The notes beneath the pieces are model-generated. The model saw only the letters and a program-made list of their open reading frames with translations. It was not told the origin of the DNA and did not search any database. A stretch of DNA of 35,029 bases, taken from assembly GCF_003363715.1 (NCBI RefSeq), contig NZ_QREV01000047.1, positions 1 to 35,029 on the forward strand, read 5' to 3'. Origin of the DNA: Parabacteroides acidifaciens (lineage in GTDB: Bacteria > Bacteroidota > Bacteroidia > Bacteroidales > Tannerellaceae). The translations under genes and the position numbers were made by a program. Shown piece after piece: positions 1-35,029 of this stretch (position 1 is the first letter of the stretch; each line of letters begins with the position of its first letter).

Positions 1-221
1 TTCCTGTCCCTTCCCCTTCATGCTTTCAAATATTCGATTCTCCGGGAGTTAAGCTTTATCGGAATGTCGGGAAGTCTTTGTTCCGGTTTGACAAATGTCA
101 TCCTTTTTGAATGGGCTGCGCAGGCCACCGGTCCGTTTGTCACGAAATGTGCTGTTTCGGTAGCGAAAAGTCAAATTGAAATCGTTCATTTTTTGAGGTG
201 AAATAGAAAAATAGGGGGTTA
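1..221 (-). repeat. Left copy of an edge repeat unit, inverted relative to the right edge
   Basis: Read on the minus strand, TAACCCCCT (213-221) is followed by a TTTTTCTATTTC stretch and, 152 nt further on, by a 34-nt block at 27-60 containing AACTCCCGGAGAATCGAA. The same two motifs occur at 34746-34949 on the plus strand with almost the same spacing, and the 34-nt block differs at one base. Both copies share a frame reading S-D-K-(A or P)-stop-L-P-E-N-R-I-F, and the frame after the stop is open to the window edge in both (16 codons here). Whether it codes for protein cannot be decided from the window. Confidence 0.7.
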
Positions 222-340
222 TTGTAAATATGCCAAACAATGTGAAATAGAAAATTGGAGTGTATGTTTGTGAGTCGATATCAACTCTATTTACCCGATA
301 AAAAACAATTGCAAGATGAATTGCGTAAACTGATGGATTA
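222..340. other. Non-coding stretch upstream of DPP III
   Basis: No supported gene lies here. A 13-bp direct repeat, GTGAAATAGAAAA, occurs at 198-210 and 242-254. A 27-codon plus-strand ORF (264-347) ends inside the -33 box of the next promoter and has no visible ribosome binding site, so I do not call it a gene. Confidence 0.5.
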
Positions 341-371
341 TTTGTGAACTACCGAAATATCTGTACCTTTG
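341..371 (+). promoter_or_regulatory. Bacteroidales-type promoter for the DPP III operon
   Basis: TTTG at 341-344 and TACCTTTG at 364-371 are separated by 19 nt, matching the Bacteroides sigma-ABfr consensus TTTG-N19-21-TAnnTTTG. Transcription would start near 378, leaving about 27 nt of AT-rich leader before the ATG at 405. Confidence 0.8.
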
Positions 372-404
372 CAAGACGGCCTTATAAAAATAAAATAATC
401 GCTT

Positions 405-2438
405 ATGACTGCAATGGTTATGACTGCTTGTACAGGGCAGGAGGCTGAGATGGCGGAAGCTGCTCAGGATAAATTTAATTATGTAGTGGATCAGTTTGCT
501 GATCTGCAAATACTGCGTTATCAGGTTCCGGGGTTTGAGGCCCTTTCATTAAAACAAAAACAACTATTATATCATTTGTCGGAGGCGGCTTTGATGGGGC
601 GGGATATCCTGTTCGATCAGAATTGCCGTTATAACTTGCCGATTCGTAGAACACTGGAAGCTATATATAAAGGATATAAGGGCGACCGGAAGGAGCCGCA
701 GTTTATCGCTTTGGAAACGTATCTGAAACGGGTTTGGTTTGCAAACGGCATCCATCATCACTATGCGGAAGACAAGTTTGTGCCCGGCTTCACTCCTGAG
801 TTTTTCCGGAGTTGCGTGGAGCAGGTGGAGGTGTCGGAACTTCCACTCGCAGAGGGACAGACGGTTGGACAGTTTGTTGCCGGGATCAGTCCGGTGATTT
901 TTGACCCGGAAGTGATGCCAAAACGCTCGGTTCAGAGCGGCGATGCCGACCTGATTCAGGCTTCTGCCAATAATTATTATGGCGAAGGTGTTACCCAGAA
1001 AGAGGTGGAAGATTTTTATGCGGAGATGAAAGCCGGAAAAGATACCGTTTCCCCGATTTCATACGGGTTGAACAGCCGCCTGGTGAAAGAGAACGGCAAG
1101 CTTGTCGAAAAGGTCTGGAAAGTGGGCGGCCTGTATTCACCGGCAATTGAAAAGATCGTGTCGGAATTGCAAAAAGCGGTTGCCTTTGCTGAAAACGAAG
1201 CGCAGAAAGCAATCATCGAAAAACTGATCGAATATTATCAGACGGGCGATTTGAAAACGTTTGATGCCTATTCTATTTTGTGGGTGGAAGACACGGTTTC
1301 GGATGTCGACTTTGTAAATGGTTTTATCGAAACATACGGTGACCCGTTGGGAATGAAAGCCAGTTGGGAATCGACCGTGAACTTTATAAATAAAGAAGCT
1401 ACGAAGCGGACGAAGGTGATCAGCGATAATGCACAATGGTTTGAAGATCATTCACCGGTGGATAAACGTTTTAAAAAAGAAAAAGTGAAAGGTGTCAGTG
1501 CGAAAGTGATCACTGTTTCCATGTTAGGCGGTGACTGCTATCCGGCCACTCCGATCGGCATAAACCTGCCGAACGCAGATTGGATCCGGCGCGACCATGG
1601 CTCCAAGTCCGTGACGATCGAGAATATAACGGAAGCCTACGACAAGGCTTCGCAGGGGAATGGCTTCAGTGAAGAGTTTGTCTGGAGTGATGCGGAGCGT
1701 GAGATGTTGAAAAAATATGGTTTCATTACGGATAACCTGCATACCGATTTGCATGAGTGCTTAGGGCATGGTTCCGGCAAGCTCCTTCCCGGTACTGATC
1801 CGGATGCTCTGAAAGCATATAGTTCTACGTTGGAAGAAGCGCGTGCCGACTTGTTCGGTTTGTATTATCTGGGCGATGCCAAGTTGGTGGAACTCGGACT
1901 TGTCCCGGATGCGGATGCCCATAAAGCTGAATATTATAAATATATCATGAACGGCCTTATGACACAGTTGGTGCGCATCGAACAGGGGAAGAATGTGGAA
2001 GAGGCCCATATGCGCAACCGCCAGTTGATTGCCAAATGGGTATATGAAAAGGGGAAGGCGGATCACGTTGTCGAGTTGAAACAGCGCGATGGCAAGACAT
2101 ATGTGCTGGTAAATGATTATGCCAAATTGCGCGAGTTGTTCGGATGCCTGTTGGCGGAAGTGCAGCGTATCAAGAGTGAAGGCGATTTTGCAGCGGGGAA
2201 GAAACTTGTGGAAGATTATGGCGTAAAGGTCGATCCGGTTCTTCATGCCGAAGTGCTTGAACGGTATGCCAAACTCAATTTGGCACCGTATAAGGGATTT
2301 GTGAATCCGGTGATGAAAGAGATAAAGAGTGATACAGGTGAAGTAACGGACGTCGTACTGGATTATACTGAAGGTTATGCCGATCAGATGTTGCGTTACA
2401 GCACGGAGTATTCATTTTTACCGTCTTACAATAAATAA
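405..2438 (+). CDS. Dipeptidyl peptidase III (M49 zinc metallopeptidase)
   Basis: The protein has 677 residues, close to characterised Bacteroides DPP III. M49 enzymes remove dipeptides from the N-terminus of oligopeptides. The zinc motif is His450-Glu451-Cys452-Leu453-Gly454-His455, the bacterial HECLGH variant of eukaryotic HELLGH. The second motif, EEARAD at 477-482, supplies the third zinc ligand. The start at 405 is forced: an in-frame TAA sits at 396-398 and the promoter is just upstream. The N-terminus M-T-A-M-V-M-T-A-C looks like the tail of a lipoprotein signal peptide with Cys9 as lipobox cysteine, but eight residues before the cysteine is too short for a normal signal, so location (cytoplasm or periplasm) is uncertain. 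The AlkD-like gene follows after 7 nt, so the two are probably co-transcribed. Confidence 0.95.
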   Translation: MTAMVMTACTGQEAEMAEAAQDKFNYVVDQFADLQILRYQVPGFEALSLKQKQLLYHLSEAALMGRDILFDQNCRYNLPIRRTLEAIYKGYKGDRKEPQFIALETYLKRVWFANGIHHHYAEDKFVPGFTPEFFRSCVEQVEVSELPLAEGQTVGQFVAGISPVIFDPEVMPKRSVQSGDADLIQASANNYYGEGVTQKEVEDFYAEMKAGKDTVSPISYGLNSRLVKENGKLVEKVWKVGGLYSPAIEKIVSELQKAVAFAENEAQKAIIEKLIEYYQTGDLKTFDAYSILWVEDTVSDVDFVNGFIETYGDPLGMKASWESTVNFINKEATKRTKVISDNAQWFEDHSPVDKRFKKEKVKGVSAKVITVSMLGGDCYPATPIGINLPNADWIRRDHGSKSVTIENITEAYDKASQGNGFSEEFVWSDAEREMLKKYGFITDNLHTDLHECLGHGSGKLLPGTDPDALKAYSSTLEEARADLFGLYYLGDAKLVELGLVPDADAHKAEYYKYIMNGLMTQLVRIEQGKNVEEAHMRNRQLIAKWVYEKGKADHVVELKQRDGKTYVLVNDYAKLRELFGCLLAEVQRIKSEGDFAAGKKLVEDYGVKVDPVLHAEVLERYAKLNLAPYKGFVNPVMKEIKSDTGEVTDVVLDYTEGYADQMLRYSTEYSFLPSYNK

Positions 2439-2445
2439 TAAATGT

Positions 2446-3129
2446 ATGCTGCAAGATGAATTGAAAGAGATAAGAACGCAATTACGCCTGGCGATGAATG
2501 GTGTGGTTTCTACCAGTATGCGCGAGAAAGGCATCGTGTATAAGTTGAATTTCGGTGTGCCTCTGCCTGAGATCAAGCAGATCGCGGCAATGCACAAACC
2601 GGATTCCGAGTTGGCGGACGCTTTATGGAAAGAGGATATTCGCGAGTTTAAAATACTGGCCTCTCTCTTACAGCCGGCAGACGAATTCTCATTCCAAAAA
2701 GCAGTGCAGTGGGTAAAGGAAATCCCCTATTTGGAGATTGCTGAACAGTGCAGTCATAATCTGTTTCATAAGTTGGCCGATGTGGAAAATCTGCTGCTTG
2801 GGCTGATTTTTAATGTGAAAGACGAATATGCGCGTACGGTGGCTTATCTTGTCTGGGCTGAACTGTTTAAGGAAGGAAAGGAACTGATCGCACCGGTGAG
2901 GGCGGCGTTTATTGTCGAATGTATGCGTACGGTTGCCTGGACTGATTTCGGGGCGTCCTTCAAGGAAAAGCAGGCTGCGGTGAAGGCAATGAAATTTTAC
3001 GGAAGGCAGTCGGCTGGCCAGGCCCGGCAAATCTTGACCGGCTTCGACGAGTTTCCCGAATTCATGAAGACACCCGAAGGGCAGGAAATCTATAATGATT
3101 TAAAATTTGAATTTGAATATTCCCGTTAA
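2446..3129 (+). CDS. AlkD-like DNA alkylation repair (HEAT-repeat) protein
   Basis: This 227-residue, all-helical protein resembles the AlkD/AlkC DNA glycosylase family, whose HEAT-like repeats cradle DNA and release alkylated bases such as 3- and 7-alkylpurines. Supporting blocks are the helical repeat near residues 35-75 (EIKQIAAMHKPDSELADALW, then DIREFKILASLL) and the tryptophan-rich middle (VAYLVWAELF, RTVAWTDFG). I could not assign the catalytic aspartate with certainty. The frame stays open upstream to 2377, but the ATG at 2446, giving M-L-Q-D-E-L, follows the DPP III stop by 7 nt and is the sensible start. An earlier start would overlap DPP III by about 60 nt. No terminator separates the two genes. 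Confidence 0.75.
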   Translation: MLQDELKEIRTQLRLAMNGVVSTSMREKGIVYKLNFGVPLPEIKQIAAMHKPDSELADALWKEDIREFKILASLLQPADEFSFQKAVQWVKEIPYLEIAEQCSHNLFHKLADVENLLLGLIFNVKDEYARTVAYLVWAELFKEGKELIAPVRAAFIVECMRTVAWTDFGASFKEKQAAVKAMKFYGRQSAGQARQILTGFDEFPEFMKTPEGQEIYNDLKFEFEYSR

Positions 3130-3132
3130 GGC

Positions 3133-3162
3133 TTTGCGTTTAAAATAAATGCGCTAACTTTG
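3133..3162 (+). promoter_or_regulatory. Promoter for the Fur-like gene
   Basis: TTTG at 3133-3136 and TAACTTTG at 3155-3162 are spaced 18 nt apart. The -7 box overlaps the upstream in-frame alternative start at 3160, so translation must start downstream, at 3190. Confidence 0.75.
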
Positions 3163-3189
3163 TCGGTCGCGTGGAGTCGCAACTTGAAT

Positions 3190-3648
3190 ATGGATGCAAA
3201 AAAATACACAGAGATGCAAGATATGTTCACCATGTATCTTGCTGAGAAAAAACTACGAAAGACTGAGGAACGATCTGTGATACTGGAATGTATATGCAGT
3301 TTCCCCGGCCATTTCGATATGTGTATGCTCCATCAGAAACTGGAGGGAATGAACTTTCATGTAAGCCGGGCTACTCTTTATAATACACTTGATGTGTTGG
3401 TAGACAGTGGTTTGATTATCCGTCATCAATTGATGTCGCAGTCTATGCAGTATGAGTTACGGATACTGGCCGAGACACATTCGCACTTGATCTGTACCAA
3501 ATGCGGGGCTATCCGGGAATTGAAAGATGCAACATTGAAAAAAGATGTGGATAACTTGAAGATATCCCGTTTTTCTCCGGAGTATCATGCGCTTTACATT
3601 TATGGCGTGTGCAGTAAATGTAAATACCGGCTTCAACGGAAGAAGTAA
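3190..3648 (+). CDS. Fur-family metalloregulator (Fur/PerR/Zur group)
   Basis: This 152-residue protein is of typical Fur length. Residues 15-80 form the winged helix, including the recognition region HVSRATLYNTLDVLVDSGLI. Residues 95-150 form the dimerisation and metal domain with two CXXC pairs, Cys102-Cys105 and Cys141-Cys144, the structural zinc site of Fur, PerR and Zur. The HSHL segment at 97-100 contributes to metal binding in relatives. Which metal or stress signal it senses cannot be told from sequence. purA starts 28 nt after the stop with no terminator between, so the two are likely co-transcribed. The ATG at 3190 is chosen because the promoter -7 box covers the earlier alternative start. 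Confidence 0.88.
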   Translation: MDAKKYTEMQDMFTMYLAEKKLRKTEERSVILECICSFPGHFDMCMLHQKLEGMNFHVSRATLYNTLDVLVDSGLIIRHQLMSQSMQYELRILAETHSHLICTKCGAIRELKDATLKKDVDNLKISRFSPEYHALYIYGVCSKCKYRLQRKK

Positions 3649-3676
3649 GAATATTAACAGCCTATAATATAAAAAG

Positions 3677-4948
3677 ATGAAAGTAGATGTTTTATTAGGA
3701 TTGCAATGGGGTGACGAAGGCAAAGGTAAAGTTGTCGACGTGCTGACTCCGAACTACGATGTCATTACTCGTTTTCAGGGTGGGCCCAATGCAGGACATA
3801 CTTTGGAGTTTAACGGCGAAAAGTATGTATTACGTTCTATCCCTTCCGGTATTTTCCAGGGAGGAAAGGTAAACGTTATCGGTAACGGTGTCGTACTGGA
3901 TCCGTTATTGTTCCAGCAGGAAGCGGAAGCGCTTGCCGCAAGCGGTCACGATTTGACCAAACAACTGTGTATCTCCAAGAAAGCTCATTTGATCCTGCCT
4001 ACTCACCGTATATTGGATGCTGCTTACGAAGCTGCTAAGGGTTCCGGCAAAATCGGTACGACCGGCAAAGGCATCGGCCCGACTTATACAGACAAAGTCA
4101 GCCGTAACGGTTTGCGCGTTGGTGATTTGCTGCATAACTTCGACGAAAAATATGCTGCTGCAAAAGCAAGACATGAAGCGATTCTGCGTTCTCTGAATTA
4201 TGAATATGATATTACGGAACTCGAAGCACAGTGGTTCAAGGCTTTGGACTACCTGAAACAGTTCCGCCTGATCGATAGCGAACATGTTATCAATAATTAT
4301 CTGAAAGAAGGTAAATCTGTTCTGGCCGAAGGTGCACAGGGCACGATGCTGGATGTCGACTTCGGTTCATATCCGTTCGTGACCTCCTCCAATACGATCT
4401 GCGCCGGTTGCTGTACCGGTTTAGGCGTTTCTCCGCGTAACATCGGCGATGTGTATGGTATCTTTAAAGCTTATTGCACACGCGTGGGTAGTGGACCGTT
4501 CCCGACAGAGTTGTTCGACGAAACAGGCAAAAAGATCCGTCAGATCGGCCATGAATATGGTGCGGTAACCGGACGTGAACGTCGTTGTGGCTGGATCGAC
4601 CTGGTGGCTCTGAAATATGCTATCATGATCAACGGCGTGACGAAGCTGATCATGATGAAGAGTGATGTTTTGGATAGTTTTGAAACGGTTAAAGCTTGTG
4701 TTGCCTACAAGATCAATGGTGAAGAGACAACCGAGTTCCCGTTTGAAATCAACGAGGGTATCGAACCTGTATATGTAGAACTGCCCGGTTGGAATGCCGA
4801 TATGACAAAGATGCAGAGCGAAGACGAATTCCCTGAAGAGTTTAATGCTTATATCTCATTCCTGGAAGAAGAGCTGGAAGTGCCTATTAAAATTGTTTCT
4901 GTCGGCCCTGACCGCGAACAAACAATTGTCAGATATACGGAAGAATAA
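3677..4948 (+). CDS. purA: Adenylosuccinate synthetase
   Basis: PurA joins IMP and aspartate using GTP, the first committed step from IMP to AMP, in the cytoplasm. The 423-residue length fits the family. The N-terminus carries the P-loop-like WGDEGKGK with catalytic Asp13, and NAGHT with catalytic His41, numbered as in E. coli. Further conserved blocks are GTTGKGIGPTYTDK (IMP and Mg site), EGAQGTMLDVDFGSYPFVTSS and TGRERRCGWID. It lies directly downstream of the Fur-like gene and is followed by a strong hairpin terminator, so the pair forms a self-contained unit. Nothing unusual was seen. Confidence 0.98.
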   Translation: MKVDVLLGLQWGDEGKGKVVDVLTPNYDVITRFQGGPNAGHTLEFNGEKYVLRSIPSGIFQGGKVNVIGNGVVLDPLLFQQEAEALAASGHDLTKQLCISKKAHLILPTHRILDAAYEAAKGSGKIGTTGKGIGPTYTDKVSRNGLRVGDLLHNFDEKYAAAKARHEAILRSLNYEYDITELEAQWFKALDYLKQFRLIDSEHVINNYLKEGKSVLAEGAQGTMLDVDFGSYPFVTSSNTICAGCCTGLGVSPRNIGDVYGIFKAYCTRVGSGPFPTELFDETGKKIRQIGHEYGAVTGRERRCGWIDLVALKYAIMINGVTKLIMMKSDVLDSFETVKACVAYKINGEETTEFPFEINEGIEPVYVELPGWNADMTKMQSEDEFPEEFNAYISFLEEELEVPIKIVSVGPDREQTIVRYTEE

Positions 4949-4965
4949 GACCTGAAAATAATACA

Positions 4966-5017
4966 AAATGGCAGAAGACCACATCCCGGAAGGGGGTTCT
5001 CCTGCCATTTTTGTTTT
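4966..5017 (+). terminator. Rho-independent terminator after purA
   Basis: AAATGGCAG (4966-4974) pairs with CTGCCATTT (5002-5010), with extra imperfect pairing inside (GACC with GGTT), followed by a T-rich run. Confidence 0.8.
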
Positions 5018-5070
5018 TGGCAGGCTTTTTGTTCTATGTTATTTAGTATAACTATATAAATTAGAAGAAT

Positions 5071-5757
5071 ATGAGCATGTATTGGATTATATTTATCGGT
5101 TTCGCCCTCCTTAGTTGGTTGGTTTCTTCCCGGCTTCAGAATAAGTTTGAGAAGTATTCCAAAATACCGATGCCGAATGGCATGACCGGTAAGGATGTTG
5201 CAGAGAAGATGTTGCATGATAATGGTATTTATGACGTGAAGGTGATTTCGACGCCCGGACATTTGACAGACCATTATAATCCGGCTAACCAGACGGTAAA
5301 CTTGAGTGAATCGGTTTATTATAGTAATAGTATTGCGGCGGCTGCCGTTGCGGCTCACGAATGTGGACATGCGGTTCAGCATGCTACGGCATATGCGCCT
5401 CTGCGTATGCGTTCGGCGTTGGTCCCGGTCGTTAGTTTTGCCTCCAACATCATGACATGGGTCTTGTTAGGCGGTATGTTGCTGTTGCATTCTTTCCCGC
5501 AGTTGCTGCTTTTCGGTATTATCCTGTTCGCCATGACAACGTTGTTCAGTTTTATCACGTTGCCGGTTGAGATTAATGCCAGTCAGCGTGCCCTGGCCTG
5601 GTTGAGCAATGCCGGGATTACAAATGCTTATACGCATGATAAGGCTGAAGATGCTTTACGTTCAGCCGCTTATACCTATGTGGTTGCCGCTTTAGGTTCG
5701 CTCGCTACATTATTATATTATATCATGATCTTCCTGGGAGGAAGGAGCAGGGATTAA
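5071..5757 (+). CDS. YugP-type neutral zinc metallopeptidase, integral membrane
   Basis: This 228-residue membrane protein has the zinc protease signature His96-Glu97-Cys98-Gly99-His100 (HECGHAVQH), and a candidate third ligand lies downstream in LPVEINASQRALAWL. Layout: N-terminal membrane segment at 2-18, the HEXXH region, two hydrophobic segments at about 120-168, and a C-terminal one at about 195-220. This is the pattern of Pfam Zn_peptidase_2 (B. subtilis YugP). Substrates of the family are not well known. It follows the purA terminator and precedes hisS by 45 nt, so it may share transcription with hisS. Confidence 0.9.
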   Translation: MSMYWIIFIGFALLSWLVSSRLQNKFEKYSKIPMPNGMTGKDVAEKMLHDNGIYDVKVISTPGHLTDHYNPANQTVNLSESVYYSNSIAAAAVAAHECGHAVQHATAYAPLRMRSALVPVVSFASNIMTWVLLGGMLLLHSFPQLLLFGIILFAMTTLFSFITLPVEINASQRALAWLSNAGITNAYTHDKAEDALRSAAYTYVVAALGSLATLLYYIMIFLGGRSRD

Positions 5758-5768
5758 AGAGAAAACAT

Positions 5769-5776
5769 TACCTTTG
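5769..5776 (+). promoter_or_regulatory. Possible -7 box for hisS
   Basis: TACCTTTG lies 27 nt upstream of the hisS start. I see no TTTG at the right distance upstream, so this is a weak promoter call. Confidence 0.4.
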
Positions 5777-5802
5777 CATTCTGAATAAAAAAATAGTGAA
5801 AT

Positions 5803-7158
5803 ATGCAAAAGCCGTCTATCCCTAAAGGAACAAGAGATTTTTCGCCTGAAGAAATGGCGAAGCGTAATTATATATTCAATACGATTCGTGAAGTTTATCA
5901 TCTGTACGGGTTTCAGCAGATTGAGACTCCGGCTATGGAGAACCTGTCTACTTTGATGGGAAAATATGGTGAAGAGGGTGATAAGCTGCTTTTCAAAATA
6001 TTAAATTCCGGTGATTGCTTCTCTGGTATTACAGATGAAGAACTGTTGGAACGCAATGCCGTGAAGTTCGGCGTGAAAGCTTGTGAAAAGGGGTTGCGCT
6101 ATGACCTGACGGTCCCTTTTGCCCGTTTTGTGGTGCAGCATCGCAATGAGATCACTTTCCCTTTCAAGCGGTATCAGATACAACCCGTTTGGCGTGCCGA
6201 CCGTCCACAGAGAGGCCGTTACCGGGAGTTCTATCAGTGTGATGGCGATGTCGTAGGTTCCGATTCGTTGGTAAACGAAGTGGAACTGATCCAGATAATG
6301 GACGAAGTGTTCCGCCGTTTCGGCATTCGTGTTTGTATCAAGATGAATAACCGTAAGATTCTTTCCGGTATTGCTGAAATTATCGGGGAAGCGGATAAGA
6401 TTGTCGATATTACGGTTGCCATAGACAAGCTGGATAAGATCGGGCTGGATAATGTGAATGAAGAACTTCGTTCCAAAGAATTATCCGAAGATGCGATAGC
6501 ACGTCTGCAACCGATCATCATGTTAAAAGGGACAAACCGTGAAAAGCTGGCAGTGCTGAAACAGGAGTTGGCTGCGTCGGAAATAGCGATGAAAGGTGTT
6601 GCCGAAATGGAATTTATCCTGGATCGTATCGACAAGTTGCCGTTGAATGCTGAACTGGAACTGGACCTGACACTGGCTCGCGGCTTGAACTATTATACCG
6701 GAGCAATCTTTGAAGTAAAAGCGTTGGATGTCCAGATCGGAAGTATTACCGGTGGCGGACGTTATGACAATTTGACCGGAGTGTTCGGCATGGATGGTGT
6801 TTCGGGTGTCGGTATCTCATTTGGCGCAGACCGTATCTTCGACGTATTGAACCAGTTGGATCTTTATCCTGCCGATTCTTTACAGACAACGCAGTTGCTG
6901 TTTGTGAACTTCGGAGAAAAAGAGGAAAACTATTTGCTGCCGTTGATCTCGAAAGTCCGTGCAGCCGGTATTCGTACGGAGTTATATCCCGAAGCTGCCA
7001 AGATGAAAAAGCAGATGGGGTATGCCGATACTAAAAAGATCCCGTTTGTCGCCATTGTCGGAGAAAACGAAATGAATGAAGGCAAGATCAACTTGAAAAA
7101 TATGTTGACAGGCGAACAGAGTCCTGTCACTATAGAGGAATTGATCGGACAATTCTGA
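5803..7158 (+). CDS. hisS: Histidyl-tRNA synthetase
   Basis: HisRS charges tRNA-His with histidine. It is a class II synthetase of 451 residues, normal for Bacteroidales. Visible signatures are the class II motif 1 region ([10 protein letters not shown] then [12 protein letters not shown]), motif 2 ([21 protein letters not shown]), the histidine-specific [12 protein letters not shown] block and motif 3 ([10 protein letters not shown] then [11 protein letters not shown]). The C-terminal anticodon-binding domain spans about residues 355-450. It is a housekeeping gene with no oddities. Confidence 0.97.
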
Positions 7159-7221
7159 AAATAACAGGAGGAGGTGCTGCGATTATGTCGTGGCATTTCT
7201 TTTTTATATATACAGATCATT

Positions 7222-8652
7222 ATGAAAAATCATTGTTTACTTCTCTCAATCCTTTTACTGCTGTCGTCTTGTACCTTTCAGCCTCGTGCGTCTTGGGTGA
7301 CAACGACGGAAACTGCTTTCTGGCAGGAACAACCGGATTTGTTGTCTGCTTCGGCCGATACGGTCCGGACAATCGATGTGACGATACATAAAGATAAGCT
7401 TCAACAGACAATCGATGGTTTTGGAGCTTGCTTTAACGAATTGGGCTGGATTTCTTTGAGCCGTCTCAATCCGGCAGACCGCGAGAGCATCATGGAAGAA
7501 TTGTTCTTTCCGGAATATGGTGCTAATTTTACTATCTGCCGTATGCCGGTCGGGGCAAATGATTTCTCCCGTGACTGGTATTCGTATAATGAAACGGACG
7601 GTGATTTTGAAATGAAGAACTTTACGATTGCGAATGATCACCAGACACTGATCCCTTTTATCCGGAATGCTCAGAAATATAATGCGGATTTGCGTCTTTG
7701 GGCTTCTCCCTGGTGTCCTCCTTCCTGGATGAAGCACAATAAACATTATGCTTCCGCTTATACCGGGGAGGCGTATGATGAAAAATACCGGAACGGCTTG
7801 CCTGCCGATAAAGTTGGCCATGAAGGGGAGGATATGTTTATCCAGGATTCACTTTATTTGCGGGCTTATGCTCTATATTTTTCCAAATTTATAGAGGCTT
7901 ACAAGGAGCAAGGTATCCATATCTTTGCCGTTATGCCGCAGAATGAATTTAATTCGGCCCAGATATTTCCCAGTTGTTGTTGGACAGCGGCCTCCTTGGC
8001 TGATTTTGTCGGAAATTACTTGGGACCGGCAATGGAGAAACAGCAGGTGGATGTGATGTTCGGAACGATGGAGCGTAAGAATGAGGCTTTGGTGGATACG
8101 ATCCTGACAGATCCTGCCTGCCGTAAATACGTGAAAGGCGTCGGTTTCCAATGGGCCGGGAAGGGTGCGATAGGAGGAATACATGAACGCTATCCGGAGC
8201 TGAAACTTTATCAGACGGAACAGGAGTGTGGCGACGGGCGGAATGACTGGAAGGGCGCTGTCTATTCCTGGAACCTGATGCGGCATTATCTGGATCACGG
8301 CGCTTCTGCTTATATGTATTGGAACATATCGCTTGAAAAAGGCGGCATCAGCCGTTGGGGGTGGGCGCAGAATTCTCTGGTTGTGGTCGATCCGGCAAGC
8401 AAGACCTATTCTTTTACTCCTGAATACTATATGATGAAACATTTGAGCCATTATGTCCAGCCGGGTGCCCGCAAAGTGGAAACAGCCGGTTCTTTTACCG
8501 ATCTGCTTGCTTTCGTGAATCCCGATAAAAGTGTTGTCGTTGCATTGGCCAATGAGAGTAATGACAGCCGCACCGTCTCTATCCGGATAGGAAACCGTGT
8601 TTATCGACCGGTACTTCCGGCACAATCCGTTTCTACTATTTTAATAGACTGA
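7222..8652 (+). CDS. GH30-family glycoside hydrolase (glucosylceramidase-like), lipoprotein
   Basis: This secreted enzyme of 476 residues has an SPII signal ending in LLSSC (Cys17), so it is probably lipid-anchored at the periplasm or cell surface. The TIM barrel matches GH30, a retaining family that includes beta-glucosidases, glucosylceramidases and beta-1,6-glucanases. By comparison with human GBA1, Glu242 (in MPQNEF) is the acid/base and Glu333 (in YQTEQECG) the nucleophile. [13 protein letters not shown], a block typical of GH30 N-termini, lies near residue 60. The C-terminal beta domain covers about 400-476. The ATG at 7222 is chosen over an in-frame start at 7174 because the signal peptide begins there. 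No SusC/SusD genes lie nearby, so the substrate is unknown; a gut glycan or glucosylated lipid is plausible. Confidence 0.92.
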
Positions 8653-8657
8653 TAGTT

Positions 8658-8705
8658 GAACTTCCTCGTTCCATCTCTTGTTGTAATGGGGAAGTTCGTT
8701 TTTTT
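8658..8705 (+). terminator. Terminator after the GH30 gene
   Basis: GAACTTCC (8658-8665) pairs perfectly with GGAAGTTC (8690-8697), followed by a run of T. Confidence 0.75.
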
Positions 8706-8760
8706 GTGGCAGGGTGGTCATCCTGTCAGACATATTTGCATTGTCTGCCTGTCCTGGGTG

Positions 8761-8809
8761 CAAAATTGGCAGTCTTTTCCCGGATAACAATTTTGGCACA
8801 GTATTCGCA
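8761..8809 (+). promoter_or_regulatory. Candidate sigma-54 promoter and inverted repeat upstream of groES
   Basis: TGGCACA (8794-8800), 4 nt, then TCGCA (8805-8809) matches the RpoN consensus TGGCACG-N4-TTGCW with two mismatches. The invariant GG and GC are in exact -24/-12 register. An inverted repeat, CAAAATTG (8761-8768) and CAATTTTG (8788-8795), overlaps the -24 element and could be an operator. No CIRCE sequence was seen. This is inferred from pattern only. Confidence 0.45.
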
Positions 8810-8879
8810 TAGACATTTACGTGCGATAAGAAAGCACAAGATAAACGTAATATTATTAACAATTAAAAAACATACAACG

Positions 8880-9149
8880 ATGAACATTAGACCATTAGCA
8901 GACAGAGTGCTGATTAAGCCGGCTGCAGCAGAAGAAAAAACACTTGGCGGAATCATTATTCCCGATTCAGCAAAAGAAAAACCTTTAAAAGGTGAAGTTG
9001 TTGCCGTAGGTAACGGAACAAAGGATGAAGAAATGGTTGTAAAGAATGGTGATACTGTACTGTATGGCAAGTATGCAGGAACAGAAATCGAACTGGATGG
9101 TGAGAAATATCTTATCATGCGTCAGTCTGATATTTTAGCTATTATCTAA
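8880..9149 (+). CDS. groES: GroES co-chaperonin (Hsp10)
   Basis: This 89-residue protein forms the heptameric lid of GroEL. It has the standard N-terminus [14 protein letters not shown], the mobile loop [18 protein letters not shown] that docks on GroEL, the GEVVAVGNG core and the C-terminal [13 protein letters not shown] strand. An in-frame earlier start at 8706 is rejected because it would run through the regulatory region and the family never carries such an extension. groEL follows after 41 nt. Confidence 0.98.
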
Positions 9150-9163
9150 TTCATTATTAATAA

Positions 9164-10828
<1,665 letters not shown>

Positions 10829-10850
10829 TTCTTCCCATAAAGCATAAATC

Positions 10851-10892
10851 AAAAGCGGCTGCTTCCCGAAAGGGAGGTGGCCGTTTTCTTTT
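10851..10892 (+). terminator. Terminator after groEL
   Basis: AAAAGCGGC...CTTCCC, a GAAA loop, then GGGAGG...GCCGTTTTC form a strong hairpin followed by T residues. Confidence 0.85.
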
Positions 10893-10974
10893 GTTAATCA
10901 TGGTTAAAGAGATAAGGGCGGGAGATATGATTACTATTTCTTCGTATCTTTAGAGCAGCTTAAAATTAAACTGT

Positions 10975-11565
10975 ATGAAACGATTATTACCTTTTGTCTT
11001 GTGCTTATTCCTTTTCTCCGCTTGTGATAAGGATAATGAAGAGTTGCCCAGTGTTCCGCAATATGTATTGACCAGTATTGAGTATAGCTTGGAAGAAGGC
11101 GATGGCGTCCAGTCTGAATTGGTAGATGGGATGCCGCGTGTGATTGATAATGATACACCTTCGAAAATGACATATACTAATTCTGATGAAGAATACTTAA
11201 AGAACGAATCACTATTTCAGAGTGATGACGTGAATGCATTCTTACTTGCAGAAGGTGATTCTGTAAAAGTTCCAACGCCGTCTGAGATAGTGGATGGTAA
11301 GATTTTTACTACAAAAGGAAATTTGTATACCGATATGGTGCAGTATAGTGCCACAGGCCAAGTGCTTGCATCTTCAATTGTGATTTCAGCTTATTGTCGA
11401 TTAACATATAAGTGGAAACAAAAATGGGATGTTATGACTGTCACTTATGTAGTGACTTTTAAAGATAAAGTTACCGGATCGCAAAAACAATCTAAAGGGA
11501 AATGGAAAGGCCGGATTTACAGAGGAGGAGATAGAACTTTTCATTTTGAAAATATAAAAGAGTAG
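10975..11565 (+). CDS. Hypothetical SPII lipoprotein
   Basis: I do not recognise this 196-residue protein. It has a clear lipoprotein signal with LFSAC (Cys17) followed by acidic residues (DKDNEE), a Bacteroidetes pattern associated with surface export. The mature part is rich in beta strand and ends in a lysine-rich stretch (KQKSKGKWKGRIYRGGDRTFHF-like region, about 165-190). It stands alone between the groEL terminator and tRNA-Leu. A weak -7 box (TATCTTTA, about 10944) lies upstream. Its AT content is higher than that of groESL, but it shows no sign of a mobile element. Confidence 0.75.
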   Translation: MKRLLPFVLCLFLFSACDKDNEELPSVPQYVLTSIEYSLEEGDGVQSELVDGMPRVIDNDTPSKMTYTNSDEEYLKNESLFQSDDVNAFLLAEGDSVKVPTPSEIVDGKIFTTKGNLYTDMVQYSATGQVLASSIVISAYCRLTYKWKQKWDVMTVTYVVTFKDKVTGSQKQSKGKWKGRIYRGGDRTFHFENIKE

Positions 11566-11613
11566 AGCCTGCCAAAAAAGTGACGGGAATTGTCATTCTT
11601 TTTTGTCAAAGCG

Positions 11614-11644
11614 TTTGGTGTTTCAAAAAAAACAGTTACTTTTG
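11614..11644 (+). promoter_or_regulatory. Promoter for tRNA-Leu
   Basis: TTTG (11614-11617) and TACTTTTG (11637-11644) are spaced 19 nt apart, a full consensus match, 44 nt before the tRNA. Confidence 0.85.
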
Positions 11645-11688
11645 CACTCGCAATCGAGAGAGATTGTTTCACTGAAAAGTGTTGAAAG

Positions 11689-11770
11689 GCCCAGGTGGCG
11701 GAATTGGTAGACGCGCACGTTTCAGGTGCGTGTGTCGAGAGGCATGCAGGTTCGAGTCCTGTTCTGGGCA
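11689..11770 (+). tRNA. tRNA-Leu (anticodon CAG)
   Basis: This 82-nt cloverleaf pairs acceptor GCCCAGG with TCTGGGC, with discriminator A. The D-arm is GCGGAATTGGTAGACGC. The anticodon stem-loop CACGT-TTCAGGT-GCGTG gives CAG. A long class II variable arm follows, with T-loop GTTCGAGTC. CCA is not encoded. Confidence 0.95.
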
Positions 11771-11775
11771 CTTCG

Positions 11776-11813
11776 AAAGCGGATAACTTGTAAAAGTTGT
11801 CCGCTTTTTTTAT
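11776..11813 (+). terminator. Terminator after tRNA-Leu
   Basis: AAAGCGGATAACTT (11776-11789) pairs with AAGTTGTCCGCTTT (11794-11807) across a GTAA loop and runs into poly-T. Confidence 0.85.
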
Positions 11814-11930
11814 GCCTTATTGTATAATGCATAATTAAACTTTGATCGATAATTTCTGTCTGTATTAGAATGAAGAGAGGGAGATAACGATTATTTTCTT
11901 ATATTTACCCCAAATTAGTGAGTAGTAGGA

Positions 11931-12482
11931 ATGCAACAATATATAGAGGAAGAGATAGTAGAACAATTACGTGATCCGGCACATCAACGTGATGCCTTTG
12001 CGCAGGTTGTTAACTTCTATGGGGAGAAGTTGTATTGGCAGATACGGAAAATGGTATTGGACCATGACGATACTAACGATTTATTGCAGAATACATTCCT
12101 TAAAGCCTGGACGAATATCGACTATTTCCGGGGAGAGGCGAAGCTGTCGACTTGGCTGTACAAGATTGCGATAAACGAATGCATTACTTTCCTGAACCGG
12201 CAGCGTGCGCAGAATAACGTTTCGATCGATGATACGGATGTTTTTTTGCTGGAGCGCCTGAAAGGGGACGAGTATTTTGATGGGGATGCCGCACAGATGA
12301 AGTTGCAGGAAGCGATCCTGACATTGCCGGAGAAGCAACGGGCTGTGTTTAACATGAAATATTTTGACGATATGAAATATGAGGATATGTCTGAGATTTT
12401 CGGAACTTCTGTAGGCGCTTTAAAAGCCTCTTATCATCATGCCGTGAAAAAAGTAGAGGAGTTTTTAACAAAGGACGTTTAA
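11931..12482 (+). CDS. ECF-type RNA polymerase sigma factor
   Basis: This 183-residue protein has only sigma regions 2 and 4. Region 2 (about 22-95) includes DDTNDLLQNTFLKAWTNI and the -10-binding helix FRGEAKLSTWLYKIAINE. Region 4 (about 125-178) includes LPEKQRAVFNMKYFDDMKYEDMS and the HTH helix IFGTSVGALKASYHHAVKKV. It is followed after 46 nt by a small protein with one membrane segment, a probable anti-sigma, and then by an exported Spy-like protein. This suggests an envelope-stress module. A -7-like TATATTTA lies near 11899, weakly supported. Confidence 0.93.
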   Translation: MQQYIEEEIVEQLRDPAHQRDAFAQVVNFYGEKLYWQIRKMVLDHDDTNDLLQNTFLKAWTNIDYFRGEAKLSTWLYKIAINECITFLNRQRAQNNVSIDDTDVFLLERLKGDEYFDGDAAQMKLQEAILTLPEKQRAVFNMKYFDDMKYEDMSEIFGTSVGALKASYHHAVKKVEEFLTKDV

Positions 12483-12528
12483 ACCTTTCGTATTACCATT
12501 TGTCAAAAGAACATAAAAGAGAGATGAT

Positions 12529-12918
12529 ATGAAAATAGAACAAAATAATCTGGACCGTCTTAAAGGGAAAAATCCTTTCACCGTGCCCAAAGGGTATATG
12601 GAAGGGTTGGCGGCGAACATCATGAGTCAGCTTCCCGAAAGAGAGCCTGAAAAGGAGGTGAAAAAAGTTTCCTTGATGGACCGTGTTCGTCCCTGGTTAT
12701 ATATGGCAGCGGTTTTTGCCGGACTGGGGTTGTTCTTTAAAGTTTTGATCGGGCCGGAGGATCAGGCGGCTAAAACAGACTCATTACTCGTGAAAACAGA
12801 GGTGTCTCCTAAAGTAGTTTCCGCTCTGCAAGCGGCCGAGGACGAAGAGTACTTGGAGTATCTGGAAGAGCAGTATGCCGGTTATATATTGGCAGAAGAA
12901 ATGGAAGATATCGAATAA
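12529..12918 (+). CDS. Single-pass membrane protein, candidate anti-sigma factor
   Basis: This 129-residue protein has a soluble N-terminus (1-55), one membrane segment at about 57-75 (LYMAAVFAGLGLFFKVLIG) and an acidic C-terminus of about 50 residues (DEEYLEYLEEQY region). Position just after an ECF sigma gene and the cytoplasm-membrane-periplasm layout suggest an anti-sigma role. The motif NPFTVPKGYMEGLAANIMSQLP near residue 15 recurs, to my knowledge, in small Bacteroidetes proteins encoded after sigma factors. No zinc (ZAS) motif is visible, so it is not a classical zinc anti-sigma. Function is inferred from context. Confidence 0.7.
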   Translation: MKIEQNNLDRLKGKNPFTVPKGYMEGLAANIMSQLPEREPEKEVKKVSLMDRVRPWLYMAAVFAGLGLFFKVLIGPEDQAAKTDSLLVKTEVSPKVVSALQAAEDEEYLEYLEEQYAGYILAEEMEDIE

Positions 12919-12966
12919 AATGAAGAAAAAATAAGTTTGACAAAATATTTTTGTAATAATACTTGT

Positions 12967-13434
12967 ATGAATAAAATATTTTTTATTACATTTGTGGCGT
13001 GTTCAGTTGTGTTCTCATTCAGTGCTCACGCTCAAAGTGGGAAACAGCATCGAAATTTTGATAGAGAAGCATTTCTTGCTAAGAAAAATGCTTTTATTAC
13101 GGCAGAAATGGGCTTGACCCCCGAAGAGGCAGCAGCGTTTATTCCTCTTTGTAACGAACTGCAGGAAAAGATGTTTGAGGCCGGTCGTGAATGTCGTAAA
13201 CTATCCAAAGATTTAAGGCACAATCAGAATGCTACCGATGCTGACTACTTGAAGGTAATCGATGAGTGTGTGAGCGTGGACATGAAGCAAGCACAACTGG
13301 AAAAGGAGTATTACGAGAAGTTTAAAAAGATATTATCTCCTAAGAAGCTTTACAAATACAAGCGTGCAGAAGGAAAGTTCGCACGGGAGTTTATGAGAGA
13401 CGGAGATAAGAAAGAAGAGATTAAAAAGAAATAA
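12967..13434 (+). CDS. Exported Spy/CpxP-like helical protein
   Basis: This 155-residue protein has a Sec signal (about 1-23, ending AHAQ), then a charged helical domain. The segment AEMGLTPEEAAAFIPLCNELQEKMFEAGRE resembles the LTxxQ-type helices of Spy/CpxP periplasmic chaperones and metal-resistance sensors. The C-terminus is lysine-rich. It is the third gene after an ECF sigma and its putative anti-sigma, as expected for an envelope-stress output. The ATG at 12967 starts the signal peptide; an upstream in-frame start at 12937 would add a hydrophilic extension and is less likely. Confidence 0.75.
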   Translation: MNKIFFITFVACSVVFSFSAHAQSGKQHRNFDREAFLAKKNAFITAEMGLTPEEAAAFIPLCNELQEKMFEAGRECRKLSKDLRHNQNATDADYLKVIDECVSVDMKQAQLEKEYYEKFKKILSPKKLYKYKRAEGKFAREFMRDGDKKEEIKKK

Positions 13435-13492
13435 AATATTATCATTATTTGTGTTTTTTGTTTAGATTTAGTTTTGGCGTTTAAGTTAAGGG

Positions 13493-13528
13493 AGGGGTGG
13501 CGACGTGATGTCGGTTCCCCTTTTGTTT
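13493..13528. terminator. Bidirectional terminator between convergent genes
   Basis: AGGGG...CGAC (13493-13504) pairs with GTCG...CCCCTTTT (13510-13524). It lies between the Spy-like gene (plus) and mazG (minus). T-rich sequence follows on the plus strand. Confidence 0.65.
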
Positions 13529-13529
13529 T

Positions 13530-14315
13530 TTATAGCCCTTTCGCTTTTGCCTCATCCCAGATACGGTCCATTTCTTCCAAAGACATTTCTTTCAGCGACT
13601 TGCCTTCTTTGATGGTATGATCTTCCAGATAGTTGAAACGGCGGATAAACTTTTGGTTCGTGCGTTCCAGGGCGTTGTCCGGATTGATCTTGTAGAGGCG
13701 GGCTGCGTTGATCAGGCTGAAGAACAGGTCGCCGAATTCAGCTTCCATCTTGTCTGCATCCATTTTGTCTATTTCTGCCTTCAGCTCGGTAAATTCTTCG
13801 TGTACCTTGTCCCAGACCTGGTCGCGCTGTTCCCAGTCGAAGCCTACGTTGCGCGCCTTATCCTGTATGCGGTGGGCTTTAACGACAGAGGGCAGGGAAG
13901 CAGGGACGCCTTCGAGTACGGTTTTGTTACCGCCTTTTTCCTTTAGCTTGAGTTGTTCCCAGCTTTGTTCGACTTTGCCGGCTGTGTCTGCCTGTGCGTC
14001 TCCGAAGACGTGCGGATGGCGGTAGATCAGTTTCTGGCAAAGGCTGTCGCACACGTCCTTGATGTCGAACGCCTCCTTTTCTTCACCGATCTTGGCATAA
14101 AAGACAACGTGCAGAAGCAGGTCGCCCAATTCCTTTTTAATGTTATTGTTGTCATCTTTCATGATGGCATCACACAACTCGTAAGTCTCCTCGATTGTGT
14201 TCGTCCGAAGGCTTTCGTTGGTCTGTTTACGGTCCCAGGGACATTTTACGCGAAGCTCGTCCAGTATGTCGAGCAACTGTCCGAAGGCTTCCATCTTTTC
14301 TTGTTTCGTAGCCAT
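13530..14315 (-). CDS. mazG: Nucleoside triphosphate pyrophosphohydrolase MazG
   Basis: MazG hydrolyses NTPs and dNTPs to monophosphates and pyrophosphate, cleaning the nucleotide pool and in some bacteria lowering ppGpp. The 261-residue protein has the two tandem MazG domains of the long form. The first metal site is Glu42-Glu43-x-x-Glu46 (IEETYELCDAI) with ELGDLL at 62-67, and the C-terminal repeat has AEFGDLFFSLINAAR near 200. Here mazG is the last gene of a minus-strand group (pseudouridine synthase, dsbD, mazG). A 22-bp perfect inverted repeat lies just upstream of its start. Confidence 0.95.
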   Translation of the reverse strand: MATKQEKMEAFGQLLDILDELRVKCPWDRKQTNESLRTNTIEETYELCDAIMKDDNNNIKKELGDLLLHVVFYAKIGEEKEAFDIKDVCDSLCQKLIYRHPHVFGDAQADTAGKVEQSWEQLKLKEKGGNKTVLEGVPASLPSVVKAHRIQDKARNVGFDWEQRDQVWDKVHEEFTELKAEIDKMDADKMEAEFGDLFFSLINAARLYKINPDNALERTNQKFIRRFNYLEDHTIKEGKSLKEMSLEEMDRIWDEAKAKGL

Positions 14316-14336
14316 TATAGATAATGTATTAATGTG

Positions 14337-14397
14337 TCAATGTGCCAATATGCCAATTGGAAAGTGTCTCTTCTTAATTGGCATATTGGCACATTGA
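14337..14397. repeat. 22-bp perfect inverted repeat between dsbD and mazG
   Basis: The arms at 14337-14358 and 14376-14397 are exact reverse complements (core TGTGCCAATATGCCAATT) around a 17-nt loop. It could terminate or stabilise the dsbD transcript, but no clean T-run follows on the minus strand. It looks like a dispersed intergenic palindrome. Confidence 0.85.
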
Positions 14398-14409
14398 TCT
14401 ATTGGCAAA

Positions 14410-16497
14410 TTATTTCCCTTGTTCCTTAAATACTTTCAACCCGTTTTGCAGGAACTGGACGTATTTGGATACGTCTTCGTTGAATGCATAAGACGGGCCG
14501 AGCGGTTCACCGTCGGCATTCAGCAGGACGTAGAACGGCTGGGCGTTCGCTCCGAACTTGCTGCGCTGCAGGTAGCTCCACTTATCACCGATGGTTTTCA
14601 GCTTACGCGTCTTGCCATGTTCCTCGATTGTGATCGGCTCGGGCAACTTCGTCTTGTCGTCCACCATCAGGGTGATCAGGACATAATCGTTCTCTAACAG
14701 CTGTTTTACTTTCGGGTCAGTCCAGACAGAAGCTTCCATCTTACGGCAGTTCACGCAACCGAAACCGGAGAAGTCGATCATAACCGGCTTGTTCAGCAGT
14801 CTGGCACGCGCCATGCCGGACTCGTAGTCGTCATAGGCTGCATGCACTTCACTTTCATATAAGTTGAAATCCTGCGTGTACAAAGGAGGAGCGAACGCAC
14901 TGATCGCCTTCAACGGAGCGCCCCAAAGACCCGGAACCATATAAACAGCGAAACCGAACGAGATGATCGCCATAAACAGACGCGGCACGGATACATACGG
15001 CAGGTCGCTGTCGTGGCTGAACTTAATCTTGCCCAACAGATAGCAACCTAACAGCGCAAAGATTACGATCCAAAGCACGATAAACACCTCGCGATCTAAC
15101 AAGCGCCATCCGTAAGCCAAGTCGGCAACCGAAAGGAACTTCAACGCCAATGCCAGTTCGAGGAAACCCAATACGACCTTAACCGAGTTCAGCCAACCGC
15201 CGGACTTCGGCATACTTTGCAACATATTCGGGAAGATCGCGAAGAGGCTGAACGGAATGGACAAAGCCAATGCAAAACCGAACATACCGATCGCCGGCCC
15301 GACAGCCGTTCCCATCGAAGCCGCCTGTACAAGCAACGTCCCGATAATCGGACCCGTGCAGGAGAAAGAAACCAGTACGAGCGTGAACGACATAAAGAAG
15401 ATACTGATAATACCCGTTGTCGAATCCGCCTTCGTGTCTAACTTATTCGTCCAGGAAGAGGGCAACACCATTTCGAATGCTCCGAAGAAAGAGATGGCGA
15501 ATACCACCAACAGCAGGAAGAATATGATATTGAAGATCGCATTTGTCGACAAGTCATTCAACGCGCTTGCCCCGAATATACCCGTAATCAGCAATCCCAT
15601 CACTAAATAAATCACAATAATGGAAAGCCCGTACGTCACCGCGTCGCGGATCGCCTTCTTGCGGTCTTTCGTCCGTTTCAGGAAGAAACTGACCGTCATC
15701 GGGATCATCGGCCATACGCACGGAGTCAGCAGGGCGATCAAACCGCCCAGGAAGCCGGCGAAGAAGATAAACAGCCAGGACGTGTCGGTGGCGGAAACTG
15801 TCGTGTCGCCGAATGCTTTCATCTGGTCGATTACCGGCGTCCAGAGAGCCGCGTCGTTGGTTAGTTCGTTGGATATTTTGGCCGGAGAATTATCAACCGG
15901 TTTTTTGTCTACAGCCGGAGCAGAGGCCACCGGAGTGGTGACATCTTCCGTAATCTTTTCGCTATCGGGCTGTGCGGCGGCGGTCTTTTCCTGATCCTCC
16001 TGGATCGTTTCGGGCGCCGTTTCGGCTGCAGCCGTCATTTTGATATTTTTCTTGTCGAACGAGAACTCCACGCGGTCGGGCGGCAGACAAGTCTCGTCAT
16101 TACAAGCCATGAACTCAACCTCACCTTCTGCCTTGAACTTGGCGGGATCGGTCACTTTAATCTTCTGCGTGAACGACACTGTGCCCGGATACCAACGCAG
16201 GTTCATGGCGAACAGTTCGTCGTAGACGACAGTCGGTTTGACGGACGAGGTCGGCTTGCCGATCAGCTCGGCTCCGTTCAGCGTCTCGAACGTAAACGAG
16301 GTCGAGACCGGGCCGCCTTCCGGCAGATCCTGGTCGTACAGGTGCCAGCCCTTTTCGGCGGTAGCGGTAAATACGATTTCCTTTTCGGCCGAACCGGAGT
16401 CTTCCAGTTTGATCTTCCATTTCACAGGCTGGAGAATCTGTGCCTGCACGGTCAGTGCGACAAGCACTAACATCAAGGTACTCATGAGCTTCTTCAT
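14410..16497 (-). CDS. dsbD: Thiol:disulfide interchange protein DsbD
   Basis: DsbD passes electrons from cytoplasmic thioredoxin across the inner membrane to periplasmic reductants. This 695-residue version has all three parts. After a signal peptide (1-19) comes the N-terminal domain (about 25-155) with the cysteine pair in MACNDETCLPP. A membrane domain (about 245-520) follows, with transport cysteines in LLTPCVWPM and VSFSCTGPI. The C-terminal thioredoxin domain has Cys581-Val-Asn-Cys584. An alanine-, proline- and acid-rich linker (about 160-225) joins the first two parts. It starts 20 nt after the pseudouridine synthase stop, so the two are almost certainly co-transcribed. Confidence 0.96.
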   Translation of the reverse strand: MKKLMSTLMLVLVALTVQAQILQPVKWKIKLEDSGSAEKEIVFTATAEKGWHLYDQDLPEGGPVSTSFTFETLNGAELIGKPTSSVKPTVVYDELFAMNLRWYPGTVSFTQKIKVTDPAKFKAEGEVEFMACNDETCLPPDRVEFSFDKKNIKMTAAAETAPETIQEDQEKTAAAQPDSEKITEDVTTPVASAPAVDKKPVDNSPAKISNELTNDAALWTPVIDQMKAFGDTTVSATDTSWLFIFFAGFLGGLIALLTPCVWPMIPMTVSFFLKRTKDRKKAIRDAVTYGLSIIVIYLVMGLLITGIFGASALNDLSTNAIFNIIFFLLLVVFAISFFGAFEMVLPSSWTNKLDTKADSTTGIISIFFMSFTLVLVSFSCTGPIIGTLLVQAASMGTAVGPAIGMFGFALALSIPFSLFAIFPNMLQSMPKSGGWLNSVKVVLGFLELALALKFLSVADLAYGWRLLDREVFIVLWIVIFALLGCYLLGKIKFSHDSDLPYVSVPRLFMAIISFGFAVYMVPGLWGAPLKAISAFAPPLYTQDFNLYESEVHAAYDDYESGMARARLLNKPVMIDFSGFGCVNCRKMEASVWTDPKVKQLLENDYVLITLMVDDKTKLPEPITIEEHGKTRKLKTIGDKWSYLQRSKFGANAQPFYVLLNADGEPLGPSYAFNEDVSKYVQFLQNGLKVFKEQGK

Positions 16498-16517
16498 ACT
16501 ATTCTTTCTGTTTTTAT

Positions 16518-17429
16518 TTATTTTGCCAAAGATGTGAACTTATCGGGAATACGCGTCTCGAAACGCATCTCTTCACCCGTCGCCGGGTGGATAAAGAAAA
16601 GCCGTCGGGCATGAAGCATCAGCCGTCCGGTGGGATCTGTCTCCGCTCCATATTTGTAATCGCCGGCTATGGAGTGGCCGATAGACTGCATTTGTGCGCG
16701 TATCTGGTTCTTGCGACCCGTCTCGAGGTCGAGCTCAAGAAGGGAGTAAGACCCGTTGCTGTGTAGCAGGCGGTAACGTGTGATCGCCTCCTTGCCGTCG
16801 CCTTCAGCCGTGACGTAAACCTGCATCTGCGCATTTTCCGTCAGGTTCGAAACAATCAGGTCCGCGTCTTTTTCCGGCCGTCCTTCCACTACGGCTACAT
16901 ATGTGCGCGCCGTGATGGCTGCGTTCCAGTTTCCTTGCAGTTCCTTTTGGACCTGCTGGTTCTTGGCAAACATCATCAAGCCGGATGTGTCGCGGTCGAG
17001 GCGGTGAAGGACGAATATCTTGTTTCGCGGGTCCGACTTCTTCACATACTCGCTGAGCAGGTGGTAAGCCGTCCGCTCTTTCACGCGCGTACTCGACACC
17101 GAGAGCAGTCCTTCTTTTTTGTTTACCACGATCAGGTCGTCATCCTCCCAAACGATCGTGAGCAGCGGATTGTTGAACTCCACTTTCCCCCGTTCGTAAC
17201 TGATCGTCACTTCGTCGCCCGCGGCAAGCGGCGTGTCGAACTGGGAGGTCACCTTCCCGTTGACCGAAATCTGTCCGTGAGCGAGCAGTGCCTTGACGGA
17301 ACTCTTGCTCTGTTCGTTTAAAAGACTGAACAGGAAAGGGAGCAATGTGCCCTCTTCTTTCACCGTTACTTTGCGTCCGCGCGGGACTCTGTTCTTATCT
17401 GTGCCTCTCTGCTGTGAGCGTTTTATCAT
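16518..17429 (-). CDS. RluA-family 23S rRNA/tRNA pseudouridine synthase
   Basis: The enzyme isomerises uridine to pseudouridine in RNA. The 303-residue protein begins with a basic tail, then an S4 RNA-binding domain (about 20-85, LAHGQISVNGKVTSQFDTPLAAGDEV), then the catalytic domain with motif HRLDRDTSGLMMFAK containing the catalytic aspartate, and later ETGRKNQIRAQM and GDYKYGAE. The exact target uridine (RluC-, RluD- or RluA-like) cannot be told. I start at the ATG complementary to 17427-17429 (M-I-K-R-S-Q-Q); the upstream extension to 17486 would overlap the promoter. dsbD follows closely. Confidence 0.93.
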   Translation of the reverse strand: MIKRSQQRGTDKNRVPRGRKVTVKEEGTLLPFLFSLLNEQSKSSVKALLAHGQISVNGKVTSQFDTPLAAGDEVTISYERGKVEFNNPLLTIVWEDDDLIVVNKKEGLLSVSSTRVKERTAYHLLSEYVKKSDPRNKIFVLHRLDRDTSGLMMFAKNQQVQKELQGNWNAAITARTYVAVVEGRPEKDADLIVSNLTENAQMQVYVTAEGDGKEAITRYRLLHSNGSYSLLELDLETGRKNQIRAQMQSIGHSIAGDYKYGAETDPTGRLMLHARRLFFIHPATGEEMRFETRIPDKFTSLAK

Positions 17430-17455
17430 ATTCCTTATTATATATAGATAGCTCA

Positions 17456-17486
17456 CAAAGATACTGGCTTTTACGCAATGCTGCAA
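17456..17486 (-). promoter_or_regulatory. Minus-strand promoter for the pseudouridine synthase-dsbD-mazG group
   Basis: On the minus strand, TATCTTTG (17463-17456) is preceded at 19 nt by TTGC (17486-17483), a near match to the -33 TTTG. It lies 27 nt before the start codon. Confidence 0.6.
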
Positions 17487-17556
17487 GCGGGACGGCGGGA
17501 AATAGGATATTACGCTTTTTCTTTATATATGTTAACCGTTTCTTCGGTATAGTTTG

Positions 17557-17564
17557 TATCTTTG
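17557..17564 (+). promoter_or_regulatory. -7 box of the HU-winged-helix gene promoter
   Basis: TATCTTTG fits TAnnTTTG. The -33 position reads TTAA rather than TTTG, so an activator may be needed. It lies 12 nt before the palindrome block at 17576-17671, placing that block in the 5' leader. Confidence 0.55.
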
Positions 17565-17575
17565 TATAGCATCCA

Positions 17576-17671
17576 TTAGTTGTCCGCCGCCCGGTGAACG
17601 ATCGTCCGCTTGGCGGTGAACGATCGTCCGGCGGCAAGCGAACGATCGTTCGCCACCAAGCGGACAACTAA
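17576..17671. promoter_or_regulatory. Operator-like array: three palindromes at 22-bp spacing inside an inverted repeat
   Basis: GAACGATCGT followed by CCG or TCG occurs at 17596-17608, 17618-17630 and 17640-17652, each start 22 bp after the last, about two helical turns. The array is bracketed by TTAGTTGTCCG (17576-17586) and its exact reverse complement at 17661-17671. It sits between the -7 box and the HU-winged-helix start. The regular phasing suggests a cooperative binding site; a structured RNA leader is the alternative. Confidence 0.65.
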
Positions 17672-17749
17672 CGGACAACAAGGAAAGAGTTAAGATACCA
17701 TAGAGAAAGAGCTAATAGATAACGTGAAAACACTTAAAAGATAAACAAA

Positions 17750-18352
17750 ATGTCAGCAGAGTACAAGTTGGTCCGCCGTCCGGGTATGGGGAAAACGGAC
17801 ATTAAACAACCTCTTTATCCCCGTTTCGCCCCTTGGAAAACAGTTCGTTTGAAAGATTTGATCACCAGCGCCCGCGGACGTTCGTCCTTCTCGTCGGCAG
17901 ATATCACGGGAATGTTGCAGTTGGTACAAGACCTGATGGTCGACGCGCTGATGTTCGGTCAGAACATCGAGTTGGAAGGCATCGGGACGTTCAGTGTCTC
18001 GCTGAAAGCCCGTCCGGTGTTGGATAAGAAGGAGATACGTGCCGAGTCGGTTCATTTCCAGGATGTGACGTTCCGTTCGGCAACCGAACTGCGCGATCGC
18101 CTGCGTACGATGCCTTTGGAGCGTTCGCAGCAGAGCGAACGGGCTGGTTTCTCGTCCGAAGAGTGCGAGGCGCGCACAATGGAATACCTGAAGACGCATC
18201 CCTATATTTCCGGCAAAATCTATCGCGGGCTTTGCCGCTGCGGAAAGACGAAAGCGGCCGCCGACCTGAAACGGATGACGGCGGAAGGGAAGCTGGAGCG
18301 GACGTTTGTGGGGAACGCATATTTGTTCCGGCCGATTCCGGCCGAAGCGTAG
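17750..18352 (+). CDS. HU-family DNA-binding protein with C-terminal winged helix (HU-HIG)
   Basis: This 200-residue protein begins with an HU/IHF-like domain (about 1-118: YPRFAPWKTVRLKDLITSARGRSSFSSADITGMLQLVQDLMVDALMFGQNIELEGIG in that order), followed by a helical linker and a small domain (about 135-195; EYLKTHPYISGKIYRGLCRCGKTKAAADLKRMTAEGKLERT region) shaped like a winged helix. This matches the HU domain fused to wHTH, Ig or glycine-rich family known from Bacteroidetes. It probably binds DNA as a nucleoid or regulatory protein. The phased palindromes just upstream suggest autoregulation, which is inference only. It stands alone between divergent and downstream units. Confidence 0.85.
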   Translation: MSAEYKLVRRPGMGKTDIKQPLYPRFAPWKTVRLKDLITSARGRSSFSSADITGMLQLVQDLMVDALMFGQNIELEGIGTFSVSLKARPVLDKKEIRAESVHFQDVTFRSATELRDRLRTMPLERSQQSERAGFSSEECEARTMEYLKTHPYISGKIYRGLCRCGKTKAAADLKRMTAEGKLERTFVGNAYLFRPIPAEA

Positions 18353-18454
18353 AGCAATGGTTTTGAATAAACTTTAAGTCTTTGAATTTTGGTTTATGGG
18401 TGACTTAATGTAGAACAAATATAATTTAGGTTATACTTATCTGTATTATTTTTG

Positions 18455-18462
18455 TACTTTTG
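18455..18462 (+). promoter_or_regulatory. -7 box for valS
   Basis: TACTTTTG fits TAnnTTTG, 60 nt before the start. The -33 region has no clear TTTG. Confidence 0.5.
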
Positions 18463-18522
18463 CACCCCAAAGGAGAGGGCTTTGCCTGAATCTAAATAAA
18501 GATAAAATAAGAACAAGACAAT

Positions 18523-21150
18523 ATGGAAATTGCAAGTAAGTACAATCCCGCAGAAGTAGAGGGTAAGTGGTATCAGTATTGGTTGGATAACGGCTTTTTC
18601 AAGTCGAAACCCGATGGCCGTGAGCCGTACACAATCGTCATTCCGCCCCCAAACGTCACAGGCGTGCTTCACATGGGACACATGCTTAACAATACCATTC
18701 AGGATATTCTGGTTCGCCGTGCCCGCATGCAGGGAAAGAACGCTTGCTGGGTGCCGGGGACGGACCACGCTTCCATTGCGACGGAAGCGAAAGTCGTGAA
18801 CCGTCTTGCACAGCAGGGCATCAAGAAGGCCGACCTGACACGCGAAGACTTCCTGAAACATGCCTGGGAGTGGAAGGAAGAGCACGGAGGCATCATTCTC
18901 AAACAGTTGCGCAAACTCGGCGCTTCCTGCGACTGGGACCGCACGGCCTTTACGATGGACGAACTGCGCTCTGAAAGCGTAATCAAGGTCTTTGTCGACC
19001 TGTTCGAGAAAGGACTGATCTATCGCGGCGTCCGCATGGTCAACTGGGACCCGCAGGCATTGACCGCCCTGTCCGACGAAGAGGTTATATATAAGGAGGA
19101 ACACAGCAAGTTGTATTACCTCCGCTACAAGGTGGAAGGCGATGCCGAAGGACGCTATGCCGTCGTGGCAACGACCCGTCCGGAGACAATCATGGGTGAC
19201 ACCGCCATGTGTATCAACCCGAACGACCCGAAGAACACTTGGCTGAAAGGCAAAAAGGTGATCGTTCCGCTGGTAAACCGGGTGATTCCTGTAATCGAAG
19301 ACGACTATGTAGACATCGAGTTCGGTACCGGTTGCCTGAAAGTGACTCCGGCGCACGATGTGAACGACTATATGCTGGGCGAGAAATATAACTTGCCTTC
19401 TATCGATATCTTCAATGATAACGGTACGATCAGTGAAGCCGGCGGCCTGTACGTCGGTATGGATCGTTTCGACGTCCGCAAGCAGATCGAGAAAGATCTC
19501 GAAGCGGCCGGACTGATGGAAAAGGTGGAAGCCTACGAGAATAAAGTCGGTTTCTCCGAACGTACCAACGTGCCTATCGAGCCGAAGTTGTCCATGCAGT
19601 GGTTCCTGAAGATGGAACATCTGGCACAGATCGCTCTGGAACCGGTGATGAAGGACGACATCAAGTTCTATCCGCCGAAGTTCAAGAACACATACCGCCA
19701 CTGGATGGAGAACATCAAGGACTGGTGTATCAGCCGCCAGCTTTGGTGGGGACACCGCATTCCGGCTTACTTCCTGCCCGAAGGCGGTTACGTGGTAGCC
19801 GAGACTCCGGAGAAGGCTTTGGAGATGGCAAAGGAAAAGACCGGAAACAAGGCGCTGACGATGGCCGACTTGCGTCAGGATGAAGACGTGCTGGATACGT
19901 GGTTCTCTTCCTGGTTGTGGCCTGTCTCCCTGTTCAACGGGATCAACGAGCCGGACAACGAAGAGATCAACTATTACTATCCGACCAGCGACCTGGTGAC
20001 AGGACCGGACATCATCTTCTTCTGGGTGGCCCGTATGATTATGGCGGGTTATGAGTACCGGGGCAAGATGCCGTTCAAGAATGTTTATTTCACTGGTATC
20101 GTGCGTGACAAGTTGGGCCGTAAGATGTCCAAGTCGTTAGGTAACTCTCCCGATCCTTTACTGCTTATCGAACAGTACGGGGCCGACGGTGTGCGTATGG
20201 GCTTGATGATGGCTGCGCCTGCCGGAAACGATATTCCGTTCGACGAAGCGTTGTGCGAACAGGGACGTAACTTCAACAATAAGATATGGAATGCCTTCCG
20301 CCTGATCAAAGGATGGACGGTAGACGAGAATATACCGCAGCCCGAGGCATCGGCTACTGCCGTTAAGTGGTTTAAGATGCAGCTCGATAAGACGATTGCC
20401 GAGATGGACGACCTGTTCGGCAAGTACCGCCTGAGCGAAGCGATGATGGCTGTTTACAAACTCTTCTGGGATGAGTTCTCTTCTTGGTATTTAGAGATGG
20501 TTAAGCCGGGTTATCAACAACCTGTTGATAAGTCTACCTACTTATCAACACTTGGTTTCTTCGACGCCCTGCTTCGTCTGCTTCATCCGTTCATGCCCTT
20601 TATTACAGAGGAATTGTGGCAGGCGTTAGAGCCGCGTAAGGAAGGCGAGAGCCTGATGGTGGCTTTGATACCGGAGGTTGCTCCTGTTGATAACGCTTAT
20701 CTGGAAGATTTTGAGATTGCAAAAGAAATTGTGGGTGGAGTGCGTACAATACGTCTCCAGAAAAATATACCGAATAAGGAAGCTTTGGAATTGCAGATGT
20801 TGGGCGAGCATAACGACCACTTCAACGCTGTGATTGCCAAGATGTGTAACCTGTCGTCCATATCCCGTACGGAAGAGAAAGCTGCCGGTGCCGCTTCTTT
20901 CCTGGTGCGTACGACGGAGTATGCAGTTCCATTGGGTAATATGATCGACGTGGAAGAAGAGTTGGCTAAGCTTCAGGACGAACTGAAGTACCAGCAAGGC
21001 TTCCTGACTTCTGTCATGAAAAAACTAAGTAATGAAAGTTTTGTAAGTAAGGCACCGGCTAAGGTGATCGAGATGGAACGAAAGAAACAGGCCGACGCGG
21101 AAAGTAAAATCAAGTCTATCGAAGAAAGTATTGCCGCTTTGAAGAAATAG
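18523..21150 (+). CDS. valS: Valyl-tRNA synthetase
   Basis: This class I synthetase charges tRNA-Val and edits mischarged threonine. The 875-residue length is typical. The HIGH motif appears as His50-Met-Gly-His53 in [14 protein letters not shown], and KMSKS as 534-538 in [11 protein letters not shown]. The editing domain (CP1) lies at about 200-345 ([13 protein letters not shown]). The C-terminal anticodon-binding domain is followed by the coiled-coil arm (about 810-875; [18 protein letters not shown] and onward). The start gives M-E-I-A-S-K-Y-N-P, the usual N-terminus. The first TPR histidine kinase starts 22 nt downstream. Confidence 0.98.
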
Positions 21151-21172
21151 GCTTCAACAAATACATAATCAG

Positions 21173-23158
21173 ATGAAGCATCTCCTCTGGTTAACCTTAT
21201 TGTTATTGGCGCAAGCTTTTGTCCCGTTGCATGCAACCAGCGGGGCGGATAGCTTGCGTTCTGTTTTAATGGCCCTTCCGGCAAAGGAAAGGCTGGATCG
21301 CCTGCATGAATTGGCTGCTCAGAATTATGCTAAAGATGAGTGCGTGTGTGTCAAATGGTTTTATGACGAAGCGATTGCCCAGCGGAACGACAGTTGTTTG
21401 GCAAATGCGCTTTATTTCCTTGTCCGGCATTATTATGCGAATAAGCCGGATAGTATGCGTTATTATATAGCAGAGGCAGAACCTCTTTTTATTAAGGAAA
21501 AGCGGTACGAAGATTTGTGCCGGATGAAGGCTTGGAATATCTATTCGTTATCGATCGAAGGTAATCAGGAGTCTGTAATGCCTGCAATCCATGAGTTGGT
21601 CGAGTTATCCCAAAAGCTGAATTACCCGGAAGGGGAAGAGATGGCGAACCAGGCTTTGGCCAATTATTATATGAAGCATGGATTGAAGGATGAGGCGGTT
21701 TTGTTGTATAAGGAGATTCTTTCCGGCATGGAAAATAGGGATGCTCCTGTTATCAAACGGTTTAATATACTTCGTAATTTATTGAATGAAGATATTGATC
21801 CGGATGATCGCACCATGTTTCTGGAACGAATGAAAAAGAGCTTGCAAGAATGCGAGGATAAGGGACTGACTCAATTGAATGAAGAGACTTCTCTCGACTA
21901 TGGTTGGTATGTTTATTATCGAAACCTGGCTACCGATGCTTATTTGGAGGAAGATAAGGAAAAGGCAAGGATCAATCTGGAAAAAGCAGAAGAACTGGCA
22001 AACCGGAATGACTGGCCAAGAGAGAAATATACGTTGGGTAATATCAAAGTCTATTATTATCAACTGGTCGGACGGTATAATGAGGCCCTTGTCTTAATCG
22101 ACAGCTTACTCGATTATTTCAAAATGACGAATCGGCAGAGTGCTGTCCTGGAAATGCTTGAAAATAAAGGGAAGATATATTATAAGTCCGGTTTGGGGAT
22201 GAAGGCGACAGAGACATATCTGAACTATATCGCCTTAAAAGATTCGGTCACATCGAGCCAGTATTACAGCGAGCTTGCCAACTGGCGTTCGCAGCATGAC
22301 TTGGATAAACTGGAGCTGAAGAATAAACAGATGGAACTGGATGTGTCCAAAGCCCATTCACAGATGATGATGATGGGAGGCGGGCTGATTCTTCTGTTGT
22401 TGGTTTGCGGTACGCTCGGTTTTATAACCTATTCCCGTCATAAGTACAGTAAGCAAATGCAGTTGGCTAAGGAGAAAGCCGAAGAGGCGGATAATATGAA
22501 ATCGGCATTTCTTGCCAATATGAATCATGAAATCCGTACGCCGCTGAATGCTATAGTCGGTTTTTCCCAGGTGCTGGTCGATGAGGATGAGGCGGAAGTG
22601 CGGCAGGAATATCTGAAAATTATCCAGAGCAATAATGAATTGCTGCAACGCCTGATCAACGATGTGCTCGATTTGTCGAAAATAGAGTCGAATACGATGA
22701 CTCTTTCTTACTTCAATGTCTATTTGCCGGAAATGATGGACGAGATTTACCGTTCAACGCTTCTGCGTATGCCAGAGGGTATTATGCTGGAATTAAAAGA
22801 GTGTTCGGCTATAAATTTTTATACAGATCGTATGCGTCTTACGCAAATTATTACTAACTTGCTCAACAATGCGATAAAGCATACGGAAAAAGGGTTTATT
22901 CGTTTCGGGTATGAAACGTTGGAAAACGATCTCCGGTTCTATGTCGAAGATACAGGCGAAGGGATACCCGAGGATAAACTGGAAAGTATTTTTAGTCGTT
23001 TTGTCCAATTAAGCGATTGGAGTAAAGGGGTTGGATTAGGGCTTGCTATTTGTAGGGGATTGATATTGAAAATGGGAGGAACGATTACCGTGAAGTCCAA
23101 GTTAGGTGAAGGTTCGACGTTTTCTGTAACGCTCCCTGTTCACGATCCGCCCGAATAA
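21173..23158 (+). CDS. TPR sensor histidine kinase (first of a tandem pair)
   Basis: This 661-residue protein has a signal peptide (1-21, ending HATSG), a periplasmic TPR-type helical domain (about 25-385), one membrane segment (about 397-418, GGGLILLLLVCGTLGFITY), a short coiled linker, a HisKA domain with phosphoacceptor His452 (NMNHEIRTPLNAIVGFS) and a HATPase domain with NNAIKHT (N box), DTGEGIPE (G1) and GVGLGLAI (G2). It has no receiver domain, so it is not one of the large hybrid systems, and no response regulator lies nearby. The input domain probably binds a periplasmic protein or peptide. A paralogue begins 27 nt downstream. Confidence 0.93.
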   Translation: MKHLLWLTLLLLAQAFVPLHATSGADSLRSVLMALPAKERLDRLHELAAQNYAKDECVCVKWFYDEAIAQRNDSCLANALYFLVRHYYANKPDSMRYYIAEAEPLFIKEKRYEDLCRMKAWNIYSLSIEGNQESVMPAIHELVELSQKLNYPEGEEMANQALANYYMKHGLKDEAVLLYKEILSGMENRDAPVIKRFNILRNLLNEDIDPDDRTMFLERMKKSLQECEDKGLTQLNEETSLDYGWYVYYRNLATDAYLEEDKEKARINLEKAEELANRNDWPREKYTLGNIKVYYYQLVGRYNEALVLIDSLLDYFKMTNRQSAVLEMLENKGKIYYKSGLGMKATETYLNYIALKDSVTSSQYYSELANWRSQHDLDKLELKNKQMELDVSKAHSQMMMMGGGLILLLLVCGTLGFITYSRHKYSKQMQLAKEKAEEADNMKSAFLANMNHEIRTPLNAIVGFSQVLVDEDEAEVRQEYLKIIQSNNELLQRLINDVLDLSKIESNTMTLSYFNVYLPEMMDEIYRSTLLRMPEGIMLELKECSAINFYTDRMRLTQIITNLLNNAIKHTEKGFIRFGYETLENDLRFYVEDTGEGIPEDKLESIFSRFVQLSDWSKGVGLGLAICRGLILKMGGTITVKSKLGEGSTFSVTLPVHDPPE

Positions 23159-23184
23159 GCGTATTTAAGAAAAATAGAAAACTG

Positions 23185-25152
23185 ATGAAAAAGCATTTAT
23201 TGGGGGTAATATTGATACTATTGGGTAATATTTGTTGTATAAACCGGGTTTTTCCCGCGAACCGGCAATCGGTAACGGATATGGATACGGTTTTCTTGCA
23301 ACAGATGTATGATTCTGTAGTGAGGCATGTTGAATATGCTGATCGTCTGACCTATACCAAACATTTCCTGGATGAAGCCAGGAAGAGGCAAAATGCCCAC
23401 TATGAAGCAACAGCTCTTTTCTTGCTTGTCAGATATTATTACTCGAGTGAAATCGATAGTATGGTCTATTATATGCAGCAGGCTATTCCTTTATTGTACG
23501 AACAAAACAGATTGGAAGAAATGTTCCGGATGAAAGCCTGGTATGCTTATGTCCTGGTAAGGGCGAAAAGTAACAAAGAGGCTTTGGATAGCATCAATTC
23601 GTTGAAAAGGCTGTCTGTGGAATTGGACTATCCGGATGGTGCCGATATGGCTAATCAGGCATTGGCGGATTACTATTTGTCCAATAACTTGGATAAGGAG
23701 GGATTGGCATTGTATGAAGAGGTGTTGGCCGGGATGGTGATGAGAAATGCGCCTTTGGTCAAACGTGTGAATATAATCCGCCAATTGTTGAACAAGTCTT
23801 CCGATATGAATAAGAAATTGGAATACCTGAATATGTTGAAGGGATATCTTGACCAGTGTGATGCGGAAGGGATAGAACAGCTGGATGACGAAAACCCCAT
23901 TTATGCGCTTAAATATATAATGAATCGTAGTTATGCCCAAGCTTATATCTCATTAGGTCAATATGATATGGCCTTGACGCATATTCAACGGGCTGAAGCG
24001 ATATTTAAGAAATATAAAATGGGGAACAGAGTGTTGGAAGTTAAGACACTTTATGCCCATTTTTACAAGCATACGGGTGATTATGATAAAGCCATAGCAT
24101 TGTATGACGAGTTGTATGAACATTACAAGCAAGCCAATTTTATGTCTTCCTGTATTGATCTTTTAGCGAATAAAGCAGGGCTTTTAATGGAGGCGAAACG
24201 TTATCAGGATGCAGCTGTCACCTATCGGCAATATGCGCTACTGAATGATTCATTGTCATCGACCAAATACTACAAGGAACTGGCCGATATGAGGACACAG
24301 CATAATGTCGATAAACTCGAATTGGCGAACAAGCAAATGGAGATGGAAGCCTTAAAGGGGCGTACGCAGCTGCTTTATCTCTGGATTGGTGTGGGTGCAC
24401 TTGTTCTTCTTTGCTGCCTGTTGATATTCCTTGTGCATCTGCATCGCCGCCATGGCGCCCAGCTGAAAAAGGCCAAGGAGAAAGCAGAAGAATCCGACCA
24501 GTTGAAATCCGCATTCCTTGCTAATATGAATCATGAGATCCGTACGCCGTTGAATGCGATTGTTGGGTTTTCGCAGGTGTTGATTGACGAAGAAGATCCG
24601 GAGATGCGACGGCAGTTTGCGGGGATTATCCAAAATAATAACGATTTATTGCAACGCTTGATCTCGGATGTGTTGGACATTTCGAAAATCGAGTCGAATA
24701 CTATTTCGCTTAGCTATGAAGAACATGACTTGCCGGCTCTTATGGACGAAATATATAACGTTATTCATATGAGAATGCCTGAAGGTGTTGAACTGCAACT
24801 TGCGGAATGTCCGCCTTGCGTGCTTTATACGGATCGTAATCGCTTGACACAGGTGCTGACAAACCTGTTGACGAATGCTATTAAGCATACGGAAGAAGGT
24901 TATATCCGTTTTGGGTACGATCTGACTGATTCCGAAGTCTGCTTTTTCGTGCAAGATACGGGTGAAGGTATTCCGCAAGAGCAACTGGATCATATCTTTA
25001 GCCGTTTTGTACAGCTTGACGACTGGAGTAAGGGTGTCGGCTTAGGGTTGGCAATCTGTAAAGGCTTACTTGAAAAAATGGGTGGTACCATCAGTGTGAC
25101 TTCGAAAGTTGGCGAAGGTTCTGTCTTTTACGTGAAATTACAGCGGAGATGA
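23185..25152 (+). CDS. TPR sensor histidine kinase (second of a tandem pair)
   Basis: This 655-residue paralogue of the preceding gene has the same layout: signal peptide (1-25), TPR-rich periplasmic region (about 30-385), one membrane segment (about 395-418, LLYLWIGVGALVLLCCLLIFLV), HisKA with His450, and HATPase with NLLTNAIKHT, DTGEGIPQ and GVGLGLAI. The kinase cores are very similar, while the periplasmic TPR parts differ more, as expected after tandem duplication with divergence of input. Shared periplasmic blocks include the FRMKAWYAYVL and ANQALADYYL-type segments. No receiver domain or partner regulator is present here. Confidence 0.93.
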   Translation: MKKHLLGVILILLGNICCINRVFPANRQSVTDMDTVFLQQMYDSVVRHVEYADRLTYTKHFLDEARKRQNAHYEATALFLLVRYYYSSEIDSMVYYMQQAIPLLYEQNRLEEMFRMKAWYAYVLVRAKSNKEALDSINSLKRLSVELDYPDGADMANQALADYYLSNNLDKEGLALYEEVLAGMVMRNAPLVKRVNIIRQLLNKSSDMNKKLEYLNMLKGYLDQCDAEGIEQLDDENPIYALKYIMNRSYAQAYISLGQYDMALTHIQRAEAIFKKYKMGNRVLEVKTLYAHFYKHTGDYDKAIALYDELYEHYKQANFMSSCIDLLANKAGLLMEAKRYQDAAVTYRQYALLNDSLSSTKYYKELADMRTQHNVDKLELANKQMEMEALKGRTQLLYLWIGVGALVLLCCLLIFLVHLHRRHGAQLKKAKEKAEESDQLKSAFLANMNHEIRTPLNAIVGFSQVLIDEEDPEMRRQFAGIIQNNNDLLQRLISDVLDISKIESNTISLSYEEHDLPALMDEIYNVIHMRMPEGVELQLAECPPCVLYTDRNRLTQVLTNLLTNAIKHTEEGYIRFGYDLTDSEVCFFVQDTGEGIPQEQLDHIFSRFVQLDDWSKGVGLGLAICKGLLEKMGGTISVTSKVGEGSVFYVKLQRR

Positions 25153-25218
25153 ATTGATTAATTTCAGCTAAAGACCTTATTTCTTTCTTAAATGTTATCG
25201 TGCACACCAAAAAAAAGC

Positions 25219-25226
25219 TATATTTG
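25219..25226 (+). promoter_or_regulatory. -7 box for the Tat-exported isomerase-like gene
   Basis: TATATTTG fits TAnnTTTG, 33 nt before the start. No clear -33 TTTG. Confidence 0.45.
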
Positions 25227-25258
25227 CTGCATATAATACAAACACATAATTTAATATC

Positions 25259-26110
25259 ATGGAGAAATCAAGAAGATCCTTTTTTAAGAAAGGGCTGGCA
25301 GGAGCTATCCTGTTAGGTACGGCAAGTATGGCTAAAGCCGGGTTGCCCGATCCTGTAAAGCCTAAGGCTGCAAAGGCAGTCAATCCTTTCCATTTGGGAA
25401 TGGCGGGATATACATTTGTGAACTTTGACTTGGAAACTACGTTAAAAACTTTGCAGCGTCTGGATATTCATTATCTTTGTATCAAGGATTTCCATTTGCC
25501 GCTGGACAGCACTGACGAACAGATCAAGGCTTTCCACGACAAATGTGCTTCGTATGGTGTGACCGGATATGCCGTCGGTCCTATCTATATGAAGAGCGAG
25601 GCTGAAATCGACCGCGGTTTTGAATATGCAAAACGTGTAGGAGTGAAGACGATAGTGGGTGTACCTAATTACGAACTTTTACCTTACGTGGACAAGAAAG
25701 TAAAAGAGTATGACTTCAACTATGCAATCCACTTGCACGGACCTGATATCAAGACTTATCCGGATGCAACGGATGTTTGGGAACATACAAAAGACCTGGA
25801 TCGGCGTATCGGTATGTGTCTGGATGTCGGCCACGATTTGCGTAATGGTTGCGATCCTGTTGCCGACCTGAAGAAATATCATACCCGTGTGTTCGATATG
25901 CACATTAAGGATGTGACGGATTCTTCCAAAGCCGGACGCGGTATCGAAATCGGACGCGGAAAGATCGACTTCCCTGCGCTGATCCGTATGATGCGCGAAG
26001 TGAACTATACAGGAATGTGTAGTCTTGAGTTCGAGAAGGATATGAAAGATCCTTTCCTCGGTATCGCTGAATCTATCGGCTATTTCAAAGCCGTTTGTGA
26101 TATGGCATGA
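25259..26110 (+). CDS. Tat-exported sugar phosphate isomerase/epimerase-like protein
   Basis: This 283-residue protein starts with a twin-arginine signal, S-R-R-S-F-F-K-K, then a hydrophobic stretch ending SMAKAG (about residue 28), so it is probably folded in the cytoplasm and exported. The rest is a xylose isomerase-like TIM barrel (AP endonuclease 2 / IolE-like superfamily). Metal-site candidates are the acidic and histidine residues of LDVGHDLRNG (near 187), MHIKDV (near 218) and the C-terminal CSLEFEKD. Many Bacteroidales proteins of this kind are annotated as sugar isomerases or 3-keto-glycoside processing proteins. The substrate is unknown, and it has no sugar operon around it. Confidence 0.88.
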   Translation: MEKSRRSFFKKGLAGAILLGTASMAKAGLPDPVKPKAAKAVNPFHLGMAGYTFVNFDLETTLKTLQRLDIHYLCIKDFHLPLDSTDEQIKAFHDKCASYGVTGYAVGPIYMKSEAEIDRGFEYAKRVGVKTIVGVPNYELLPYVDKKVKEYDFNYAIHLHGPDIKTYPDATDVWEHTKDLDRRIGMCLDVGHDLRNGCDPVADLKKYHTRVFDMHIKDVTDSSKAGRGIEIGRGKIDFPALIRMMREVNYTGMCSLEFEKDMKDPFLGIAESIGYFKAVCDMA

Positions 26111-26120
26111 TAGGAATTGT

Positions 26121-26187
26121 GAATTATGAATTATGGATTATGATTCATGACTTGTGATTCATGGTTCATAATTTATAATTCATAATT
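26121..26187. repeat. AT-rich imperfect inverted repeat
   Basis: The arm at 26122-26150 (AATTATGAATTAT start) pairs with 26159-26187, 25 of 29 positions, with an 8-nt loop. It may act as a terminator for the upstream gene or be a dispersed repeat of the GAATTATGAATT type. Confidence 0.75.
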
Positions 26188-26194
26188 GTAAAAG

Positions 26195-27226
26195 ATGAGA
26201 ACACTGTTGTACCTGTCAATAGTCTGCTTGTTGTCGGCATGCAGTACTATTGAATACATTGGAATAGAAACTTATAATCCCGCCGAGGTAACTTTCCCTA
26301 AAAGTGTCGGCAAAGTGTTGATTGTCAATAACGCCGTTCCTCAACCAGACAACGCCGGTTATACCTATAATTTGTATGGAACCGTGCAGGACACAGCTCG
26401 TGCCCGTGCAGACAGTGCTTTGTTCGACGCTTGTCGTTCATTGGGAAAATCGATTGTCGATGTCTCTTTCTTTAATGATGTCCTGCTTTATCATGACGGA
26501 ACCCGCCGGGATGGTAAACATCTGGTGGATGAAAAGCTGACTCCTGAAGCGGTAAAAGAGCTTTGTGAAGAAACAGGTACGGATGCTATTATATCCTTCG
26601 ACCGCTTGTTGTTCCGGATGGAGAAGGATGTGGTTGCTTTTGCCGAAGGGTTTGTTGCAGGCGGTGTCGATGTCCATATTTCCGGCGTTGTCCGTAGTTA
26701 CCTGCCCGGGCGTGACAATCCGTTGGCGACAGTCTATATGGAAGACAGTGTTTTTTGGTCGGAGAGTGCCGACAATATGGAATTGCTGAAGCTCTACTTG
26801 CCCTCTCCGGATGAAGCTCTCCGGGCTGCCGGACAGTATATCGGTGCAAAGGTGACTCCGAACTTCGTCCCTCACTGGGAAAATGAAACACGCTGGTTCT
26901 TTAAAGGAGAAGGTGCCCGTTGGAAAGAAGCGACGGCGTATGCCCTGTCTGACAAATGGGAAGAAGCCGCTTTCCGCTGGCGGCATATCTATACAAATTC
27001 TTCGAGTTGGAAGGAACGGGCAAAGGCTGCTTCTAATTTAGCCTTGTATTATGAAATGAATACGCAGTTGGCGGAAGCTTTCGAGTGGGCGACTAAATCA
27101 TATAATCTTTTTAATAGTAAGAAGGGTCAGGATTACAAATATACGAAAATGCAACAGCTGTATCTTGAGGCTCTTGGCGGGCGTATCCGGTCCGATCAAA
27201 AACTAAATAAGCAATTTGGACAATAA
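26195..27226 (+). CDS. Lipoprotein resembling the DUF6340 family
   Basis: This 343-residue protein has an SPII signal with lipobox LLSAC (Cys16). The mature region has an alpha/beta domain (about 40-215; KVLIVNNAVPQ, then SFFNDVLLYHDG and TGTDAIISFDRL) and a helical C-terminus (about 245-335) resembling one or two TPR units (KWEEAAFRWRHIY, AEAFEWATKSYNLF). The layout recalls Bacteroidales lipoproteins labelled DUF6340. That assignment is from memory and tentative. Role unknown. It sits between an AT-rich palindrome and a small acidic gene. Confidence 0.75.
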   Translation: MRTLLYLSIVCLLSACSTIEYIGIETYNPAEVTFPKSVGKVLIVNNAVPQPDNAGYTYNLYGTVQDTARARADSALFDACRSLGKSIVDVSFFNDVLLYHDGTRRDGKHLVDEKLTPEAVKELCEETGTDAIISFDRLLFRMEKDVVAFAEGFVAGGVDVHISGVVRSYLPGRDNPLATVYMEDSVFWSESADNMELLKLYLPSPDEALRAAGQYIGAKVTPNFVPHWENETRWFFKGEGARWKEATAYALSDKWEEAAFRWRHIYTNSSSWKERAKAASNLALYYEMNTQLAEAFEWATKSYNLFNSKKGQDYKYTKMQQLYLEALGGRIRSDQKLNKQFGQ

Positions 27227-27294
27227 TAGTCCGATATTCTCTGAATTATTATTACTTTTGGCAGACGTTTCGATTAAAGAATAAATAATAAGAT

Positions 27295-27756
27295 ATGAGT
27301 GCAAACAATGCAAAGATCCAGGCTGTCATAGAAACGACCTTCAATTCAGCTATCAATAAGCTCGCTGCGAACGAAGCCGGTAACTGTTACAGTGATCTGT
27401 ATGTGCAGGTAGATGCTGAGAGCGGAGAACTGCTGATTTATGATGAAGAAGACGCGCTGGTAGAAAAGACTATCATTTTTGATTGGGTGAATGTGGCGTG
27501 TGACGACGAACAGTTCACTCAGCAGGTCGCTGCAACCTTGAAAGCCGTGCTTGCTGTTCTGGTTACCAAAAAAGCATTTGATAACCCCTGTTTTCTGAAA
27601 CCGTTTTCAGTAAGCTTGACGGATGAGGATTTCTCTGTTATTGAGGAACTTCTCTTCCTTGATGATGAAAATCTGCGCTTGGATGATCCTCTGTTAAAAG
27701 ATTTAGATGCAGATTTAGATGATTTTTTAGCCAAACTTCTTTCAGATGTCGAATAG
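27295..27756 (+). CDS. Acidic hypothetical protein
   Basis: I do not recognise this 153-residue cytoplasmic protein. It lacks a signal peptide or membrane segment. The last 45 residues are very acidic (LLFLDDENLRLDDPLLKDLDADL and onward), with regular leucine spacing, suggesting an amphipathic helix. Its 3' end (27740-27756) lies just before and overlaps the -33 region of tRNA-Thr. A possible -7 box, TACTTTTG, lies at 27253-27260. It borders the mobile element but shows host-like codon use and is probably chromosomal. Confidence 0.75.
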   Translation: MSANNAKIQAVIETTFNSAINKLAANEAGNCYSDLYVQVDAESGELLIYDEEDALVEKTIIFDWVNVACDDEQFTQQVAATLKAVLAVLVTKKAFDNPCFLKPFSVSLTDEDFSVIEELLFLDDENLRLDDPLLKDLDADLDDFLAKLLSDVE

Positions 27757-27770
27757 ACTTACTATATTTG
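27740..27770 (+). promoter_or_regulatory. Promoter for tRNA-Thr
   Basis: TTTC (27740-27743) and TATATTTG (27763-27770) are spaced 19 nt apart, close to consensus, 25 nt before the tRNA. Confidence 0.7.
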
Positions 27771-27795
27771 CGCCCGCATTCAAGAATTAAATGCT

Positions 27796-27932
<137 letters not shown>

Positions 27933-27935
27933 TGG

Positions 27936-27969
27936 GTTTACACGTGCCATGTAAACTGAGATGTAAACC
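27936..27969. promoter_or_regulatory. Recombinase arm-site or operator cluster at the left end
   Basis: GTTTACA (27936-27942) is inverted relative to TGTAAAC (27950-27956). GTAAAC recurs 12 bp on and touches the integrase start codon. The motif pair in 27948-27969 is repeated at the right end (34177-34198) with the same orientation and spacing. Likely integrase or excisionase binding sites that may also regulate the integrase. Confidence 0.6.
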
Positions 27970-29169
27970 ATGAGTACAACAATTAGTGTCGTATGCTACA
28001 AATCTAAAGTATTGAAAAACAATGAGTCACCTTTGATGTTGCGTGTCTGTAAAGATGGAAAACGTAAATATGAGAGCCTTGGAATTTCACTTAATCCTAA
28101 GTATTGGGATTTCAAAGCGAATAAACCAACAGCCAAATGTCCCAACAGGGAGTATATTGAGAAGTTGATTGCAGAGAAAAAGAGAGCCTATGCAGATAAA
28201 GTTATAGAGCTAAAAGCAATGGCAAATGAATTTACAGCAACAACTTTAATGGAAAAGGTTAATAAACCTATCAGACGGAAAACTGTGAAGGATATGTTTG
28301 ATTTGTATATTCAACAGCTTGTTTCTGCCAATCGTTTGAGGTATGCAGATATGTATAAACTGACTATGAACTCACTACTCAAATTTAATAAGCATTTGAA
28401 TATCCCATTTTCAGATGTAGATGTAACTTGGCTTAAAAAGTATGAGTTGTGGTTGCAGGCACAAGGTCTTGCTATAAATACAATAGGTACACGTTTCCGC
28501 CATTTAAGAGTGATATACAACCTTGCAATAGATGAAAAGGTAGTGAAGCGTGAATATTATCCTTTCAATACGTTTAAAGTCTCCAAATTGAACCAAATTC
28601 CTGCAAAGCGGTCAATCTCAAAAGATGCTATTTTGAAGGTGTTGAATTATGAGGGAAAAACGGGGCTTGAATGTTTCTCTATAGATTTATTTACTTTTTC
28701 TTATTTGACAGCAGGTATCAATTTTGTGGATATAGCACGATTGACGGATGATAACATAATGGAGAATAGGCTTGTTTATATCCGCAAAAAGACGAAGAAG
28801 CAAATCAAAGTTCCATTGCAATCGCAAGCTGTAGAACTGATTGAAAAGTATAAGCAGCAGGATAATCCGTATTTGTTTCCAATATTATCCCCTGTCCACA
28901 AGACAGAGCAACAAAAAGTGAATAGGGTTCACAAGGTTATAGCAAAAGTCAATAAGACTTTAAAACGAATAGGAGAGCAGTTAGATGTTTCTATTGACTT
29001 GACAACCTATGTAGCAAGACATTCGTTCGCGACTGTGCTAAAAAGGTCTGGTGTAAACACATCTTTGATAAGTGAAGCACTGGGACATAGTTCAGAGAAA
29101 GTAACACAAATTTATCTGGATAGCTTTGGCAATGATCAAATGGATGATGCTATGAAGAACTTGCTCTAA
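27970..29169 (+). CDS. Tyrosine recombinase/integrase of the element
   Basis: This 399-residue integrase has an N-terminal arm-binding domain (1-85), a SAM-like core-binding domain (about 100-200) and a C-terminal catalytic domain. Visible catalytic residues are the beta-strand lysines in RKKTKKQIKVPL (near 275), Arg350, His373 in LGHSS and the nucleophile Tyr382. The box I arginine is missing: TAGINF (247-252) has no arginine where most relatives have GLR or TRGM. Tyr347 replaces the box II histidine. Loss of the first arginine is documented for IntDOT-like enzymes of Bacteroides, so activity is still possible. Its position beside tRNA-Thr and the att repeat makes it the element's own integrase. 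Confidence 0.95.
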   Translation: MSTTISVVCYKSKVLKNNESPLMLRVCKDGKRKYESLGISLNPKYWDFKANKPTAKCPNREYIEKLIAEKKRAYADKVIELKAMANEFTATTLMEKVNKPIRRKTVKDMFDLYIQQLVSANRLRYADMYKLTMNSLLKFNKHLNIPFSDVDVTWLKKYELWLQAQGLAINTIGTRFRHLRVIYNLAIDEKVVKREYYPFNTFKVSKLNQIPAKRSISKDAILKVLNYEGKTGLECFSIDLFTFSYLTAGINFVDIARLTDDNIMENRLVYIRKKTKKQIKVPLQSQAVELIEKYKQQDNPYLFPILSPVHKTEQQKVNRVHKVIAKVNKTLKRIGEQLDVSIDLTTYVARHSFATVLKRSGVNTSLISEALGHSSEKVTQIYLDSFGNDQMDDAMKNLL

Positions 29170-29176
29170 ACAAAAG

Positions 29177-29212
29177 AATCCTGTTTCCAGAAATGGAGAC
29201 GGGATTTTTTAT
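29177..29212 (+). terminator. Terminator after the integrase
   Basis: AATCC-x-GTTTCCA pairs with TGGAGAC-x-GGATT (29177-29206), with a T-run after. Confidence 0.8.
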
Positions 29213-29250
29213 TAAATTGCGACATTGTTTTATCTTCTAAAATTAATACA

Positions 29251-31119
29251 ATGAAATTAGCTATACAAGAAAAGAGGCTTAAACTCGGACAATTCATAGA
29301 GGATATTTATCCCGATGGATTACCTTCTGATATGATTATTAATAAAGTTGTCACGGGAATAGGGGCAACAACTTGCGAAATTAATTCTTATAGACACTCA
29401 ATAATTGTTGTCCCAAATCTGCCCGTCATAAAAAACAAAATGAAAAAGCATCCCCAAATCTTTGGGGTTTACGGAGGTGTATCACCGATCAAAATCCAAG
29501 ACTACTTGAGTAACGAAAATATTGAATGGAAAAAAATACTTACTACTCCCGAAAGTTACGAATTGGCAAAAAATGCAATTACAGATACGAAGTTCAATTT
29601 GTATGAGGATTTTTTCATGCTGATTGACGAATGTGAGAAGATTATTCAAGAGGCTAATTTCAGAGAAAAAATCATCACCCCATTTTTTGACTTTTTCAAA
29701 TTCAATGCAAAAAGTTTAATCTCGGCAACGCCACTATATGCTAAGTTAAAAGGATTTGAAAAAGATCTGTTTAATGAAATTCGGATTGTTCCCGAATATG
29801 ATTATAAAAAAGACTTGCATTTGACTTTCACCAATAACATCATTGAAGCTATGCGAGAACATGCAACAGGGACAAATATTAAAGCGATTTTCCTGAACTC
29901 CGTAAAGTATGCGCTGAAACTCATAGAAGAGTTAGGCATCCAAAAAGAGAGTAACCTATATACGTCTCCGGACAGCATAAAAGAAATCAAAGCAAACAAC
30001 AAAAATATCGCTGTTGGCTTGTATGATGAGTTTACAGGAAACTTACAGCGATACAATTTCTTTACCAGCCGTTATTATTCTGCCGTGGATTTGGATACAG
30101 ACATAAAACCAGATATTATTATGATTTCTGATTTTTGGAGCAAACCTCAAACGATTATTGATCCATATACGCATGCAATACAAATCACAGGACGTTTCAG
30201 AAACGGAAACGGAAGCATTACGCATATCGTAAAGACTAATGATAAAGTATCAGTCCGATCCGAAAAAGAAATACGGGAAAGTTTGACAAAGCAAAAAGCT
30301 TTTTGGGAAGCTATATTGACACTGCAAGAATGCGCAGATCCAGCCGTTCAACCATTTATAGATGAGATATTGGAACGCACGACATTTGGAAGTGTAATTT
30401 TTCGAGAGGGTGAATATCAAGGCAAATTGAATGGCTTTATCGTGACCAACATGATCGAGAAAGAAAGAGTGAGAGATTATTATACAGCCAGCAGCAAATT
30501 ATGTGCAGCTTATAAACAGACAGAACACTTTAATCTATCGTGTGAACACAAAAAATATGCAACAGCATCTGGCTTCATAGGAGCTAAACGACTAACGAAG
30601 GATGAACAAAGGATATTATTGGCTCAATTAAGAACTTTGAAGCCTGAAACACCTGAAGGAGAAGCCCCATTAATCATGTTTTTATCTCCGGAACAAAGCG
30701 ATAAACTGAACGAAATAATACTAAAAGCACCTTTGCTATATCAAGTCTATTCCTATGCAGGAAGTAAAGCTATTGAAAGAGTGAATTTCGATAATACCAG
30801 AATGCGGAAGCTTCTGGAAAAACAAGAACAGGAGTCAAAATACTTATCTATTATGGATGAAGTTCTATCGGCTTTCAAAATAGGCAATAAATACACGGAG
30901 GAAGAGATAATAAGCAAGCTGCAACGAATTTATGCAAAACATGAAAGAACAGCGAATTTAAAGGTTGCTGCCACAAATCTCAAACACTATTTTGAGTTAG
31001 GGAGGCGAACTACAGTCAAAAGAATCAATGGCAAAGAGATCAAAGGATATGAAATCAAAGCTCATAAATATTTTAGAAGAGAAGATGACTGGGACACATT
31101 TTATGGAGGGTCTATATAA
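29251..31119 (+). CDS. Helicase-like protein with a lysine-less P-loop, element-encoded
   Basis: This 622-residue protein shows the order of superfamily 2 helicase motifs. A P-loop-like segment, Gly36-Ile-Gly38-Ala39-Thr-Thr41, stands where GxGKT is expected, so the catalytic lysine is an alanine. Walker B-like Asp126-Glu-Cys-Glu129 follows, then motif III Ser158-Ala-Thr160 and a motif VI-like Gln311-Ile-Thr-Gly-Arg-Phe-Arg317. The C-terminal part (about 400-620) is not recognised; it includes a lysine/arginine-rich stretch near 590-610. I recall relatives with GxGAT in Bacteroidetes mobile elements, probably linked to replication or primase-like functions, but cannot verify this here. A role in element replication is plausible, and a catalytically inactive DNA-binding role is the alternative. 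It is the largest cargo gene. Confidence 0.7.
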   Translation: MKLAIQEKRLKLGQFIEDIYPDGLPSDMIINKVVTGIGATTCEINSYRHSIIVVPNLPVIKNKMKKHPQIFGVYGGVSPIKIQDYLSNENIEWKKILTTPESYELAKNAITDTKFNLYEDFFMLIDECEKIIQEANFREKIITPFFDFFKFNAKSLISATPLYAKLKGFEKDLFNEIRIVPEYDYKKDLHLTFTNNIIEAMREHATGTNIKAIFLNSVKYALKLIEELGIQKESNLYTSPDSIKEIKANNKNIAVGLYDEFTGNLQRYNFFTSRYYSAVDLDTDIKPDIIMISDFWSKPQTIIDPYTHAIQITGRFRNGNGSITHIVKTNDKVSVRSEKEIRESLTKQKAFWEAILTLQECADPAVQPFIDEILERTTFGSVIFREGEYQGKLNGFIVTNMIEKERVRDYYTASSKLCAAYKQTEHFNLSCEHKKYATASGFIGAKRLTKDEQRILLAQLRTLKPETPEGEAPLIMFLSPEQSDKLNEIILKAPLLYQVYSYAGSKAIERVNFDNTRMRKLLEKQEQESKYLSIMDEVLSAFKIGNKYTEEEIISKLQRIYAKHERTANLKVAATNLKHYFELGRRTTVKRINGKEIKGYEIKAHKYFRREDDWDTFYGGSI

Positions 31120-31176
31120 AATAATCTATCAGAAGTCTGTCCCTTTGAAAACCAAAGACAAAATTTGAATAAAGAG

Positions 31177-31226
31177 AAAAATAGGATACTCGAAGTTGGG
31201 AAACAATAAGTATCCTATTTTTTCAT
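31177..31226 (+). terminator. Terminator after the helicase-like gene
   Basis: AAAAATAGGATACT (31177-31190) and AGTATCCTATTTTT (31209-31222) are perfect 14-nt arms with T residues following. Confidence 0.85.
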
Positions 31227-31724
31227 TTTATAAACACAAAATGGATGCCCTGATTTCTCAAAGCACCCATTACACACAATTATGAATAAGCCGAATCAAT
31301 TCGGAAGATATTTCATTTAAACATACACAAAGTTACCTATTCCAGAAGCCAAAAGAAAATAAATCTTCAACAATCAGGATAATGATTGTGAGACATGTTT
31401 ATAACAGCAAAAGTAACCTCAACAATTAGTACAGATATATAATGTACACAGGATTCATGTACTAATTAAATCCCCCATTACCCATCATTAAGAAAATAGA
31501 TTTGTTTCGCATGACAGGGTACACCACCTGCCTCGAACGTTTCCAACAAAAATTAGATCGGAATCCTATTTCTGGGAAAAGATATTTTTAGCAGAAGAAA
31601 GGATAAGGCAGTTAGAAAACAATTTGGCTTTCTTCATTTATATGGTCTGATACTTGATATACAGACAATATGAAATTGGAGAAACGCCTCAACATGCAAA
31701 TACAAATTCAAAAATCATACTACA
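31227..31724. other. Gene-poor decayed stretch inside the element
   Basis: No intact gene is seen. It holds a 10-bp inverted repeat, AATTAGTACA (31424-31433) with TGTACTAATT (31458-31467). It also holds a short frame from 31511 (M-T-G-Y-T-T-C-L-E-R-F-Q-Q-K-L) that breaks at a stop near 31589, while a protein-like continuation (WEKIFLAEERIRQLENNLAF) runs in another frame. This looks like a frameshifted small gene. The hairpin with AATGG...CCATT near 31240-31273 may be another terminator. Confidence 0.45.
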
Positions 31725-31811
31725 ATGGAAGAAAGATTTAAAGTCTGTGAGGTGAAACTCACTTATCAACTTAAAACTAAAGTATCAGAAAGGATAGAAA
31801 TATGTCTATAA
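31725..31811 (+). pseudogene. Probable N-terminal remnant of a RadC/JAB-domain gene
   Basis: A 28-codon frame starts M-E-E-R-F-K-V-C-E-V-K-L-T-Y, then QLKTKVSERIEI. This resembles the N-terminus of RadC-like JAB-domain proteins of Bacteroidetes mobile elements (EVxLxY...K...SxRxxI), as I recall them. It stops after 28 codons, overlapping the next small gene. The remainder of the roughly 150-residue family is missing. Identity is tentative because the match is short. Confidence 0.45.
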
Positions 31812-31930
31812 TATATCCTATTCTGGTTGCTGTTATCCTGTATTTTGCAGCTGTAATATTTGCACCTCTGATACCTGTGTTCCTGATCCTTTTATTTCTG
31901 GTTGAATTATTGGGAAGAAAGAAACGCTAA
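31802..31930 (+). CDS. 42-residue hydrophobic membrane peptide
   Basis: The 42-residue ORF begins MSIIYPILVAVILYF. It has one long hydrophobic segment (about 4-36, with Pro22 and Pro25 near the middle) and a basic tail (G-R-K-K-R). A purine-rich AGAAAGGATAG lies just before the ATG as a possible ribosome binding site, and a strong hairpin follows. Size and layout recall small membrane proteins or type I toxins, but no antisense RNA was identified. It overlaps the radC remnant by 10 nt. Confidence 0.5.
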   Translation: MSIIYPILVAVILYFAAVIFAPLIPVFLILLFLVELLGRKKR

Positions 31931-31939
31931 TGATTATCA

Positions 31940-31984
31940 AAAAGAATGTTCACTTATTCACAAAGTGAATGTTCTTTTGATTTT
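31940..31984 (+). terminator. Hairpin after the membrane peptide
   Basis: AAAAGAATGTTCACTT (31940-31955) pairs with AAGTGAATGTTCTTTT (31963-31978), 14 of 16 positions, with T-rich sequence after. Confidence 0.7.
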
Positions 31985-32063
31985 CAATTAGTTACCATTT
32001 AAAGAGAAAAACAAAGACGTAAAAACAATCACTTTTATAAATAATCAATTAAAACTGAATATT

Positions 32064-32651
32064 ATGAGTTTGAAGTATAGTACAACCACTGCGGATTATA
32101 TGGGGTGGGATGAAATGAGTAATCTGGTTAGGCGATTGGCTAAAGATGGAGATTATAAAATGTCTCTGTTGATTGCCGTTGGTTGCTTTTGGGGATTGCG
32201 CATATCTGATATATTGTCATTGCGCTGGAAGGATATTCTAAATGTGGATGAGTTTACTTTGCAGGAAAAGAAAACAAAGAAGAACCGCACAATTAGAATT
32301 AATCCTCAACTAAAAAGGCATATTGCAGAATGTTACAACCATATTCAGCCAATAGGAATTAATTCGCCTATATTGGTAAGTCAAAAGGGAACAACGTTCA
32401 CGATACAGAGAATTAACGTAATTCTAAAGGAGATTAAAGCCAAATACAGGCTAAAAGTTCAGAATTTCAGTTGTCACAGTCTGCGGAAAACATTTGGTAG
32501 GCAGGTGTACAATCAAAATTCAGAAAATGCAGAATTGGCTTTAGTTAAATTGATGGAGTTATTTAATCATTCCAGTGTGGCAATTACGAAGCGGTATTTA
32601 GGATTAAGGCAGGAAGAAATATTGCAGGCTTATGATAGTCTTTCCTTTTAG
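32064..32651 (+). CDS. Short tyrosine recombinase (catalytic domain only)
   Basis: This 195-residue protein has the full active-site set: Arg46 (GLRISD), lysine in the KKTKKN stretch near 70, His138-x-x-Arg141, His169 (FNHSS) and the nucleophile Tyr178 (TKRYLG). It lacks the N-terminal arm-binding and core-binding domains, like the FimB/FimE-size recombinases. Such proteins often invert promoter segments or act on small mobile sites, but I found no clear pair of inversion sites around it. It is followed by a structured leader and a cargo lipoprotein. It may be an independent recombinase, or partner the larger integrase. Confidence 0.9.
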   Translation: MSLKYSTTTADYMGWDEMSNLVRRLAKDGDYKMSLLIAVGCFWGLRISDILSLRWKDILNVDEFTLQEKKTKKNRTIRINPQLKRHIAECYNHIQPIGINSPILVSQKGTTFTIQRINVILKEIKAKYRLKVQNFSCHSLRKTFGRQVYNQNSENAELALVKLMELFNHSSVAITKRYLGLRQEEILQAYDSLSF

Positions 32652-32676
32652 ATGATAAATATTTCTGCCTCAACTA

Positions 32677-32706
32677 TTGGAAAACAAAACGCTTTTCGTA
32701 CTTTTG
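32677..32706 (+). promoter_or_regulatory. Promoter for the structured leader and lipoprotein
   Basis: TTGG (32677-32680; near TTTG) and TACTTTTG (32699-32706) are close to 19 nt apart. Transcription would begin near 32713 and give a leader of about 315 nt. Confidence 0.6.
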
Positions 32707-32713
32707 TGTCAAT

Positions 32714-33027
32714 CTCATACGCCTAAAGAGATAGGATGATATGAGAGGACATACGTTTAACGAAAGGTGTTATTGAAATTATCTTCTATTGACAAATTCT
32801 CGCAAAATTTGAATGTAGTATGAAGGTGATAGCAATAGCACCCGCATCATTTGTTATAGAATTACCCGTGAGGGTAACTTATATACAAAACTGGTGTGGG
32901 TTGCTGTTGCTTTATCCATACTACAGGCAATGCGAGAAGCCCGTCAATAGGATGAAGCAATACAGTTCCCACACCTTTTATTTTTTAATCTTTCCAGAGG
33001 GAACGGGAAGGGTAAAATTTAATTGTT
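32714..33027 (+). promoter_or_regulatory. Structured 5' leader with alternative hairpins and terminator
   Basis: Segment 1 (32814-32849) pairs with segment 2 (32892-32925): TGTAGTATG with CATACTACA, plus imperfect GCAATAGCA with TGCTGTTGC pairing, around a small TTACCC-GTGA-GGGTAA hairpin (32862-32877). Segment 2 also pairs with segment 3 (32950-32975) as GGTGTGGG with CCCACACC and GCTTTATCC with GGATGAAGC, followed by TTTTATTTTTT. The second form is a terminator just before the lipoprotein gene and the first would prevent it. A hairpin CTCATA/TATGAG occurs at 32714-32745. A 75-codon frame (32820-33047) crosses it but has no independent support. Confidence 0.6.
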
Positions 33028-33984
33028 ATGAGAAATCTTCTTTTTAAAGTGTGTACTGTTGTTCTTGGTTCTGTGTTACTATTATCCAGTTGTGATAAAG
33101 ATCATTGGGATGAACAGCAAGGAGATTGTTTCTATGGTTACAAGGTGGAAAATCGGAACGTTTTTGATCTGCGAAGCATTACTCACTGTCCATATAATCA
33201 AGATACAGCATTCTTGACTGGTATTAAAAATGAAAAGCATTGGATTGGTATGTTTGACCAACAAACGAAAAAACAGCTACAAGAGTGGAACGGATCGGAA
33301 ACAATTGATCGAGAAATAAAAATAGATAGAGGATACGGAGAAATTGAAACTATGAGACTTTCTGCATTCCATTTTGAAAGTGATATTCATAAAACAAGTT
33401 GGGGATTTGTTATGATTCCGTATTATACAGAAAGAGGTTCTAACTGGGGTATAGGAATGTTAGAAGCAGGAGGTTATGCAAGAGATATTCTTCTTTTAAA
33501 TGGAGACAAATTGATTGTCTATCCTCTTAATAATCCGGGTATTGTTCAACCTCATTGGTTTCAAGAGAGTATTGTCGTATCATCTTATGAATATGGTGGT
33601 GAAGGAATAGATTATACAGTTTTATCACCTGATGGGAAAAAGGTTGTGGATATGAAAGATAGACCTCAAAACTGGTTAGTAGAGGAAAAAAATATTTTCC
33701 CTGTTTCATATACAGACGGTATAGGTCTTCGTGATTGGAGAAGGGATGCTGAAAGATGTGATATTCGTATTTATAGAAATAATTACGCTATTAGTGAAAC
33801 TGTTTGGGAAACACCTATTCCCTCTTTGCTAAACATCAAAGGTGACGCTCGTTTCAATATAACAGTCCTGGAACAAGGCAATCCGATCTGGAAATACCGG
33901 ATTGATGTTACCAATCGGGACGGCAGCAAGCAGCAAGTTCTTTTCACTGTCAATGTGGAAACCGGAGCGTTGACGGAAATCTAA
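33028..33984 (+). CDS. Hypothetical lipoprotein, element cargo
   Basis: I do not recognise this 318-residue protein. An SPII signal ends LLLSSC (Cys22) and is followed by D-K-D-H-W-D-E-Q-Q, suggesting surface lipid anchoring. The rest appears beta-rich, with repeated W/Y-G segments (KTSWGFVMIPYY, SNWGIGML, EYGGEG) that could be a propeller-like or beta-sandwich fold. It has no membrane segment and no enzyme motif that I recognise. The leader upstream can form a terminator, so it is probably regulated at the RNA level. It is the last gene of the element and ends in a hairpin that covers its stop codon. Confidence 0.75.
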   Translation: MRNLLFKVCTVVLGSVLLLSSCDKDHWDEQQGDCFYGYKVENRNVFDLRSITHCPYNQDTAFLTGIKNEKHWIGMFDQQTKKQLQEWNGSETIDREIKIDRGYGEIETMRLSAFHFESDIHKTSWGFVMIPYYTERGSNWGIGMLEAGGYARDILLLNGDKLIVYPLNNPGIVQPHWFQESIVVSSYEYGGEGIDYTVLSPDGKKVVDMKDRPQNWLVEEKNIFPVSYTDGIGLRDWRRDAERCDIRIYRNNYAISETVWETPIPSLLNIKGDARFNITVLEQGNPIWKYRIDVTNRDGSKQQVLFTVNVETGALTEI

Positions 33985-34012
33985 ATGACTCGAGAGGTCA
34001 CTTAGATAAAAA
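33979..34012 (+). terminator. Terminator overlapping the lipoprotein stop codon
   Basis: ATCTAAATGAC (33979-33989) pairs with GTCACTTAGAT (33997-34007), 10 of 11 positions, with the stop TAA (33982-33984) in the left arm. An A-rich tail follows on the plus strand. Confidence 0.55.
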
Positions 34013-34176
34013 TAGTAGTGGGACACTTTTTATCAAGGGGTATTATAATTAACTTCTTGCAAATTGTGTCCCATGTTATTTTGGAGAGGATAGTTTTATC
34101 TTGATTGGTAGACTATCTGTTAAATGGTGTAATGTTTTATAATAGAGATAATTAACGAATTTATTAATCAATGGCT
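34013..34176. other. Non-coding stretch near the right end of the element
   Basis: No gene. It holds a short inverted repeat, GGGACAC (34020-34026) with GTGTCCC (34066-34072), and AT-rich sequence. Confidence 0.5.
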
Positions 34177-34198
34177 CATGTAAACCAATATGTAAACC
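34177..34198. promoter_or_regulatory. Right-end paired GTAAAC motif
   Basis: Two GTAAACC motifs 12 bp apart, matching 27948-27969 in order, direction and spacing. Likely arm-type sites for the element's recombinase or excisionase. Confidence 0.6.
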
Positions 34199-34241
34199 AG
34201 ACAGAAAATAAAAAGAAAATAGCAAATAGGATAACTGCTAA

Positions 34242-34346
34242 GCCGCAATAGCTCAGCTGGTTGCGTTGGAGGCGAAGCCTCTGACGCTGAAAGAGAGCAA
34301 CGCATTCGTAATGCGTAGGTCGCCGGTTCAAGTCCGGCTTTCGGCT
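34242..34346 (+). pseudogene. tRNA-Thr-like copy with a 32-nt hairpin in the D-loop, at the right junction
   Basis: A complete tRNA shape of 105 nt: acceptor GCCGCAA with TTTCGGC (one mismatch at C5), D-stem GCTC/GAGC, anticodon CGT, intact T-arm. Compared with tRNA-Thr at 27796 it has a 32-nt insertion between GGT and AGAGC (34262-34293). This insertion contains an 11-bp stem with two wobble pairs (GCGTTGGAGGC with GCCTCTGACGC, loop GAA). The 5' part differs from the left tRNA at several bases, and no strong promoter precedes it. It is probably not a working tRNA. Confidence 0.75.
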
Positions 34347-34410
34347 CACAAAATCAAGCAGTTATCTTTTTAGGTAACTGCTTTTTTTATGCCTTTTTCT
34401 GTGTTTTTCG
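34294..34410 (+). repeat. Right attachment-site repeat (attR)
   Basis: Repeats 27816-27932 with one mismatch, including the tRNA 3' part and the downstream hairpin, here with fuller A-U pairing at 34377. Confidence 0.9.
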
Positions 34411-34416
34411 GGGTTT

Positions 34417-34485
34417 GTTTAAACCGGTGTTTAAACCATGAGTACAACAATTAGGACTCACCCGATAATCATTGGGGATAAATAA
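34417..34485 (+). pseudogene. Start of a second, lost integrase gene
   Basis: GTTTAAACC occurs at 34417-34425 and 34429-34437, 12 bp apart as in the GTAAAC pairs of the left end, and touches an ATG at 34438. The first 17 bases (34438-34454) match the integrase start at 27970, giving M-S-T-T-I. The frame then departs and stops after 15 codons. This is the residue of a sister element beside the same tRNA-type site. Confidence 0.7.
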
Positions 34486-34512
34486 ATTCATTATTTGGCA
34501 TATTTGAGACAA

Positions 34513-34693
34513 TAAATGATGATTTATCGGTGCGTTTGCTCGTATTTACCGGACGCAGACGAGCGCAGATTACGCAGAGGAACGCAGACTTATTTTCTTT
34601 TAAAACAATAAATGATCTGCGTTCGTCTGCGTCGTCTGCGAAATCTGCGTCCGGTAATACAAACATAGCGACACCCCGTTAAATCATCATTTA
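34513..34693. repeat. Nested inverted repeat of ACGCAGA-type units
   Basis: Outer arms TAAATGATGATTTA (34513-34526) and its exact reverse complement (34680-34693) enclose a larger imperfect inverted repeat, 34546-34588 with 34616-34657. The inner arms consist of ACGCAGA-like units starting at TTACCGG. No gene is inside. It looks like a palindromic MITE or REP-type element. Confidence 0.8.
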
Positions 34694-34745
34694 CAGGTTC
34701 ACAATTTCTTATGTTTGTACCTTTTGCAAATTGAAAAATATACAT

Positions 34746-35029
34746 TAACCCCCTGTTTCGACTGTTTTTCTATTTCGTCCGAAATCTTGATTGATTTTGG
34801 TTTGACTTTTTTCACGGTTTTAACCCACTCGGGTGACAACAGAGAATATGAGATGCCGAGCCTATTCCAAAAAGCGTGCAATTTGATTGCTGATAACCGA
34901 AAACAACAGTAAAGTGATAAACCTTAACTCCCGGAGAATCGAATATTTGCAGACGAAGACGGACGGCGTTCCAAATATCTAAAGGAAATTTTGGGGGCTT
35001 GTTGCCGTGAGGTGCGCAGAAAATTGCCG
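34746..35029 (+). repeat. Right copy of the edge repeat unit with an open frame running off the window
   Basis: TAACCCCCT (34746-34754) and the 34-nt block at 34916-34949 match the left edge (213-221 and 27-60) in inverted orientation, with the same spacing to within 1 nt and one mismatch in the 34 bases. After TAA at 34925-34927 the frame L-P-E-N-R-I-F continues open for 34 codons to the window end (ADEDGRRSKYLKEILGACC and on). The small upstream frame (34715-34912) shares L-T-P...S-I-S...D-F-x-L-T-F with the frame at 49-240. A dispersed coding or transposon-derived unit is likely; its identity is unknown. Confidence 0.65.

Follow-up and report, generated by a model that had tools for sequence, protein, structure and literature searches.

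Mobile elements that insert into tRNA genes usually leave only a 3' fragment of the target at their far end. The right end of one such element in the DNA analyzed here (the window, meaning the whole 35,029-nucleotide stretch of Parabacteroides acidifaciens contig NZ_QREV01000047.1) instead has a complete tRNA-like shape with a hairpin in its D-loop. This locus raises the questions of whether the additional 5' half belongs to the element, whether the hairpin is a kept feature, and what a folded sequence of this kind could do when the element enters or leaves the chromosome.

The element and its tRNA-like right end

The element is about 6.5 kb long and lies directly behind tRNA-Thr(CGT). Its features are as follows:

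27796..27869, + strand: tRNA-Thr(CGT), the target restored at the left junction (attL), with a host 5' half and an element 3' half (ARAGORN; Rfam tRNA, 75 bits)
27878..27910, + strand: intrinsic-terminator-like hairpin with a T-run, separating the tRNA from int (sequence, fold)
27948..27970, + strand: putative arm-type repeats, left pair CATGTAAACTGAGATGTAAACCA (direct repeat D5 with 34177-34199)
27970..29169, + strand: tyrosine integrase, 399 aa (Pfam Arm-DNA-bind_5, Phage_int_SAM_5 and Phage_integrase; relatives)
29251..31119, + strand: SF2-type helicase, 622 aa (cluster C0; AlphaFold mean pLDDT 79; Foldseek)
32064..32651, + strand: second tyrosine recombinase, 195 aa, catalytic domain only (Pfam; PHROG integrase)
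33028..33984, + strand: 318-aa protein with no family match in Pfam, NCBIfam or PHROGs
34177..34199, + strand: putative arm-type repeats, right pair CATGTAAACCAATATGTAAACCA (direct repeat D5)
34242..34261, + strand: element-borne tRNA 5' half GCCGCAATAGCTCAGCTGGT, comprising acceptor strand, D-stem and D-loop GG (90% to the target tRNA)
34262..34293, + strand: D-loop insert, 32 nt (fold, covariation, strand asymmetry, loop types)
34294..34346, + strand: right-junction tRNA 3' part, starting with AGAGC and holding the crossover region in the anticodon arm (identity block; boundaries in L029 and L040)
34347..34454, + strand: probable stub of a second, tandem element, with terminator, arm-like TTTAAACC repeats and 17 nt from the start of an int gene (direct repeats D1, D2)

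The two features by which a tRNA-targeting integrase island is recognized were both found, in that the tyrosine integrase adjoins a tRNA restored by the element and the displaced tRNA 3' part (34294-34346) lies at the far end. The restored tRNA-Thr at 27796-27869, upstream of which a TATATTTG box begins at a distance of 33 nt, is complete after integration as judged by ARAGORN. Identity with the left copy starts at A34294, which is A21 of the tRNA, and continues for 123 nt at 98% through the tRNA and into the terminator (copy spacing 6478). The insert stands directly before A21, and the 5' half ahead of it (GCCGCAATAGCTCAGCTGGT, 34242-34261) matches the 5' half of the target tRNA at 18/20 positions (90%, direct repeat D7).

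A preliminary description of this locus had reported a whole tRNA-Thr-like shape with a 32-nt D-loop insert and an 11-bp stem, which we confirmed at 34242-34346: positions 34263-34273 pair with 34277-34287 in nine Watson-Crick and two G.T pairs around a GAA loop. ARAGORN did not call the tRNA-like sequence at the element's right end as a tRNA and the Rfam tRNA model covered only 34286-34346 of it. The fold energy of 34261-34300 beat 200/200 dinucleotide shuffles (z -3.9) and that of the full 105 nt beat 199/200. The same description had placed the element's right junction here; the DNA beyond 34346 is not plain host sequence. Position 34346 is followed by a terminator, by arm-like repeats and by the start of another integrase gene, represented by its first codons (34438-34454, ATGAGTACAACAATTAG). 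A second element thus probably once stood behind the first, and we infer that two insertions in tandem meet at the right end of the element, of which the second has been reduced to a stub. Two further repeats were seen in the vicinity: the flank ahead of the tRNA-like sequence (34210-34239) is a degenerate inverted copy of the element terminator (23/30 Watson-Crick), and nested inverted repeats (I4, I7) occupy 34552-34640, beyond the element.

Among the window's element and its relatives, described below, the commonest cargo family is the SF2-type helicase (cluster C0, represented by 13 proteins across 12 of the 16 elements compared), for which a Pfam scan of the window's 622-aa protein gave no match, and for which a Foldseek search with its AlphaFold model matched RecQ-type helicases, the HSV-1 origin-binding protein and viral helicases. 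RadC-like, DUF3871 and HTH proteins are also among the cargo. The 195-aa tyrosine recombinase of the window has relatives in L040 and L142 (cluster C5).

Hairpin ends in other Bacteroidales genomes

Integrase relatives at E up to 1e-60 were identified in 16 of 123 genomes of the window's own family, and 18 integrase stretches and two other places were then compared. The same right-end hairpin was present in 5 of the 18 stretches (L033 at tRNA-Phe, L036 at tRNA-Thr, L038 at tRNA-Lys, L039 at tRNA-Met and L040 at tRNA-Gly), and a full tRNA with no hairpin was present at the right end in four (L028, L029, L030 and L037). In L032 int was reversed relative to the full tRNAs, and in 8/18 stretches the right end was not seen. 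A covariance model was built from six ends (the window, L033, L036, L038, L039 and L040). In the own family it gave a match below 1e-5 in at least 8 of the 123 genomes, at 10 or more places; in a sample of the order, at least 9 of 393 genomes, the window's own included, had a match below 1e-4 that withstood inspection. One further family had matches in 5/56 genomes and another in 1/9, the latter an already known member, and in a sample of the phylum at 1e-5 only the own genome matched (1/395). Among 22 named loci from GTDB contigs were three more ends, namely L162 (a Bacteroides MAG), L163 (a Muribaculaceae MAG) and L172 (Phocaeicola coprocola).

In total, 25 right ends with a hairpin at the same place in the D-loop, beside an element-borne 5' tRNA half, were kept, and their targets cover six amino acids (tRNA-Thr, Phe, Lys, Gly, Met and Val). 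For 16 of them, the window included, both ends were available together with the target tRNA and the integrase, complete or in part. The hairpin end is a feature of a mobile-element family that inserts into Bacteroidales tRNA genes. The preliminary description was right in proposing that the tRNA-like sequence belongs to the element's own end, so that in the circular form it would lie across attP. Nineteen of the 25 ends (L154 being re-found) came from the model search, whose scoring favours both G.U pairs and loops resembling GAA, and the counts of both given below are inflated by this. An int-like gene or stub stands behind the right end in 7/25 (the window, L138, L145, L154, L163, L172 and L183) and also in L188. 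The latter is a 26th end, outside all counts for the 25 members, from Bacteroides finegoldii NZ_OY725919.1 (L188:24775-24843); it has a target tRNA-Lys(TTT), an integrase 57% identical, and a long hairpin with the inner loop C(GCA)G, and scored only 21.8 bits with the model. The integrase behind it is a distant one (24%), and its record is called a plasmid and carries genes usual for chromosomes.

Eight of 20 places from the model search were dropped. Two look coding (L139, the second model match in the own genome, and L150, both of which we take to be dxr-like coding sequence), and the other six (L148, L149, L151, L152, L153 and L155) correspond to normal tRNA genes or to a cluster of them. 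Weak matches below approximately 29 bits, among those listed and inspected, looked for the most part like ordinary tRNAs with the insert deleted. One scan of viral contigs gave no relative. Integrase matches in 89 phage and 170 plasmid records were all below 60% identity, and the best two and the best three, respectively, were inspected; one of these is L188, with its further hairpin end. Two records labelled Bacteriophage sp. (L186, MT839350.1, and L187, MT838459.1) start inside the 3' part of a tRNA-like sequence and continue into an integrase about 50% identical to that of the window; instead of phages, they may represent fragments of elements of this kind.

Dispersed copies, as an IS, a MITE or another repeat would have, were rejected, as the whole right end occurs once in its own genome. 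The hairpin pattern with up to two mismatches gave 36+37 matches there versus 26+21 for a reversed control, and by eye no target-site duplication or terminal repeats were noticed. The outcomes named in advance as refuting the preliminary reading, a copy limited to this genome amid random sequence or an ordinary IS or MITE insertion with target duplication, were not borne out: relatives in other genomes have the end, and it is no dispersed repeat in its own.

Conservation of the fold and the strand that folds

Covariation was measured on 24 members aligned to the model (L172 was left out). The score for the insert stem was 0.357 versus 0.167 for shuffled alignments, a value that 0/500 shuffles reached, and two-sided changes were found at 8 of 10 stem pairs, in 35 cells versus 10.0 in shuffles (0/500). 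Standard pairs filled 91.5% of cells versus 80.9% when shuffled. None of the 500 shuffles matched any of these values, with the exception of 2 for the number of pairs, and when the partner strand was slid by one to three columns the covariation score fell to 0.059-0.104. These values carry two biases in favour of structure, since the model both guided the alignment and supplied most of the members; the sequences are, in addition, related. Among raw inserts, 18/25 outfold their dinucleotide shuffles at p<0.01, and L039, L040, L136 and L145 do not at p<0.05. The pairing has been kept while the letters changed, and this suggests a role for the fold in the element's entry into the chromosome or its exit. 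The preliminary description had also considered the hairpin as the remnant of a small insertion into an earlier target tRNA, a notion that leaves the 25 inserts with changed letters and kept pairing unexplained.

The mismatches differ between the strands. When stems were picked by Watson-Crick pairs only, a strand-neutral rule (by which a different, weaker hairpin was picked in L145 and L154), the stem cells across the 25 ends comprised 249 Watson-Crick, 21 G.T, 3 A.C and 15 others, a count biased by a model search that rewards G.U and drawn from related members whose events are not independent. The six ends found without the covariance model had 8 G.T versus 0 A.C. Since a G.T on the sense strand is an A.C on the other, this excess suggests that selection is on the tRNA-sense strand, which seems to be the strand that folds. 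With DNA energies, the hairpin of the sense strand is more stable than that of the other strand in 19/25.

The same data bear on the idea that the insert is a palindromic site at which a protein, such as an excision factor, binds the duplex. An imperfect AAAGC...GCTTT core does recur in several members; however, the distance between half-sites ranges from 3 to 13 nt, the letters vary widely, and the mismatches are mostly sense-strand G.T and not equally A.C, and we consider such a site improbable.

The loops are of a restricted type. Twelve of the 25 ends have C(GAA)G, four C(GCA)G and five C(GNNA)G, the exceptions being L147, L154, L162 and L172; the GAA share is inflated because all six seed ends have GAA and the model favours it. 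A C(GNA)G or C(GNNA)G loop was present in 21/25 inserts versus 1/16 terminator hairpins of the same elements (L184). In the GNNA loops the third place is a pyrimidine in 5/5, so that none is GNRA. GNA and GNNA loops closed by at least two G-C pairs are described as extraordinarily stable DNA mini-hairpins (PMC4686876).

Drift of the element-borne tRNA half

When the element-borne half was compared with the target tRNA of the same genome in 16 elements, the acceptor strand differed at 33/112 positions and the D-arm at 17/192, with a single indel in L147 accounting for 10 of the 17 D-arm differences. Among host tRNAs that share an amino acid, 25/161 acceptor and 14/276 D-arm positions differ. 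Five of the seven acceptor positions are changed in each of L033, L141 and L143, and the D-stem is paired in 95.8% of cells. The D-arm is thus kept at about the host level and the acceptor strand has drifted beyond that of hosts. This pattern disfavours a functional tRNA and favours retention of the D-arm together with the hairpin.

This drift also weakens the proposal of a decoy or regulatory tRNA made in the preliminary description. A transcribed tRNA-like RNA could act in trans, as a decoy or pseudo-tRNA, on tRNA processing, charging or a tRNA-cutting defence. The kept D-stem and the sense-strand pairing of the insert would suit such a molecule, as would the tRNA 3' part that supplies an anticodon arm and T-arm. 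It is unlikely, given the acceptor strand's departure from the target and the lack of a TANNTTTG box in the 100 nt upstream of all 24 members whose sequence reaches that far (in L154 it reaches 65 nt).

An integrase tree of 19 rows (14 hairpin members, four with a full tRNA, and L032 apart) placed hairpin members on both sides of the midpoint root. The hairpin-free L028-L030 and L037 are nested inside, which suggests that the hairpin was lost at least twice, and it is dispensable since these four carry a full tRNA in its place. Tree neighbours can differ in target (L162 at tRNA-Lys and L142 at tRNA-Phe; L038 at tRNA-Lys and L039 at tRNA-Met), and in each the 5' half resembles its own target, with 3/7 acceptor positions changed in L162.

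The hairpin could alternatively be a neutral spacer, in which the arm-to-core distance and a decayed tRNA copy were kept and the palindrome is incidental. In accord with this, the arm-to-core spacing of hairpin-free L028-L030 (-115/-103 or -116/-104) equals that of many hairpin members. The two-sided changes in 8/10 stem pairs, the loop type and the occurrence of hairpins on either side of the midpoint root speak against it, and it is disfavoured, with little chance of being correct.

Position of the crossover and spacing of attP

The junction tRNAs of relatives diverge past the anticodon arm in L029, and in L040 the exact sharing is only 27 nt, from GAGC to GGGTC. Since they differ beyond the anticodon arm, sequence comparison puts strand exchange in the anticodon arm, beside the hairpin but outside it, and the insert would lie just outside the expected core-type site. 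The preliminary suggestion of a recombination site recognized by shape may hold, but the crossover lies outside the hairpin. Taken together, the right end is a conserved attP module composed of an arm-site-like repeat pair, a hairpin-bearing 5' half of the target tRNA and the anticodon-arm crossover. In L136 the centre of the anticodon loop reads CTTCCCAAG at the left junction and CTTGGGGAAG at the right, as if the overlap had been turned round.

The distance from the start of the tRNA-like sequence to GAGC is 52-54 nt in 15/25 members and 63-65 nt in 8/25 (60 in L147 and 49 in L172). The two main classes are about one turn apart, and helical phasing of this length was not significant by length class (p 0.094). 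In the window the right arm-type motifs start 114 and 102 nt ahead of GAGC. Helical phasing of the arm-to-core spacing (82-84, 102-104, 114 and 123-126 nt) was rejected, being broken by L172 (89) and L185 (97), with p 0.39 by class, as counted in 21/25 members (L137, L141, L144 and L162 had no clean arm pair) and with one of three motif matches picked by hand in L138, L142, L163 and L172.

These observations bear on the possibility that the hairpin acts as DNA, such that the tRNA-sense strand of a supercoiled or single-stranded attP extrudes a very stable mini-hairpin, bringing the D-arm beside the core or presenting a folded site to the integrase or to a replication or transfer protein. The mini-hairpin loops, the stability of the sense strand, the resemblance by fold of the commonest cargo protein to RecQ-type and viral origin-binding helicases and the near one-turn difference between the length classes are in its favour. 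On the other hand, one stem pair is G.U in 13/24 members, its commonest type there and one natural for RNA and poor for DNA, no relaxase or HUH protein was seen among the 24/120 ORFs scanned against Pfam, and neither phasing was significant. We regard an extruded DNA hairpin as possible, if on the doubtful side.

A possible folded leader of int in the excised circle

The explanation that we tentatively favour, while recognizing that it may well prove wrong, is that, once the element is a circle, the tRNA-like sequence forms a folded leader ahead of int. The anatomy is shared with ICEKp1, ICEclc and ICEEc1, in which excision switches int from the tRNA promoter to a promoter at the element's 3' end and stem-loops lie in the leader (PMC13023037). 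In the window, int likewise lies directly behind the tRNA with a terminator-like hairpin between them, and the left tRNA is followed by a hairpin in 16/16 elements compared. In the integrated state, int would be reached from the host tRNA promoter through the terminator. Excision would join the left and right ends and bring the folded tRNA-like sequence directly upstream of the element's terminator and int, which in the circle would be read from the element's right end via the tRNA-like leader. The hairpin and the drifted acceptor strand might keep this leader from tRNA maturation while the D-stem keeps the 3' half folded, so that the folded tRNA-sense strand would help to set the state of the excised form.

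Several observations bear on the supply of transcripts. A TANNTTTG box, presumably the Bacteroidales promoter motif, lies ahead of the host tRNA in 15/16 elements and between tRNA and int in 0/16. The last ORF of at least 110 aa before the right end is directed towards that end in 16/16. When right ends were scored for promoter-like boxes against 60 mononucleotide shuffles each, 3/24 members (L144, L162 and L172) exceeded every shuffle, and the right end of the window's element has no such box; given that only these 3/24 beat shuffles, a far-end promoter is a conjectural step. The loops, being of the extra-stable DNA mini-hairpin type and not RNA GNRA or UUCG, speak against an RNA leader. The hairpin may either halt tRNA maturation of the leader or act as an extruded DNA hairpin at attP.

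An antiterminator, in which the upstream flank pairs with the terminator, was considered and rejected except as a minor idea. Duplex energies reached p<=0.05 in 10/16 elements, yet in L184 and L185 the host flanks pair better; by strict Watson-Crick pairing only the window was clear (p<0.002), with L136 (0.048) and L141 (0.050) borderline. The candidate helices in the 16 elements have 2 G.T and 4 A.C mismatches, and minimum-energy folds of the joined site kept the terminator in 14/16 (by eye).

More broadly, we speculate, with some reserve, that attP throughout this integrase family is a state switch made from a tRNA mimic, with a 5' half captured from every new target and a sense-strand hairpin, whereby the extra-arm fold of the excised end would control either the expression of the integrase or the competence for integration. 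An attachment site is usually regarded as linear duplex DNA to which proteins bind; in these elements a selected one-strand fold, maintained by compensatory changes, adjoins the core of a tRNA-site integrase and persists through changes of target. The hairpin ends are a testable case for structure-dependent control of integration or integrase expression, and the covariance model finds such ends, whereas ARAGORN missed that of the window.

Comparison with known systems

In the literature searched, in which subscription papers were mostly outside the scope, no description of a D-loop hairpin at an attachment site was found. The element shares with tRNA islands of the Islander class an integrase behind a restored tRNA, an attP that gives the 3' half, a displaced fragment at the far end and a crossover in the anticodon arm; it differs in that attP here additionally carries the target's 5' half, whose D-loop holds a structured insert. 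Sublocations of integration within tRNA genes were reportedly set out by Williams in 2002. In integrons, attC is a one-strand hairpin near a tyrosine recombinase site. In contrast, the crossover here lies by sequence comparison in the anticodon arm outside the hairpin and the integrase has an arm-binding domain; exchange within the hairpin, as at attC, was rejected on the limits of junction identity, which place it in the anticodon arm.

Phages with tRNA-dependent lysogeny similarly couple tRNA sequence, tyrosine integrase and attP, but their integration leaves the host tRNA unrestored and a tRNA of the phage makes up for the loss, whereas the left tRNA here is complete (PMC10865867). An altered far-end tRNA copy is likewise reported at the attR of PICIs, in the form of deletions beginning in the acceptor stem of the fragment (PMC10111431); the element described here has an intact 3' part and is altered in the element-borne 5' half. 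Closest to the reading as an int leader are ICEKp1, ICEclc and ICEEc1, which have int behind the tRNA on the same strand, stem-loops in the leader and a far end that becomes the int leader upon excision; the accessible part of that report mentions no tRNA 5' half or D-loop hairpin, and the 3'-end promoter, which was measured there, is a guess here (PMC13023037).
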